The notes under the pieces: generated by a model
What the model was told of the DNA's origin: nothing
Databases searched by the model: none
Seen by the model: only the letters and a program-made list of their open reading frames with translations
Part shown: positions 1-64,000 of the stretch, piece by piece
Layout: each line of letters begins with the position of its first letter
How positions within the stretch are numbered: the stretch's first letter is position 1
Assembly (NCBI GenBank): GCA_902630715.1
Contig: CACOVO010000001.1
Location: forward strand, 1 to 64,000
DNA from: an uncultured SAR86 cluster bacterium
Lineage (GTDB): Bacteria > Pseudomonadota > Gammaproteobacteria > Magnimaribacterales > Magnimaribacteraceae
Length of the DNA: 64,000 nt
Direction of reading: 5' to 3'
Translations under genes and position numbers: made by a program

Positions 1-430
1 TATGGTTAGGGTTCCGTTGGCTAAGGTGTAATCTGTACCTGATCCCGTTGCGGTACCAGTAACCGCATAATCAACGGTTACATCTTGTGCCGAAGCTGCC
101 GATAAATCGACCGTGAGGTCTTTAGAAGATGTAGATTCTGCGCCACTTGAACTTGTGCTATTAAAATCAACCACTGGTGCACTATCATTATCAGTGATGG
201 TATAAGTGTGAACACTATCGCTACCTAAAGTTGCATTGCTTGGGTTCGATAAGGTAACAATTACTGTCTCGTTAGCTTCATCAAGAGAATCATTAACAAT
301 GCTTCCAATTGTAATTATTCCAGATGTTGCGCCGGCACTTATGGTAAGGGTTCCGTTAGCTAAGGTGTAATCTGTACCCGATCCTGTTGCGGTACCAGTA
401 ATAGAATAATCAACTGTCGCGTTCTGGGTT
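1..430 (-). repeat. 339-bp tandem repeat coding for Calx-beta units
   Basis: The DNA at 1-90 recurs from 340 with few changes (for example ggttccgtt.gctaaggtgtaat in both copies). The offset of 339 bp equals 113 codons, so copies are in frame. At least one full period and the start of the next are inside the window, and more probably lie to the left. Near-identity at DNA level suggests recent duplication or homogenisation. Confidence 0.75.
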
Positions 431-1200
431 GAAGCAAATGATAAATCTACTGTTAAATTTGCTGAGGAAACGGATTCAGCCCCATTAGAGCTGGTAATAT
501 TAAAATCAACTGTTGGATTTGCTGCTCTAGTTATGACTCGAATATAGTCACCTGGACGACCATTTTTTGAACCAAATCTTAATGTTCTTTTATCAGAGCC
601 AATAGATACCCAATCTCCTGATTGGGTTGAGCTGGTTGTACTGCTACCATAATGAACATGACCCTCTGTCTGCCTAGCGCTGTAACCATTAGCACTTGAG
701 GTTGGGTAGGTTGCATTCAACTTATCTATGTAATCAAAATCTATTGTCATTGATGGGTCGGTCCAATATCCTAATATTTCATAATCAAAGACTATTTCAC
801 CAATCATTGAAGTTCGATCACTTTTACTATCGTGGTCGTCGTTGATAAAAACCAGGTAAGAATTGGCTGGTGTATCCCCAAATACAATCGAGGTCGCACT
901 TCCGGTCGGCACATAGCCGAGGCCGCTAAAGTTGTATGTATTTGTGCATATAGAACTGCTTTGGCCTTGCTGACAAATATTGGTTCTCTCGGGGGCAATT
1001 ATGAAGTCAAAGCCGGAAGTTGATCTCTGACCAGCAGTGGTTTCTTTTCGGGCCCTAAAGTCAGTAGCGCTGGATTTAATTTCTACATATGAATTAACGC
1101 TAGAGATGCCGTCTGCATGAACCTGCAAAGACAATAATCCAGTAAATATTAGAAATGCACTAATATAAAAAGATCTTCGTAAATTTAATCTTTTTCTCAC
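1..1200 (-). CDS. Secreted Calx-beta repeat protein, partial (3' end beyond window)
   Basis: This gene is missing from the ORF track because it runs off the left edge. On the minus strand a GTG at 1200 opens 400 codons without a stop to base 1; the first in-frame codon class that closes the frame upstream is a TAA about 12 nt away, so the GTG is the likely start, with an AAAGAG-like ribosome site. The N-terminus (residues about 1-32, RKRLNLRR then a hydrophobic stretch ending in VHA) is a signal peptide. Residues about 33-215 form a domain I do not recognise. From about residue 220 come Calx-beta type repeats with the motifs ATVDYSITGTATGSGTDYTL and DEANETVIVTLSNPSNATLG. The repeats are 113 residues (339 bp) apart and nearly identical in DNA. 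Calx-beta repeats bind Ca2+ and are common in large adhesins and exoproteins; this is probably a surface or secreted protein. The precise role is unknown. Confidence 0.8.
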   Translation of the reverse strand, partial: MRKRLNLRRSFYISAFLIFTGLLSLQVHADGISSVNSYVEIKSSATDFRARKETTAGQRSTSGFDFIIAPERTNICQQGQSSSICTNTYNFSGLGYVPTGSATSIVFGDTPANSYLVFINDDHDSKSDRTSMIGEIVFDYEILGYWTDPSMTIDFDYIDKLNATYPTSSANGYSARQTEGHVHYGSSTTSSTQSGDWVSIGSDKRTLRFGSKNGRPGDYIRVITRAANPTVDFNITSSNGAESVSSANLTVDLSFASTQNATVDYSITGTATGSGTDYTLANGTLTISAGATSGIITIGSIVNDSLDEANETVIVTLSNPSNATLGSDSVHTYTITDNDSAPVVDFNSTSSSGAESTSSKDLTVDLSAASAQDVTVDYAVTGTATGSGTDYTLANGTLTI

Positions 1201-1354
1201 TTTTACTCTTTAATTGGCTGTACCCAGAAATTTTTGCGGCTAACATCATATATAAAAAATGACAATTTATCATTATTTAAGATGAAAAAATAAAGTGAAC
1301 TGAAGCACTAGTTCTTAATGAAACCATCAAGCAAAAATTATTGTATATAGAAAT

Positions 1355-1666
1355 TTATGGAAGGCGGTTAATCTTACTAAGTATCCAAAAACCCAAACAA
1401 GTGCTTACGATGGCTCTAATTGTTTGAACAATTATCAAAGGCAAAGAAAAAATGAAATCCAAAAAAGGGTTCCATAACCACAAATAGAGCCAATCAACGA
1501 TCGGAAGTAAAATGATAAAAAAATGTCTTATAAACTCTATTTGCGACAAAGAAATAATTCCATAGTCGGTGCTTATCACAATCCATAGCCCCCATAAGAC
1601 GAGTCCCATTTGAAATGGGGTAGTTCCAATGCAAAAGTATGCAAAACCTTTAAGAAATAATTTCAT
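1355..1666 (-). CDS. Small hydrophobic membrane protein, unknown
   Basis: About 103 residues from the ATG at 1666 (MKLFLKGFAYF...). The ORF track begins 7 codons earlier at a TTG. I see three or more hydrophobic segments: residues about 3-28 (GTTPFQMGLVLWGLWIVI), 45-68 (IILLPIVDWLYLWLW) and 72-95 (FIFSLPLIIVQTIRAIV). It is therefore probably an integral inner-membrane protein. I do not recognise a family. No strong ribosome binding site is visible before either start, and it stands alone between the Calx-beta gene and the ceramidase-like gene. It could be a real small membrane protein or a chance open frame; the long hydrophobic runs favour a real gene. Confidence 0.45.
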   Translation of the reverse strand: MKLFLKGFAYFCIGTTPFQMGLVLWGLWIVISTDYGIISLSQIEFIRHFFIILLPIVDWLYLWLWNPFLDFIFSLPLIIVQTIRAIVSTCLGFWILSKINRLP

Positions 1667-1780
1667 AAAAGGCTTGTCTATAAACAATCATGGTGGCTTA
1701 AGAAGGGAAAAATTGAAATTTCATGAAAACTATAAACATATTTGCTATCGTAAACTTCTCCATCGTTACTAATTTGATTT

Positions 1781-1809
1781 ATAACTACTAGTCATAATTC
1801 ACTAGTTAT
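1781..1809. other. Imperfect inverted repeat at end of ceramidase-like gene
   Basis: ATAACTACTAGT and ACTAGTTAT can pair with a 3-nt bulge across an 8-nt loop. The hairpin overlaps the TAA of the upstream gene. It has no following U-run, so it is a weak terminator at best. Confidence 0.25.
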
Positions 1810-3341
1810 CTAGCTTGTGATTCTTCTATAAGCTTAACAAGGTTTTCGTGAATTATAGGCGCGGTATCTGGACCCAAAGATACTATCTCGCCATAAGTTT
1901 CTTCGTCCTCTCCATAGATCCAAGGGGCATCTTCATCCCATTCACTTTTTGGGATGATGTAACCAATAGAATCATTTGCCAAATTCACCATCAAATTTAG
2001 TTTGTCTGGAAATTGACTGCGCAAATGTGGAACTTCTTGCGGGGCTATCGTGTAATCGGCACCTAAAGGATTTTCTATGCCTCCAACAGCAATTTCTGGA
2101 TAAAGTTCTCCTGGAACACCTGTAATAGTCGCTTCTCCTAATTGTATGTATGCTACTTCACTTAAATAGCGAATAAATGGTGGCATCAGACTGAATTTAG
2201 TATCGGTATCAATCACGCCAAGTAAAGTGCCCAATGAGAGCATGAAATTTTCTATGCCTAATTCTATTTCTGCCGAGTGGACAGTTATGGATGGATTTGG
2301 TGACTGCTTAAAATCACCTATATTAAAAGCATCTATTACACTGTTCGCTAGACTATAGCCATATGCACGTGCTTTAGCATGACTTGGTTTAGTAAGCATT
2401 TTTTTCAAAACAGGATCATAAATTGGATCGGTCGGTCCTGATGTCATCAAACCTCCAATGTTTCCTGTAAGCCATAACGTGGTTCCACCAAGCCCAGCTC
2501 TTATGAGCTGATCATCATAATAAATGCCGTCACTGATGCCACTTCTTAAGTAGCCTGCAACATCAGAAGTTAATTCTAGATTTTTATCCCATGTAAGCTC
2601 GACATGAATTCCAAAGTTAATTAACGAGCCTATTATTGACCCATCGGGGCGATTAAACAAAATTACTCTTATGTCGTCATCTATAACGATGGGTTTTCGT
2701 TTATCTTTGATAGGCGTACGAGGATTGGTTGGAATTAAAGCTTGACTCATTTCTGCGGGCTCCAAATTATCTATAGCCATTTTTAATGTGCTTATGAAAT
2801 CTTTTTTAAGCTGCTCCATGTATGCATCATCAACACCGCTCTTTAAAAAACTTGGACCCCAAAGGCCTTGAGTATCTGGGCCCTCATGATTATGTGTTGC
2901 ATGCACCATGATGTAATCTAAACCCCACTCTGCAGGAACATCTTCGCGGACACTAAGTACAAATTTTCTCATCAAGCCAATAGTGTCAGCACTAATAATT
3001 GCTATCCGAGTCTGGCCGTCATCAATCACCGCAGTTACGGCCATGAGGTCATCTTTAACTCCTTGAGCAGCCCGTTTATTTTGAAAACCTGCCATCCAAA
3101 CAGCATCGAACTGGTTATTGCCGTTTAAATCAGTCCATTTATCGATATCTGGATCAAATTGAGCATCGTTATTTATATCCTCCCATTCATCAATAAGATC
3201 AGGGGTAATGGGAAGCTCAGCAAATCCAACTTTAAGTTCGTTTGCATAGATTTGAGAAGTCAAAAAAAGGGAAAACATCATGAGAATGTAAAGTCTGTTT
3301 TTTGTAAAACTAATTAGATTTAAACAGTATTTTAATTTCAT
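1806..3341 (-). CDS. Neutral/alkaline ceramidase-like secreted hydrolase
   Basis: Resembles the neutral/alkaline non-lysosomal ceramidase N-terminal domain family, zinc amidases that cleave N-acyl bonds in ceramide-like lipids. The start GFAELPITP and the motif MVHATHNHEGPDTQG, with metal-ligand histidines, are typical of the family; IGSLINFGIHVELT and ITGVPGELYPEIA fit later conserved blocks. I place the start at the ATG at 3341 (MKLKYCLNLISF), 21 codons inside the ORF-track start, because it opens a signal peptide ending about SQIYA and because it overlaps the upstream gene's stop as ATGA. An Asp/Asn-rich stretch after the first strand (DINNDAQFD, DLNGNNQFD) looks like a Ca2+-binding loop. 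About 511 residues, shorter than true ceramidases because the C-terminal domain is missing. The substrate is not known; lipid or peptide amides are possible. Confidence 0.7.
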   Translation of the reverse strand: MKLKYCLNLISFTKNRLYILMMFSLFLTSQIYANELKVGFAELPITPDLIDEWEDINNDAQFDPDIDKWTDLNGNNQFDAVWMAGFQNKRAAQGVKDDLMAVTAVIDDGQTRIAIISADTIGLMRKFVLSVREDVPAEWGLDYIMVHATHNHEGPDTQGLWGPSFLKSGVDDAYMEQLKKDFISTLKMAIDNLEPAEMSQALIPTNPRTPIKDKRKPIVIDDDIRVILFNRPDGSIIGSLINFGIHVELTWDKNLELTSDVAGYLRSGISDGIYYDDQLIRAGLGGTTLWLTGNIGGLMTSGPTDPIYDPVLKKMLTKPSHAKARAYGYSLANSVIDAFNIGDFKQSPNPSITVHSAEIELGIENFMLSLGTLLGVIDTDTKFSLMPPFIRYLSEVAYIQLGEATITGVPGELYPEIAVGGIENPLGADYTIAPQEVPHLRSQFPDKLNLMVNLANDSIGYIIPKSEWDEDAPWIYGEDEETYGEIVSLGPDTAPIIHENLVKLIEESQAR

Positions 3342-3523
3342 TCTTTGTTTTGTATGTGTAGTGTGCCTGGCAGAATTGCTATAAGCATTATTAATGTAGC
3401 CCAATAATCACCTCCTAACAATTTACCTGAAACGTAATCATTAATTCCATATCCAATTAATATAATCAAACAACCTAAATGAAGGTATAGAAAAAGCTTC
3501 TTAAGAGTTAACTTTTTAATCAC
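3338..3523 (-). CDS. Two-helix micro-protein, coupled to ceramidase-like gene
   Basis: 61 residues with a GTG start at 3523, 9 nt after the glmS-like repeat R1. GGAGT, inside R1, lies about 11 nt upstream and could serve as the ribosome site. Two hydrophobic segments (about 8-28 and 38-54) suggest a hairpin inner-membrane protein. The stop overlaps the ceramidase-like ATG (ATGA), a translational-coupling arrangement. The motif LIIL...GG..D.AT..MLIAI is shared with the 57-residue protein at 3761-3934 (LIIL...D.AT..FLIAI), so the two are probably related. That would make this gene part of the same cassette family even though no repeat is visible on its left. Function unknown. Confidence 0.55.
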   Translation of the reverse strand: MIKKLTLKKLFLYLHLGCLIILIGYGINDYVSGKLLGGDYWATLIMLIAILPGTLHIQNKE

Positions 3524-3532
3524 TGTTCTGAA

Positions 3533-3550
3533 TTACTCCACGGTAACTGA
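3533..3550 (-). repeat. R1, glmS 3'-end-like repeat
   Basis: Minus strand TCAGTTACCGTGGAGTAA encodes SVTVE-stop. It is the leftmost clear copy. A gene start (GTG 3523) follows 9 nt later. The arm to its left (minus strand TTCAGAACAGTGATT) has no partner I can find, so the left end of the array is open. Confidence 0.75.
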
Positions 3551-3718
3551 TTAGTTTTTTGTGTTACCCTTTTTTTACTTTTATTCCCTGTTTTTTGAAC
3601 ATTTCCATTAGATTTTTCTTGATTAAATCTCTGGAGTCTTCGGGTTTTACGACTACACCCTCTAATTTCTCTTCTTTTGTTTTTTCTTTTTTCTTTTTCA
3701 TAACAGTTACACCCAAAA
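3551..3718 (-). mobile_element. Cassette unit 1 (R1-R2)
   Basis: A 168-bp unit holding one 45-codon gene. Its ends are imperfect inverted repeats: 3555-3567 (TTTTTTGTGTTAC, plus) against 3718-3706 (TTTTGGGTGTAAC, minus), 10 of 13 identical, with the same 4-nt asymmetry as the other units. Confidence 0.55.
3564..3701 (-). CDS. 45-residue Lys-rich micro-protein
   Basis: Too short for the ORF track. ATG at 3701, TAA at 3564-3566; begins MKKKKEKTKEEKLEG and ends KKQGIKVKKG. Strongly basic with a charged N-terminus and a likely helix in DSRDLIKKNLMEMFKKQG. No family is recognised. It fills most of the unit between R1 and R2, starts 17 nt after R2 with a GGGTG sequence upstream, and points the same way as glmS. 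A nucleic-acid-binding or regulatory role would fit the charge, but that is only a guess. It could also be a chance frame; its fit within the cassette pattern argues against this. Confidence 0.5.
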   Translation of the reverse strand: MKKKKEKTKEEKLEGVVVKPEDSRDLIKKNLMEMFKKQGIKVKKG

Positions 3719-3736
3719 TTATTCCACAGTAACGGA
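3719..3736 (-). repeat. R2, glmS 3'-end-like repeat
   Basis: Minus strand TCCGTTACTGTGGAATAA encodes SVTVE-stop. It differs from the chromosomal copy R7 at wobble positions and in the stop codon only. Confidence 0.75.
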
Positions 3737-3943
3737 GCAAGGTGAACGGGTCTTACATTCTCAACTATTTTTGTTCATAAATTTTTTCATTGAAAGAGAA
3801 ATTATTGCTATTAAAAAAAATACCGTGGCAACATCATGGAGACCGTTGATGCCAAATAAACTTTCAGATAAATACATCGCTATTGCAAGAATTATTAAAA
3901 CCCAGAATTCATATTTTTTTAAAAACTTAATCATTTTTTGAAA
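3737..3943 (-). mobile_element. Cassette unit 2 (R2-R3)
   Basis: A 207-bp unit holding one 57-codon membrane micro-protein gene. Unlike the other five units, I could not find terminal inverted repeats at the predicted positions (about 5 of 16 matches), so its arms may have decayed or changed. Confidence 0.5.
3761..3934 (-). CDS. 57-residue two-helix membrane micro-protein
   Basis: Absent from the ORF track because of its length. ATG at 3934, TGA at 3761-3763, starting MIKFLKKYEFWVLIILAIAMY and ending MKKFMNKNS. It has two hydrophobic segments (about 10-29 and 34-50) with basic ends, typical of a membrane hairpin. It starts 9 nt after R3. It resembles the 61-residue protein at 3338-3523 in length, N-terminus (MIK.L.K) and the second-helix motif AT..FLIAI. 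Small hairpin proteins of this type can be toxins, holin-like proteins or enzyme regulators; nothing here tells which. Confidence 0.55.
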   Translation of the reverse strand: MIKFLKKYEFWVLIILAIAMYLSESLFGINGLHDVATVFFLIAIISLSMKKFMNKNS

Positions 3944-3961
3944 CTACTCCACCGTAACGGT
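3944..3961 (-). repeat. R3, glmS 3'-end-like repeat
   Basis: Minus strand ACCGTTACGGTGGAGTAG encodes TVTVE-stop, so the first residue is Thr in place of Ser; the other differences from R7 are synonymous. Confidence 0.75.
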
Positions 3962-3993
3962 ATTGAATTGGAGTATGATTTGATTCATGACGA

Positions 3994-4179
3994 TTAACTG
4001 TAAGAATTCCAATATATCTTAATCATTCTTTTTACTCCTGGTGTTTTAATTTCTTCAATATCCTTTAGGTTTTTGTAAATCAACGAGTATGTGTCTGGTG
4101 TGAGGTCATCAGGTCTGGTTCCCCCTTTCGTCTCTCTAAAAAACTGGGTTGTAAGTGACATTATTTCTTCTTTATCCAT
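3994..4179 (-). CDS. Small soluble protein of cassette unit 3 (second gene)
   Basis: 61 residues (MDKEEIMSLTTQFFRETKGG...). Acid and base residues are mixed, no signal peptide or membrane segment is seen, and predicted helices include EEIMSLTTQFFRET and YSLIYKNLKDIEEI. It overlaps the end of the upstream gene by 19 bp, so it is probably translated with it. I do not recognise the family. A two-gene unit of small proteins raises a toxin-antitoxin pair as a possibility, but neither sequence shows a known toxin motif. Confidence 0.5.
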   Translation of the reverse strand: MDKEEIMSLTTQFFRETKGGTRPDDLTPDTYSLIYKNLKDIEEIKTPGVKRMIKIYWNSYS

Positions 4180-4406
4180 CCTTCTCTTTCATCGTGATTT
4201 AAATGTTGGTCAACTGATGAACCATTTCCAGTATATATATCTTCTAAAGAGGTATCCTTTTGTAAACATTTTCTATATCCAGAGTTTGGAGAATTTATCT
4301 CATTATAAGTTCTACCCCTTCCATCGTTATCAATCCAATTCCACCTATCAATGTGTAGTTTCTTCCTAACTCTTTCGGTGGTTTTATTTGTTCTAAAATA
4401 TTTCAT
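4161..4406 (-). CDS. Small basic protein of cassette unit 3 (first gene)
   Basis: 81 residues (MKYFRTNKTTERVRKKLHIDRWNWIDNDGRGRTYNEINSPN...). The N-terminal third is strongly basic with Trp and Tyr, and the C-terminus is charged (HDEREGWIKKK). There is no signal peptide. ATG at 4406 lies 33 nt after R4. No family is recognised. The opposite-strand ORF at 4091-4369 is its shadow. Confidence 0.5.
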   Translation of the reverse strand: MKYFRTNKTTERVRKKLHIDRWNWIDNDGRGRTYNEINSPNSGYRKCLQKDTSLEDIYTGNGSSVDQHLNHDEREGWIKKK

Positions 4407-4439
4407 TACTTAAATTAATTTTTAAATCACACTTCAAAT

Positions 4440-4457
4440 CTATTCAACGGTGACTGA
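4440..4457 (-). repeat. R4, glmS 3'-end-like repeat, identical to R7
   Basis: Minus strand TCAGTCACCGTTGAATAG encodes SVTVE-stop and matches the chromosomal glmS end (R7) at all 18 positions. R4 may therefore be the displaced end of this host's own glmS, with the units between R4 and R7 arriving later. Confidence 0.85.
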
Positions 4458-4490
4458 TTGGATTTGTGTGTTCCTATTTCTTTTTTTCAT

Positions 4491-5516
4491 TTACTTTTTT
4501 AAAGGTGTCATTACCCAATTTCCTTTAATGTCATAGAAATCAAATACACCTTCATATTTATCGTCTCCTAACCAAATACCGGTCCAGGTTCTATAACCGT
4601 CTCCAAAAATAATATTATTTCCTTCAAAAGACCAAGAATAATTCTTCAAATTTTTTCCTGAGGAATAAATTAAACCATTTCCTCTAAATTCAAATATGTC
4701 TGTTTTTCGTTCGGGGAGATTTTTATACCGTATTTCCCATGTTTTATTTGTGTTAATTCGGATGGTGTCCTGAAAATTAGTTCCAGTTCCAAATATCTCC
4801 CCTGTACTTCCTCCGTTCAATATACGTACTCTATAGAGAAGTTTTCCCTCATTATCTCTTACGTTCTCAAGATAATCCCCGAGACCACCTGTTCTCAGAT
4901 AAAAATATTCAAATTGTGGTTTCCCATTAATAATTCTTTTGTAACTGATCATGGTACCGTCTTTATATTCAGTTAAATCATAACTATTCTCAGTTATATT
5001 AGATCTAAGTGTTCCGTGTCTTTTTCCGTTTTTCCAATTTATTACCTTGTCCAATCTTCCATCTTCAGAATAAAAATTTTCCACACCTTCTTTCTTCCCA
5101 TTCTTAAAATAAACTTCAATAGATAATCTCCCATTAGGATTAAAAATTTTTTCATGAACACGTTCTCCTTTGTAATAGTCAGTAAAAGTAAATAGTTCTC
5201 CACTTGAATAATAATATCTAACAGGTCCGTGAATTACACCACCAACATACTCATAATGTGATTCCAAAGTTCCATCATATCTAAATTGTTTTGAGGGACC
5301 ATCTAATAGACCTCTGTAATAACTTTTCGAAAACTTTATATCTCGATTCGGTTCTTTTAGATAATAACCTATTACAACTCCTGTAATAGGTCTTCTGGTG
5401 TTTTGATCAAGTGTTATCCCTTCTTCAATCAATACGGGACCGGTTATAATTTTTCCCCTATCTTCACCACAGGAAAACAAAAATAAACAACAAAGAATTA
5501 AAAACAACTTATTCAT
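4491..5516 (-). CDS. Lipoprotein with YwqK/MORN-type repeats
   Basis: 341 residues. The N-terminus MNKLFLILCCLFLFSCGED is a lipoprotein signal with a lipobox (LFSC), so Cys16 is probably lipidated and the protein anchored in a membrane facing the periplasm. Residues about 55-205 hold repeated strand units (YYRGLLDGPSKQFRYDGTL, YFKNGKKEGVENFYSEDGRL, NWKNGKRHGTL), the pattern of YwqK and MORN repeat proteins; in some systems YwqK-type proteins act as antitoxins or immunity proteins. The C-terminal part (about 245-341, ending WTGIWLGDDKYEGVFDFY) resembles a small beta-rich domain. It is the main cargo of cassette unit 4. Its role is unknown, possibly surface protection or immunity. Confidence 0.65.
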   Translation of the reverse strand: MNKLFLILCCLFLFSCGEDRGKIITGPVLIEEGITLDQNTRRPITGVVIGYYLKEPNRDIKFSKSYYRGLLDGPSKQFRYDGTLESHYEYVGGVIHGPVRYYYSSGELFTFTDYYKGERVHEKIFNPNGRLSIEVYFKNGKKEGVENFYSEDGRLDKVINWKNGKRHGTLRSNITENSYDLTEYKDGTMISYKRIINGKPQFEYFYLRTGGLGDYLENVRDNEGKLLYRVRILNGGSTGEIFGTGTNFQDTIRINTNKTWEIRYKNLPERKTDIFEFRGNGLIYSSGKNLKNYSWSFEGNNIIFGDGYRTWTGIWLGDDKYEGVFDFYDIKGNWVMTPLKK

Positions 5517-5554
5517 TAACGTTAAGTAAAATTTATATTTTTTTGAATAAAGTT

Positions 5555-5881
5555 CTAGTTTAATGAAAATTTAGATATCTGGGGTATGATTTTCTTCTTC
5601 CTCAATAAATTTATTCTTTCTTCTCGTTGTCTATGTCTCTTTAAGACTGAATAAACTGATGTGTTGAACCAAGTATTACCTCTTTCAGTTTTAATACCCC
5701 AAGAATTCAATTTATCCCTTATCTTTCTATATCCTAGACCCTTTTCCTCATGTAGATATTTGATTAAGTTGAGTACTACTTGTTGTCTTTTTGAATATAC
5801 AGACCTAAAAGTTAGGTCATTTGACTCTATCTCTATTTCGAATTCTAAATATGGGATTGTGTTCTCAAAATAGGAACACAC
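5555..5881 (-). CDS. Recombinase-domain-like small DNA-binding protein (paralogue A)
   Basis: 108 residues from a GTG at 5881 that lies inside the terminal inverted repeat and 4 nt after R5. Residues about 47-85 (EKGLGYRKIRDKLNSWGIKTERGNTWFNTSVYSVLKRH) match the pattern of the 'Recombinase' DNA-binding region of large serine recombinases (G.gyr.Ia..Ln..GikT..G..w....v..iL). There is no N-terminal resolvase catalytic domain, so it cannot be a complete recombinase. It is clearly related to the protein at 6397-6666 (shared GLGYRKI, IKT.RGN, SVYS.LK, R.ER.N). Placed at a unit end and reading inward, it may bind the cassette arm as a recombination or regulation factor; that is inference. Confidence 0.6.
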   Translation of the reverse strand: MCSYFENTIPYLEFEIEIESNDLTFRSVYSKRQQVVLNLIKYLHEEKGLGYRKIRDKLNSWGIKTERGNTWFNTSVYSVLKRHRQREERINLLRKKKIIPQISKFSLN

Positions 5882-5885
5882 AAAT

Positions 5886-5903
5886 TTATTCCACCGTCAC
5901 TGT
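5886..5903 (-). repeat. R5, glmS 3'-end-like repeat
   Basis: Minus strand ACAGTGACGGTGGAATAA encodes TVTVE-stop. The arm of unit 4 abuts it on the left, and the arm of unit 5 begins 1 nt after it on the right. Confidence 0.8.
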
Positions 5904-6337
5904 TTAAGTTTGAACAGAGAATAAGATTTTTAAACCTCTTATCAAACATTATATAAAATCTTCTATACTTTTCTTTCATGTTCTTTTTAGAAACTCTGAC
6001 ATAAAGTCTTCACAGATTTTCTTGACTGCTTTTGCGTCTTCGTCACCAAAAGTTTTGTTTGGTCTATTTTCATAATCATTACAGAACTTTTCACATGCAT
6101 TGCTGGAATAAAATGCAGTAACGCCAAGATGAAGCATGTGTATAATCTCGTTTGTAGGTTTAATATTTTGCTTGGACAAGACAGTGCTGCAAACAGTTTT
6201 TATTTCCTCTTCAGTTGCAACTCTATTATTTGTTGACTCCCACTTTCTCAGATGATTGCCTGCCTGGAAAACGAGAGCATACTGAAGAATATTATATGCT
6301 CCGAATAATTCCTGAATACTTAATTCTCTGTTCAAAC
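5904..6337 (-). mobile_element. Cassette unit 5 (R5-R6) with perfect 18-bp inverted ends
   Basis: Bounded by TAAGTTTGAACAGAGAAT at 5905-5922 (plus) and its exact inverted copy at 6323-6340 (18 of 18), the latter running 3 nt into R6. The arm sequence is unrelated to that of unit 4, but the offset difference is again 4 nt. It carries one gene and no recombinase-like gene. Bases 5904-5975 hold only the arm and AT-rich sequence. Confidence 0.75.
5976..6335 (-). CDS. Unknown soluble helical protein, sole cargo of unit 5
   Basis: 119 residues with a TTG start at 6335 (MNRELSIQELFGAYNILQYAL...), 2 nt after the stop codon formed by R6 and within the terminal arm. Predicted all-helical and soluble, with four Cys (CSTVL, ACEKFCNDY, KICEDF) but no clear metal motif and no signal peptide. 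I do not recognise the family. As the only gene in a short mobile unit beside a restriction system it might be a defence or accessory protein, but there is no direct evidence. The start codon is uncertain because part of the reading frame could begin further in. Confidence 0.5.
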   Translation of the reverse strand: MNRELSIQELFGAYNILQYALVFQAGNHLRKWESTNNRVATEEEIKTVCSTVLSKQNIKPTNEIIHMLHLGVTAFYSSNACEKFCNDYENRPNKTFGDEDAKAVKKICEDFMSEFLKRT

Positions 6338-6355
6338 TTACTCCACCGTTACAGA
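6338..6355 (-). repeat. R6, glmS 3'-end-like repeat
   Basis: Minus strand TCTGTAACGGTGGAGTAA encodes SVTVE-stop; the codon just before it is AAG, so this copy preserves K-S-V-T-V-E as in GlmS (AKSVTVE). Confidence 0.8.
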
Positions 6356-6396
6356 CTTTATCCTACAGAGGGGATTATCTGTGTTTTGATGTTGAG

Positions 6397-6666
6397 GTGA
6401 CTTCCAATCAACTTTGGCACACCCATTATTCTCCCTACCAATCATTTCTCCATAATAAGATAAAGCAACTCAAAGCAGAAGGTTTGGGTTATAGAAAAAT
6501 TGCCAAAAGACTTAACGAAGAAAATATAAAAACCTCTAGGGGCAATATCTTTTTCCCTTCTAGTGTCTATTCCATTTTAAAAAAGAAGAAAATTAGAGAT
6601 GAAAGATTGAATCAAGAATTTGAAAAAAAGATATCTGAGTTTTTGTTTGAGTATGTGATTGATTAG
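6397..6666 (+). CDS. Recombinase-domain-like small DNA-binding protein (paralogue B)
   Basis: 89 residues from a GTG at 6397, about 20 nt inside the left arm of unit 6 and on the opposite strand to all other array genes. Residues about 26-65 (LKAEGLGYRKIAKRLNEENIKTSRGNIFFPSSVYSILKKKK) match the serine-recombinase DNA-binding pattern and paralogue A. There is no catalytic domain. Like paralogue A it starts at a terminal arm and reads inward, so the arm may double as its promoter or operator. It ends 3 bp short of the convergent hsdMS gene. Confidence 0.6.
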   Translation: MTSNQLWHTHYSPYQSFLHNKIKQLKAEGLGYRKIAKRLNEENIKTSRGNIFFPSSVYSILKKKKIRDERLNQEFEKKISEFLFEYVID

Positions 6667-6669
6667 AAC

Positions 6670-9141
6670 CTAGTCCTCACCCCAAACTTTATTGATTCTG
6701 TCTTGAATTTTCTGAGAATAGATTTCGATGAGTTTTTTATTCCCTTCTATAACTTTTCTTTCTTCTTCTATTCTTGAAAGAACATCAACTAAATCATTTT
6801 TTGAAGGAAGTGGAATTTTGTATCTCTTAAGGTCATTGATTGATAAATTTGGTTGATTTAGTGCGGTAGCATTGGATTCAACATATGAATGAAAGTTATT
6901 TGATTGTAGAAGAACAAAAATATAATCTTTAATTGTCTGTGTATCACAACTTATTGATGCGACCCTTTGATTTAAAAGTGAATCATTAAATGACTTAGGA
7001 ACTAGTGCCACTTTTACTCCATCTGCAATAATTGTTCTTGTAAGTGCAACCACAATATCATTTTCTTTAACTAAAAATTTTGAATGCTTTTCTTTGAATT
7101 CACTTGGAAGGAAGTCTATCTCATTAACAAAATCTCCTAACCCGACATTAGTGATTTTTATAGATTTTATTCCCTGCTCTTGTTTAAAGTCTTTACTGCT
7201 AAATGAGTACCCACTTAGTATTGAAGAAACCTTTTCCAACTCAACCATCTCCCAACTTGGATCAATATCAATAGTTGGTTTGTAGTTCTCAACAACTTGT
7301 TTACACCCATCAATAATTTTTTGATACCCCTCTAACTCATCAACTATTTCTTGTTGAACTTCGAGAGGTGGGAGGGGGATTTCTAAGGATTTGATATTTT
7401 TAGTGTTAATGCTTGCTTGATTGACTGCTTTTTGAGCATATCTTTTTGCATCATTTATGAAATTATTTGATTTAAATATAAACAATGCATAAAGAGGTAA
7501 TATTTGATTTTGAATTGGTTTTAATTTAATTAAATTTGAACCATGAACAATTTTTTTATTTAAGTTGAAGATTGCTGTTTTTGCCAAGTGATCCATGCTA
7601 TTTATGTGACTAAATAAAATATCTCCTTTTTGTAAAAAATTTGATTCATCTACAGAATCATCTGTCCATTTTGTTGCTGAAGGGTTAAATGTCCCATCTG
7701 CTATTGAGGCAATTCGTGAAACTCTATACCTTCCCCCTTCATCTTGTTGTTTGACATTTTTTCCGTTTTTAATTTCACTAAATACTGATTCCAAACTCAC
7801 TAGGTCAAAGTTTGATTGACGGTCTATTTGTGTCTTATATCTTTCTAAAGAAAGAATGTAATCATTCTGAATAATATCTTCTTTATCTACATACATTAAA
7901 AGATCTGAGTCTTCATTATCTGACATTTTTATTTGATCAATTACTTGAGGAATATCATTTTCTTTAATTTGATTTCTTTGTGCACCCAAATCAAATCCAT
8001 CATTTTTAACCTCTGCAAAGAAAACTGAATCTCTTTCTTTGTTTAATTTCTTATCAAGAATAAGAATAGATGTCTTAACACCTGCATAAGGATTAAAAAC
8101 CCCGGCAGGTAAAGAAATCACTCCTATCAGTGCATTTTCAATAAGTTGTTTTCTTAACTCTTTATATGCTTTACCAGTTTGAAAAATAATTCCCTCAGGA
8201 ACAATAATTCCTGCACGACCATTGGGTTTGAGGTGTTCTAAGATATAACTGGTAAATAAAACTTCTGCTTTCTTTGATTCAACTCCAAATCTCTTATGAG
8301 GTTGAATTCCACCTTTAGGAGAGAAGAATGGTGGATTTGCAAGAATCACATCAAAGTATTCATTCCATTTATCCTCAGATGAAAGAGTATCGTATTCATC
8401 GATCTTTGGAGTGCTGAAACCATGCAAATACATATTTACTAATGAGAGTCGAATCATTTCGGGAGATATATCGTATCCGGTCACATTCTCACCTACTTTC
8501 TTTTTATCTTCTGCAGAAAGTTGGTCACCTAATTTTTTATCTGTGTTGGTCTTTAAAATATGTTTATAAGATGAAATTAAGAAACCTGCTGTGCCACACG
8601 CAGGATCAAGAATTGTTTCATTCTTTTGTGGGTCAATAATCTCAACAATAAAATCAATAATATGTCTTGGTGTTCTAAATTGCCCTGCATCACCTTGTGA
8701 ACCCATGATAGAAATTAGATATTCAAATGCATCCCCTAGTTTTTCTGAGTGCGAATAATTAAATTCATTTATCTCTTTTAAAAACATGTTCAGTGTTGAG
8801 GGATCCTTAAAAGGAAGAAACGCATTTTTAAAAATATCTCTAAATAAATGAGGTGCAGATGGGTTTAGATACATACTTTCTATTGCTTGACTGTATAGGT
8901 TTACCTTATCGACACCACTGAGTTTTGTATCTAATAGATTCTTCCATGCATACTTTTCATAATCTCCTACGAAGAAAGAACCCTTACCCCCCATTTCAAT
9001 AGATTCCTGATCCATGTCATCCATGAACTTATAAATTAGTCCTGTTGTGATTTGTTCTACTTGAGTTTGAGGGTTTGGAATCTTTCCAACAAGAATATCT
9101 CTCAAAGTATCTATTTTGCGTCTAGTATCAGAATCAAGCAC
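6670..9141 (-). CDS. Type I restriction-modification fused HsdM-HsdS
   Basis: 823 residues joining a DNA adenine methyltransferase (HsdM) to a specificity subunit (HsdS). Residues about 1-125 are the HsdM N-terminal helical domain; the SAM motif DPACGTAGF is at about 179-187 and the catalytic NPPF at about 269-272. After about residue 425 come two target-recognition domains separated by a conserved helical spacer (IPLPPLEVQQEIVDELEGYQ) and closed by a second one (RIEEERKVIEGNKKLIEIYSQKI). Separate hsdM and hsdS genes are the usual form, so the fusion is less common. Its start overlaps the hsdR end by 8 bp. Together with HsdR it should methylate host DNA at a bipartite target and cut unmodified DNA. 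Confidence 0.9.
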   Translation of the reverse strand: MLDSDTRRKIDTLRDILVGKIPNPQTQVEQITTGLIYKFMDDMDQESIEMGGKGSFFVGDYEKYAWKNLLDTKLSGVDKVNLYSQAIESMYLNPSAPHLFRDIFKNAFLPFKDPSTLNMFLKEINEFNYSHSEKLGDAFEYLISIMGSQGDAGQFRTPRHIIDFIVEIIDPQKNETILDPACGTAGFLISSYKHILKTNTDKKLGDQLSAEDKKKVGENVTGYDISPEMIRLSLVNMYLHGFSTPKIDEYDTLSSEDKWNEYFDVILANPPFFSPKGGIQPHKRFGVESKKAEVLFTSYILEHLKPNGRAGIIVPEGIIFQTGKAYKELRKQLIENALIGVISLPAGVFNPYAGVKTSILILDKKLNKERDSVFFAEVKNDGFDLGAQRNQIKENDIPQVIDQIKMSDNEDSDLLMYVDKEDIIQNDYILSLERYKTQIDRQSNFDLVSLESVFSEIKNGKNVKQQDEGGRYRVSRIASIADGTFNPSATKWTDDSVDESNFLQKGDILFSHINSMDHLAKTAIFNLNKKIVHGSNLIKLKPIQNQILPLYALFIFKSNNFINDAKRYAQKAVNQASINTKNIKSLEIPLPPLEVQQEIVDELEGYQKIIDGCKQVVENYKPTIDIDPSWEMVELEKVSSILSGYSFSSKDFKQEQGIKSIKITNVGLGDFVNEIDFLPSEFKEKHSKFLVKENDIVVALTRTIIADGVKVALVPKSFNDSLLNQRVASISCDTQTIKDYIFVLLQSNNFHSYVESNATALNQPNLSINDLKRYKIPLPSKNDLVDVLSRIEEERKVIEGNKKLIEIYSQKIQDRINKVWGED

Positions 9142-11593
9142 TAGATAACCTCTCTAAATCAACCTTTCCTTTAATAAACTGTGGGATCATTTCTTGTAAC
9201 TCTTCTGGTAAATTCTTAAATGCCTGTCCTGAGGGATGAACATTTAGTTCAACAAATCTCCCTTCATCAACTATTTCTCTATATTCAGGATCAGTTACAT
9301 AAGATTCAAAAACCTCTTTTGCATCTTGGAAATGATCATCAGATGGATTTAATTCCTCATCTAATTTTTCAAAATCTTCCTCTAAACATTCATTTTTAGA
9401 TTTAATTCGATCTATATGACCAAATGCATGCAATAACAATTCTGAGACACTGAGTTTTCTATCGAGTTCGAGAGATTTCCCTAGTTTCTGAAGAGTGAAA
9501 TATTCCTCAGGTTTGTCCAAGATATTTTCCTCTAAATAATTTTCCGCACTCTCAAATTCCATGTTTTCAACAAAATTACGAATAGTAGAGTTGTCTGTCA
9601 CCACTGATTGAAAAGATCGGTATAAATCACGATCTATTTTCATTCCTTCATCACTAACAGTTATTTCTTCTAAAAACTTTAAAGGATCTTCGTTGTAATT
9701 AGTTACTTCACCGACTGGATCAATATCAATAGGGTCGTCGATAGGGACGGAAGGTTTTTGAGGGAGTTTTAATATTTCATCGTAATCAAACTCCTTCTCA
9801 AAATATTCATAGTTTCCAAAGAAGTCGAAGAGATTGAATTTATCCTTAATTGAATCAACATGATAAGGTATTTCATTTTGTGAAATCCAATGGAACTTAA
9901 AATCATTCTTTCTAGTACCACGACCTTTCATCTGAATAAATTCACTGGGTGAATACACTGGTCGCATCAAACATAAATTTAATATGTCGGTGCAGTCATA
10001 CCCTGTGGTCATCATTCCTACAGTGACACACACTCTGGTTTTAGAAGTTCGATAATGTTCATTAACTTGAGACTGTCCATTCAAACCATTGTTTCTAAAA
10101 TCTATAGTCATCCTTTGGGATTCATCAATACTTGAGGTTACTTGAACGGCAAAGTCTGAACGATACTGATTAGGAAAAAGTTTATCTGCAAGGATATTTA
10201 ATATCTGAGTTACTTTTGAGGCATGATTTTGAGACACACAAAAAATTAGAGTTTTCCCAATTTCACCAGTGTAGGGGTCTCTTTTTGCTTCTTTGAGAAA
10301 GGTTTCACAAAAAATAGTGTTGGTAGTATCAGAGAAAAACCTCTTTTCGAAATCCTTCTTCAAAAAGGTTTCTTCAACATCATTACCCTCATCATCAACA
10401 CCTTCAAAAATATACCCCTCATCCGACAATAACTCGGTGGTGATTTCAGTCCTAGCATCAAAAACTTTTGGATTAACCAGGTATCCGTCTTTTACACCAT
10501 CTTCTAGTGAATACCTGAATGTGGGTTCTCCACTTTCACAACCAAAGGTGGTGTAAGTGTCCAGCAAAAATCTTTTTTCTAATCCCCTTGGATCTTTCTC
10601 ACCAAGTTTATCGACATCAACTGACCTCAAGAAATTTCTTGGTGTTGCGGTTAGTCCAAGTTTAAATCCATTAAAGTATTCAAAAACCCTTCTGCTTCTT
10701 GCACCTAGAGAACGATGTGCCTCGTCTGAGATCACTAAATCAAAATCATCATGATTAAAGATTTTCTTGTATTTGTTTTTACTTACAAACGATTGCACTG
10801 TGGAGACCACAATCTCTGCTTTTCTCCAATCACCCTGATTTTCTTTCCAAATTACAGTTCTAAAATCATTTTTTAATACTTCATCAAATTCCTTTTGTGC
10901 CTGAGTCTCAAGTTCAAGTCTGTCCACAAGAAACAAGACTCTATTAACTTTATAAAGTCTCAAGAACATTTTGATAATTGCACAAGAAACTAAAGTCTTG
11001 CCTGTGCCTGTTGCCATTTCTAGAAGAAATCTGTCTTTTCCATCTTGTACACTCTTCTGCACAGAATGAACTGCCCCCAACTGGTAATCTCTTAATACCC
11101 TTATTTTATTTCTTGTTAAAAAGTCACTCCTTTTTGATTCATCAAGGTAATTGGGGTCTTTTTCAAAATTTGGGTGCTGAGTTACCCCAATGTAGTTATT
11201 AGAAATTTTCTCATCTTCTTTAACAGGTGGATTAAATTTCTCTCTTCTTAGTTCAATTTGCTCTTGAGTGGGAAATTGGTCTATAACGAATGGACTGCCT
11301 TGCTCTAAATCCCATTGATAGTGCTGAATTCCATTAGAGAGAATCACAAATCTGCAACCTAGTGAGTCTGCGTAACTCCGTGCCTGTTCTTTACCATCTA
11401 GGGGGGACTTCAGTTCTCTTTTTGCTTCAATTATGCACAGGTATGATCCTTTAGAATCAAGCAAGGTGTAATCAGCAAACCCTGAATCATTTCGGGTTTC
11501 CGTTTCGACATTTACTTTTCCATCATCACCTGGCAAAACCCATCCGGATTCTCTTAAGAGTTTGTCGATTATGATTCTTGCACTTGCCTCCAT
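9134..11593 (-). CDS. hsdR: Type I restriction enzyme R subunit
   Basis: 819 residues. The N-terminal nuclease domain has D41 and E56-A57-K58 (GFADYTLL...LCIIEAK), the PD-(D/E)xK pattern. An SF2 translocase follows, with Walker A ATGTGKT at about 194-200, DEAH at 290-293, the TATP motif after GFKLGL, and QMKGRGTR in motif VI. The C-terminus (about 620-819) is the EcoEI-type R C-terminal region that docks to the methylase. It is first in the two-gene operon, starts 30 nt after the glmS stop, and probably can be read from glmS transcripts or from a promoter in the unit arm. It needs the HsdM-HsdS fusion downstream for activity. Confidence 0.92.
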   Translation of the reverse strand: MEASARIIIDKLLRESGWVLPGDDGKVNVETETRNDSGFADYTLLDSKGSYLCIIEAKRELKSPLDGKEQARSYADSLGCRFVILSNGIQHYQWDLEQGSPFVIDQFPTQEQIELRREKFNPPVKEDEKISNNYIGVTQHPNFEKDPNYLDESKRSDFLTRNKIRVLRDYQLGAVHSVQKSVQDGKDRFLLEMATGTGKTLVSCAIIKMFLRLYKVNRVLFLVDRLELETQAQKEFDEVLKNDFRTVIWKENQGDWRKAEIVVSTVQSFVSKNKYKKIFNHDDFDLVISDEAHRSLGARSRRVFEYFNGFKLGLTATPRNFLRSVDVDKLGEKDPRGLEKRFLLDTYTTFGCESGEPTFRYSLEDGVKDGYLVNPKVFDARTEITTELLSDEGYIFEGVDDEGNDVEETFLKKDFEKRFFSDTTNTIFCETFLKEAKRDPYTGEIGKTLIFCVSQNHASKVTQILNILADKLFPNQYRSDFAVQVTSSIDESQRMTIDFRNNGLNGQSQVNEHYRTSKTRVCVTVGMMTTGYDCTDILNLCLMRPVYSPSEFIQMKGRGTRKNDFKFHWISQNEIPYHVDSIKDKFNLFDFFGNYEYFEKEFDYDEILKLPQKPSVPIDDPIDIDPVGEVTNYNEDPLKFLEEITVSDEGMKIDRDLYRSFQSVVTDNSTIRNFVENMEFESAENYLEENILDKPEEYFTLQKLGKSLELDRKLSVSELLLHAFGHIDRIKSKNECLEEDFEKLDEELNPSDDHFQDAKEVFESYVTDPEYREIVDEGRFVELNVHPSGQAFKNLPEELQEMIPQFIKGKVDLERLSSA

Positions 11594-11623
11594 GTTTACA
11601 AGTATAAACCCCCTCTGTAGAAC

Positions 11624-11641
11624 CTATTCAACGGTGACTGA
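11624..11641 (-). repeat. R7, chromosomal glmS 3' end (attachment core)
   Basis: Minus strand TCAGTCACCGTTGAATAG is the native last five codons plus stop of glmS. It is the template of the seven-copy repeat family and identical to R4. The inferred dyad centre of flanking arms falls about 2 nt to the coding side of the 18-bp midpoint. Confidence 0.8.
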
Positions 11642-13459
11642 CTTGGCCAAGTTTCTTGGCTGATCAATATCTGTGCCTTTCAGAATAGCAACATGATAAG
11701 CGAGGAGCTGAAGAGGTATAGAATAAATAAGAGGTGCAATGAGTTCTGGTATTTCAGGAAGCTCAATAAATCTTGTAATAGATTCATCATCGTGATGAGC
11801 GTCAGAATGCCCAAAAACATAAAGTTTACCGCCTCTTGCTCTTACCTCTTCTAAGTTTGATTGTAGTTTCTCTAGAAGATCATCATTTGGAGCGACTGCA
11901 ACTACTGGCATTTCTGAATCAACCAGGGCTAAAGGTCCGTGTTTTAATTCGCCTGCAGGATAAGCTTCAGCATGTATGTAGGAGATCTCCTTTAGCTTCA
12001 AGGCACCTTCCATAGCGACAGGATAATGAATACCACGTCCTAAGAATAAAGCATGTTCTTTCTGATCAAAATCTTCAGCCATTTCTATTATTTGATCTTC
12101 TAAAGCCATGACGGAATCTAAAGAATCTGGAAGCGCTCTCAAAGAGTTGTTGATAGCATTTTCTGCAACAGACGAGAGGCCGTGATGTCTGCCGAGAATA
12201 AGAGTCAACATCAATAAACCTACAAGTTGTGTTGTGAAAGCTTTCGTTGAGGCAACGCCTATCTCAGGTCCTGCCTTGGTCAGAAAAACAAGATCAGATT
12301 CGCGCGCCAGAGAGCTTGAAGGAACATTACAGATTCCTAGACAAGCTAAATAATCTGAGTCCTTAGCCGAGCTAAGACAAGCTAAGGTATCAGCAGTTTC
12401 GCCAGACTGAGATATAGTAATAAAAAGCGTATTGGGGGCAACTACCTTGTTCCGGTAACGGAACTCACTTGCAACTTCTACACTGCATGGCAATCCGGCG
12501 AGTCCCTCTAACCAATATTTGGCTACCGTGCCAGCATGAAAACTTGTGCCACAGGCTACTATTTGAACTGATTCTACTTGCTTAAAGACCTCGGGGGCAC
12601 TCGGGCCAAAAATTTCTTCTTGAACTCCAGAATCAGTTAATTGGCCTTCTAAAAGTCCTTTAATTTTAGCGGGTTGCTCATTGATCTCTTTAAGCATGAA
12701 ATGTCTATAATCTCCCTTATCTACAGTTTCTCCTAAAGACTTCGCAACCACTACAGGCCTTTCAACTTCTTTATCCTCAAGGTTCCAATACTTTGTTTCA
12801 GTTGAGGTAATTTCTGCAAGATCTCCTTCTTCAAGAAATACAAAGTTTTCAGCAAAATCTGCAAGCGCTAGTTGATCCGAAGCGATGAAGTTCTCTCCAT
12901 GGCCCATGCCAATAACTAACGGGCTTCCTTTTCTTGCAGCTGATAAAATTCCTGGCTCACTCTCACAAACAGCGCCAATCGCATAGGCGCCCCTTAAGTC
13001 TTTTACGGCCAACTTTAGAGCATCTGTAAGAGACAGATTTTTCTCTGTCATTTTTGCATGAATTAAATGCGCAATGACTTCTGTATCGGTTTCTGATTCG
13101 AATTTATAACCCAGGGCCTTAAGTGTTGTTCTAATTTCTTGATGATTCTCAATTATGCCATTGTGGATTACATATACTTGGTTGTTTGAGTGATGAGGAT
13201 GTGCATTTGCCTCTGTTGGTAGGCCATGAGTTGCCCATCTGGTATGGGCAATTCCCGTATTTCCATTGACGGGATTTTTATCAATTGAATTTTGTAGCTC
13301 TGCTACCTTGCCCGTACTCTTGAATACTTGAACTTTTTCTGTTTCATCAAAAATAGCAAGTCCTGCTGAATCATAGCCTCTATACTCTTGGCGCAAGAGA
13401 CCTATCAGCAATTTATCTACTGAAGGCTTACTGGAAGCAACCCCGATAATTCCACACAT
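11624..13459 (-). CDS. glmS: Glutamine-fructose-6-phosphate aminotransferase
   Basis: Makes glucosamine-6-phosphate from fructose-6-phosphate and glutamine, the first step to UDP-GlcNAc for peptidoglycan and LPS. 611 residues, the normal length. Cys2 after Met (MCGIIGVASS) is the N-terminal nucleophile of the glutaminase domain; two SIS sugar isomerase domains follow (CGTSFHAGTVAKYW, TISQSGETADT) and the C-terminus is DQPRNLAKSVTVE. It lies 3 nt after glmU, as usual after the atp operon. The last 18 nt are repeat R7 of the adjoining array, so the gene end appears to be an integration target whose coding content is restored by each insertion. Confidence 0.97.
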   Translation of the reverse strand: MCGIIGVASSKPSVDKLLIGLLRQEYRGYDSAGLAIFDETEKVQVFKSTGKVAELQNSIDKNPVNGNTGIAHTRWATHGLPTEANAHPHHSNNQVYVIHNGIIENHQEIRTTLKALGYKFESETDTEVIAHLIHAKMTEKNLSLTDALKLAVKDLRGAYAIGAVCESEPGILSAARKGSPLVIGMGHGENFIASDQLALADFAENFVFLEEGDLAEITSTETKYWNLEDKEVERPVVVAKSLGETVDKGDYRHFMLKEINEQPAKIKGLLEGQLTDSGVQEEIFGPSAPEVFKQVESVQIVACGTSFHAGTVAKYWLEGLAGLPCSVEVASEFRYRNKVVAPNTLFITISQSGETADTLACLSSAKDSDYLACLGICNVPSSSLARESDLVFLTKAGPEIGVASTKAFTTQLVGLLMLTLILGRHHGLSSVAENAINNSLRALPDSLDSVMALEDQIIEMAEDFDQKEHALFLGRGIHYPVAMEGALKLKEISYIHAEAYPAGELKHGPLALVDSEMPVVAVAPNDDLLEKLQSNLEEVRARGGKLYVFGHSDAHHDDESITRFIELPEIPELIAPLIYSIPLQLLAYHVAILKGTDIDQPRNLAKSVTVE

Positions 13460-13462
13460 CGT

Positions 13463-14809
13463 CTATTTCTTTTTATTCAGATTTACTTGTTTTCCTCTTC
13501 CGACACCCAATTTTCCTTTAGGAATATTTTTAGTTATCACCGATCCCGCCCCAGTGAAAGAGCCCTCTCCTAGTCTTAACGGTGCAACGAGGGAGCTATT
13601 AGACCCTATGAAGGTCCCGTCTTCAATTATTGTTTGATTTTTATTTTTTCCGTCATAATTGCAGAATATGGTCCCTGCCCCGATATTAACGCCTTTGCCA
13701 ATTTTTGCATCGCCAATATAGGTCAAGTGTTTTGCCTTTGAATTTGCACCAATGTGGCTTCTTTTTACTTCAACAAAATTTCCAATCTCAGCTCCGTCAT
13801 CCATTTTGGTTTGGACGCCAACATGAGCGAATGGACCTGCCTTGGCATTATTTTCAAGAACAGACTCTTCGACAAGAGTATAGGCGAGTAGTTCCGCATT
13901 TTTACCTATTGAGGAATTATGAACAATGCATCCAGGACCTATTTTAGCCCCAGACCCAATAAAGACCTCTCCTTCAAAAATAACGTTTTCGTCTATAAAA
14001 GCGCCCCTTTCAATCGAAACATCTCCTCTAAATGCAACTCGTTCAATGTTTGCAAAAAGAACTCCTCTATTTAAATGTTTTTTTGCAACAGAAAGGTGAT
14101 AAGCCCTTTCCAGCGTTTGTAATTCTTCGAGCGTATTGCAGCCTAAAACTTCATCGATGTCGGTCAGTTTCAATGACTGAATATTTAATTTCTCATGATA
14201 GGCTTCTTGAATAGTATCGGTTAAATAAAATTCTTTGGCTTTATTGTTATTTTTGATTTTTCCAATGAGGCGTGTCAGATCTTGTGCTTTAAATGCCATA
14301 ATTCCTGAATTTACCTCGGAAATTTCTTTCTCTATAGGAGAGGCATCCTTTTCTTCAACAATAGCTTGTACTTTATTCCTAGAACCACGGACTATCCTGC
14401 CATATCCAGTGGGATTTTCTTTATTAAAAGTTAATAGTGCTGGACCTTTGGAAGCCAGCTTGGCCAATCTTTGAACTGTATTTTCAGAAATAAGAGGCAC
14501 ATCGCCGTACAATATCACTACATTTGAATTATGCCGTATGTGTTTAAGAGCCTGCTTAACTGCATGACCAGTACCAAGTTGTTCTGATTGCTTAATCCAG
14601 TTAATTTTCTTGTTGCTGGAAAAAGCTTGTTTCACCTTTCTTGCTTCATGTCCAACCACAACATGCAACTTACATCTTTTTAAGTTAGATGCGGTGTCCA
14701 AAACATGAGCCAACAATGGTCTCCCGGCCAAATTAGATAAGACCTTGGGTAAGGGGCTACCCATCCGAGTGCCCTTACCGGCTGCCAATATAACAATATC
14801 TAAATTCAT
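13463..14809 (-). CDS. glmU: Bifunctional GlcNAc-1-P uridyltransferase / GlcN-1-P acetyltransferase
   Basis: 448 residues. The N-terminal nucleotidyltransferase has LAAGKGTRMGSPLPKVL at about 8-24 and makes UDP-GlcNAc. The C-terminal left-handed beta-helix (from about 245) has hexapeptide repeats such as IGSGAKIGPG and IGKGVNIGAGTIFCNYDGKNK, with the acetyltransferase active site around HLTYIGD. It acts on the product of GlmS (after GlmM isomerisation), and the two genes are adjacent. It follows atpC by 41 nt, as in E. coli. Confidence 0.95.
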   Translation of the reverse strand: MNLDIVILAAGKGTRMGSPLPKVLSNLAGRPLLAHVLDTASNLKRCKLHVVVGHEARKVKQAFSSNKKINWIKQSEQLGTGHAVKQALKHIRHNSNVVILYGDVPLISENTVQRLAKLASKGPALLTFNKENPTGYGRIVRGSRNKVQAIVEEKDASPIEKEISEVNSGIMAFKAQDLTRLIGKIKNNNKAKEFYLTDTIQEAYHEKLNIQSLKLTDIDEVLGCNTLEELQTLERAYHLSVAKKHLNRGVLFANIERVAFRGDVSIERGAFIDENVIFEGEVFIGSGAKIGPGCIVHNSSIGKNAELLAYTLVEESVLENNAKAGPFAHVGVQTKMDDGAEIGNFVEVKRSHIGANSKAKHLTYIGDAKIGKGVNIGAGTIFCNYDGKNKNQTIIEDGTFIGSNSSLVAPLRLGEGSFTGAGSVITKNIPKGKLGVGRGKQVNLNKKK

Positions 14810-14850
14810 AGTGGTTGAGCTCTATGGCTGAATTTAATATGTCTATTAAA

Positions 14851-17515
<2,665 letters not shown>

Positions 17516-17516
17516 G

Positions 17517-19061
17517 CTACCAAGTTTGGGTTGACTTAAATTTCTCTACTGCTTCTTTAAGGGTAGCTAAAACGTCATCAGAGTAATCTCCAGTTTCATC
17601 GATTTTTTCAATGAACTCCTTATGCTCAGACCTAAGGTAGGAAATAAACGCAGATTCAAAATCAGCAATTTTTTCAAGCTCAACGTCAGCTAAATAACCT
17701 TCATTTACTACGTAGAGCATCGCTCCCATCTCTGCAACTGACATAGGCGCGTATTGCTTTTGCTTCATGAGCTCGGTAACCCTCTGTCCTTGCTCGAGTT
17801 GTTCTTTGGAGGCATCGTCTAAATCTGAAGCAAATTGCGCAAATGCTTCAAGCTCTCTAAATTGCGCTAAGGCTATCCTCACACCACCACCTAATTTTCT
17901 CATGATGGGAAGCTGCGCTGCGCCACCCACCCTAGAAACAGATATGCCTGGATTCATCGCCGGAAGAATACCTTTATTAAAATAAGATGTTTCCAAGAAA
18001 ATTTGTCCGTCGGTTATTGATATGACATTAGTTGGTACAAATGCTGATACGTCACCTGCTTGTGTTTCGATTATAGGTAATGCCGTCAAGGAGCCGGTCT
18101 TACCTTTAACCTTGCCGTCTGTTTCTTGCTCAACATATTCTTCATTGACTCTTGCCGCCCTCTCGAGCAATCTCGAATGGAGATAAAAAATATCTCCGGG
18201 AAATGCTTCTCTTCCTGGAGGTCTTCTCAAAAGGAGTGAGATTTGTCTATAAGCAACGGCCTGTTTAGATAAATCATCGTAAATAATCAAAGCGTCCTGA
18301 CCTTTATCTCTGAAATACTCTCCCATTGAGCAAGCAGAGAATGGCGCTAAGAATTGCAATGGAGCGGGATCTGCAGCTCCTGCCGCCACAACAATCGTAT
18401 GATCCATAGCTCCGAACTCTTCCAGCTTCCTAACAACAGATGCAATGGAGGATTGTTTTTGTCCAATAGCGACATAAATGCAAGTTAGATCCTTACCTTT
18501 TTGGTTAATTATTGCATCAAGAGCAATTGCAGTTTTTCCAGTTTGTCTGTCGCCAATGATAAGCTCCCTTTGCCCTCTGCCGATTGGCACCATGCTGTCG
18601 ATGGCCTTTAATCCTATTTGTACGGGTTGATCTACAGGTTTTCTGAACATAACTCCAGGAGCAACTTTCTCTACAGGAGCGGTTTCGGTAGATTTAATAG
18701 GACCCTTGCCATCAATTGGATTACCTAGAGCGTCTACTACCCTACCTACAAGCTCTTCTCCCACTGGAACCTCAAGTATTCGACCAGTGCATTTGGCAAC
18801 ATCGCCTTCAGAAAGCTGTTTGTAGTCGCCAAAGATAACTACCCCTACAGAATCTCTCTCTAGGTTAAGTGCCATGCCGTAGATATTGTCTTTAAATTCT
18901 ACTAACTCTCCGTACATGACTTCACCTAAGCCATGAATTCTTGCAATACCATCAGAGAGGAAGACTATTGTGCCTTCATTCGACTCAATAGCCGAAGTGT
19001 CGAGGGCATTAATCCTATCTTTGATAATTTCGCTAATTTCAGATGGGTTTAAAGTATCCAT
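17517..19061 (-). CDS. atpA: ATP synthase F1 alpha subunit
   Basis: 514 residues, the regulatory nucleotide-binding subunit. P-loop GDRQTGKT at about 170-177, and the conserved [18 protein letters not shown] and [18 protein letters not shown] near the C-terminal part. Directly precedes atpG (1 nt between). Confidence 0.97.
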
Positions 19062-19074
19062 TTTTCTCCTGATG

Positions 19075-19611
19075 TTAGTTTCTAAGTTGATTTTGGAGCA
19101 GGTCTAGTTTTCTTTTAACAGACATGTCTATGACCTGGTCATCGTAAGAAATTTTTAAGCCTCCAATGAGGCTTTTGTCTATATTGAAGTCGATTATGAC
19201 TTCAGAATTAAGTTTTTTTTCTAGTGCCTCGGTAATTTTTGTAAGCTGAGTATCTTCGAGCTCAAATGAAGACCAAACAGAGACGTTCTTTTTGTTCATG
19301 CTTTCATAAGCCAAGTTCATAAAAGCAGAAATGATTTCCGGTAAGCCTTGAAGCCTATTATTAGTGCCACAAACATTTAAAAAAGAAGATACTTTTTCTA
19401 GAACTTCGCCATTAAACAATTCTACAAACTTTTTTGTCTTTTCTGAGTTTGAAATTTGAGGTGAAGTAAGTAGATTAATTATTTTTTCGTTCTCAAAAGC
19501 AGAAGAAATCTTCTCCAAGCTTTCTATCCAACCATCGATCTGATTATCCGCTTCGGCGACAGCAAATGCTGCTTCGGCATATGGTCTCGCAATGCTAGAA
19601 AAGTCACTCAT
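19075..19611 (-). CDS. atpH: ATP synthase F1 delta subunit
   Basis: 178 residues ([24 protein letters not shown]...), ending with the conserved [27 protein letters not shown]. Links F1 to the peripheral stalk. Its start overlaps the atpF stop by 4 nt. Confidence 0.95.
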
Positions 19612-20078
19612 AACTCATTAATCAAATCGTCCACAATTTGCTTATTAGCTTTTTCATCGATCTCTTTGTTAAGGATCTTCCCAGCACCTGCAAGGACTAG
19701 AGCGGCAACGTCGTCCCTAAGGACATCTTTTGCCTTATTGGCACTTTGTTGAATGTCCGACTCAGCAGATTCTTTTATTTTCTTTGCTTCGTCGCCTGCC
19801 TGTGTCTTAGCCTCATCCACGATTTGGTCAGCTCTTATACCGGCTTGATTAATCAAGGTAGAAGCTTCTGATTTAGCTCCCTCGACTATCTTAAGCGACT
19901 CTTCTTTTGCCTCTTCAAGTTGACGCTTAGATTGACTAGCCGCCTCTAAACCATCTGCAATTTCTATTCTTCTGGCCTCCAGAATATCTGCCATGCTAGG
20001 CCATATGTATCTGTAAGTTATAAATACAAATATGCAAAAAGCGATGAGCTCTGCAAAAAAAGTAGCGTTTATATTCAT
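19608..20078 (-). CDS. atpF: ATP synthase F0 b subunit
   Basis: 156 residues. One N-terminal membrane helix (FFAELIAFCIFVFITYRYIW) and a long charged Ala-rich helix to about residue 135 that dimerises as the stator. A single b gene is present, as in most gammaproteobacteria. Confidence 0.95.
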   Translation of the reverse strand: MNINATFFAELIAFCIFVFITYRYIWPSMADILEARRIEIADGLEAASQSKRQLEEAKEESLKIVEGAKSEASTLINQAGIRADQIVDEAKTQAGDEAKKIKESAESDIQQSANKAKDVLRDDVAALVLAGAGKILNKEIDEKANKQIVDDLINEL

Positions 20079-20081
20079 TTT

Positions 20082-20303
20082 TTACGTGAACAAAAATAAT
20101 AGCCCTACAGCTAACGAAATAATTGGCAAAGCATCAGTTAACCCAAGGGCAATCAAAACTTGCGTGAAAAGCTGGCCTTGAAGTTCAGGCTGCCTTGCAA
20201 CGGCTTCGATATACTTTGAAGTCAGCGTTCCAATACCAACTCCGCCTCCTAAGGCGCCTAAGCCTGTTAACAGTGCGCCTGCTACCAACCTTAATTCTTC
20301 CAT
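20082..20303 (-). CDS. atpE: ATP synthase F0 c subunit
   Basis: 73 residues, two hydrophobic helices joined by the polar loop ARQPELQGQL. The ion-binding acid is the Asp in GLTDALPI of helix 2. A Na+-type Glu-Ser signature is not seen, which suggests H+ coupling. The glycine-rich first helix (GLGALGGGVGIGTL) is normal for the c-ring. Confidence 0.95.
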   Translation of the reverse strand: MEELRLVAGALLTGLGALGGGVGIGTLTSKYIEAVARQPELQGQLFTQVLIALGLTDALPIISLAVGLLFLFT

Positions 20304-20323
20304 ATCAGTCTCCTTAATTATTG

Positions 20324-21253
<930 letters not shown>

Positions 21254-21278
21254 CTAATCTAATTTTTTGATAAAATTT

Positions 21279-22283
21279 TTAAATGGACGAGATCCAAGAA
21301 TCCAATACTTTGTTCAACTCATCAGGTTTTTCTTGTGACATCCAATGTCCAGAGTCAATTTGCTTCTCGGTCAGATTGGTACAATTTTCCCTCATAAACT
21401 CTGGCCATGAGGTAGTCAAAGTATCACAAACATAATCATAAGTTGCGTGTATGAACAAAGATGGCATTTTCAGCTTCTTGTCGGCCTTCGTTCGATCAAA
21501 CTCTTCGTTCTCGTCTCCGTTTACATACCAAGCATTGGGCCCGAAGAATGTGTTCTTTTTGAGGTATTTCGCATATACATGGGCCTCTTCTTCCGAAATA
21601 AGATCATTGTCGATTGGTACCATGGAAACGTCTGGCATGCCTCCCATTACCTCAAACCATCCATTATTTTTTCGAATAGAGGCATTAAAGGAAGGCAGCC
21701 CTGCGCCAGCAGGATCTCCTTTTCGAAAACATAAACGAACAAAGCTGTCTGGGTTTTCATCCATTTCTTGCTGGGCTTTTTCGAAATTTTCGTAATAGAA
21801 AAACATATAATCCCATTGAGCGGCCGGGTAGTCCTCTTCTGGATAGGTGTCTCTATTTACGGTGTCCAGCATAGTTTTTGGGTGTGCGCCAAAGCCATAC
21901 GGAACACAAAGACTAGCAACAGCTGTTGTTAAATTAGGATGATGAAGCGCCATGTTCCAAGCGACAGGTGATCCCCAGTCATGGCCTATCCATATTGCCT
22001 TTTCCTGTTTCAAAGATTTGAGCAATTCGACCATGTCTTCAACAATCTGTTCTTGGCAGTATGCGTTCTTATCGTTATGAATAGTCGAGCGCCCGTATCC
22101 TCTCATATCCGGAGCAATAGCCCTGTAACCTTTATTTCCAAAATATTCCAATTGATGTCTCCAGCTTAAGGATAATTCTGGCCATCCATGTGTCATTATT
22201 ATCAATTCTCCGTCTTGCGGGCCGCAAGCAAGATAAAATGTTTTGTGCCTAGCTGTCTCTATATAGTGTTCTGTAATATCCAT
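21279..22283 (-). CDS. Alpha/beta hydrolase, epoxide-hydrolase type
   Basis: 334 residues. The motif HGWPELSLSWRHQL (oxyanion HGxP), DMRGYGRS, and the nucleophile elbow WIGHDWGSPVAW with Asp fit soluble epoxide hydrolases; the catalytic His is probably in DSGHWMSQEKPDEL. A lid region lies at about 130-215. Haloalkane dehalogenases share this fold, so the substrate is uncertain. It lies between parB and atpB on the same strand, in the place where atpI is usual in gammaproteobacteria; there is no atpI in the window. It has no obvious link to ATP synthase or to chromosome partition. Confidence 0.85.
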   Translation of the reverse strand: MDITEHYIETARHKTFYLACGPQDGELIIMTHGWPELSLSWRHQLEYFGNKGYRAIAPDMRGYGRSTIHNDKNAYCQEQIVEDMVELLKSLKQEKAIWIGHDWGSPVAWNMALHHPNLTTAVASLCVPYGFGAHPKTMLDTVNRDTYPEEDYPAAQWDYMFFYYENFEKAQQEMDENPDSFVRLCFRKGDPAGAGLPSFNASIRKNNGWFEVMGGMPDVSMVPIDNDLISEEEAHVYAKYLKKNTFFGPNAWYVNGDENEEFDRTKADKKLKMPSLFIHATYDYVCDTLTTSWPEFMRENCTNLTEKQIDSGHWMSQEKPDELNKVLDSWISSI

Positions 22284-22301
22284 GTTAACTTCTTACTTGT
22301 C

Positions 22302-23150
22302 TTATCTAATTTTTTCTATAACTCCTTGTAATGCCTCGAGACTCTTAAAGCTAACAATCAACTTTCCCTTGCCTTGTTTGTTGTGTTTAATTTCTACAGC
22401 AGAGCCCAGGACGTCGGATAGTTCTTTCTCAAGTAAGGCTGTATTAGGGTCTTTTTTTGTTTGTGCGTCATTGCCTCTTTTTGTTTTGGTGGTCAAACTA
22501 CCAACCATTGCCTCGCACTGCCTCACGGATAATGATTCTGAGACTACTCTTTTCGCACAATTAATTTGGTCACTTTCGTTCAAGGTGAGAAGGGCTCTTG
22601 CGTGTCCCATTTCAATTTTTCCATCTTGTAGCAATTCTTGAACTTCTGCAGACAAATTCAACAATCTAAGGAGGTTCGTTATCGTAGATCTAGATTTACC
22701 TACAGACGTCCCTAACTCTTCTTGCGAAAGATTAAATTCTTTTTGAAGCCTCAAAAGTCCTTTCGCCTGATCTAGTGAGTTAAGATCCTCTCGTTGAAGG
22801 TTCTCGATGAGTGCAATTTTTGCAGCTTCGTCATTGTTTAAATCTCGAATAATCGCTGGGACAGTATTTACTCCAGCTATTTGTGCTGCTCTCCATCGGC
22901 GCTCACCAGCGACAATCTCGAATCTTCCTGAAGCCAGTCTTCGAACAATTAGGGGTTGAAGGACTCCTTGATTTTTAATGCTTTGAGAGAGTTCTTCTAA
23001 GGTTGTCTTGTGTAATTTGGATCTGGGTTGATATTGGCCGGGGGTAAGTTCCTCTATTGATATTTGAGAAACCGCAAGGCCATCTGATTTAGGTCGATTA
23101 CCTAAAAGAGAATCCAAACCTGTGCCTAAACTAGATTTGTCTTTGCTCAT
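22302..23150 (-). CDS. parB: Chromosome partitioning protein ParB
   Basis: About 282 residues from [17 protein letters not shown] (ATG 23150; the ORF-track start four codons upstream is possible). The N-terminal CTPase box is [20 protein letters not shown] with GERRWRAA; the central HTH is [24 protein letters not shown]; the C-terminus dimerises. ParB binds parS sites near the origin and works with ParA. Its start overlaps the end of parA. No parS copy was identified by eye. Confidence 0.95.
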
Positions 23151-23925
23151 GATTGTTATCAATATACTGATCTTCCATTCTGCCTATTAATTCGCCTGCC
23201 AATGCAAGATAAGCCAATGAACCTTTGGCTTTTGGTTCATAGGAAAGGGCTGATTTTCCAAAACTAGGGGCTTCGGCCAATTTTACGTTCCGCGGTATGA
23301 CTGTTGAATAAAGCTCTGAAGAAAAGTGTTTTTGTAACTCACCTGTCACCTGCTGACCTAGCTTATTTCTCGGATCAAACATTGTCCTAACCACTGCTTT
23401 AAGTTTGAGGTTGTGTCCAGTACTGTTATTGAGTTGGCTAACTGTCTCAAGCAACCCTGCTAATCCTTCTAGAGCAAAGTATTCACACTGCATTGGCACA
23501 AGCAAGTCCTCGGCCGCCCTTAAACCATTTAGGGTTAAGAGATTAAGCGACGGGGGGCAATCAATAATGATGTAGTTGTAATTTTGTTTTACTTCGGACA
23601 AATAATTAAAAAGGGCACGCTCTTGATGACCCCCGCCCCTTAAGAAAGACTCGGCGGAAATCAGCTCTGGCCCAGAAGGCATCAAGTCATAGCCAAGCTC
23701 AGTGGTGAATATTATATCGCCCCCTATTCCCATCAGAGCAGCAGCTGAACCTTTTGTCTGATCACACTTATTAATGCCCGATCCGGTTGTAGCATTTGCT
23801 TGAGGATCCAGGTCGACCAGTAAAACCGATCTTTTCATGGCACATAATGAAGCGGCTAGATTTACTGCGGTTGTGGTCTTTCCAACACCGCCCTTTTGGT
23901 TTGCTATTACTAAAGTGTTAACCAT
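23131..23925 (-). CDS. parA: Chromosome partitioning ATPase ParA (Soj)
   Basis: 264 residues. The deviant Walker [16 protein letters not shown] lies at residues 9-23, with [15 protein letters not shown] and [16 protein letters not shown]. Partner of the overlapping parB. It follows rsmG by 3 nt in the conserved order mnmG-rsmG-parA-parB. Confidence 0.96.
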
Positions 23926-23928
23926 TTC

Positions 23929-24498
23929 TCACTCTGCACATATTGTAACCAAGATACGCGTCTTGTCTTTCGCTTTCGAGGGATATTTTTCAACTTTTTT
24001 TACAATGTATCCGTTGGGTATATTTTCTTGACTGAATTGATTTTCAGTCTTCATCAATTTTAAGAATGTGCCTTTATTTCGTAAAAGGTGGGCAACTAGG
24101 TTCAATATAAATTCTGTTGTCCCTACTGCTCTTACGACTATATCGAAAGTTTCTGGTAACAAATTAATATCTAGACTTTCTATCCTGGTATTTAAGACAT
24201 GGGTATTCTCCAAATTAAGCTTTGTAGCAGCGTTCAATAAAAAAGCAGATTTTTTTGTATTGCTCTCCACTAAATAGAAATTTTTCTTTGGATACATAAT
24301 GGCAAGTGGAATACCTGGTAGCCCGCCTCCGCTACCAAGGTCGATAATGTTTTTTCCAAGATAGGTGCCTATTGATAAAGAATCTTCTATGTGCTCAGAA
24401 ATATTTTCTACTTGGCTCTTGGAAACAAGGTTATGAGTTTTATTCCACGATGAAAGGTGTGACTGATAATCTGAGAGTTGTTTTTCCTTCTTATCCAA
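23929..24498 (-). CDS. rsmG: 16S rRNA m7G527 methyltransferase
   Basis: 189 residues. The SAM-binding motif NIIDLGSGGGLPGIPLAIMYP is at about 49-69, with FDIVVRAVG further on. It methylates G527 of 16S rRNA. Start overlaps the mnmG end by 8 bp. Confidence 0.93.
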   Translation of the reverse strand: MDKKEKQLSDYQSHLSSWNKTHNLVSKSQVENISEHIEDSLSIGTYLGKNIIDLGSGGGLPGIPLAIMYPKKNFYLVESNTKKSAFLLNAATKLNLENTHVLNTRIESLDINLLPETFDIVVRAVGTTEFILNLVAHLLRNKGTFLKLMKTENQFSQENIPNGYIVKKVEKYPSKAKDKTRILVTICAE

Positions 24499-26353
24499 CG
24501 GGGTGTCTTTCTCTCTTAAGATGGACCATTAGAAGTGATATGGCAGCTGGTGTAACTCCAGGTAGTCTCGATGCTCTGGCTAAACTTTCAGGTCGAGCCT
24601 CGGCTAGTTTTTGTTTTACTTCGTTAGAGAGTCCTACAACTTGTTCGTAGTCAATGTGTTTAGGTATGGGCGTGTTTTCATTCCTCTGTAATCTCTCTAT
24701 ATCAATCTGCTGTCTCTTTATATAACCAGCATACTTCACTGAGGCTTCTATTTCGTCTATTACGTTGTTTGCAAGAGACTCGGTTCCTTGTGGAAGGTGG
24801 GCATGCAGAACTTTGGGTCTTTTAAGAATCTCATAAAGGCTGGTACTGTCATTAATTTTTTCGCCCGAAAGCTTTTCAACCTGTATTGCAGAACTAGAAC
24901 CCGGCTTTAGCTTTTGTGATTGAAGTCGGCTATTTTCCCTTTTTACTGCATCTGTTTTTTGAATAAAGTTCTCCCATAGTAAGTCAGAGACTATCCCGAG
25001 GTCTCTTCCTTTTTCGGTTAGGCGCATGTCTGCATTATCTTCCCTCAATATTAATCTGTACTCTGCTCTGCTGGTAAACATTCTATAGGGTTCTTTTGTC
25101 CCTAGACTTACCAAGTCGTCTATTAACACTCCTATATAAGCTTCGTCTCTTTTAAGTTCGAAGACTCCTTCTTTTTTAATCTTAAGAGAGGCGTTTATTC
25201 CAGCCACAATTCCTTGTGCGGCTGCTTCTTCATATCCTGTAGTGCCATTAATTTGGCCAGCAAAATATAAACCACTTATTGCCTTTGTTTCCAAAGAATG
25301 TTTTAAGCCTGTTGGGTCAAAAAAGTCATATTCTATGGCGTAGCCCGCCCTTACTATGTCTGCATTTTCAAACCCTTTAATAGATCTAACAAGAGCAGTT
25401 TGGGCTTTGATAGGAAGACTAGTCGATATTCCATTTGGATAAATGAGTTCAGAGTTGAGACCTTCTGGCTCTGCAAATATTTGATGAGAGTCTCTCTCTG
25501 AGAATCTCATTACTTTGTCTTCTATCGAAGGACAGTATCTAGGGCCAATGCCTTCTATTACTCCAGAATACATAGGTGATTCGTCAAGATGTTCAAGGAT
25601 TATTTCATGCGTTTTCTTGTTAGTTCGAGTCATGTAACAATCTAATTGTTTAGGTCTGTCTTCAGGATTCGACACGTAAGAAAGTAGCGGTGTAGGAAAA
25701 TCTCCGGGCTGAGGAGTCAAGGCTTTCCAGTCGATAGAGTGTTTATTAATTCTTGGTGGTGTGCCGGTTTTAAGTCTACCCACTTTTAAGTCCAGAGATC
25801 TTAGAGTTTTAGCTAATTTATCACTCGAGGGATCGCCTACGCGACCTCCGGAAGATTTCTCCAATCCTGTATGCATAACACCCATCAGGAATGTTCCGGT
25901 AGTTAAAATAACTGCTTTGGCGAAATACTCCTCTCCGGAAGCAGTTGAAACTGATTTTATTGAGGATTCCTGTATTTTGAAGTCATCAACAGAGCCTTCT
26001 ATAACTGATAGGTTAGTTTCTGAAAGAATAAACTCTTGTATTGCTTTTTTATAGAGGTCTCTGTCAGTTTGGACTCTGGTTGCCCTGACTGCCTGCCCTT
26101 TGGTTGAATTGAGAACACGATAATGTATGCCAGATTTATCAGCAGCTCTTGCCATAAGCCCACCTAGCGCATCAACTTCTTTTGCGAGGTGGCTCTTACC
26201 TATTCCACCTATGGCGGGGTTACACGACATTTCACCAATTTTTTTGATGTCGTGAGTGATTAATAGAACCTTTACGCCAGACCTAGAGCAGACGGATGCA
26301 GCTTCAACACCTGCATGTCCACCACCTATAACTATTACATCGAAGTTATTCAC
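24491..26353 (-). CDS. mnmG: tRNA uridine-5-carboxymethylaminomethyl modification enzyme MnmG
   Basis: 620 residues with a GTG start at 26353. FAD-binding VIVIGGGHAGVEAASVCSRSG at the N-terminus, the conserved CNPAIGGIGKSHLAKEVDALGG and GTFLMGVMHTG, and a C-terminal helical domain that binds MnmE. With MnmE it modifies the wobble uridine of several tRNAs; both genes are in the window. A DnaA-box-like TTATTCACA overlaps the start codon. Confidence 0.96.
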   Translation of the reverse strand: MNNFDVIVIGGGHAGVEAASVCSRSGVKVLLITHDIKKIGEMSCNPAIGGIGKSHLAKEVDALGGLMARAADKSGIHYRVLNSTKGQAVRATRVQTDRDLYKKAIQEFILSETNLSVIEGSVDDFKIQESSIKSVSTASGEEYFAKAVILTTGTFLMGVMHTGLEKSSGGRVGDPSSDKLAKTLRSLDLKVGRLKTGTPPRINKHSIDWKALTPQPGDFPTPLLSYVSNPEDRPKQLDCYMTRTNKKTHEIILEHLDESPMYSGVIEGIGPRYCPSIEDKVMRFSERDSHQIFAEPEGLNSELIYPNGISTSLPIKAQTALVRSIKGFENADIVRAGYAIEYDFFDPTGLKHSLETKAISGLYFAGQINGTTGYEEAAAQGIVAGINASLKIKKEGVFELKRDEAYIGVLIDDLVSLGTKEPYRMFTSRAEYRLILREDNADMRLTEKGRDLGIVSDLLWENFIQKTDAVKRENSRLQSQKLKPGSSSAIQVEKLSGEKINDSTSLYEILKRPKVLHAHLPQGTESLANNVIDEIEASVKYAGYIKRQQIDIERLQRNENTPIPKHIDYEQVVGLSNEVKQKLAEARPESLARASRLPGVTPAAISLLMVHLKRERHPVG

Positions 26354-26584
26354 AATTAAATAAAAAAATTAGCTTTATACGTCTTATATGCATTTTATAT
26401 TATTTTATTATTATTAAGGTTTAGTTTTCTGTTGGTAACAGCACGGAGGCCTTTATCTATATGTAAATGGCTATTATTAGAGGCTGTTGAAATGAAGTTA
26501 ATATAATTAGTAGTGATTTGTATGACTTGTTAACAAAATAAATTATTCACAAACTTCTATAGTATATGAACATTTTTTTTACAC
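26354..26584. other. AT-rich mnmG-mnmE spacer with DnaA-box-like sites
   Basis: 231 bp without a gene. TTATTCACA occurs at 26346-26354 (overlapping the mnmG start) and 26543-26551, both on the plus strand. An AT-only run (tattattttattattatt) lies at about 26398-26416. In enteric bacteria oriC is beside mnmG, so this could be a relic or secondary site. The better origin candidate is before dnaA (see 30276-30345). Confidence 0.4.
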
Positions 26585-27898
26585 TTATTTACCAATACAA
26601 AATTCAGAAAAAATCTCTCCCAATAAATCGTCAGCACTCATAGGCCTTAGTATTTCTCCTAGAGCATGATGGGCTGATCGCAAATTTTCAGCAACTAGTT
26701 CTAGAGAGCTTCCCTCTTTGATAGATACTATTGACTCCTCAATCAATCGTAAAGCATCCTTCAAATTAACTATATGCCTTTGCCTAGACATGTATAAAGT
26801 TTCATTCGCTTCATCTACCTCTAAGACTTTAATAATTGTTTCTAATAAAACTTCATATCCTTCTCCTGTTACAGAGGAGAAATATAGATTATCTTTTTCA
26901 GTCGCACGAGAATCTCGTAAGAGATCAGATTTATTCAGCACAGTTAAATGCTCCTTTAAACTAAGATCAAACTCTTGCTGGTTCGTAACGTCTTGAACCA
27001 ACAAGGTTAGATTAGCCTTTCTTATTATATCTTTAGACCTGTCTATTCCCTCCTGCTCAATTTTGTTTTCAGGACTTTTTCTTATTCCTGCTGTGTCTAC
27101 AAACTCCACAACTAGTCCATCTAAATTAATAGAAGTCCTGACCAGATCTCTAGTGGTCCCAGGAATTTCAGAAGTAATAGCCACGCTCTCTCGAGCCAAA
27201 AAATTCAGTAGAGAAGATTTACCCGCATTAGGAGGACCTGCTATCGCCACGGTGTAACTTTCTCTAAGTTTAGCTCCTGATTCTGCCCCAGAAAGGATGC
27301 GTTCTATACGCTCCATGCATTCTTGAAGATCTGTATGAACAGAGTCAAGAGCAATGTTTTCAAGATCGTCTTCAGGAAAATCAATGTTTGCTTCAATGAA
27401 GATTCGTGTTTTTAGAACGGCATCTATAAGTAAGTTTATTTCTTTAGAAAATTCTCCTGTTAATGAAGAATTTGCAGCGATGATGGCACTTTTGCTTTGA
27501 GCACTAATCAGATCCGCGACGGACTCTGCTTGTGCCAAATCAATTTTGTTGTTAAGAAAAGCGGTTTTAGTAAACTCGCCGGGCTCTGCAATAACAGCAC
27601 CAAGTTTCAAAGTTTCATCTATTACGAGATTCACAATAGCAGGGTTACCGTGACAATGAAATTCCACCAAGTCCTCCCCTGTATATGAGTTCGGAGATTG
27701 AAAAAAAACCACCATACCAACATCTAATATTGATCCTTCTAAAGATTTTATGGTGCATTTTTTAAGCCTGGACACTTCCTTTAAAGGTCCACACATGGAT
27801 TCAGAAATTTTCTTAGCATTACGACCCGAGATTCTAATGACTGAAATACCTGCTCTACCCACAGCGGTAGCAGGCGCAACTATAGTTCTATCTTCCAA
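26585..27898 (-). CDS. mnmE: tRNA modification GTPase MnmE
   Basis: 437 residues. N-terminal folate-binding domain (VVFFQSPNSYTGEDLVEFHCHGNP), a G domain with GPPNAGKSSLLN, DTAGIRKS and NKSD, and the C-terminal catalytic tetrapeptide CIGK. Partner of MnmG. In other bacteria the end of this gene is an integration site (for example SGI1); here its 3' end shows no sign of insertion. Confidence 0.95.
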   Translation of the reverse strand: MEDRTIVAPATAVGRAGISVIRISGRNAKKISESMCGPLKEVSRLKKCTIKSLEGSILDVGMVVFFQSPNSYTGEDLVEFHCHGNPAIVNLVIDETLKLGAVIAEPGEFTKTAFLNNKIDLAQAESVADLISAQSKSAIIAANSSLTGEFSKEINLLIDAVLKTRIFIEANIDFPEDDLENIALDSVHTDLQECMERIERILSGAESGAKLRESYTVAIAGPPNAGKSSLLNFLARESVAITSEIPGTTRDLVRTSINLDGLVVEFVDTAGIRKSPENKIEQEGIDRSKDIIRKANLTLLVQDVTNQQEFDLSLKEHLTVLNKSDLLRDSRATEKDNLYFSSVTGEGYEVLLETIIKVLEVDEANETLYMSRQRHIVNLKDALRLIEESIVSIKEGSSLELVAENLRSAHHALGEILRPMSADDLLGEIFSEFCIGK

Positions 27899-29510
27899 CG
27901 TTTGAAGCTGCGGCCTTTCTTGTGTACCACCACTGTTGAAATATTTGAATAACCATATTTACAAGCCAATAGAGAACAAGCCCAGAGGGAAACCAGGCGA
28001 ATATTACTGCAAAGATTAACGGAAATAACTTCATCATTTGAGCCTGCATAGGGTCAGCATTAGGAGGCGTAGGTGTTAATTTTTGAGATAAATACATTCC
28101 CGCACCATTTAGTAAGGGTAGAACATAATATGGATCCATTGCAGACAGATCATCGATCCAAAGAAAAAAAGGAGAATGCCTTAGCTCAACTGTTTCAAGC
28201 AATACCCAGTAGAAGGCTAAAAAGAAAGGCATTTGTGCTAACATAGGCAAACAACCGCCAAGCGGATTGACCCCTTCTTTTTTATATATTTCCATTAGCT
28301 CCTGGCTCATTGCTTGTCTATTATCTCCGTGTTTTTCCTGAAGTTGTTGCATTTTAGGTGCAAGTTCGCGCATTTTACCCATAGAGACATATGCTTTAGC
28401 AGATAGAGGCCAAGTTGCTATTTTTAGGATTACAGTAAGAAAAATAATCGCCAAGCCCCAGTTTTGGAATATTCCGTAGCCAATGTCTAACAACCAGTAC
28501 ATAGGCTTACCAAGCCACCACAAAAAACCATAATCCACAGTTAGATCAAGATTTTCTTCTATATTTGCAAGCTGTTTAGGTAGTTTTGGTCCCACATAAA
28601 AAACATTACTAGATATTACTTTGGCTCCATATGACAGGATTGAATCTTTTGAAGTATAGCCAACAGAATATTTTCCACGGCTTTCGTTGTATCTAGCCTG
28701 ATATAAATGCTCAGCGCTTTGATCAGGAATCCAAGCAGTAAGAAAATAGTGTTGAATAAATGCAACCCACCCACCAAAAGTTTTATTTTGGTAAGGCGCG
28801 TCCTTGATGTCATCAAAATCATATTTTTCATATGTGTCTTTAGCTGATGAAAATACGGGCCCGAGATATGTATACATTAATCCAGATTCTTTCACTGGAG
28901 AACCGTCTCTTTCAATCAGTACATATGGTGTGACAGTTATATTGTCATTTATTGTAGAGGTTATTTCGTCAAATATTTTTATCCCGTAACCCACAACATC
29001 CATTTCGATTTTTTTCTTGAACGAAATACCATTTGTCTCACCTTCTAGTGTGTAAATATTCTTACCATCGACACCCAGGCTTTCTGAAATTTTCGAAAAG
29101 TTCGGTTTTAAATATCCTTGCGATCTTGTATAAAATCCACTGTTAGCAGAATAAGAATTATTTTGATCTAAGATTACAAACGGATCCTTGCCCCCTTTTT
29201 CTAAAGATATATTTTTAAGAAATGAAATTGCAAATTTTCCTGTAGACTTTTCAACATATATAGACAAATCATCATTCTCAATTTCGAATACCTCAAGCGG
29301 TTGGGAAGATGATTCTATTTGTATTGCATTTTGCTCAGACAAGGGTGCAAGAGTTTCTGTAAGTAAGTCTTCACTATCATTAATATCTAAGCTTTCATTG
29401 ATATAATTTGTAGAGATCTCATAATTATCAACTTGATTTGGCCATTGTAATAGCAGGTAATAGAAGGTAATTCCTATTGCAATTATAAGTGACGTTTTAA
29501 TTACATCCAT
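27888..29510 (-). CDS. yidC: Membrane protein insertase YidC
   Basis: 540 residues, normal for gammaproteobacteria. N-terminal helix ([17 protein letters not shown]), a large periplasmic beta domain, then the conserved insertase core with helices ([57 protein letters not shown]). The start of mnmE lies within its 3' end, overlapping by 11 bp. Inserts membrane proteins with or without SecYEG. Confidence 0.96.
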
Positions 29511-29733
29511 TTTGATTTTCCTTTGGCACTTCGTCTATCCCACTTCCTCCCCAGGGGTTGCATCTCATAATTCTTTTTCCAGAATAATAAAGTCCTCGAA
29601 GCAAACCATGTTCAGTTAATGCCTCAATAGTATATTGTGAACACGTAGGGTGGAATCTGCAGTTTTGTCCAAGCAAAGGGCTAAGAAATCTCTGGTAAGT
29701 TTTAATAATTTTAATTAGAGCCCTGCTTATCAT
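29497..29733 (-). CDS. yidD: Membrane protein insertion efficiency factor YidD
   Basis: 78 residues with [34 protein letters not shown] and [17 protein letters not shown], both hallmarks of YidD. Overlaps yidC and rnpA, as commonly seen. Confidence 0.93.
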
Positions 29734-30064
29734 CCTCAGCTTTTATTTTGTTCCAAATTTTTTCGAGATCTTTTTTGAGTTCACTTTCTTTTCCTATTAA
29801 ATCTCTTTTTACCAACACAACATAATCATTAATGGGTAATTCTAAAACCTTTGCAAGAAAACTTCCCTTTATTTTTCTTTTGATCTTATTTCTGTTAACC
29901 GCAAGCTTAATATCCTTTTTTCTTATAGACACACCTATTCTTGCAACATCAAAAGAATTACTCTTGCATAATACAAGAATGTTATTTGATGAGAATTTGA
30001 TATCTGGTGATTCAAAGATGGCTTGGAACCCATCCTTGGAGGGTATAGATCGTTTAGAGGTCAT
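29711..30064 (-). CDS. rnpA: Ribonuclease P protein component
   Basis: 117 residues. The basic RNR motif lies in [22 protein letters not shown] (family: RNRxKR). Binds the RNase P RNA to process tRNA precursors. Follows rpmH by 1 nt. Confidence 0.92.
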
Positions 30065-30065
30065 T

Positions 30066-30200
30066 CTAGACCGTTAAGGACAACCTCCCCTTTTTCCTTC
30101 TATTGCTCAGAACTTTCTTTCCACCTGGGGTAGAATTTCTTGCTCTAAACCCGTGTGTCCTGGCTCTTTTAATCTTACTTGGTTGATATGTTCTTTTCAT
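30066..30200 (-). CDS. rpmH: Ribosomal protein L34
   Basis: 44 residues from [44 protein letters not shown]. The ORF track extends it by 24 residues upstream; the universal MKRTYQPS start shows that ATG 30200 is correct. Confidence 0.96.
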
Positions 30201-30275
30201 ATTTCTAACTGAATAAAGGGATGCGCATAATAGAGTTTTTATAGAATTAAAACAAGAAAAAAAACGAAACAATAT

Positions 30276-30345
30276 ATTAACAAGTTATCCACAAGAAATA
30301 TTTGTGGTTATACTGTGGATAACCAACTTATTTTATATATAATCA
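30276..30345. other. Replication origin candidate (oriC) with inverted DnaA boxes
   Basis: Between rpmH and dnaA. Two consensus DnaA boxes face each other: TTATCCACA at 30285-30293 (plus) and its reverse complement TGTGGATAA at 30314-30322. A near match (TGTGGTTAT) starts at 30303. The arms extend to AAGTTATCCACA and TGTGGATAACcAACTT. AT-rich tracts (ttattttatatataat) on the dnaA side could unwind. Genes to the left run on the minus strand and to the right on the plus strand, as expected around an origin. Confidence 0.7.
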
Positions 30346-30351
30346 CTGAAG

Positions 30352-31713
30352 ATGAAAGAGTTGCACTTTTGGGGAGAATGTAAAAAAACACTCGAGAGAG
30401 ATTTACCCGTAGAGGAGTATTCTACTTGGATTGCTCCTTTAACACTAGAGCAAAATAATGGCTCAAACCCTCTCTCTTATAGCGTTTTAGCGCCTAATAA
30501 ATTTATATCAGATTGGGTCGAAGATAATTACGGATCTACTATAAAAGAAAGGTTATCTGCAATAACTAGTAATAGAGATTTAAATTTAAATTTCGATATT
30601 TTTGTTGATTATCACGAAAGCAAAAATGAGCAGGAAGCTGACAACAACGAAGAGGAATCTAAATTCAGCAAAATTCAACCAGGCAGTGTTCAGAAGAGCA
30701 ATTTAATCGAAAATTTCACTTTTGATTCTTTTGTGGAAGGCAAATCAAATCATATAGCCCTTGCGGCCTCTAGACAGATAGGAGATGGTTTAAAAAACTC
30801 TTACAATCCTCTTTTCATTTATGGCGGTGTAGGTTTGGGGAAGACTCACCTTATGCATGCTGTAGGTAATGAGATACTTCAAAAGGATCCATCCAAAAAG
30901 GTTGCTTACGTACATTCGGAGAAATTCGTGAGTGATATGGTAAAATCACTGCAGTTAGGCGCAATAAACGAATTTAAACAATACTATAGGTCTTTAGATG
31001 CTTTGTTGATAGATGACATACAGTTTTTTGCGAAAAAAGAGCAATCACAAGAGGAGCTTTTTCATACCTTTAACTCTCTTTTGGAAAAAGGAAGTCAAAT
31101 GATTTTAACTTGTGACAGATATCCAAAAGAAATTGATGGTTTAGAAGATAGACTAAAGTCTAGGCTTGGATGGGGTTTGCCAGTTGTAATTGAGCCACCT
31201 GAACTTGAAACCAGAGTTGCGATATTACTCAGTAAAGCAGAATCAATGCAACATGAACTTAACGAAGAGTCAGCATTTTTCATAGCTCAGAAAGTAAGGT
31301 CGAATGTAAGAGAGCTAGAAGGGGCATTAAAAAGGGTAATTGCCAACTCGAACTTTACTGGCAGGCCAATATCAGTTGACTTAATTAAAGATTCGCTAAA
31401 AGATTTGTTAGCAATCCAAGCCAGGCAGGTGAGTGTTGAAAATATACAGAAAATAACGGCAGAATATTACAATATTAAAATGAGTGACATTCTCTCCAAA
31501 AGGAGAAGCAGATCTGTCGCTAGACCTAGGCAGATGGCAATGTTTTTGGCCAAAGAGTTAACTAATTATAGTTTACCCGAAATAGGAGAGTCTTTTGGTG
31601 GTAGGGATCACACCACAGTGATTCACGCCTGTAAGAAAATAAATGAACTGAGGGCTTTCAACCTCGACATTGAGGAGGATTATAGAAAGCTTCTTAGGGT
31701 TTTGACTATATAA
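30352..31713 (+). CDS. dnaA: Chromosomal replication initiator DnaA
   Basis: 453 residues. Domain I at the N-terminus ([25 protein letters not shown]), AAA+ domain with Walker [11 protein letters not shown] and Walker [12 protein letters not shown], and the C-terminal DNA-binding signature [15 protein letters not shown]. It lies just right of the inverted DnaA boxes and is probably autoregulated by them. Confidence 0.97.
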
Positions 31714-31720
31714 TGTATTA

Positions 31721-32821
31721 ATGAAATTCGTTACTGAAAAAGTTAAAATTGTAGAATCGTTGCAAAATGCTGCTGCTGTTGCAGAAAGACGACAAACCAT
31801 TCCAATACTTGCAAATCTGAGGCTGAAAATAATAGATGGAAGGCTTGAAGTCACAGCAACAGACCTCGAAATACAGATAAAGACTTTTTCCGATTTATTG
31901 GAAATTAAAGAGGAGGGCGAAACCACAGTATCAGCTAGAAAAATGTCTGAATTATGTAGGTCACTGCCAGATAATGAGAATGTCGAATTCAGCCTAGACA
32001 ATGGAAAACTTAGCGTTAGCTCAAGAAATTTTAATGCAGATTTCGCCACTATTTCTTCTGATGATTTTCCTGAGATTGAGATTAATGAGGAACAAATACC
32101 AATTTCTATTGATTCCGCTAAATTTAAGCGAGTGCTTTCAAAAACTTCGTTCTCTATGGCTTCGCAGGATGTTAGATATTATCTCAATGGAATGCTATTA
32201 GAAATAGGGGCTGGTAAAATAAATGGGGTTGCTACTGACGGTCATAGGCTTGCTTTTTCTTGTGTTGAAGCTGCAAGTACAGAACTTGAAACAAGAAATA
32301 TTTTACCTAGAAAAGCTGTATTAGAGCTAGCTAAGCTCCTATCCTCAAATGATGAAAGTATTGAGTTGCTCATTGGAGCTTCTTATGTGGACATTCGAAC
32401 TGAAAACTTAAGGTTTTGTAGCAAACTTATAGATGGCAAGTACCCGGACTATGACAAAGTTTTTCCCTCTGGGGATTCTTTTCCGTTAGAGGTAAGTAAA
32501 GAATTATTGCAATCAGCACTCACTAGAGCCTCTGTTCTGTCTAATGAAAAGTATAGAGGTGTGAGGTTTGAGTTGACAAAAAATAAACTCAAGCTTACTG
32601 CAAATAATCCAGAACAGGAATCGGCTGAGGAAGAGCTGGATGTTGCTTATTCTGGATCCGAGCTAGAAGTGGGATTCAATATAGGATATCTTCTCGATGT
32701 ACTTAACTCTATTGAATCAGACAATGTAAATTTTGAATTTTATGGTGAGGATTCAAGCTGCATAATTAAAGAGAAAGACTCTGAGAATGATTTATATGTA
32801 ATCATGCCCATGAGGCTCTGA
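31721..32821 (+). CDS. dnaN: DNA polymerase III beta sliding clamp
   Basis: 366 residues, three repeated clamp domains; conserved GKINGVATDGHRLAFS and the C-terminal YVIMPMRL. Starts 7 nt after dnaA and overlaps recF by 1 nt. Confidence 0.96.
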   Translation: MKFVTEKVKIVESLQNAAAVAERRQTIPILANLRLKIIDGRLEVTATDLEIQIKTFSDLLEIKEEGETTVSARKMSELCRSLPDNENVEFSLDNGKLSVSSRNFNADFATISSDDFPEIEINEEQIPISIDSAKFKRVLSKTSFSMASQDVRYYLNGMLLEIGAGKINGVATDGHRLAFSCVEAASTELETRNILPRKAVLELAKLLSSNDESIELLIGASYVDIRTENLRFCSKLIDGKYPDYDKVFPSGDSFPLEVSKELLQSALTRASVLSNEKYRGVRFELTKNKLKLTANNPEQESAEEELDVAYSGSELEVGFNIGYLLDVLNSIESDNVNFEFYGEDSSCIIKEKDSENDLYVIMPMRL

Positions 32822-33891
32822 TGCCTCTCCAAAAAGTTCATCTAGAAAATTTTAGATTATTCAAAAGCAAAGTATTTTCATTTTCGAAAGGTACTAACTT
32901 AATCATAGGGCCAAATGGGTCGGGTAAAACAAGTATATTGGAAGCCATAAATATACTTATATCTGGAAACTCCTTTAGAGAAAAGGATACAAAAGTTTGT
33001 GCAAACCAGGTTAATAATTTTTTTAACCTTAAGGGAAAGGGGACTTTACAAAATAAAAACTTAGAATTAAGCGCAAGCAACGGTATCGGGCTAAGAATGC
33101 ATTCTGTTAGAAAATTGAATGGTAAGCAAATCAGTAAGAGCAAAATATTTTATCCTCTTTTGGTCATTGGCAAAACTCTTAAGATGATTGATGGTGAGCC
33201 CGATATAAGGCGGGAGCATTATAATCACCTCATGTTTCACGTGAAACCTGGGACAGTTAAATTATATAAAAATTACCAAAAGGCTTTAAAACAAAGAAAT
33301 AAATGCCTTAAAAATAAGTTCTCTGACAAAGAACTACTTACTTGGTCAGAAGAATTATCTAAAGCAGGCTTGGAGTTAAGTCTGCAACAATATGATTTTT
33401 TTAAAATTTTTAAAGAAAACATAAAAACATGTATCAGTGACATAACTGAATCCGGGGATTTTGATTTCTTGAGCGGGTTAAATATAAACTTTTCAAAAGG
33501 TTGGGACCGGGCTAAAACATTAGATGAATCCTTAAAAGAATCTTTAGACAAAGATAGAGTCTTGGGATATACATCAAAAGGACCTCATAGAATGGATATC
33601 TTATATAAGGTGAGCAATAAACTAGCTTCTTCCAATCTTTCTAGGGGCCAACTTAAAGTATTGATTTTATTGGTTTTTTTATCAAATATATCGCTTATTG
33701 AAAATTTAACTGAAGCAGAGGTTATATTAATGATAGATGATTTAGGATCTGAGCTTGATACGAGCAATTTAAGATCTATTGTCAAAAAAATAATTGAAAC
33801 TGGCAAGCAAACTATTCTGACTGGGATTGAGGGTGAGGAGATTCAAATTTCTATTAAAGATTTAGCAAATTTTACACAGATAAATCTTTAA
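32821..33891 (+). CDS. recF: DNA replication and repair protein RecF
   Basis: 356 residues. Walker A IGPNGSGKTSILEAI at about 31-45, the ABC-like signature in NLSRGQLKVLILLVFLS, and Walker B VILMIDDLGSELD. Helps load RecA at gaps. Part of the dnaA-dnaN-recF-gyrB run. Confidence 0.95.
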   Translation: MPLQKVHLENFRLFKSKVFSFSKGTNLIIGPNGSGKTSILEAINILISGNSFREKDTKVCANQVNNFFNLKGKGTLQNKNLELSASNGIGLRMHSVRKLNGKQISKSKIFYPLLVIGKTLKMIDGEPDIRREHYNHLMFHVKPGTVKLYKNYQKALKQRNKCLKNKFSDKELLTWSEELSKAGLELSLQQYDFFKIFKENIKTCISDITESGDFDFLSGLNINFSKGWDRAKTLDESLKESLDKDRVLGYTSKGPHRMDILYKVSNKLASSNLSRGQLKVLILLVFLSNISLIENLTEAEVILMIDDLGSELDTSNLRSIVKKIIETGKQTILTGIEGEEIQISIKDLANFTQINL

Positions 33892-33911
33892 TTTTATATT
33901 AAAATATGTAG

Positions 33912-37075
<3,164 letters not shown>

Positions 37076-37089
<14 letters not shown>

Positions 37090-37633
37090 CTTTTGAGTTG
37101 ATGATAAATTCTGCTGCTTTGAGTAGATTGTCGAAGCAGTGATCACTTGGTGGGCAATTTTTTGTTCCTAACACTCTCTCACCGTACCCTCCTGTTTGTA
37201 TTAGCAATGGAATTGAGCCATGACTAATTCCAGCCAAAATGTCTGATTCTTTATCGCCAACGAAATACTTCCCTTGAAGGTTAACTCCAAGAACTTGTTC
37301 AATTTCTATCAATAATCCCGTCTCCGGTTTTCTACATCCACACAAACTCTCAGGTGCATGAGGGCAGTAAGCTATGTATTCAATATTGCCACCTACTTTT
37401 TTTAAAAGATTAATCATGTGCTGATGTATCCCTTCTAATTCTATTTCACTGATTATTTTCTTTTCTATACAGGCTTGATTGGTCGCTATTGCAACCCCAT
37501 ATCCATTTTGATTTAACAACGCAATAGCTTCAAGGCTACCTTCTATAGGTTTAAATTCGTTTGGATTCGTTACATAAGTCATTAGATCAACATTAATGAC
37601 TCCATCTCTGTCTAAGATAACAATGTCTTGCAT
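37076..37633 (-). CDS. gmhB: D-glycero-beta-D-manno-heptose-1,7-bisphosphate 7-phosphatase
   Basis: 185 residues, HAD phosphatase. Motif I ILDRDGVINVD at the N-terminus, the Zn-binding loop CPHAPESLCGCRKPETG, and motif IV VGDKESDI. Works in ADP-heptose synthesis for LPS core. Adjacent to plsC and glyS on the same strand, an order also known in other proteobacteria. Confidence 0.92.
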
Positions 37634-37639
37634 TATCGT

Positions 37640-38989
37640 TTAAATTCGATAATTTTCATTTAAATATGCTCTAACTTCTTCTAAATGAACTCTTTCCTGT
37701 TTCATGCTATCTCGGTCTCTTATGGTTATTGTACTATCTTCAAGAGTTTGGAAATCGACGGTGATGCATGCAGGTGTACCAATTTCGTCATTTTTTCTGT
37801 AGTTTTTGCCGATGTTTCCTGTATTTTCCAATAATACTCTTCCGTCTATTGTTTTTTGAAGTTGATTTTTTACATTCATTGATTTTTCTACAATAGACAA
37901 TTCATTCTTTTTTAATGGCATAACAGCAACTTTTATAGGTGCCAAATGCGGTTTTAAGGCTAAAACAATCCTTGAGTTTCCATTTTCAAGGCTCTCTAAT
38001 TGATAGGCTTCATTAAGTATTGCTAAAAAACCTCTATCAACGCCTGCAGAAGGCTCAATCACGTAAGGAACTATCCATTCTTTAGTTTCAAGGTCTTGCA
38101 CAGCCAATTTAGCATTAGATTGTGTGTTTTCAGAAACTTGTGCGTTTATATTTAAGTCTCTTTGTCCCTTAGTATGAGATCCTAGGTCGAAATCTGTTCT
38201 ATTTGCAATACCTTCAAGCTCTTCAAGGCCATGGGGATATCTATACATGATATCTACCGTTGCTTTAGAGTAGTGCGCTAGTTCATCAGGCGGAACATGA
38301 TATAGCTCAATACTATCTCCCTTGATACCCTGGTCTTCCCACCATTGCAATCTTATGTCGGTCCATTTTTTATGCCAATCTTCATCATCTCCAGGATTAA
38401 CAAAGAATTCAAGTTCCATTTGCTCAAATTCACGAACTCTGAATATAAAGTTTCTTGGAGTTATCTCATTTCTAAAAGCCTTACCCATTTGAGCAATGCC
38501 AAAGGGAAGCTTGTGTGGTGACGAATCTAAGACATTTTTAAAATTGGTAAAAATATTTTGTGCTGTTTCAGGTCTCAAGTAGGCAAAAGAATTATCATCC
38601 TCTATAGGACCCACATTAGTTTTGAACATCAGGTTAAAGTTTCTGGGCTCTGTAAGGTCTTCTTTTTTACAATAGTCTGGAACCTGGTCTGCCCTAAATC
38701 TTTCTCCGCACGACTTACAATCAACCAATGGATCAGTGAATGTATCTTCGTGCCCTGAATATTTCAAAACTAAACGATTTGTCAGAATGGATGAGTCTAA
38801 TCCTTCTATGTCATCTCTTTCATAAATCATAGATTTCCACCATGATTTTTTTAGGTTATTTTTGAGTTCTACACCAAGAGGACCATAATCATATAGACCT
38901 TGAAGTCCCCCATAAATTTCGTTTGATTGAAATATAAAGCCTCTCCTTTTACACAGAGAAACAAGGTCATCCATTGAGTGATTTTTCAT
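37640..38989 (-). CDS. glyS: Glycyl-tRNA synthetase, single-chain class II type
   Basis: 449 residues in one chain, the alpha2 type of Actinobacteria, Bacteroidetes and archaea/eukaryotes. Motifs: [25 protein letters not shown] near the N-terminus, a Zn-binding [57 protein letters not shown] (class II motif 2), the motif 3 region [14 protein letters not shown], and a C-terminal anticodon domain ([15 protein letters not shown]). Most gammaproteobacteria use the unrelated two-subunit GlyQ/GlyS instead, so this gene is notable. Whether glyQ also exists elsewhere cannot be seen here. Confidence 0.93.
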
Positions 38990-39017
38990 TGGTTAGTAAG
39001 TGCTCACTATTGTTAAT

Positions 39018-39896
39018 TTATTTATAATATATAGATTTTTGATCTGTTCTCTTAAATTTTTTGTATTCCCATGAATATTGACTTGGAAATTTCATTATAC
39101 ATTTTTCAAACTCCAAATTCATTTTATCTACACCTTCCTGAATACCGTCTGATAAGAAAATAGAATCTTCGAAATGGATACAAAAGCCTTCGCCATTTTC
39201 TTTTCTTTCACAGAACATTAGGTGTGCAGCACAATTTGTTTTTTGTTGTAATTTTGGTAACAGAGTCATCGAATATATTTCCTTATCAAAAAACCTTGAT
39301 AAGATTCCATGATCTTTTTTTGGAACTTGATCAGAAGCAATAGCAACTACATTTCCTTCTCTTAAAGATTTTAAAATTTCTCTAATACCTTGGGTGCTGA
39401 TATCGACCATTCTCACCCCGAGGCTGTTTCTATATTTACGGATAGCAAAATCTAGGTATTTGTTTTTTGGTTTTGTAAAAGGAATGATGCATTTTGTATT
39501 TCTTCCTAAGAAATTAATTAAGATCTCAATATTTCCTAAATGAGGGGTAAAAAGCACTACACCATTTCCTTTCTCTATTGAATTTTCGATAGATTTAAAA
39601 TTCCTTACATCTATAAGGTTATTATCAATAATATAGCCTGGCTTACTCCAAGCAATACCGCTTTCAAGTATATTCATCGAACTCTGAAATAAGCTTTCTT
39701 TAAGAAGCTTTTTTATATCGTAAGTTTCCAAATTTGGGAAAACCAGACTTAGATTCGCTTCTGTTATTTTTTTGTGTTTGTTAGGAATAATATAAAACAA
39801 GAATGACATTACCTTTCCAAGAAAGAAAAGATATTTATATGGAATAATACAGAGAGCTTTTAAGGAAGCACCAATAATTATATTTAAAGGTGACAT
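39018..39896 (-). CDS. Lipid A late acyltransferase (LpxL/LpxM type)
   Basis: 292 residues. An N-terminal membrane segment, then the HX4E motif in VLFTPHLGNIEIL, GVRMVD and VVAIASDQVPKK. These fit the HtrB/MsbB family that adds secondary acyl chains to lipid A in the inner membrane. The exact acyl chain (lauroyl or myristoyl) cannot be told. Confidence 0.88.
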   Translation of the reverse strand: MSPLNIIIGASLKALCIIPYKYLFFLGKVMSFLFYIIPNKHKKITEANLSLVFPNLETYDIKKLLKESLFQSSMNILESGIAWSKPGYIIDNNLIDVRNFKSIENSIEKGNGVVLFTPHLGNIEILINFLGRNTKCIIPFTKPKNKYLDFAIRKYRNSLGVRMVDISTQGIREILKSLREGNVVAIASDQVPKKDHGILSRFFDKEIYSMTLLPKLQQKTNCAAHLMFCERKENGEGFCIHFEDSIFLSDGIQEGVDKMNLEFEKCIMKFPSQYSWEYKKFKRTDQKSIYYK

Positions 39897-39903
39897 ATGT
39901 TGC

Positions 39904-41352
39904 TTAATTTCTCCAAAACGCAGGTGTAAACAACAAAAGTAAAGTAAATATTTCGAGCCTTCCTAACAGCATTGCCAAGCATAATGCTATCTTCGAACCA
40001 TCAGTTATATCTTTATAATTTTCAGAAACCATACCTAATCCAGGGCCAAGGTTATTAAGAGTTGCCCCTACAGCAGAAAAGGAAGTCAAGAAATCATTAT
40101 TTTGAGATAGGAGAATCATAAGTATAAATAAGAAGGTAGCCACATACACTGCAAAAAACCCCCAAACCGACTCAGAAACTTTTGGATCTAGGGTTTTTTT
40201 ACCAAATTTTATCGTCACAATGGCATTTGGATGTATAAGTTTTGTTATTTCACTCGAACCCTGTCGAATTAATATAAGCGCCCTAATAACTTTTATACCT
40301 CCACCTGTAGAGCCTGCGCAAGCACCTATAAAGGCAGCTACTAATAACATTATTGGAACGAAGAGAGGCCAATTTGAGTAATTAGATGTAAGAAAGCCGG
40401 TAGTTGTTCCTATAGACACAGCTTGAAAGACACTATCAACGACCATATCGTCATAGATTCTGTCACTAAAGTATAAGGTGAGAAATGTTATAAATGCTGT
40501 AGTTATAAGTAATGATAAATAGAGTTTTACCTCAGAGTCGTAGAAATAGTGCAGAACCCTTCTCTTTGTCCAAGCTAAATAATGAAGAGCAAAATTAATG
40601 CCTGAAATTATCATAAATATGATGGCTGTCCACCTCAATCCACTATTATTAAAATAAGCAAAACTTTCATCATGAGTTGAAAAGCCCCCTATAGATATTG
40701 TGGAGAAAGCATGACTTACTGCGTCAAACCAACTCATCCCAAAAAACTTGTAGAGAATAGAGCAAGCAATTGTCATTGTAAGGTAAACAAACCATAAGGC
40801 TTTTGCCGTTTCAGTTATCCTTGGAGTCATTTTAGAGTCTTTTAAAGGCCCCGGCGTTTCTGCTTTATAAAGTTGCATTCCTCCAACACCAAGAAGTGGA
40901 AGAACTGCCACAGCTAAAACAATAATACCCATACCACCAAGCCATTGAAGTAACTGACGATAAAATAGTAAGGATTTTGGCATTTCATCCAAACCAATGA
41001 ATACTGTAGCACCGGTTGTAGTTAGGCCTGATATTGACTCAAAGAGTGAATCAATGTAGTCGACCCCCTCTAAATTTGCATTGTAGAATGGAATAGAACC
41101 GAAAAACCCTAGAACAGTCCAGAAAAAAATAGTGATAATAAAGCCATCTTTTGTTCTTAAATCACCGTTTTTTTCTGAAGCAAGAAAAAACAGAAAAGAT
41201 CCAACCAAAAAAGTTATAAACCCTGTAGATATAAAGTTATAAACCAGATCCTTTTCATTTAGGAAATAAGCCAGAAACCCAGGAACAAACTGTGCGAAAC
41301 TGAAAATCATTAGAAGAGTCCCTAAAATTCTAGTGGTGTAGGGGAATTTCAT
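39904..41352 (-). CDS. trkH: Trk potassium uptake membrane protein
   Basis: 482 residues, many membrane helices. K+ selectivity-filter segments include SISGLTTTGATVF, STISIGGFSTHD, SIGTTTGFLTSNYSNWP and AVGATLNNLGPGLG, as expected for the four pore repeats. Operates with TrkA, whose gene is next to it. Confidence 0.93.
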   Translation of the reverse strand: MKFPYTTRILGTLLMIFSFAQFVPGFLAYFLNEKDLVYNFISTGFITFLVGSFLFFLASEKNGDLRTKDGFIITIFFWTVLGFFGSIPFYNANLEGVDYIDSLFESISGLTTTGATVFIGLDEMPKSLLFYRQLLQWLGGMGIIVLAVAVLPLLGVGGMQLYKAETPGPLKDSKMTPRITETAKALWFVYLTMTIACSILYKFFGMSWFDAVSHAFSTISIGGFSTHDESFAYFNNSGLRWTAIIFMIISGINFALHYLAWTKRRVLHYFYDSEVKLYLSLLITTAFITFLTLYFSDRIYDDMVVDSVFQAVSIGTTTGFLTSNYSNWPLFVPIMLLVAAFIGACAGSTGGGIKVIRALILIRQGSSEITKLIHPNAIVTIKFGKKTLDPKVSESVWGFFAVYVATFLFILMILLSQNNDFLTSFSAVGATLNNLGPGLGMVSENYKDITDGSKIALCLAMLLGRLEIFTLLLLFTPAFWRN

Positions 41353-41354
41353 TT

Positions 41355-42722
41355 CTAATTTGGCGAAAACGTTTCTTTGACTTGTTTAATAGCTTTTTTA
41401 TCCGTGAGAAAAACTATGACATGATCGTTCTCCCTCAAATGTACGTGATCATGCGCTATCTTGCCTTTATTGTCTCTTATTATCGCACCAATAGTTGCTC
41501 CATCAGGTAATGCAATTTCGCCCAATTCTTTTCCTACACTACCCTCTTTTCCTGAAGGCGATTCCTTTGCTATTGCCTCTATGGCTTCTGCTGCACCTCT
41601 TCTTAACGAATGTACTTTTACAACATCTTTCCCTTCGATCTCAGCAAGAAAAGTACCAATTGTTATTTGAGAGGGCGCAATGGCAATATCGATACCCTTA
41701 TCTTGAACAAGATCTACGTAAGCGGGATTGTTAATTAAGGCAACCACTTTATGTGCTCCCATATCTTTAGCGAGCAGGCATGACATAACATTTGCTTCAT
41801 CATCGTCTGTGACTGCTGCAAAAACGTCAGTTCCTTCAATATTTTCTTCGTGAAGAAGATGTTTGTCACAAACATTCCCTTCTAAAACAATTGTTTGTTC
41901 TAGTTTCTCTGATAATCTTTTTGCCCTTTCGTGATTTGCATCAATTATTTTTACTCTATGATTGCCTTCAATTCTCTTAGCAAGCCTGCTACCAATTTTT
42001 CCTCCTCCAGCAATAATTATATTTTTATAGGGTTCCTCTTTTTTTCTCATCTCATTTACAACTTTCGAAGCCTCTCCTTTCTTTGAGATAAAAAATACCT
42101 CGTCACCAGCTCTTATTGTAGTTTGCCCTGTTGGGACAATTGACTGCCCATCCCTAAATATGGCCGCAACCCTAGAATCAACCTTAGGCATATGTTTTTT
42201 TAGATCTGCAATTTCATGGCCTATCATGGGACCACCGTCAACCGCTTTCACAGCAACCAGATTGAGTTCGCCTTCTCCGAATTCCATGACCTGTAGAGAA
42301 CCAGGAACTTCTATGAGTCCCTCAATGTGATCTGTGATAAGTTGCTCTGGACTAATGTGTATATCGACAGGTATTACTCCTGAATCCATTGCCTCTTTAG
42401 TTTTACCTTTTAGATAAGAGATTTCCCTAACTCTTGCAATTGTTTTTACAGACTCATTAAGAACCTTAGATATCATGCATGAGACAAGATTGATTTCGTC
42501 GCTAGCCGTCACCGCAACAACCATATCAGCATCATTAATACCTGCATTTACCAAAATATTTGGGTAAGAGGCATTTCCTAAAATAGTTTTTATATCAGCT
42601 TCTTCTTCAAGCTTTGTGAGTCTGGCGCCATCGTTGTCTACGATTGTTAAGTCGTTCTCTTGAGACAAAAGGTTAGCTAGAGTACTACCTACAGCCCCGG
42701 CCCCCAAAATGACTATTTTCAC
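41355..42722 (-). CDS. trkA: Trk system potassium regulator TrkA
   Basis: 455 residues with two Rossmann RCK-N domains (MKIVILGAGAVGSTLANLLS and IIAGGGKIGSRLAKRIEG) and two RCK-C domains. Cytosolic NAD(H)-binding gating partner of TrkH; 2 nt before trkH, probably cotranscribed. Confidence 0.94.
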   Translation of the reverse strand: MKIVILGAGAVGSTLANLLSQENDLTIVDNDGARLTKLEEEADIKTILGNASYPNILVNAGINDADMVVAVTASDEINLVSCMISKVLNESVKTIARVREISYLKGKTKEAMDSGVIPVDIHISPEQLITDHIEGLIEVPGSLQVMEFGEGELNLVAVKAVDGGPMIGHEIADLKKHMPKVDSRVAAIFRDGQSIVPTGQTTIRAGDEVFFISKKGEASKVVNEMRKKEEPYKNIIIAGGGKIGSRLAKRIEGNHRVKIIDANHERAKRLSEKLEQTIVLEGNVCDKHLLHEENIEGTDVFAAVTDDDEANVMSCLLAKDMGAHKVVALINNPAYVDLVQDKGIDIAIAPSQITIGTFLAEIEGKDVVKVHSLRRGAAEAIEAIAKESPSGKEGSVGKELGEIALPDGATIGAIIRDNKGKIAHDHVHLRENDHVIVFLTDKKAIKQVKETFSPN

Positions 42723-42779
42723 AAGTTTATGTTAGACAATTTTTTCCGATTATAGTCTTATTTTAAGATTAGAAAATAT

Positions 42780-43730
42780 TTATTGAGTTTTGTATGAGAA
42801 ATTTTTTGAATTTGTAATTAATTCCTTATAAGCAGATATAAATTCTTTGGCGGTAACTTTTTTTCTTCCTTCGATTTGAAGTGTATTTATTTTTATTCTC
42901 GTATCATTTTTACAGGCCACTGTGAGTATCTCATCATTTAAATCAATTAAACCTGGTTTTGAGGATTCTGAAGAAATTGTCTCTGATACATCGTGAATTT
43001 TCACCCTTTTATTAGTCAAAAAAGTAAAAACACCATACTTTTCTGAAAGCGCATTAACTTTTTTAACCAGCTCACTTGAGCTTGTATTTGCCCAATCAAT
43101 CTGAAGGTCTTGTTTTTTTATTTTAGGAGCCAGAGAAAAATTATCATGATCTTGCTCTAAGCTTTTTGCTTGTCTATTTTTTATTCTATTGAGAAACGGA
43201 ACAAATTTTTTTTTGCTTAATTCAATGAGCTTTTTCTCTATATCTGATAACTTATCATTTGGTTCGATCATACATTCATGCATCTCATATACAGGTCCCT
43301 CATCTAGCCCCTCAGTCATTTTCATATAGCTCAAACCGGTTTTTTTATCGCCATTCATAATAGAGTATTCCATCGGAGACGCCCCCCTCCACTTGGGTAA
43401 CAGGGAGCCATGTACGTTGATGCAGCCGATTTTTGGAATATCTAATATTTCTTTTGGAATAATAAGACCATAAGCCACAACAACCATTAGGTCTGGCTTT
43501 ATTTCTTTTATTTTTTGGACTGAATCTAAATTCTTAAGAGACATAGGCTGAAATAAGTCGAACCCTTTTTTTAAGGAAATTTCTTTAACCGGAGAAAGTG
43601 AAATCTTTTTTCCTCTTCCTGAAACTCTATCTGGTTGGGTTAAAACACAAGAAATATGAAAATCCGAATCTATAAGCATCTCAAGATGCCGGGCTGCAAA
43701 ATTTGGAGTTCCTGCAAAAATTATATTCAC
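42780..43730 (-). CDS. fmt: Methionyl-tRNA formyltransferase
   Basis: 316 residues. IIFAGTPNFAARHLEMLI at the N-terminus, the catalytic CINVHGSLLPKWRGASP and MTEGLDEGPVY. Formylates initiator tRNA; pairs with def, 1 nt upstream. Confidence 0.95.
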   Translation of the reverse strand: MNIIFAGTPNFAARHLEMLIDSDFHISCVLTQPDRVSGRGKKISLSPVKEISLKKGFDLFQPMSLKNLDSVQKIKEIKPDLMVVVAYGLIIPKEILDIPKIGCINVHGSLLPKWRGASPMEYSIMNGDKKTGLSYMKMTEGLDEGPVYEMHECMIEPNDKLSDIEKKLIELSKKKFVPFLNRIKNRQAKSLEQDHDNFSLAPKIKKQDLQIDWANTSSSELVKKVNALSEKYGVFTFLTNKRVKIHDVSETISSESSKPGLIDLNDEILTVACKNDTRIKINTLQIEGRKKVTAKEFISAYKELITNSKNFSYKTQ

Positions 43731-43731
43731 T

Positions 43732-44232
43732 TCAAACCTTACTTTTTAAAAGTTTCTTTCTAATCATTTCTCTTTTAACGCTGGAGATAAAATCAACCAT
43801 AAGCTTACCATTAAGGTGATCTATTTCGTGTTGCACTACCACTGCCATAAGATCCTCAATTTCATCCATTTGTCTTTGACCATTCAAATCGGTGAAGGAC
43901 ACTTTAACTTTACTTGGCCTTTTAACCTCTTCATAAAATCCTGGTATAGATAGACATCCTTCAGAGTATGACTTTTTTTCCGGGTTCAGTATTTCTACTA
44001 TTTCTGGATCTACAAACACTCTTGGCTCTGTTTTATCAGGACTTATGTCTAATACAAATACCCTTTTGTGAATGTTGACTTGTGTGGCAGCAAGTCCAAT
44101 ACCTGAGCCTTCATACATTGTTTCTAACATATCCTCAGAAAGTTTTTTGATAGATTCATCAACTACTCCAACCGGCTCGGCCACAGTCCTAAGTCTTGGA
44201 TCAGGGAAAATAAGAATTTTTAGTAATGACAT
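43732..44232 (-). CDS. def: Peptide deformylase
   Basis: 166 residues. All three motifs are present: [19 protein letters not shown] and QHEIDHLNG (metal ligands Cys, His, His). Removes the N-formyl group added through Fmt. Confidence 0.96.
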
Positions 44233-44281
44233 TATTCAATTTTAATCATATTAGTATACAATTTTTGTTTTGGAGAAAAAT

Positions 44282-44776
44282 GTGTCAGTGACAGTATCAA
44301 TACTTATAGGATCGGAATCGGATTTAGACTTAGCTAATAAATGTTCAGAAACTCTGGACTCTCTTTCAATAACAAATTCAATACAAGTCCTCTCTGCTCA
44401 TAGAACTCCAGGACTCCTCGAATCTCATATAAGAGAGTGCGAAGGCGGTGGAACAAAAGTTTTTATTGCCATGGCCGGTTTAGCAGCTCATTTGGCTGGC
44501 GCTGTTGCCTCTAAAACCGTCTTACCGGTAATTGGTGTGCCTGGAGATGGAGGACCCCTGAGTGGAATGGATGCACTATTATCTACAGTTCAAATGCCAA
44601 AAGGAATCCCTGTTGCAACTGTAGCAATTGGTTCTGCTGGAGCAATCAATTCTGCATATCTTGCAGCACAAATGTTAGGTATAGAATCTGAATCAATCAG
44701 AGCTGCCCTTTTAAAAGTCAGAGAAGATGGAGTAGAGGCCATCATTGAGTCTAATAAGAAGCTTGCCGATGCTTAG
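44282..44776 (+). CDS. purE: N5-carboxyaminoimidazole ribonucleotide mutase
   Basis: About 164 residues from GTG 44282, which has GGAG 6 nt upstream; the ORF-track TTG at 44270 precedes that ribosome site. Motifs GSESDLDLANKC and SAHRTPGLLE, with MAGLAAHLAGAVAS. Catalyses a step of purine synthesis; its usual partner purK is not in the window. Confidence 0.93.
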   Translation: MSVTVSILIGSESDLDLANKCSETLDSLSITNSIQVLSAHRTPGLLESHIRECEGGGTKVFIAMAGLAAHLAGAVASKTVLPVIGVPGDGGPLSGMDALLSTVQMPKGIPVATVAIGSAGAINSAYLAAQMLGIESESIRAALLKVREDGVEAIIESNKKLADA

Positions 44777-44780
44777 CTAA

Positions 44781-45314
44781 ATGGGCTCTATTGGGTCAAT
44801 CCTTGAGTATTTGCAATCTGGGGAAACAATAGCTTACCCAACTGAAGGAGTCTGGGGACTGGGGTGCGATCCATCCAATACTGATGCAATTAAAAAATTA
44901 TTAAATCTAAAAGGCCGTTCAAAAGATAAAGGATTGATTCTAATTGGCTCGCAGTTTGAGCAATTTGAAAACTTTGCTTATGTTGAAGACTTTAAAGAAA
45001 AATTGATGTCTAAATGGCCCGGACCTCATACTTGGCTTGTTCCAGCCAAAGAAAATTTGAGTGACTACATAAAAGGTGAAAATGAAAAAGTTGCTTTAAG
45101 GTTAACGAATCATATGTCTGTATGCAGATTATGTGACTCTTTTGGAGGTCCAATAGTCTCAACCTCCGCAAATAAGGAGGGCCACCCAACACTTAATAAT
45201 CCGAAAGAAATTTTAGAGAGCTTTCCAGAAGTAAAGTGTCTTAAGGGTGATCTGGGAGGACTTGCTAAACCCTCAACCATACAAGATGTAATCACCGATA
45301 TGATCATCAGATAG
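44781..45314 (+). CDS. tsaC: Threonylcarbamoyl-AMP synthase (YrdC/TsaC)
   Basis: 177 residues of the YrdC domain: ETIAYPTEGVWGLGCDP, LKGRSKDKGLILIGS, and the conserved SANKEGHPT. Makes the intermediate of tRNA t6A37. Starts just after purE and precedes aroE, an order common in gammaproteobacteria. Confidence 0.92.
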   Translation: MGSIGSILEYLQSGETIAYPTEGVWGLGCDPSNTDAIKKLLNLKGRSKDKGLILIGSQFEQFENFAYVEDFKEKLMSKWPGPHTWLVPAKENLSDYIKGENEKVALRLTNHMSVCRLCDSFGGPIVSTSANKEGHPTLNNPKEILESFPEVKCLKGDLGGLAKPSTIQDVITDMIIR

Positions 45315-45316
45315 TT

Positions 45317-46132
45317 ATGTCAATTTCAAAAAAATTTGCAGTCGTTGGTAACCCAATTAAGCATTCTCTTTCTCCGAGAATTCATAATATATTTGCAAGG
45401 GAATTTGATTTAGATATCTCCTATGAAGCTTTATGCATTGAGCCAGAAGAATTTGAGCTCTCCATAGCTAAGTTATTTGAAAAAGGATACCAAGGCTTGA
45501 ATGTGACTCTGCCCTTGAAGGAGCTTGCTTTTGAATTTGCTGATAACTTATCTGAAGAGTCAGATTTATGTAGGTCAGTTAATACTTTGTGGATGAAAGG
45601 ATCTACTCGATGCGCCGATTCTACCGATGGAAGGGGTCTCATATCAGATCTAAACAACAAAAACATTACTCTCAAAAAAAAAGAAATTGTTATTTTGGGG
45701 GCTGGCGGCTCTGCTAAAGCAATAATCCCGAGCATACTTAGAGAGTCGCCTAAAAGGCTTACTATTATCAATAGAACATTCTCAAATGCGGAGCAAGTTG
45801 CAGACCAATTCTCTTCATTAGAGGGAAATATAGATATTATTCCGATTTCGGAAAGTTTAAATTTTCAGCCTGACCTTGTCTTAAATACTTCCTCAGCCGG
45901 TATTCTCGACCAAGATTTCAAGTTACCAGAAAACTTATTCGGAGATCATACATGCGTTTATGACCTTTCTTACTCAGAAGAATTAACTCCTTTTATTAAA
46001 ATTGCAGTTAATTCAGGAATAAAGAACCACTTTGACGGTTTGGGTATGTTGATTGAACAAGCCGCTTTGAGTTTTGAGATATGGACTGGACTAAATCCGA
46101 ATACAAGCATCGATAGAAATGAGATCATTTGA
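45317..46132 (+). CDS. aroE: Shikimate dehydrogenase
   Basis: 271 residues. VVGNPIKHSLSPRIHN, NVTLPLKELA and the NADP-binding ILGAGGSAKAII; conserved DGLGMLIEQAALSFEIWTG at the end. Reduces 3-dehydroshikimate in aromatic amino acid synthesis. Confidence 0.94.
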   Translation: MSISKKFAVVGNPIKHSLSPRIHNIFAREFDLDISYEALCIEPEEFELSIAKLFEKGYQGLNVTLPLKELAFEFADNLSEESDLCRSVNTLWMKGSTRCADSTDGRGLISDLNNKNITLKKKEIVILGAGGSAKAIIPSILRESPKRLTIINRTFSNAEQVADQFSSLEGNIDIIPISESLNFQPDLVLNTSSAGILDQDFKLPENLFGDHTCVYDLSYSEELTPFIKIAVNSGIKNHFDGLGMLIEQAALSFEIWTGLNPNTSIDRNEII

Positions 46133-46179
46133 AGCTCTGTTTTTACTCAATTTACTTATACTTCTTAGCCTTTAAAGTA

Positions 46180-46208
46180 TTGTTTGAGCTATTTGATTGG
46201 TTTAGAAT
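46180..46208 (+). promoter_or_regulatory. Candidate sigma70 promoter for the cox operon
   Basis: TTGTTT at 46180-46185 and TAGAAT at 46203-46208, spacer 17 bp. The downstream leader to coxB contains a perfect 10-bp palindrome CGCTGCAGCG at 46214-46223, which could be an operator or a weak stem. Found by eye only. Confidence 0.35.
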
Positions 46209-46257
46209 ACGTGCGCTGCAGCGTTCGCCCACCTAAAGGGTAAATATAAAAAATTTA

Positions 46258-47406
46258 ATGTCTTATATTAAAAAAGTTTTAACAAAGTTAATCTTTGTGA
46301 TGCCTTTGCTTGTCTCGGCGGCTGTATTCGCAGAAAGCTCAGATTACAACATGTCGGTTGGCGTAACGGAAGTGAGCAAAAGTATTTTCGAACTACACAT
46401 GGTGATTTTTTGGATATGTGTAGCTATAGGTGTAATAGTTTTCTCAATCATGTTCTGGTCTTTATGGAAATATAGAAAATCAAAAGGCGCTGTTCCTGCA
46501 GATTTCGATGATAACTTTTGGTTAGAGATAGGTTGGACAGTCGCAGCAACCCTGGTACTTGTCTGGATGGCAGTGCCATCAACACAGGTAATGGTTGAGG
46601 CTTATGACGACGCAGAAGGCGAAATTAATATCTTAATAACTGGACACCAATGGAAATGGCATTACGAATACTTAGAAGATGAAGTTGGGTTTTTCAGCAA
46701 CCTTTCAACTAGCCAAGAGCAAATTGATGGTGAAGTGCCAAAAGGGGAGTTTTACTTAAGAGAAGTTGATGAGCCCCTCGTAATTCCTACAAATACAAGG
46801 GTAAGGTTTTTGATTACTGGAAATGACGTCATTCATTCTTGGTGGGTTCCCGATTTTGCTGTAAAACAAGATGCTATTCCTGGGTTTATAAATACAGCAT
46901 GGACAAATGTTCCTGAACCTGGGATTTACAGGGGAGCTTGTACTGAGTTGTGTGGCATAAAGCATGCTTTCATGCCTGTCGTCGTAAGGGTGGTGGAAAG
47001 AGAAGAATATGACGATTTCATAGCTCAAAAGGTTACACTCGCAGAAGCTGAAAGACTCTTAACATCAAAAAACTGGACCAAAGAAGAGCTCATGGAAAGA
47101 GGCGAACAATTTTACAATACTAACTGCGCTGCTTGTCATCAGGCTAATGGTGCGGGTATACCACCAGTATTTCCTGCTTTGGTTGGTAGCCAGGTGGTTA
47201 TGAGCGATAGTGCAAAACAGATTGAAATTCTAATGGAAGGAGTTCAAGGGTCAGCTATGGCTGCTTTTGGAGATTCTTACAGTGAAATAGACATCGCCGC
47301 TGTGATAACTTATACAAGGCAGGCTTGGTCTAATGGCGATAATGGCGACGGAGTTATCGTTACTCCCAAGGATATAGTTGATTACAAGAATAAAATAGAT
47401 TTATAA
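46258..47406 (+). CDS. coxB: Cytochrome c oxidase subunit II with fused cytochrome c
   Basis: 382 residues. A signal peptide (SYIKKVLTKLIFVMPLLVSAAVFA) and two membrane helices precede the periplasmic cupredoxin domain with the CuA motif GACTELCGIKHAFM and the WWVPDF region. A C-terminal cytochrome c domain holds NTNCAACHQANGAGIPP (CxxCH) with a downstream Met (EGVQGSAMAAFG). The fused heme c is usual in proteobacterial caa3-type enzymes. First gene of the oxidase operon. Confidence 0.94.
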   Translation: MSYIKKVLTKLIFVMPLLVSAAVFAESSDYNMSVGVTEVSKSIFELHMVIFWICVAIGVIVFSIMFWSLWKYRKSKGAVPADFDDNFWLEIGWTVAATLVLVWMAVPSTQVMVEAYDDAEGEINILITGHQWKWHYEYLEDEVGFFSNLSTSQEQIDGEVPKGEFYLREVDEPLVIPTNTRVRFLITGNDVIHSWWVPDFAVKQDAIPGFINTAWTNVPEPGIYRGACTELCGIKHAFMPVVVRVVEREEYDDFIAQKVTLAEAERLLTSKNWTKEELMERGEQFYNTNCAACHQANGAGIPPVFPALVGSQVVMSDSAKQIEILMEGVQGSAMAAFGDSYSEIDIAAVITYTRQAWSNGDNGDGVIVTPKDIVDYKNKIDL

Positions 47407-47418
47407 AAGGATTGATAA

Positions 47419-49005
47419 ATGAGTACAGTAGTTGAAACACATGATCACGGTCACCACGGACCTGCTAAGGGTTTATCTAGGTGGCTTTTTACAACTAACC
47501 ATAAAGACATAGGAACTCTTTATTTGTGGTTCAGTTTTATTATGCTGTTCACAGGCGGAGCAATGGCAATGGTCATAAGGGCCGAGTTATTTCAGCCGGG
47601 ATTACAAATAGTACAGCCCGAATTCTTTAATCAGATGACCACAAATCATGGCCTGATAATGGTATTCGGAGTCATTATGCCAGCCTTTGTAGGACTGGCT
47701 AATTGGATGCTTCCTATCCAAATAGGAGCACCAGATATGGCCCTACCTAGATTGAATAATCTGAGTTTCTGGCTTTTACCGATGGCGTTCGGGATCCTCA
47801 TATCAACTCTCTTTATGCCGGAAGGAGGACCAAATTTTGGATGGACGTTTTACGCTCCGCTATCTACTACCTATGCTCCATCAACAGTTAATTTCTTTAT
47901 ATTTTCAGTTCACGTAATGGGTGTTTCCTCAATATTAGGTTCAATAAATATAATAACCACAATTTTTAATATGAGGGCTCCTGGCATGACCCTAATGAAA
48001 ATGCCTTTATTTGTATGGAGTTGGTTGATAACTGCTTACCTTTTAATAGCAGTGATGCCTGTATTAGCAGGAGTCGTAACGATGATGTTAATGGACATCA
48101 ATTTTGGTACGAGTTTTTTTAATGCTGCAGGTGGTGGAGACCCTGTTTTGTTCCAGCATGTTTTTTGGTTTTTTGGCCATCCTGAGGTTTACATAATGAT
48201 ATTGCCAGCCTTCGGTGTTGTCTCTCATATAATCGAGACTTTTTCACGGAAGCCCATTTTTGGTTATGAGTCTATGGTTTATGCAATGGCCTCAATTGCG
48301 ATCTTATCCTTCGTTGTTTGGGCTCATCACATGTTCACAGTTGGAATGCCATTGGCTGGAGAGCTATTCTTTATGTATTCAACAATGTTGATTGCTATCC
48401 CAACCGGAGTAAAGGTTTTCAATTGGGTCGCAACAATGTTTAGGGGCTCTATAACTTTTGAAACGCCCATGTTGTTTTCTATAGCCTTTGTGGCTTTATT
48501 TACAATTGGCGGCTTCTCAGGTTTGATGTTGGCAATAGTTCCAGCTGATTTCCAATATCATGATACTTATTTTGTTGTTGCACATTTTCATTACGTCTTA
48601 GTGCCAGGTGCGCTCTTTGGAATTATTGCTGCCACTTATTATTGGTTACCTAAATGGACAGGTAACATGTATGACGAGACTTTAGGTAAGCTACATTTTT
48701 GGCTTACATTTATCTCTGTAAACATAACCTTTTTCCCGATGCATTTTGTAGGTCTTGCAGGTATGCCTAGAAGATATCCTGACTATGCCCTTCAGTTCGC
48801 TGATTTCAACGCCATAATAAGTGTTGGGGCATTCATGTTCGGACTTACACAGCTTTTATTCTTATTTATAGTCATTAAAACTATTAGGGGTGGAAAGCAA
48901 GCAAGTCCAGAAGTTTGGGAGGGTGCAGGAGAGTTAGGCCTAGAGTGGACATTAAGTTCTCCGGCTCCTTATCACTCATTTAGTATTCCTCCACAGGTTA
49001 AGTAA
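47419..49005 (+). CDS. coxA: Cytochrome c oxidase subunit I
   Basis: 528 residues, 12 helices expected. Heme and CuB ligands are visible in MTTNHGLIMVFG (His of low-spin heme), FFGHPEVYIMILPAFG and WAHHMFTVGM, and HFHYVLVPGA. YADEVIL-type Tyr at the HPEVY helix indicates an A-type oxidase. Has a His-rich N-terminus (ETHDHGHHGPAKG). Confidence 0.97.
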   Translation: MSTVVETHDHGHHGPAKGLSRWLFTTNHKDIGTLYLWFSFIMLFTGGAMAMVIRAELFQPGLQIVQPEFFNQMTTNHGLIMVFGVIMPAFVGLANWMLPIQIGAPDMALPRLNNLSFWLLPMAFGILISTLFMPEGGPNFGWTFYAPLSTTYAPSTVNFFIFSVHVMGVSSILGSINIITTIFNMRAPGMTLMKMPLFVWSWLITAYLLIAVMPVLAGVVTMMLMDINFGTSFFNAAGGGDPVLFQHVFWFFGHPEVYIMILPAFGVVSHIIETFSRKPIFGYESMVYAMASIAILSFVVWAHHMFTVGMPLAGELFFMYSTMLIAIPTGVKVFNWVATMFRGSITFETPMLFSIAFVALFTIGGFSGLMLAIVPADFQYHDTYFVVAHFHYVLVPGALFGIIAATYYWLPKWTGNMYDETLGKLHFWLTFISVNITFFPMHFVGLAGMPRRYPDYALQFADFNAIISVGAFMFGLTQLLFLFIVIKTIRGGKQASPEVWEGAGELGLEWTLSSPAPYHSFSIPPQVK

Positions 49006-49006
49006 A

Positions 49007-49555
49007 TTGGAAACAAAAAGTACATTAAGAAATTTAGTAGGCATAGTTGTAGGCATGTTCGCCTTTGGATGGTTACTTGTTCCAATGTACGACGTATTCT
49101 GTGAGATTACTGGACTTAATGGAAAAGTTACAGGACCTAGTTTTTTGAGTGAAGAATCAAAGGCCATAACCGAGCAAAGAGAACTTTTAGTTCAATTTAT
49201 GACCCATAACAACGAATCTATGCCGTGGTTCTTTGATTCAGAGAAATCACAAATGAGAGTTTTAACCGGTAATCAATATGAAGCAACTTTCGTCTTCCAT
49301 AATACAACTTCTAAAGAAATGGTAGGGCAGGTAATTCCCAGCGTTTCACCTGGAAGAGGCGCAGAATATTTTCATAAGACAGAATGTTTTTGCTTTGAAC
49401 AACAAGTTCTGGCTGCAGGAGAAAGAATTGAGTTACCAGTTAGGTTCATAATTGATCCCGCATTACCAAAAGAAATTGGTTCGCTAAGTTTGGGATACAC
49501 TCTTTTTGACATAACTGATAGAGTGAAATCGGAGAACAAATTAGCTAATTTATAA
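49007..49555 (+). CDS. ctaG: Cytochrome c oxidase assembly protein CtaG/Cox11
   Basis: 182 residues, TTG start 1 nt after coxA. One N-terminal helix (GIVVGMFAFGWLLVPMYDVFCEI) anchors it; the copper-binding motif ECFCFEQQ is present. Inserts CuB into subunit I. Confidence 0.93.
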   Translation: METKSTLRNLVGIVVGMFAFGWLLVPMYDVFCEITGLNGKVTGPSFLSEESKAITEQRELLVQFMTHNNESMPWFFDSEKSQMRVLTGNQYEATFVFHNTTSKEMVGQVIPSVSPGRGAEYFHKTECFCFEQQVLAAGERIELPVRFIIDPALPKEIGSLSLGYTLFDITDRVKSENKLANL

Positions 49556-49567
49556 CTAGGGGAGAGA

Positions 49568-50485
49568 ATGTCGCAACAGTATTACGTTCCTGAATCCAGC
49601 AAACTGCCTTTTGCGATGGCCATTAGTCTATTGGTTTTTATAATAGGCGCTTCTAATACTGTAATAGATGCAGGCAAAGGAGTTCAATCTAACTCTTATC
49701 TTATCTTATTACTTTCCTTCGCCATGATTTGGACCACTATGTATTTTTGGTTTAAACAAACCATAGTTGAAAATCATGCAGGGCTGAATAACCCAATGCT
49801 CAAGGACTCATATGTTTATGGTATGGCATGGTTTATCTTCTCCGAGGTAATGTTTTTCTTCGCCTTTTTCTTTGCATTGGCTTACATTAGAAATTTTGCA
49901 ATTCCATGGTTGGGCGGAGAAGGCGAAAAGGGCCTTGCGAATATGCTTTGGCCTGGATTCGAAGCTAGTTGGCCCCTAATGATTACACCAGATCAAGCAG
50001 TCTTTGCAGGCCCTGAGAAGGATATGTCCCTGGCAACGGCTTATGCTACGGGCGGATTAGGTGGAGTCTTGGGATGGCTGCCTCTCTGGAATACAGTTCT
50101 GCTTTTGACTTCTAGCTTAACAGTTCACATTTCTCACCTGGGCCTTAAACAAGGTAATAGAAAGAAATTTAATTTGTGGCTTGGTATGACCCTTGTACTA
50201 GGATATTTGTTTGTATTTGTACAAGGACTAGAATATTACGAAGCCTATACCCACTATGGCTTAACTCTCAATACGGGCATATATGGAACTACATTCTTTA
50301 TGCTCACGGGCTTCCACGGATTTCATGTTTGTTTGGGAGCCATAATCTTAACAATAATGTTATTTAGAAGTTTAAAAGGTCACTTCACTGCAGACGATCA
50401 CTTCGGATTCGAAGCAGGTTCGTGGTACTGGCATTTTGTTGACGTTGTATGGGTATGTCTAGTAGCTTTTGTTTACGTTATGTAG
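49568..50485 (+). CDS. coxC: Cytochrome c oxidase subunit III
   Basis: 305 residues, seven helices; conserved GMAWFIFSEVMFFFAFFFA and TGFHGFHVCLGAIIL with the Glu and His typical of subunit III. GGGGAG-type ribosome site precedes the ATG (GGGGAGAG). Confidence 0.95.
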   Translation: MSQQYYVPESSKLPFAMAISLLVFIIGASNTVIDAGKGVQSNSYLILLLSFAMIWTTMYFWFKQTIVENHAGLNNPMLKDSYVYGMAWFIFSEVMFFFAFFFALAYIRNFAIPWLGGEGEKGLANMLWPGFEASWPLMITPDQAVFAGPEKDMSLATAYATGGLGGVLGWLPLWNTVLLLTSSLTVHISHLGLKQGNRKKFNLWLGMTLVLGYLFVFVQGLEYYEAYTHYGLTLNTGIYGTTFFMLTGFHGFHVCLGAIILTIMLFRSLKGHFTADDHFGFEAGSWYWHFVDVVWVCLVAFVYVM

Positions 50486-50487
50486 AT

Positions 50488-50685
50488 TTATACGCCTGGG
50501 CCAATCTGTCCGGTTATAAAGCCATAGACGAGGGTAATAAAAAGTACAACAGCAATCGAGACTCTAATTCCAAGACTATTAACGGTTCTGTTAGATGAGC
50601 CGCCGTCTTTTATAAGAAAGAATGCACCACGAAATAAACTCGCAAACATTGCGATTATTAAAAAAATAATGAAGTATTTAATCAT
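50488..50685 (-). CDS. Twin-helix membrane protein, DUF2909-like
   Basis: About 65 residues from MIKYFIIFLIIAMFASLFRGAFFLIKDGG; two helices with the conserved LFRGAFFLIKDGG turn. The ORF-track start is 8 codons further out. It lies inside the oxidase operon on the opposite strand, as its relatives do in pseudomonads. Probably involved in oxidase assembly, function not proven. Confidence 0.7.
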   Translation of the reverse strand: MIKYFIIFLIIAMFASLFRGAFFLIKDGGSSNRTVNSLGIRVSIAVVLFITLVYGFITGQIGPGV

Positions 50686-50726
50686 GATTGAAGAGCGCGC
50701 ATTATACACTATGTCGAGTAGAGGTT

Positions 50727-51443
50727 ATGGCAAAATTTAGTCCAGGGAAAGCAATGACAGCTTTTTTTGTATTTTTTTTTCCAATACTAATTTACTTGGG
50801 ATCTTGGCAAGTAAGTAGAGGCATTGAAAAGCAAGTCATTGTGGATAGACACTTTAGCAATAAATCTCTTCCAACTATAGACGAGATAGAATTAGACGGT
50901 CTGCAGAAAAATTTCAAGGAGTACAGGTCTATACGCCTCAATGGAACCTATGAAAATGAGACTTACATTTTGGACAACAGACTATATCGTCAGGAAGCAG
51001 GTTACGAGATTTTCACTAAGTTCAAGACAGTCCGGGACAATATCTTTTTGGTAAATAGGGGTTGGATTTCTAAGGAAAATTTCAATTATTCAGATGAGGT
51101 TGCAATTCACAACGAGATTGTTTCAGCACAGGGAATACTCTCACCATTCAACAGATTTGGATTGGACCTGACTAGTGCAGAGTCTGAGAATTATTGGCCT
51201 AAGTATGTTCAAGAATTGGATTATTCCAAGGCTAAATCTGATTTAGGACCAAGTTTAAATAGTTTTGTACTTCAGTTGTCAGCGGGATCGGTCGGATCAC
51301 TTGAGCCTATTTGGAAACCTACCGAAGTAAAGCCATCTAGACATTATGGTTATGCAGTTCAATGGTTTGGGTTGGCGCTGGTCTTGATATTTTCATTTAT
51401 TTATTTCGGTTTAAAAGGAGAGAAGAATGAGCTCTCAAAATAG
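50727..51443 (+). CDS. SURF1-family oxidase assembly protein
   Basis: About 238 residues from MAKFSPGKAMTAFFVFFFPILIYLGSWQ (ATG 50727, AGAGG upstream). Helices at both ends flank a periplasmic domain (LNGTYENETYILDNRLYRQEAGYEIFTKF; FLVNRGWISKENF), the SURF1 pattern. Helps place heme A in subunit I. Overlaps the next gene by 17 bp. Confidence 0.88.
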   Translation: MAKFSPGKAMTAFFVFFFPILIYLGSWQVSRGIEKQVIVDRHFSNKSLPTIDEIELDGLQKNFKEYRSIRLNGTYENETYILDNRLYRQEAGYEIFTKFKTVRDNIFLVNRGWISKENFNYSDEVAIHNEIVSAQGILSPFNRFGLDLTSAESENYWPKYVQELDYSKAKSDLGPSLNSFVLQLSAGSVGSLEPIWKPTEVKPSRHYGYAVQWFGLALVLIFSFIYFGLKGEKNELSK

Positions 51444-52011
51444 AAATTCGGCAAGAATAATTGCTGCTTTAATTTTTATGACCCCAATACTGGTTCTAAT
51501 TTCAAGCTCGGCAATGTTTTACAGCGGATATACTCCTGAAGGTACTGTAAATAAAGGTACGTTGTTAGATGAACCGATTCAATTAAAGGGTTTGAGTCTG
51601 TCAGTCGAATCTGGTCCTCTTGATCAGGAATTTCCTGGAAAATGGTCCGTAGTTCAATTCGTATCTGGAGACTGCAAAGAGAATTGCTGGGAAACTTTGT
51701 ATACTTCAAGGCAGATACATACAAGATTGGCTAAGAATAGTTCTAGAGTAGTTAGATATTTAATAACTATAGGAGAAAGTAACTTAAGCCAAAGTTCAGT
51801 TGAGAGGATAGCTAACGATTATCCTGAGCTCCACCTCGGACGCATAGAAAAAAACTTAGTACCCGAGACAATAAATGCTAAAATTGAAAATTCGCCGTAT
51901 ATACTCTTCGATCCACTCGGTAATGGCATCCTTATTTACGACGCAACATTGCCAAGCGGAGAACTATTAAAAGATATCAAGAAAGTACTGCAAAACTCAA
52001 AGATTGGATAA
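51427..52011 (+). CDS. Oxidase-operon membrane-anchored protein, thioredoxin-fold-like
   Basis: 194 residues. One N-terminal helix (IIAALIFMTPILVLISSSAMFYSG), then a domain with GKWSVVQFVSGDCKENCWETLY. The CKENC pair resembles a Sco/thioredoxin copper or redox site and ends with a beta strand GNGILIYD. It lies where a conserved hypothetical lies in the Pseudomonas cox cluster. Likely a copper chaperone or redox helper for the oxidase; that is inference. Confidence 0.65.
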   Translation: MSSQNRNSARIIAALIFMTPILVLISSSAMFYSGYTPEGTVNKGTLLDEPIQLKGLSLSVESGPLDQEFPGKWSVVQFVSGDCKENCWETLYTSRQIHTRLAKNSSRVVRYLITIGESNLSQSSVERIANDYPELHLGRIEKNLVPETINAKIENSPYILFDPLGNGILIYDATLPSGELLKDIKKVLQNSKIG

Positions 52012-53096
52012 TGATTGAACGCATTAAAATATTAATTAATTGGCCGGCTTTTTCTTTAGCTTGGCCAGCGCAGCAAAGCTCTAATACTGGTTTTTCTGAT
52101 ACGAAGGAACAGATAGCTGTAAGACGAATAAAGATACTGTCTTTTTGTTCCGGAGTAATGGGTTTTATTGTCGTTGCCTTAGGCGCTTGGACTAGACTAG
52201 CAGATGCAGGTCTAGGTTGCCCTGATTGGCCTGGATGTTATGGATTCGTAACTATCCCGATTAGCCCGGAAGAGATTGATATTGCAAACACTAAGTTTCC
52301 TGACACTCCATATGAAGTGGCAAAGGCCATTCCCGAAGTAGTTCATAGATATTTTGCAGCAGTACTTGGCTTCATGATTACTTGTATGGCTTTTATGTCC
52401 CTCCGTCATAAAGGCATACCCTCTGACATAAAAAAACTAAGTATTTTTCTTTTTATATGGGTCATTCTTCAAGGTACATTCGGTTATTGGACGGTTAGCT
52501 TAAAACTTTGGCCTCAGGTTGTAACCACACATCTTATGTCAGGATTTTTAACTACAGGTTTGCTGTGGTTGCTTTATTTTAAAGCTAAAGACAGGATCGA
52601 AAATAGAAAGACCTGGAACTTCAGCCATGCAACCAAGAATTTATTTAACGTGGCGCTACTTTTGGTGGCAATACAAATTTTTCTTGGTGCGTGGACTAGC
52701 ACTAACTATGCCTCGTACTCATGTGTAGATTTCCCTTTGTGCCAAGGCCAGGTGATACCTGAATCAAACTTCAAGGAAGGATTTAACTTCTTTCAGAGCA
52801 TTGGACCCAATTACTTAGGAGGGCAATTGGATCATGAATCAAGAGTCGCTATCCATATAACTCATCGTTTTGGAGCCTTAGTTGTTACGGCTTTCCTAAT
52901 GTTTCTGAGTTATCACTTATTTATAAGAAAATACCGAATAATGGCTCTAGGACTGATGGCATTCTTGGGTTTACAAGTCTTGTTAGGTATATCAAATGTT
53001 ATTTTCGCCCTACCTCTTCTGATAGCTGTTGGCCACAACCTGGGTGGCCTTTTACTTATTACTTATTTGGGAGTATTGAGACTCAGGGAACAGTAA
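52011..53096 (+). CDS. ctaA: Heme A synthase
   Basis: 361 residues, eight helices. Conserved DAGLGCPDWPGCYG with a Cys pair, EVVHRYFAAVLG (heme-ligand His), a second Cys segment (YSCVDFPLCQGQ) and AIHITHRFGALVVT. Converts heme O to heme A; works after CtaB. Confidence 0.93.
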   Translation: MIERIKILINWPAFSLAWPAQQSSNTGFSDTKEQIAVRRIKILSFCSGVMGFIVVALGAWTRLADAGLGCPDWPGCYGFVTIPISPEEIDIANTKFPDTPYEVAKAIPEVVHRYFAAVLGFMITCMAFMSLRHKGIPSDIKKLSIFLFIWVILQGTFGYWTVSLKLWPQVVTTHLMSGFLTTGLLWLLYFKAKDRIENRKTWNFSHATKNLFNVALLLVAIQIFLGAWTSTNYASYSCVDFPLCQGQVIPESNFKEGFNFFQSIGPNYLGGQLDHESRVAIHITHRFGALVVTAFLMFLSYHLFIRKYRIMALGLMAFLGLQVLLGISNVIFALPLLIAVGHNLGGLLLITYLGVLRLREQ

Positions 53097-53098
53097 TT

Positions 53099-53974
53099 AT
53101 GGGGCACGTTTTAGCTAATTGGAGAGGTTATTTAGAGCTTACCAAGCCCGGTGTCCAAGCTCTTCTTTTTGTGTCTTGTGCTAGTGGAATGCTCATCGGA
53201 TCTGATTTTGATCCACCAATAATGACATTTTTTTTTGGGTTAATAGGTATTAGTTTCCTTGCAGCTTCATCCGCTGTCATAAATCATTTCTTTGATAAAC
53301 ACATTGATTCGAAAATGAATCGCACATCTGACAGGCCACTTGTAAATGGAAGCATATCTGACAATTCGGCAATTATATTTTCTATCTTACTATACTGTTC
53401 AGGTTCATGGATGCTTTTGGCTTACGCTAATTTTTTGACTTGGCTTTTAACTACTTTGACTTTCATTTTTTATGGTTTTATTTATACAAAGTATCTCAAG
53501 TTTATGACTAGCCAGAATATAGTTATAGGAGGATTGGCTGGCGCAATGCCTCCATTGCTAGGCTGGGCCGCAATAACTAACACTATTGAGCCAAACGCGC
53601 TTCTTCTGGTTCTTATTATAATGGTTTGGACTCCGCCACATTTTTGGGCCTTAGCAGTTTATAGAGTAGAGGACTATACAGACGCCGCCGTTCCAATGCT
53701 TCCTGTGCAGAAGGGTGTTGCTTTTACTAAACAACATATACTTTTATACACATTCCTTCTTCTAGCATCTACGATGTTGCCTTATGCTGTTGGCATGCTG
53801 GGTGAAATCTATTTATTGTCAGCATTAGTTCTTGGTGTTATTTTCCTATCTTACTCTTATAGACTTTATAAAGATGATTCAAACTCATTAGCTATGCCAA
53901 CCTTCGCCTACTCTATAATTTATTTAGCTGCTTTATTTGCAGCTATGCTTGTAGATCATTTTCTGAAGCTATGA
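53099..53974 (+). CDS. ctaB: Protoheme IX farnesyltransferase (heme O synthase)
   Basis: 291 residues. UbiA-type motifs: NHFFDKHIDSKMNRTSDRPLVNG and the second acidic loop AVYRVEDYTDAAVPMLP. Adds farnesyl to heme B. Directly follows ctaA; also called cyoE. Confidence 0.95.
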   Translation: MGHVLANWRGYLELTKPGVQALLFVSCASGMLIGSDFDPPIMTFFFGLIGISFLAASSAVINHFFDKHIDSKMNRTSDRPLVNGSISDNSAIIFSILLYCSGSWMLLAYANFLTWLLTTLTFIFYGFIYTKYLKFMTSQNIVIGGLAGAMPPLLGWAAITNTIEPNALLLVLIIMVWTPPHFWALAVYRVEDYTDAAVPMLPVQKGVAFTKQHILLYTFLLLASTMLPYAVGMLGEIYLLSALVLGVIFLSYSYRLYKDDSNSLAMPTFAYSIIYLAALFAAMLVDHFLKL

Positions 53975-54597
53975 ACCGAGGAATTCTTTTAACAGTCGGG
54001 GGCTGTCTAGGCTTCATGGCATTAATTTTCGGCCTGTTTCTCTCTAGATTTTACACTCCACGCGAACTTACTTTAGACGAGTATAAGGCACTAGGAGCTT
54101 ACTTATTGGATCCTCCAAGACAGTTAGCTGATTTCAGTCTGACAGACGATCAAGGAGAGGATTTTCTTCCTGATCAGTTTAAGGGTAAATGGAATGTACT
54201 ATTCTTTGGTTTCACTTATTGCCCTGACATTTGCCCTCTTACTATGAAACAAATGGCTGATATTAAAGGCTTGTTAGGGGACAATTCTGAGAATATGAGA
54301 ATTTTCCTTGTTTCTGTTGACCCTGATAGAGATAAACCTGAAAATCTTAGGAGATATCTGGATAATTTTGATAATAATTTTATTGGATTAACAGGAGCGA
54401 TCGATCAAATTTATAGATTTTCAACTCAAGTAAATGCCCCCTTTTTTCCTGTTGTAAACAGTCCAGATCCAAACTATACCGTAGATCATTCGGGAAGCCT
54501 TATTTTGATAAATCCGGAAGCAAATTACGCAGGTTTTTTCCGAGCACCTCACGATACTCAGAAAATAACGAAAGCTCTTGCTTCTATTCTCAATTAA
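53971..54597 (+). CDS. SCO1/SenC copper chaperone
   Basis: 208 residues. N-terminal helix, then GFTYCPDICPLTM (CxxxC copper-binding) and the third ligand His in YTVDHSGSLILI. Delivers copper to CuA of subunit II. Start overlaps the ctaB end by 4 nt. Closes the oxidase operon. Confidence 0.92.
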   Translation: MNRGILLTVGGCLGFMALIFGLFLSRFYTPRELTLDEYKALGAYLLDPPRQLADFSLTDDQGEDFLPDQFKGKWNVLFFGFTYCPDICPLTMKQMADIKGLLGDNSENMRIFLVSVDPDRDKPENLRRYLDNFDNNFIGLTGAIDQIYRFSTQVNAPFFPVVNSPDPNYTVDHSGSLILINPEANYAGFFRAPHDTQKITKALASILN

Positions 54598-54609
54598 CTT
54601 TATATTTCC

Positions 54610-54894
54610 GTGCAAATGATCACTAAGCAAAAATTTGCGACAATATTTGCGGTTTTATTCGTTCTAGGAATTTCCGCAGATCCAATCATTCACTCTTTTG
54701 AGGAAGATAACCATCACGAAGAGGTTCATAAGTATGTCGACTGCCAGATTTGTGAAAGTGAGTCATTCAAATCCTATAACTTATTCTTAAACCAAGAACA
54801 TGCATTAGTAACTTCAATTGATATAAATTTGGAGTTAATGGAATCTCATGCATTTTCTAGTGGTTTCAGTGCGAGGGCCCCACCTAGCTTCTAA
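54610..54894 (+). CDS. Small secreted His/Cys protein, DUF2946-like
   Basis: 94 residues. A signal-like N-terminus (KFATIFAVLFVLGISADPIIHSF), then HHEEVHKYVDCQICE with two Cys and four His (a possible metal site) and a C-terminal ARAPPSF, which resembles the end of DUF2946-type periplasmic proteins. It is 42 nt before a metal-type TonB receptor, so a role in metal handling is plausible. Family assignment is uncertain. Confidence 0.5.
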   Translation: MQMITKQKFATIFAVLFVLGISADPIIHSFEEDNHHEEVHKYVDCQICESESFKSYNLFLNQEHALVTSIDINLELMESHAFSSGFSARAPPSF

Positions 54895-54935
54895 AATTTT
54901 TTTAAATTATTTTTAAAACAATTTTAGGAGAAAAC

Positions 54936-57158
54936 ATGAAAGTTTACTTTTATGCACTCATGGCGATGAGTTTAATTATTACGCAAATAAGTGCTGATGA
55001 GCCATCCAGTAATTCAGATGGAGAGGCTGAGGAAGTTGTTGTAACTGCCTCCATATTAAACCCTTCGAGGATTATCAACCCTCTTTATGTAATACCTGGT
55101 GATGATATTGAGGATGATGCTACGACGTCATTAGGTGAAGCTGTAGATAGTTTTCCTGGTGTTTCTATAGCTGATTTTGGTGCAGCAGTTGGGCAGCCCA
55201 TCATTAGAGGTATGTCTGGTCCTAGGGTCAAAATTCTTAAAAACGGCATAGTTAATCGAGATGTTTCTGGCCTGGGCGCTGATCATTTGAATGATATTGA
55301 TTTGAATGATATTGAGCAAATTGAAATTATTAAAGGCCCATCTTCTTTGCTCTATGCCAATGGAACGAGTGGAGGGATAATCAATGTTGTTGATAATTGT
55401 ATTGCCCCTGAAGATTTCACTGAATCAGAATTTATAGCTGGATTAGAAACCCAATCCGTCAATGATGGAGATGTGCAGCATTTTAATTACAAAGACAATA
55501 TTGGCGGCTTTAATATAAATGCCGGATACAAGAAAACTGAACTAGGAAATTTCGATATACCGAATGATGCAATAATTCATGAAGAAGACCATGATGATCA
55601 TGATGATCACGAAGAAGAGATGTTGTCTTTTGTGAAAAATTCGGACCTAGAGATCGAATCGACTAAATTTGGTATATCTAGATCAGGCGACTGGGGTTAC
55701 TTTGGATTATCTGCAGATAATCTTGAAAGTATGTACGGTATCCCCTTTCATGGAGAGCATGCTGATGAACATGGTGACGATCACGACGACGATCACGACG
55801 ACGATCACGACGATGATCACGACGACGATCACGGAGATGAACACGGTGAAGAGAGAATTTTTTCTACTACCGATCAAGAAAGCTTCACTATCAAAGGTCA
55901 ATACAATATTGGCGGCAATCTACTTAATTCAATTGAATATACTTATAGAGATACTGACTATGAACTAGTTGAGGCCCATGCTGAAGAGGAAGGCCACGAT
56001 GATCATGGAGATGAACATGATGAGCATGCTCCAACTGTGTTTACAAATGATGCTACTGAGTATGGTGCTATTTTTGATATTTCGACAGATAACCTTATAC
56101 AAAAAATATCTGTAAATTTTGTTGATGAAGATTCAGCTATAGTTGGAGAAGAGTCATTTATGAATCCTGCAAACAATGAAGAGACAACCTTCGGTTATTT
56201 CCTCAGCGCTGATTTAGATGCTTTTTACCTAGACGCTGGTTTTAGATTAGACCAAATTGAAAGGTCAGGAAGCGTTACTGATGATGAACATGGAGACATC
56301 GATTATTACAATTATGATGATGACACAAATAGTTTCGCTATCTCTCTGGGCAGGGATCTTTCAGATTCATTTAGTATGAATGTAGGATTTGCTAGCGTAG
56401 AAAGATTGCCCTCGGTTATTGAGCTGTATATGAACGGACCTCATTTAGCGACGGGTAGGCTAGAAACCGGTAATCCTAATCTAAAAGGAGAAACATCTAA
56501 TAATTTCGACATAACTTTTGATTACGATGATGGTGATTTTTTTGCCACGGCAAGTTTCTATGTCAATGATGTTGATAATTACATAGCATTAATTGATATG
56601 GAAGACGATCACGACGATCACGACGATCACGACGATCACGACGATCACGACGATCACGATGATCACGGAGATGATCATGATAAGGAGTTTGCTCACCTTA
56701 TAAAGTCGAATTACCTTCAACAAGATGCTGAGTTCAAGGGTTATGAGCTTGAAATTGGGAGAACTTTTTCTTTAGGCTCTGGTGATTTAACCTTATCTTT
56801 TGCTAGAGACGATGTCGATGCTGAATTCTCAGATGGGCATAATGTTCCAAGAATTAATCCTGCCAGAAATATTTACACTCTTTCTTACGTTGAGAATGAT
56901 TGGTTATTTAAACTGAGCTTAAAAGACGTTGAGAAGCAAGATGATATTGCCGAAGGCGAAACGGTTACAGATTCTTATCAAATGTTAAATGCGAGACTCA
57001 CTAAGACATTCAATATGAATGGAGCAGGTGAGTTGAAGGTTTCAATATTTGGTTCGAACCTCCTGGACGAGGCGGCGAGAAATCATTCTTCTTTTGTTAA
57101 GAATGAAGTTCCCTTACCAGGCAGAAACTACGGAGCTAAATTTAGATACAAGTTTTAA
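54936..57158 (+). CDS. ZnuD-like TonB-dependent receptor with Asp/His-rich loops
   Basis: 740 residues. A signal peptide (YFYALMAMSLIITQISA), then the plug domain (EEVVVTASILNPSR; QPIIRGMSGPRVKILKNG; IEIIKGPSSLLYANGTSGGIINVVDN) and a beta barrel ending FRYKF. Several external loops carry runs such as DDHDDDHDDDHD and DDHDDHDDH, like the His/Asp-rich loops of zinc receptors of the ZnuD type. The substrate is probably Zn2+ or another divalent metal. TonB box: a candidate lies near EEVVVTAS. Preceded by an AGGAG ribosome site. Confidence 0.85.
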   Translation: MKVYFYALMAMSLIITQISADEPSSNSDGEAEEVVVTASILNPSRIINPLYVIPGDDIEDDATTSLGEAVDSFPGVSIADFGAAVGQPIIRGMSGPRVKILKNGIVNRDVSGLGADHLNDIDLNDIEQIEIIKGPSSLLYANGTSGGIINVVDNCIAPEDFTESEFIAGLETQSVNDGDVQHFNYKDNIGGFNINAGYKKTELGNFDIPNDAIIHEEDHDDHDDHEEEMLSFVKNSDLEIESTKFGISRSGDWGYFGLSADNLESMYGIPFHGEHADEHGDDHDDDHDDDHDDDHDDDHGDEHGEERIFSTTDQESFTIKGQYNIGGNLLNSIEYTYRDTDYELVEAHAEEEGHDDHGDEHDEHAPTVFTNDATEYGAIFDISTDNLIQKISVNFVDEDSAIVGEESFMNPANNEETTFGYFLSADLDAFYLDAGFRLDQIERSGSVTDDEHGDIDYYNYDDDTNSFAISLGRDLSDSFSMNVGFASVERLPSVIELYMNGPHLATGRLETGNPNLKGETSNNFDITFDYDDGDFFATASFYVNDVDNYIALIDMEDDHDDHDDHDDHDDHDDHDDHGDDHDKEFAHLIKSNYLQQDAEFKGYELEIGRTFSLGSGDLTLSFARDDVDAEFSDGHNVPRINPARNIYTLSYVENDWLFKLSLKDVEKQDDIAEGETVTDSYQMLNARLTKTFNMNGAGELKVSIFGSNLLDEAARNHSSFVKNEVPLPGRNYGAKFRYKF
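55776..55835 (+). repeat. 12-bp in-frame repeat (Asp-Asp-His-Asp) in the receptor
   Basis: Five copies of gacgatcacgac (one with a wobble change, the last ending acgga), coding DDHD each. Lies in a predicted surface loop and can vary in copy number. Confidence 0.8.
56604..56666 (+). repeat. 9-bp in-frame repeat (Asp-Asp-His) in the receptor
   Basis: Seven copies of gacgatcac (last copy gatgatcac), coding DDH. A second, shorter-period repeat in another loop of the same protein; it may expand or contract by slippage without a frameshift. Confidence 0.8.
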
Positions 57159-57226
57159 ATTGTAACTTCATGCTAACAAGTGAGTGTTAGTAATGTATTG
57201 CCCTCCCCAAAGGCATTACAGGAATT

Positions 57227-57259
57227 AGGGTCAAGCAGCGATTCTTGGCCCTTTTTTTT
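57227..57259 (+). terminator. Rho-independent terminator after the TonB receptor
   Basis: GGGTCAAG and CTTGGCCC pair (one G-T) around an 8-nt loop, followed by eight T. It separates the oxidase/receptor genes from the cupin gene. The rest of 57159-57300 holds no gene. Confidence 0.75.
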
Positions 57260-57300
57260 AAATAATGTAATATAAAAACTTAATTAAAAGGAGATGACAG

Positions 57301-57762
57301 ATGGAAAATTTACTGCAGTTTGACGAGAAATCAATTGATTGGAAGCCAGCACCTGGTCCTGATGGTGAACCATTAGATCACGTGTCTTTATCATTTTTAA
57401 ATGTAGATGAAAACGCCAAAATAGTTGATTTATTATTCAAATTTTCCGCCAATGAAAAGATTCAAATGCATAGGCATTGCTCAAACTACAGTACTTTTAC
57501 AGTTAAGGGCGAACTTAAAACATATTTTCCTGACGGAAGTTTGAAGAGCGTTCGTCCAGCAGGTGTATTTAAAGCTGGTGTTCCTGGTGAGCCTCATACA
57601 GAAGGCGGAGGAGATGAGGATGTAATAGTTTATTTTAGTTTACGTCCGTATGCAGACAACGATCCAATCTACGAGTTATTGGATGAAAATATGGAAGTAG
57701 TTCAGATCATGGACTTTCAGGCTTTGAAAGAGCTGAATGAGGAGTATTCAAGCCAGGCTTAA
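57301..57762 (+). CDS. Cupin-domain protein
   Basis: 153 residues. A cupin fold is indicated by QMHRHCSNYSTFTVKGEL (His pair and Glu spacing) and GVPGEPHTEGGGDEDVIVYFS (second motif). Could be a small metal-dependent dioxygenase or binding protein. A strong AAGGAGATG ribosome site precedes it. Substrate unknown. Confidence 0.7.
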   Translation: MENLLQFDEKSIDWKPAPGPDGEPLDHVSLSFLNVDENAKIVDLLFKFSANEKIQMHRHCSNYSTFTVKGELKTYFPDGSLKSVRPAGVFKAGVPGEPHTEGGGDEDVIVYFSLRPYADNDPIYELLDENMEVVQIMDFQALKELNEEYSSQA

Positions 57763-57775
57763 TGTTGTTCAGTTG

Positions 57776-58219
57776 CTAGTGATTGCCCTTTATGGCATAG
57801 AAAGTTCCTAATAACAAAAGGAAAAGCTGTTCACTTGCAAAAAGAACAGAACCTCTTTCACCAAAAAAGATTCCCCAATCTGAGTGGGCAATTAATAAAG
57901 CAAATATCATTATTACTCCAATAGCTCCGCCAGATATTCTGGTAATAAAATGACCTAGATCGGCCATTGACCTTGCTAAAAGTGCACCAATAATTATTCC
58001 TAATCCTGCGAGTATTTCTCCCCATGCAACTAGATAAGCCGTAACTCCCGCCATAGGCACTCCATTAGAGCCTAACCAACCCACGAATCCTTCAGAGATT
58101 GGAAGCTTTCCATATCCATGCAAAAAGAAAGCAATGCCAAGACCAAGTCTTAAAAGCCAATCGGCGAGCCCAGTTATAGGCGAAGCTACTCTGTCTAAAA
58201 TGTTATTAATTTTTTCCAT
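57776..58219 (-). CDS. DoxX-family membrane protein
   Basis: 147 residues, four helices. The N-terminal WLLRLGLGIAFFLHGYGKL is the DoxX hallmark. Family members are associated with redox chains and thiosulfate metabolism, but the role varies. Adjacent and same strand as the dehydrogenase-like gene. Confidence 0.8.
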   Translation of the reverse strand: MEKINNILDRVASPITGLADWLLRLGLGIAFFLHGYGKLPISEGFVGWLGSNGVPMAGVTAYLVAWGEILAGLGIIIGALLARSMADLGHFITRISGGAIGVIMIFALLIAHSDWGIFFGERGSVLFASEQLFLLLLGTFYAIKGNH

Positions 58220-58243
58220 TTATCTCTCCAAGGTTTAATTATT

Positions 58244-59425
58244 TTACATCCAACTTCTAAATGTACTAACCATTTCACCGTTTTCTGTTTCTAGTAAATT
58301 ACTAATACCCTTTAATTCATTAAAGAAAATACCGGGATCTATAGCTCCTTCTGGTGCAAAAACACCTTTTTTAGTTATTTTTTGATCAACCAGAAGTTTC
58401 AAACCGCAAGCAAGAGGTATACCAGTAGCCTCTCCCATACTTATTAAATCAGAAGCATTAAACATCGTGCCGCACGATGCTTTTTTACCATCTTTAAGCC
58501 CTATAGCTAAAGCATATAAAGGAGGGGGATCAGAAAGGAAAGTATTAGTGTTTGGTCTTACTGCATTACCCTGACTCTCTATATCATTTCTAATGGAAGA
58601 AGACAGCTTTTGGATTATTCTTGCAGCTCTTTCAATAGAGATAATTTTCACGTCCACAAGTTTCATGATCCACCTAAGTGTCCTAAACCCGCTTCCATGA
58701 GCAAGATTGATGCAGTTTTTTATAGTTTCAAAATGGTGCGGGAAAGTAATTGCTTCAGGATGTCCAAATATTCGAGGTTTAAATTTTCCAAATCCTGGAA
58801 AGTCTATTTCAACTTTCTTGAGTGGTCTCACCATCTTGGGAGCTCCCTCACATTGTATTTTTACTTTACCGGTCATCTGCTGAACCCCATGAATCATTGC
58901 CGCATTCATTCCTGACTGGGATGATTCTTCTTCGGGAGTTGCACCATCCATATTCCAGCCTGTGTAAAGCGTCTCTACTTCGTCCAGTTCTTTAATAGCA
59001 TAAGCACCTAGCATGTTTGTGAGTCCGGGACTTGCTCCCATACCCAATATTGCTGTTTTCGATTTATTTTCCGCCTTTTCATGAAGCTTCAACATTTCAA
59101 TTGTTGGCTCCCAGTCATCGTTTATATCAAGATAGTGACAATTTGAGTCTAAGGCAGAATGTAAGACTGGCGGGCCGAATTTGAAAAAAGGCCCAACAGT
59201 ATTTATGACGATATCGGCTTGGCTCATTTGTTTTTTTAGGGCATCAATATCAGTTATATCTAATCCAACTCCGGTGACTTTTTCGTTCATGGAATTTGCA
59301 AATTTAATTGCTTCAGCTGCATTTATATCCGCAACGATTATTTCGTGAACATTGCTGAAATCCATACTAGTTTCAACAGCAAATCTACCCATGCCGCCGC
59401 TACCACCCAAAGCTAATACTTTCAT
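58244..59425 (-). CDS. Saccharopine dehydrogenase-like NAD(P)-binding oxidoreductase
   Basis: 393 residues. N-terminal Rossmann motif MKVLALGGSGGMGRFAV, then DIVINTVGPFFKFG and LGMGASPGLTNMLG, the saccharopine dehydrogenase-like NADP-binding family. Not necessarily a lysine pathway enzyme; many relatives have unknown substrates. 24 nt before DoxX, so probably one operon. Confidence 0.8.
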   Translation of the reverse strand: MKVLALGGSGGMGRFAVETSMDFSNVHEIIVADINAAEAIKFANSMNEKVTGVGLDITDIDALKKQMSQADIVINTVGPFFKFGPPVLHSALDSNCHYLDINDDWEPTIEMLKLHEKAENKSKTAILGMGASPGLTNMLGAYAIKELDEVETLYTGWNMDGATPEEESSQSGMNAAMIHGVQQMTGKVKIQCEGAPKMVRPLKKVEIDFPGFGKFKPRIFGHPEAITFPHHFETIKNCINLAHGSGFRTLRWIMKLVDVKIISIERAARIIQKLSSSIRNDIESQGNAVRPNTNTFLSDPPPLYALAIGLKDGKKASCGTMFNASDLISMGEATGIPLACGLKLLVDQKITKKGVFAPEGAIDPGIFFNELKGISNLLETENGEMVSTFRSWM

Positions 59426-59475
59426 TGATTTGTCTCTTTACTTTTCTATGTATTATAAGACTTTCTGGTTTTGAC

Positions 59476-60477
59476 TTAAAAAGACAGTTGGTACCCAATT
59501 TGTAATCCCCAATCTAAAGACATTTGAGGGCCATTAAGATCTTGTTTAATTGGTTTAACTGTCTCTAATCCAATTATTCCTTTTTTTAAAATAGTATTGA
59601 TGCCCAACCCTATGTTTACTTTTGTACCACCGTAATTTAAAGGATTTGAAGTTTGCACCGGAGCTTTAATTTCTTCACTAAAGCCTTCTATAGAATCAAT
59701 TTCTTCCATTTTCAGTCTTAAAGACCAGGCTGAGATTTTGTTTAAGTCTCTTTGTACCCATAAATTTATTTCAGTTCGGTCTCCAAAATTCCATTCTTCG
59801 CTATCAAGATTTATTTTGGATTTGATTTGTCCTCCCAACTTCCACTTCATATGTATTTTGCTAAAAGTTAAAGCACTTAATAAGGATAGAGATTTGTCTC
59901 CACCTTGCATTCCATAAGGTAAAGGAATAGAGCCAATACTTCCCATAGGCATTAGCACCATACCTTGTAGGCTATTTTTTCCAAGATTTTTTTCGAGACC
60001 CAGCTGTGCATGAAATTTATATCCATATGCATCACGAATTTTAAATAAAGCAGAAACATTAACAGTCGATAAATCGGAAGACTTAGTCGTAAAATCCCCA
60101 AGAGGATTCCTCTCCATCATTGGTTGATATGTCCTTAACTTCATATACTTACGAGTGAACGAAGCCATGCCCATCAAAGTTAGGGAGTGAGTTGGTGCAT
60201 GCATTGCACCTAACATAACCATATCCATAGCCATCTCTTGAGGGACGACACTGATGTTTTTTGGCATACCCCCAGGATTTGGTAATTTGAGTATTTCTTG
60301 ATCAGATATATTCTTAGCATCAATGTAGTTTTCATTCATTGACATCTTTATATAACTAATCGAAAGCATAGACTTGCCTTTTTTTAGTAGATGATCACCC
60401 ATCATCCCAACTGGACCATGCATCTTCGCGGAATGCATAGAATGGCCCATGCTCTTATGATGATCATGATCACTCAT
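59476..60477 (-). CDS. Met/His-rich outer-membrane-like protein, possibly metal-linked
   Basis: 333 residues from the ATG at 60477. N-terminus SDHDHHKSMGHSMHSAKMHGPVGMMGDH is rich in His and Met, as in copper-handling proteins; the rest alternates beta strands ending YQLSF (C-terminal Phe), typical of an outer-membrane barrel. The frame stays open 24 codons upstream to a CTG at 60549 and would then begin NKFYIYCLLLSAAFD, a signal-like sequence, so the true N-terminus may be longer (see findings). Function not recognised; copper export or resistance is a guess from composition. Confidence 0.7.
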   Translation of the reverse strand: MSDHDHHKSMGHSMHSAKMHGPVGMMGDHLLKKGKSMLSISYIKMSMNENYIDAKNISDQEILKLPNPGGMPKNISVVPQEMAMDMVMLGAMHAPTHSLTLMGMASFTRKYMKLRTYQPMMERNPLGDFTTKSSDLSTVNVSALFKIRDAYGYKFHAQLGLEKNLGKNSLQGMVLMPMGSIGSIPLPYGMQGGDKSLSLLSALTFSKIHMKWKLGGQIKSKINLDSEEWNFGDRTEINLWVQRDLNKISAWSLRLKMEEIDSIEGFSEEIKAPVQTSNPLNYGGTKVNIGLGINTILKKGIIGLETVKPIKQDLNGPQMSLDWGLQIGYQLSF

Positions 60478-60555
60478 AGTATCTGATGAGTCAGACGATA
60501 TATCAAAAGCTGCCGATAGTAGTAGGCAATATATGTAGAATTTATTCAGACTTAA

Positions 60556-60561
60556 ATTATA
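60556..60561 (-). promoter_or_regulatory. Candidate -10 box upstream of the Met/His-rich protein
   Basis: TATAAT on the minus strand, about 7 nt before the possible CTG start at 60549. No clear -35 was identified, so this is tentative; it may also mean transcription starts near that CTG. Confidence 0.25.
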
Positions 60562-60567
60562 GACCGA

Positions 60568-62346
60568 TTAAGATTTTTTTCTAAGCCTGATTGACTTTGG
60601 AGTAACTTCAACTAATTCGTCATCTTCAACAAATTCAAGTGCCTGTTCTAAGGTGTGCTCAATATGGGGTGTTAAGATAAGATTTTCATCAGTTCCAGCA
60701 GCTCTTATATTCGTTAGTTGCTTTGCTTTAGTCGGGTTAACAGGTAAATCATTGTCTCTGGAGTGGAGTCCTACTATCTGTCCGATATAAACTTCTGTCC
60801 CATGCCCCAGGAACATCCTCCCTCTTTCTTGAAGATTAAAAAGCGAGTAAGCCAAAGTTTTTCCTGCAGCCATTGAAACAAGAACACCATTCTGTCTTTT
60901 TGCCAATTCTCCTTCCTTGGCTTTTCCATAATGATCGAAGACACTTGTCATAATTCCTGTTCCACTTGTCATGGTTAGGAAGTTTGATCTGAATCCAATC
61001 ATTCCTCTAGAAGGGGCTAAAAACTCTAACTTAATTCTTCCCTTACCGTCAGGTTCCATGTTTTTTAAATCAGCTTTTCTCTGCCCCATTTCTTCCATTA
61101 CTGAACCTTGATGTTTTTCTTCAATGTCTATAACAATTTGTTCAAAAGGCTCATGAATTTCTCCATTAACCTCTTTTTGTATGACCTCGGGTTTAGAAAC
61201 ACCAAGTTCATAATCTTCTCTTCGCATATTTTCAATTAACACTGAAAGATGAAGCTCTCCTCGACCGGAAACTTTAAATTTATCTGGTGAATCACCTTGT
61301 TCAACTCGCAGGGCAACATTATGTATAAGCTCTTGTTCAAGACGCTCTTTTAAATTTCTTGAAGAAATGTACTTTCCTTCTCTACCTGCGAAGGGAGAGT
61401 TATTTACCTGAAAGGTCATACTAACTGTTGGCTCATCAACGCTTAAAGGTGGAAGAGCTTCAATATTTTCTGGATCACATAAAGTGTCTGAAATATTTAG
61501 CTTATCTATACCGGTTACACAAATTATATCTCCAGCCTGTGCTTCTGGAATCTCAACTCTCTCTAGCCCTTTATAACCCATAACTTGCAAAACTTTGCCT
61601 CTTCTTTCTAAGTTATTGGGATCGATTACAATAACTTGCTGATTTGGTTTTATCTTTCCCCTGCTTATTCTGCCTATTCCAATAACACCAACATAGCTGT
61701 TGTAATCTAGAGCGCTGATTTGCATTTGCAAAGGACCTTCATCATTCACTTCAGGAGGATTAACCTTTTCTAATATCAAGTCCATTAGAGGTGACATATC
61801 ATCAGACATTTCATCTTCATCTAGTCCGGCGATACCCAGTAATGCCGAAGAATAAATAACCGGAAAATCTAGCTGATCATCATTTCCTCCTAGCCTATCA
61901 AATAAGTCAAAAACTTGATCCAAGACCCAGTCGGGTCTTGCTCCGGGCCTATCAATTTTATTTATAACCAGAATAGGATTGAGTCCCTGATCAAAAGCTT
62001 TTTGTGTAACAAATCTAGTTTGTGGCATTGGACCATCAACTGCATCCACAAGCAAAAGCACTGAGTCAACCATCGAAAGAACTCTTTCAACCTCTCCACC
62101 AAAATCAGCATGACCAGGCGTATCAACAATGTTTATTCTGTGTTCTTTCCACTCGATTGCAGTGTTTTTTGCTAGTATCGTAATGCCTCTTTCTTTTTCT
62201 TGGTCATCAGAATCCATTATTCTCTCAGAGTCCATATTTTTTCTACTGAGAGTTCCTGATTGCTGTAATAATTTATCTACAAGCGTTGTTTTGCCATGAT
62301 CTACATGAGCAATAATGGCAATATTTCTGAGATTTTTTATAGACAT
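60568..62346 (-). CDS. typA: Translational GTPase TypA/BipA
   Basis: 592 residues. P-loop [15 protein letters not shown], switch [22 protein letters not shown] and NKIDRPGAR, followed by EF-G-like domains and the TypA-specific C-terminus ([20 protein letters not shown]). A ribosome-associated GTPase involved in stress and assembly. Stop lies 18 nt before the possible CTG start downstream. Confidence 0.96.
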
Positions 62347-62393
62347 GGATTAAAAAGAAAGCGCGATTATAAGCTTTTATCTAAAATCTTCTA

Positions 62394-62834
62394 TTAATTT
62401 TTTGCCATTGCGTGCGAGAGAGGATCGGGACAACAAAGCTTTATTAAAGCCTGTTCTATTGGCATTTTTTCTAGTCTTTTTAATTCATTTAAGAATTTTT
62501 TTGCAGCTAGATTACCTCTGGCTTCTGCAAGAGAAAAATACTCAATAGCTAGTTCTGGCTCTGGATCAATATGAACACCATCACTGTAAAATATGGCTAT
62601 ATTGAACGGAGCTTTTGAATGCCCTTGTTCAGAGGCACGTTGATACCAGTAAATTGCTTTTTCGAGATCTTTAGGAATACCCCTTCCAATTGAATAATTT
62701 ACTCCAGTGTTAAACTGGGCAACCGAAACACCTTGAGTCGCGAGAGAAAGATCATAAACAAAGTCATCTTTTTCATTAACCGCGTGTGATTTTAATGAAG
62801 TTGTTAAAAGCAGCAGAAGGGTGATTCCTTTCAT
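62394..62834 (-). CDS. Sel1-repeat secreted protein
   Basis: 146 residues. A signal peptide (KGITLLLLLTTSLKSHA), then two Sel1-like repeats (AQFNTGVNYSIGRGIPKDLEKAIYWYQRASEQGH; APFNIAIFYSDGVHIDPEPELAIEYFSLAEARG). Sel1 repeats mediate protein contacts. Short, with few repeats; role unknown. Confidence 0.75.
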   Translation of the reverse strand: MKGITLLLLLTTSLKSHAVNEKDDFVYDLSLATQGVSVAQFNTGVNYSIGRGIPKDLEKAIYWYQRASEQGHSKAPFNIAIFYSDGVHIDPEPELAIEYFSLAEARGNLAAKKFLNELKRLEKMPIEQALIKLCCPDPLSHAMAKN

Positions 62835-62842
62835 CCACCCAG

Positions 62843-63835
62843 TTATTCCATTGAGACAACTACCTTGCCTAGCACTTTTCTATCTTCGAGTGTTTTTATG
62901 GCTTTAGCTGCATCATCAAGAGGAAAAGTTTCAGTAACAAACGGTTTGATTTTGCCCTCTGCATGCAGTTCAAATAGTTCCTTAAAGTTTTGTTTATTTT
63001 CGTCATAGTCGAGACCTGCGAATTGACCCCAAAATACACCTACAATTTGACACTCTTTTAAAAGAGTAAGGTTTAGTGGCATTTTAGGTATTCCAGCAGT
63101 GAAGCCTATTACAAGATATTTTCCATGCCTCGCTATTGCCCTTAAAGCAGGTTCTGCGTAGTCACCACCAACGAGATCATAAATCATATCAACACCGCCG
63201 CCTGTTACTTCTTTTATTTGATCAGAAAATTTCTTTTGCAAATCCCTATCCATATCTCTTTCATAGATGATTCCTTCATCGGCTCCTTCTTTTTTGCATA
63301 AATCAATTTTTTCTTGTGAAGAAGCAGCAGCTATAACTCTTGCACCCATTGCTTTAGCAATATGAATTGCAGTTATACCCAATCCCCCGCCTGCACCCAG
63401 AACGAGCACAGATTCACCTTCTTTGAGTTCTCCTCTCTGCTTGAAGGCATGATAAGTCGTACCATAATTCAATGGAAATCCAGCTGCAGTCTCGAAGTCC
63501 ATAGAGTCTGGCAGGGGCATAAGCTGTTGCTCTAAGTATAAACCTTTTTCTCTTAAACCTCCTGAACCAACGCTTCCCATTACTCTATCTCCTTCATTGA
63601 GGTTTGTTACACCTTCTCCAATTGAAGAGACTATTCCTGAGATTTCACTACCCGGACTGAATGGAAAAGGGGGTTTAAACTGATATAAGCCTTGCACTAT
63701 AAGTACGTCCGGGAAACTGATACCTGTTGCCTTTATGTCTACTACTACCTGACCTGGGCCCGCAATAGGATCATCTATTTCCTCGACTTGATGCGATTCA
63801 ACCGGCCCAAATTCTTTACATAAAAATGCTCTCAT
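62843..63835 (-). CDS. Quinone oxidoreductase-like MDR-family dehydrogenase
   Basis: 330 residues. The N-terminal GroES-like fold (GPGQVVVDIKATGISFPDVLIVQGLY) and the NADPH-binding VLGAGGGLGITAIHIAKAMGARVIAAASSQEK match zinc-less NADPH:quinone reductases; the Zn-ligand cysteines of alcohol dehydrogenases are not seen. Substrate uncertain. Confidence 0.85.
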   Translation of the reverse strand: MRAFLCKEFGPVESHQVEEIDDPIAGPGQVVVDIKATGISFPDVLIVQGLYQFKPPFPFSPGSEISGIVSSIGEGVTNLNEGDRVMGSVGSGGLREKGLYLEQQLMPLPDSMDFETAAGFPLNYGTTYHAFKQRGELKEGESVLVLGAGGGLGITAIHIAKAMGARVIAAASSQEKIDLCKKEGADEGIIYERDMDRDLQKKFSDQIKEVTGGGVDMIYDLVGGDYAEPALRAIARHGKYLVIGFTAGIPKMPLNLTLLKECQIVGVFWGQFAGLDYDENKQNFKELFELHAEGKIKPFVTETFPLDDAAKAIKTLEDRKVLGKVVVSME

Positions 63836-63888
63836 AAAACCATCCTATTTAAATTTATAATCTTAAATTAACGCTTAAAAACCAAACG

Positions 63889-64000
63889 TCAAGAAATCTT
63901 ATTTAAAAATTCTTTCAAATAGTCTTCAAAATTTATTTTCTTTTCTTGTTCTAGTTTTGAAGCGGTTATTAAAGATTCCTTAGCTATGTCTTGAAAAGAA
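63889..64000 (-). CDS. C-terminal end of a gene cut by the window edge, possibly gshA
   Basis: 37 codons in frame to a TGA at 63889-63891, ending SKLEQEKKINFEDYLKEFLNKIS. The pattern (helix, then F..YL..F at the end) recalls the end of glutamate-cysteine ligase (EMEAADTEPFAVWLEKHA in E. coli), but the fragment is too short for a firm call. Confidence 0.3.
   Translation of the reverse strand, partial: SFQDIAKESLITASKLEQEKKINFEDYLKEFLNKIS

Follow-up and report, generated by a model that had tools for sequence, protein, structure and literature searches.

Downstream of glmS in an uncultured SAR86 cluster bacterium lie two small genes whose products match the DNA-binding part of large serine recombinases (LSRs). 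The locus raises the question of what such orphan proteins do at the ends of short DNA units, and which enzyme moves these units. SAR86 is among the most abundant bacterial groups of the surface ocean and has streamlined genomes. The stretch analysed here, called the window, is the first 64,000 nt of a 207-kb contig; the host genome measures 1.26 Mb, is 64% complete, and belongs to the same order as SAR86 AH-326-D05 (G125). Genomes and loci used for comparison are designated G and L, respectively.

An array of mobile units behind glmS

The last codons of glmS (S-V-T-V-E-stop) form the first of seven short repeats, or cores, which were located with the codon-aware pattern GTNACNGTNGARTRR. The seven cores run leftward from glmS within 13.5 kb, and the same pattern finds none in the other 50.5 kb of the window or in 243 kb of control loci; an order-2 Markov model expects 0.0. 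A search allowing three mismatches was by itself not above chance, and the codon-aware pattern was required. All seven cores lie on one strand and encode the GlmS tail V-T-V-E-stop with differing wobble bases; the 3′ end of a conserved gene is thus hit and its tail rebuilt at every core, as in cassettes of the SCC type. Between them, the cores delimit units of about 0.2-5.3 kb. The features are as follows, strand being given where one was assigned.

11624..13459, minus: glmS, the integration target (open reading frame and GlmS sequence; adjacency by tblastn)
11624..11638, minus: core 1, the native glmS tail, GTCACCGTTGAATAG
6338..6352, minus: core 2
5886..5900, minus: core 3
4440..4454, minus: core 4
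3944..3958, minus: core 5
3719..3733, minus: core 6
3533..3547, minus: core 7
6348..11635: unit 1, type I restriction-modification genes and pB (bounded by cores; stretches 90% identical in L042)
6670-9141: unit 1, methyltransferase/specificity fusion (ORF reading)
9134-11593: unit 1, restriction subunit (ORF reading)
6363..6376: unit 1, near arm CTACAGAGGGGATT, overlapping the 5′ part of pB (inverted-repeat comparison)
11606..11620: unit 1, far arm, inverted copy, CTACAGAGGGGGTTT (inverted-repeat comparison)
5896..6349: unit 2, with a 119-aa ORF at 5976-6335, minus (related ORF in L043)
6323..6340: unit 2, terminal inverted repeat, 18/18 match to 5905-5922
5905..5922: unit 2, second copy of this repeat, pairing with 6323-6340
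4450..5897: unit 3, pA and a MORN-repeat lipoprotein-like ORF at 4491-5516, minus (ORFs, Pfam)
5868..5885: unit 3, near arm ATTTGTGTGTTCCTATTT (inverted-repeat comparison)
4462..4479: unit 3, far arm, inverted copy (inverted-repeat comparison)
3533..4450: units 4-6, short, with small ORFs of 57-81 aa (ORF list, core positions)
6361..6666, plus: pB, orphan recombinase-domain protein that reads into unit 1 from its glmS-distal end (PF07508, E 7.8e-7; family alignment)
5555..5881, minus: pA, orphan recombinase-domain protein that reads into unit 3 from its glmS-proximal end (PF07508, E 4e-4)

The arms belong to individual units. Across arrays, the two ends of one unit agree as inverted repeats at 11.8 of 18 positions, versus 7.5 for ends taken from different units (0/2000 shuffles). 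Most units carry such a terminal inverted repeat, whose type varies from unit to unit, and a minority show no match between their ends. In another array (L129:9395), a minus-strand core is inverted within a plus-strand array, which hints at insertion or flipping in either orientation. The 119-aa ORF of unit 2 recurs in a different unit (L043:6097-6453); neither PADLOC nor Pfam (E ≤ 0.001) gives a match for it.

Units move between genomes. Parts of unit 1 recur in a member of another family (L042), in a different array and bounded by the core: one stretch of 3.7 kb and another of 0.46 kb are about 90% identical there, against only about 65-77% for glmS between the host genome and the others compared. 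L041 matches unit 1 at the pB end (90% identical) and nowhere else. Identical units recur across genomes beside differing neighbours; a 248-bp unit, for instance, is present in four genomes and has a different left neighbour in each (n = 4). One arm class alone is found in 56 of the order's 202 genomes, which represent 16 of 22 genera. Beyond the last core, a neutral-ceramidase-like ORF (1806-3404) may be part of the same mobile or variable region; its DNA is 83-86% identical to sequence on the downstream side of the L041 and L092 arrays, both from other families.

Crossover position and source of the recombinase

The crossover was mapped from the wobble bases of 151 cores. Wobble 1 tracks the upstream side (0.45 vs 0.27, 0/2000), and wobbles 2 and 3 track the downstream unit (0.78 and 0.71 vs 0.32 and 0.31, each 0/2000). 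In the same cores, no association was seen between wobble 1 and the downstream unit or between wobble 2 and the upstream end; at sites sharing an upstream end, wobble 1 agrees and wobbles 2 and 3 do not clearly do so. Therefore, exchange occurs within the AC dinucleotide between wobbles 1 and 2. This dinucleotide is invariant across cores, and the inverted arms are centred on it, as read directly from the sequences. In serine recombination, a 2-bp overlap lies at the centre of the dyad, and a serine-type 2-bp crossover at the dyad centre is a well-supported reading of the array's chemistry from these alignments.

Two other chemistries were considered. A tyrosine-recombinase origin was rejected: with wobble bases that vary every 3 bp over the core, no room is left for a shared overlap of 6-8 bp. 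A DDE transposase that duplicates a 2-bp AC target would give an identical crossover product geometry, but it is a very improbable builder of the array: the outermost 10 bp of the two unit ends differ, the inverted repeat begins only about 11 bp inside, TCN-GTN-AC is kept in non-coding right ends, and LSRs are found within such units.

The catalytic enzyme itself is rare. The serine catalytic domain (PF00239) is absent from the host genome (64% complete) and was found in seven of the 202 genomes of the order, five of them above the cut-off, whereas the tyrosine-recombinase domain (PF00589) occurs about twice per genome on average, consistent with XerC/XerD. SAR86 AH-326-D05 (G125) has a complete LSR, with PF00239, PF07508 and a zinc ribbon, in a glmS-adjacent unit of the same design, that is, with the same core, inverted arms (16/18) and a member of the small-protein family beside glmS; the LSR stop codon lies 43 bp before the distal core. 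Two further elements, from other lineages, hold remnants: a related LSR (31% identical, E 2e-10) is represented in G385 by its C-terminal part, broken by an IS, and G205 has an internally deleted LSR whose N-terminal part is 57% identical; both end at a degenerate core. No LSR lies within the window or within nearly all arrays. The LSR-bearing unit of G125 also encodes a G2P-like rolling-circle replication protein (PF23343; L033:14184-14645), which suggests that it is an autonomously replicating circle.

Since no catalytic serine recombinase is found here or in about 97% of the order, mobilisation in trans is assumed. The initial annotation had suggested that the small proteins could direct a host or trans-acting recombinase, act as directionality factors or regulate the unit; a trans-acting enzyme is likely, and a host-encoded one is not, with PF00239 absent here and present in 7/202 genomes. 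The array is most likely of the SCC type, put together in trans by a mobile LSR. In the scheme that we infer, a cassette circle would carry attP, two inverted arms around a glmS-tail core, and the LSR would recombine the AC of this core with the AC of the GlmS tail codons GTN-ACN-GTN. Each insertion would rebuild T-V-E-stop, so that repeated insertions could build an array, and LSRs from rare autonomous units such as that of SAR86 AH-326-D05 would serve units that have none.

The orphan proteins and their possible role

The ORFs at 5555-5881 and 6397-6666 had been annotated as sharing three motifs with each other and as matching the DNA-binding part of LSRs without the catalytic domain. On these points the annotation was borne out: GLGYRKI occurs in both, together with IKTERGN/IKTSRGN and SVYSVLK/SVYSILK, and PF07508 is matched, while PF00239 is matched in neither ORF. 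Each gene also begins beside a core and an arm and reads into its own unit, as had been claimed, and the pA frame is open to 5896. The coordinates of the second ORF are right, but its GTG at 6397 is not the true N-terminus, because conservation begins near 6361. The two proteins share 50% identity over 88 aa (E 6e-18); pB has relatives 85-91% identical in L041 and L042, and pA has one 70% identical in L046, immediately after glmS.

Sequence and profile comparisons place the family with the recombinase domain (RD) of LSRs. First, PF07508 (Recombinase) matches pB above the Pfam cut-off and pA 0.1 bit below it, and is matched in 17 of 19 family members (best E 4.1e-9); in the Pfam search of these members, neither PF00239 nor a zinc-ribbon domain is matched. 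Second, in profile-profile alignment the family falls exactly on the recombinase domain of the G125 LSR (residues 181-229; probability 92%, P 6e-7). AlphaFold models (pLDDT 87 for pA, 82 for pB) have a three-helix core, to which the first model adds a strand at each end. In Foldseek with the pA model, Bxb1 and another serine integrase superpose at 1.4-1.5 Å over about 60 columns, among the best superpositions, and viral recombinases and resolvases also rank high; none of these E-values reaches significance. The pB model has no significant Foldseek match, and a sequence search of the PDB returned chance helices only. On sequence grounds, then, pA and pB are classed as RD-only relatives of LSRs and not as LSRs.

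They are not debris. The dN/dS ratio is about 0.1 for pB, and mostly below 0.2 for other comparable pairs, with a maximum of about 0.3 (0.26); as these values over the domain are far below 1, the small proteins are functional genes under purifying selection. That they are decayed, functionless tails of former full LSRs is barely credible: the missing catalytic domain and the stops in a few copies (L087, L088, L093, L094) would fit, but the selection test already contradicts it, and the family has a conserved N-terminal strand of its own outside the LSR match and is common to several lineages. Among the closest pairs, synonymous change is almost absent from the 20 codons that come first after the core but present in the remainder, indicating that the 5′ end of the gene overlaps a constrained DNA site, the near arm.

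Members of the family occur in 22 of the order's 202 genomes and, beyond it, in a few gammaproteobacteria. Homologues do not lie mostly far from glmS and mobile ends, and the proposed tie to glmS therefore stands: in most relatives with glmS on the contig no more than about 40 bp separate the start of the gene from the glmS stop, it follows glmS immediately in 16 loci, including G385, G309 and G435 from outside the order, and most remaining loci are inside glmS arrays. Searches of phage, plasmid and viral sequences gave no relative of the small proteins or of the G125 LSR, only distant generic phage LSRs. Five loci (L037, L038, L053, L057 and L058) gave TrpR-like matches, which were discarded as false. 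The small protein is missing from most units and from entire arrays (L128-L142), and thus is not required in cis.

In 9-11 of 15 units, the range depending on the counting of late codons, there is no in-frame ATG, GTG or TTG from the core to the conserved domain while the unit is integrated; units without a canonical start before this domain include those in L043, L045, L047, L050, L051, L052 and L056. Rare start codons or translational coupling to glmS may be involved. A start formed only in the circle, where the right end gives an in-frame ATG in 9/15 units, was not supported by independent arm classes: about 4 of 9 classes have one, versus 0.27-0.43 expected by chance.

Protein identity is predictive of the far-end arm of the unit, kilobases away (Mantel r 0.67, 0/5000), and this correlation could be shared descent. 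Units that have the same arm but no small protein are common: the arm of L055, TTTCGTTTGCAGAATT, occurs in about ten other genomes, none of them in the match list of the small protein. The orphan proteins may bind the arms of their own units and so lend arm specificity to the trans-acting LSR or control its synapsis. Such an arm-binding accessory role is favoured as fitting the arm and position facts best, and in combination with an LSR acting in trans on the glmS-tail array it is a tentative reading with somewhat less than an even chance. An occupancy blocker or a directionality factor would fit these facts too. A stronger version, a modular system in which a mobile LSR provides catalysis and core recognition and interchangeable orphan RDs matched to arm class choose the cassettes to be integrated or excised, is rather unlikely; if true, a DNA-specificity subunit would be separate from the catalytic one.

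Position bears on the idea that the orphan domain, sitting on the glmS-side arm, blocks LSR synapsis and thereby caps the array and protects its unit from displacement or excision. Of 17 arrays, 13 have the gene of common orientation in the unit next to glmS (7.8 expected, P 0.0035), a larger share of copies is broken away from glmS than beside it (4/10 vs 1/16, P 0.055), and the DNA-binding domain is the same as that of the LSR. However, a proximal position may just reflect the most recent arrival, and pA, pB and the copies in L052 and L054 are intact though away from glmS; such an immunity factor is unlikely. A recombination directionality factor, turning the LSR from integration to excision like an excisionase, is a quite unlikely role. 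The proteins are small, element-encoded and adjacent to att, and co-occur with an LSR in the G125 and G385 elements, but they are found in LSR-less units and missing from most units, and the few characterised LSR directionality factors are, to our knowledge, not copies of the RD.

Their HTH fold, and the restriction-modification genes to which they are linked in the window, in L056 and in L088, recall the controller proteins of restriction-modification systems. Regulation of cargo transcription is nevertheless decidedly doubtful, given that the genes also lie beside MORN, HNH and other cargo and track arm class rather than cargo, and that pB and its arm are common to L041 while the remainder of the unit is not. 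In L088 (3670-9582), from another lineage, a type I restriction-modification system follows the small protein behind glmS, and that small protein carries an internal stop.

Comparison with known systems

In the literature searched, no published description of a glmS cassette system was found, and the system in SAR86-group marine bacteria and some relatives appears to be unreported. If the interpretation is true, SAR86 has a widespread cassette-capture site at glmS, through which restriction systems and small genes are moved by serine recombination. The system would also offer glmS attB sites that occur naturally and tolerate wobble changes, together with a protein family in which LSR DNA-binding domains stand alone and have matched arms; site reading by LSRs would thereby become directly testable.

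Among integrases of the Bxb1, phiC31 and A118 type, the likeness is confined to the RD: pA and pB share PF07508 by sequence and profile, but have neither catalytic domain nor zinc ribbon. As in mobile integrons and CALINs, cassettes are arrayed at one site and many have no recombinase gene; unlike them, the glmS arrays have a 2-bp serine-type crossover and arms split to both unit ends, and their units have no attC-like site at one end. Tn7 and its relatives at attTn7 likewise use the 3′ end of glmS as a safe site. However, Tn7 inserts past the glmS stop, whereas the core of the array is the coding tail itself, repeated at every junction. Among the unit ORFs that were read, none was recognised as a Tns gene.

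The closest parallel is the staphylococcal cassette chromosome (SCC/SCCmec), in which CcrA/CcrB insert cassettes at the 3′ end of rlmH, rebuilding its tail and leaving direct-repeat cores, inverted arms, tandem composites and units without a recombinase; ccr genes probably act in trans on SCC units that have none. The glmS array shares the LSR-type cassettes, the conserved-gene 3′ end with a rebuilt tail, the direct-repeat cores with inverted arms, the tandem composites and the recombinase-less units, and CcrB is the only NCBIfam match of pA and pB, a weak one (E 0.003). It differs in its target, glmS in gammaproteobacteria, in its many short units with differing arm classes, in the rarity of its recombinase, and in the orphan RD proteins at unit ends. 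By analogy, the array appears to work like an SCC system located at glmS instead of rlmH.

Follow-up and report, generated by a model that had tools for sequence, protein, structure and literature searches.

A putative non-autonomous gene cassette in a site-specific array at the 3′ end of glmS in SAR86

Unit 5, a 434-bp segment of the window (the whole 64,000-nucleotide stretch of DNA analyzed here), is probably a non-autonomous single-gene cassette residing in a site-specific array at the 3′ end of glmS, with a large serine recombinase (LSR) acting in trans from a circular element to join its attP to the array. In circular form, the unit would present an attP consisting of a 17-bp arm, 10 bp, the dinucleotide AC, another 10 bp and the inverted arm, the inner 22 bp of which would contain a copy of the glmS end. 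An LSR from a circular element could then join this attP to the glmS end itself or to another core of the array, and exchange at AC would hand glmS the T-V-E-stop codons of the cassette, so that GlmS would stay intact and a fresh target would be left.

If this is true, the array represents, besides integrons and SCC, a further means by which an abundant marine order stores single genes at one safe location, and gene movement among streamlined ocean bacteria with few obvious mobile elements becomes testable. Moreover, glmS arrays, which hold several restriction-modification systems together with many unknown small genes, would provide a list of candidate defense genes as well as a source of diverse recombinase/att pairs.

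Unit 5 and the glmS array in the window

The window was assigned to a SAR86 genome, considering that the closest relatives of its glmS are named SAR86 records. The ORF list and repeat searches placed glmS on the minus strand (11624 to 13459), with its last codons (11624 to 11641) as the primary target, and revealed that at least six cassettes, unit 5 among them, stand in tandem downstream of this gene. Exactly seven stretches coding for [S/T]VTVE-stop lie downstream of glmS (3533 to 11641), each on the minus strand, and every cassette boundary in the array repeats the 3′ end of glmS, encoding SVTVE-stop with synonymous codon changes. Since these copies differ almost only at synonymous sites, they appear to have descended from real glmS ends.

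The cassette next to glmS is unit 6 (6356 to 11623, minus strand), a type I restriction-modification cassette recognized by ORFs, domain searches and arm pairing, with arms CTACAGAGGGG and CCCCTCTGTAG; at its far end, domain searches and HTH comparison identified an 89-aa LSR-type HTH protein (6397 to 6666, plus strand), the frame of which is open to the cassette edge. Unit 5 follows between two glmS-end cores found by the repeat search, TCTGTAACGGTGGAGTAA toward unit 6 (6338 to 6355, minus strand) and ACAGTGACGGTGGAATAA toward unit 4 (5886 to 5903, minus strand). Unit 4 (4458 to 5885, minus strand), delimited in the same manner, has arms ATTTGTGTGTTCCTATT matching at 17/17 positions and encodes a MORN-like protein and a 108-aa LSR-type HTH protein (5555 to 5881, minus strand) with its start within the arm. 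Beyond it, repeats and arm pairing outlined unit 3 (3962 to 4439; arms ATTTGAAGTGTGATTT, 13/17), unit 2 (3737 to 3943; no clear paired arms, 6/17) and unit 1 (3551 to 3718; arms 12/17), all on the minus strand and accompanied by further glmS-end cores (4440 to 4457, 3944 to 3961 and 3719 to 3736, minus strand) up to the last recognized core of the array (3533 to 3550, minus strand). In addition, a 171-bp direct repeat with 75% identity, perhaps part of a repetitive protein gene, was observed at the window edge (1 to 510).

A preliminary description of unit 5 had proposed perfect inverted ends around one helical gene without a recombinase, and each of these features was borne out. The repeat search of the window recovered a perfect 18-bp inverted repeat (5905 to 5922 and 6323 to 6340), the chance match of a given 18-mer pair being ∼4 × 10^-11 at the per-base complement probability of 0.265 in the window. 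Repeat search and arm comparison located the glmS-side arm, GTTTGAACAGAGAATTA (6321 to 6337, minus strand), and its inverted copy at the far end, GTTTGAACAGAGAATAA (5908 to 5924, plus strand), which matches it at 16/17 positions. As copies of the glmS 3′ end flank the unit (5886 to 5903 and 6338 to 6355), the mobile segment most likely extends from AC to AC of these repeats, giving putative excision limits, based on the exchange map and the repeats, at about 5897 to 6348 (452 bp, minus strand).

The only gene within these limits (5976 to 6335, minus strand) starts with a TTG codon that falls within the glmS-side arm and encodes a 119-aa protein, for which AlphaFold2 predicted a confident five-helix fold (mean pLDDT, 88.9). 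Searches of Pfam, PHROGs, PADLOC and NCBIfam returned neither a recombinase domain nor a significant match of any other kind, a search of the PDB with the model gave no convincing fold match, and no homolog was detected in the phages or viral contigs searched. The sole homolog found (70% identity) comes from a SAR86 bacterium of another family (locus L150), where it lies inside a 2.2-kb cassette that also encodes an LSR-type HTH protein and has paired arms differing from those of unit 5. The gene was thus not seen in a fixed, armless chromosomal context, the arrangement that the preliminary description had named as evidence against mobility. Given the neighboring cargo, a role in defense would be a guess.

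Cassette arms, exchange point and spread of the arrays

The glmS-end repeat pattern was detected in 157 of 203 SAR86 genomes, with three or more copies in about 70 of them (counted from a table), while 365 non-SAR86 genomes drawn from the whole class Gammaproteobacteria never had more than two copies. Four of the latter had two copies on one strand. As candidate arrays outside SAR86, pairs of glmS ends were rejected in one case as a partial glmS duplication and in two cases as copies on separate contigs; one small-genome gammaproteobacterium (G550) had a single cassette-like insertion of about 1 kb (L258:2430-3427), with one cassette-like 309-aa gene between two glmS-end copies. No published description of a glmS cassette array was found in the open-access literature, so an earlier description elsewhere is possible.

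From about 85 loci, 221 units were extracted (median, about 0.66 kb), cassettes being counted without phylogenetic independence. Their ORFs point mostly in the direction of glmS (332 versus 54 against), and the cassette genes are presumably read from the glmS side. The encoded proteins formed 246 clusters, including 184 singletons, and the identified cargo comprised type I and type III restriction enzymes, an MvaI/BcnI-type endonuclease, DNA methylases, an HNH protein, sulfotransferases and MORN-like proteins. A conserved recombinase was looked for at the far end of the arrays, and none was found. One widely shared sulfotransferase cassette (L163_u2, L167_u1, L184_u7, L185_u2 and L186_u3) keeps its right end, has differing, unpaired left ends and is possibly composite or worn.

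Read inward from the boundary, the two ends of a cassette match over ∼17 bases, after which the matching stops, and these 17-bp arms differ between cassettes and are matched within one (221 cassettes). Allowing small shifts, an arm match of at least 13/17 was found within 51% of units, versus 7% for the arm of the neighboring unit and 6% for shuffled pairs, and about 40% of units lacked clear paired arms. The spacing was exactly equal in 109 of 113 good arm pairs, and the extracted cassettes represented at least 27 arm families. Two cassettes with the same gene and bodies 93% identical (L186_u1 and L198_u3) have different arm pairs, yet each pair is self-matching. In a subset of cassettes termed type E (in L195, L198, L190, L184, L039, L134 and others), the arms vary strongly next to a conserved leader, a non-coding stretch that makes up the first ∼185 nt, ends at the start codon, is common to cassettes with different genes and is accompanied by a conserved tail of about 35 nt. 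This leader, which had no Rfam match in the arrays searched, is possibly a promoter or a structured RNA.

Comparison of the same cassette in different surroundings pointed to the site of exchange. At left ends, core position 5 goes with the context (identity, 0.30) and positions from 14 onward with the cassette (0.93), whereas at right ends position 5 goes with the cassette (0.79) and positions from 14 onward fall close to background, which places the main exchange boundary at the invariant AC. Bases to the right of AC move with the cassette, while those to the left remain with the context. The AC of the glmS end, mapped in this way, is also the center of the arm-10-AC-10-arm dyad. At left ends, the synonymous sites at core positions 8 and 11, to the right of AC, went with the cassette in only about half of the comparisons and were shuffled as a block; a 2-bp serine exchange would predict less shuffling at these positions and would leave this excess unexplained. 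Transfer is recent, as L039 and L195 share a 230-bp cassette with 100% identity, although their glmS genes are only 65% identical over the aligned part. Thus, the view of unit 5 as a mobile, non-autonomous unit is well supported by an order-wide system, near-identical cassettes in distant hosts, cassette-specific paired arms and the lack of any LSR in the 221 cassettes.

These data also make it highly improbable that the glmS-end repeats are long target-site duplications generated by a Tn7-like or other DDE transposase: glmS is a known Tn7 target gene, and inverted ends with direct flanking repeats at glmS would fit such an origin, but the repeats on the two sides do not duplicate a single host sequence and segregate to the left and right of AC, which indicates exchange rather than duplication, and no Tns transposition genes were seen in the window array.

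Candidate recombinases and alternative enzymes

The two HTH proteins of the window (5555 to 5881, minus strand, and 6397 to 6666, plus strand) match the Recombinase domain (PF07508) of LSRs, one above the curated cutoff and one just at it. Members of this family are encoded in 17 units, in 16 of which an open frame extends through the arm from the edge of the cassette, and in 20 genomes they were found only within or adjoining arrays. Apart from this small HTH domain, the 221 cassettes contain no LSR relatives. Distances between HTH proteins are correlated with those between near arms and also with those between far arms; since the near arm shares sequence with the HTH and is paired with the far arm, the correlation is not independent proof of binding.

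A viral-contig search with the HTH family revealed three contigs of a virus database (L271, L272 and L270) that carry, in this order, an LSR gene, a glmS-end core flanked by inverted arms and an HTH of this family. These contigs share with the cassettes the att-site layout of 17-10-AC-10-17 with AC at the dyad center, that is, a dyad-symmetric attP of about 50 bp centered on the crossover dinucleotide, as expected for LSRs. No SAR86 origin is assigned to them. A complete version of L272 (L276; 10,053 bp) has a 99-bp terminal overlap and is therefore probably circular, and a Rep-like ORF was recognized in it by eye. In L270 (also present as L277), the LSR frame (L270:53-1858) runs through attP, with the core at 1492, into the HTH domain as one ORF, so that integration would split off the C-terminal HTH domain of the LSR; the LSR and HTH parts of L271 and L276 are already separate ORFs. 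Two of the LSRs (P0001 and P0002) contain Resolvase, Recombinase and, weakly, zinc-ribbon domains, and the LSR profile matches the A118 integrase structure. At another locus (L293), the glmS end is followed directly by a related HTH, the layout that an integrated copy should have. When viral contigs were screened by the arm pattern, the single hit (L243) was rejected as a chance match within a phage structural gene, and none had the core plus the arm pattern.

Overall, the interpretation in the preliminary description was supported, and the movement in trans that it put forward is probable. The three contigs above show that LSR elements can carry an att site of this kind, but the search that the description had suggested for recombinase-bearing units with the arms of unit 5 found no LSR with those arms; unit 5 is presumably moved by LSRs of the L270/L271/L276 type or by relatives, with the arms serving as their putative recognition sequences. 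No Resolvase-domain proteins were detected in 18 of the 20 SAR86 genomes tested, which are drafts from which plasmids may be missing, and the LSRs of the remaining two lie beside tRNA-Ala genes (L244 and L245), apparently in separate islands. Other tyrosine or serine integrases of SAR86 were rejected as cassette movers, as those inspected lay in islands, several beside tRNA genes, and none was linked to glmS.

An improbable alternative is insertion of the cassettes by a tyrosine recombinase, either XerC/XerD or an unseen integrase, with a 6- to 8-bp overlap reaching from AC to GA in the glmS end. In left-end comparisons, the block-wise mixing of core positions 8 and 11 resembles a heteroduplex overlap, and many array-bearing genomes have XerC and XerD as their only tyrosine recombinases. 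However, the dyad center is AC rather than the middle of the proposed overlap, the enzyme gene found beside such sites encodes a serine recombinase, and dif, located in eight genomes, is unlike the glmS core, on which ground the XerCD/dif route was rejected.

Less probable still is an integron-like mechanism, in which the paired arms would fold one strand into a hairpin recognized by shape by a recombinase, so that arm sequences could vary while pairing was kept. The many arm families with pairing kept within each unit, as well as the single-gene cassettes in one orientation, are consistent with it, although the exchange point would lie in the loop and not in the stem, a G-T versus A-C wobble test revealed no significant strand preference (P = 0.057), related arms accompany related HTH proteins and no integron integrase was found. 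With regard to the last point, several array-bearing near-complete genomes have just two strong, Xer-sized PF00589 proteins; the genome of the window is 64% complete.

Under the LSR-mediated reading, the small SAR86 cassettes would most simply be stripped derivatives that keep attP, and sometimes an HTH, and depend on an LSR in trans. We lean slightly toward a wider picture, in which SAR86 maintain an integron-like gene library at glmS that is loaded in trans by the LSRs of circulating circles; at least one such circle would carry attP inside the LSR frame, such that integration cuts off the C-terminal DNA-binding domain and locks the element in, and the hypervariable matched arms would act as interchangeable address labels for different recombinases.

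Relation to known systems

The glmS array appears SCC/ECC-like in its likely chemistry and integron-like in its layout; since an rlmH target with ccr genes and an integron integrase with attC were looked for and not found, it is a member of neither. SCC of staphylococci and ECC of enterococci are integrated at the 3′ end of rlmH by the LSRs CcrA/CcrB, and their att sites at the rlmH end form the same kind of dyad (PMC6222049). Similarly, the glmS cassettes are inserted at the 3′ end of a conserved gene as possible tandem elements, with direct repeats containing the gene end on their flanks and inverted repeats at the putative circle junction, and their dyad-symmetric att site in the circle and use of an LSR are likewise predicted. 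The best NCBIfam matches include CcrA and CcrB for P0001 and CcrB for P0002, at about 70 bits versus Ccr cutoffs of 700 to 900. Unlike SCC/ECC, the target is glmS, the hosts are marine gammaproteobacteria, neither ccrAB/ccrC nor any other LSR occurs in the 221 units, and the cassettes are mostly <1 kb with one or two genes and arms that differ between cassettes.

As in integron arrays, tandem, compact and mostly codirectional cassettes with highly diverse genes and no recombinase of their own are gathered at one site. In contrast to integrons, in which attC lies at one end, the paired arms lie at opposite ends around the gene, as judged from arm positions, and recombination takes place at the end of a housekeeping gene. 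Tn7 and its relatives at attTn7 also use the conserved 3′ end of glmS as an address. Insertion of Tn7 takes place beyond the stop codon and creates a short duplication, whereas glmS cassettes are exchanged within the last codons and have no identical target-site duplication on both sides. Lastly, some phages carry attP inside a regulatory gene, forming integration-dependent switches. The attP inside the LSR frame of L270 resembles these, in that integration would separate a C-terminal domain, but the interrupted gene is that of the recombinase itself.
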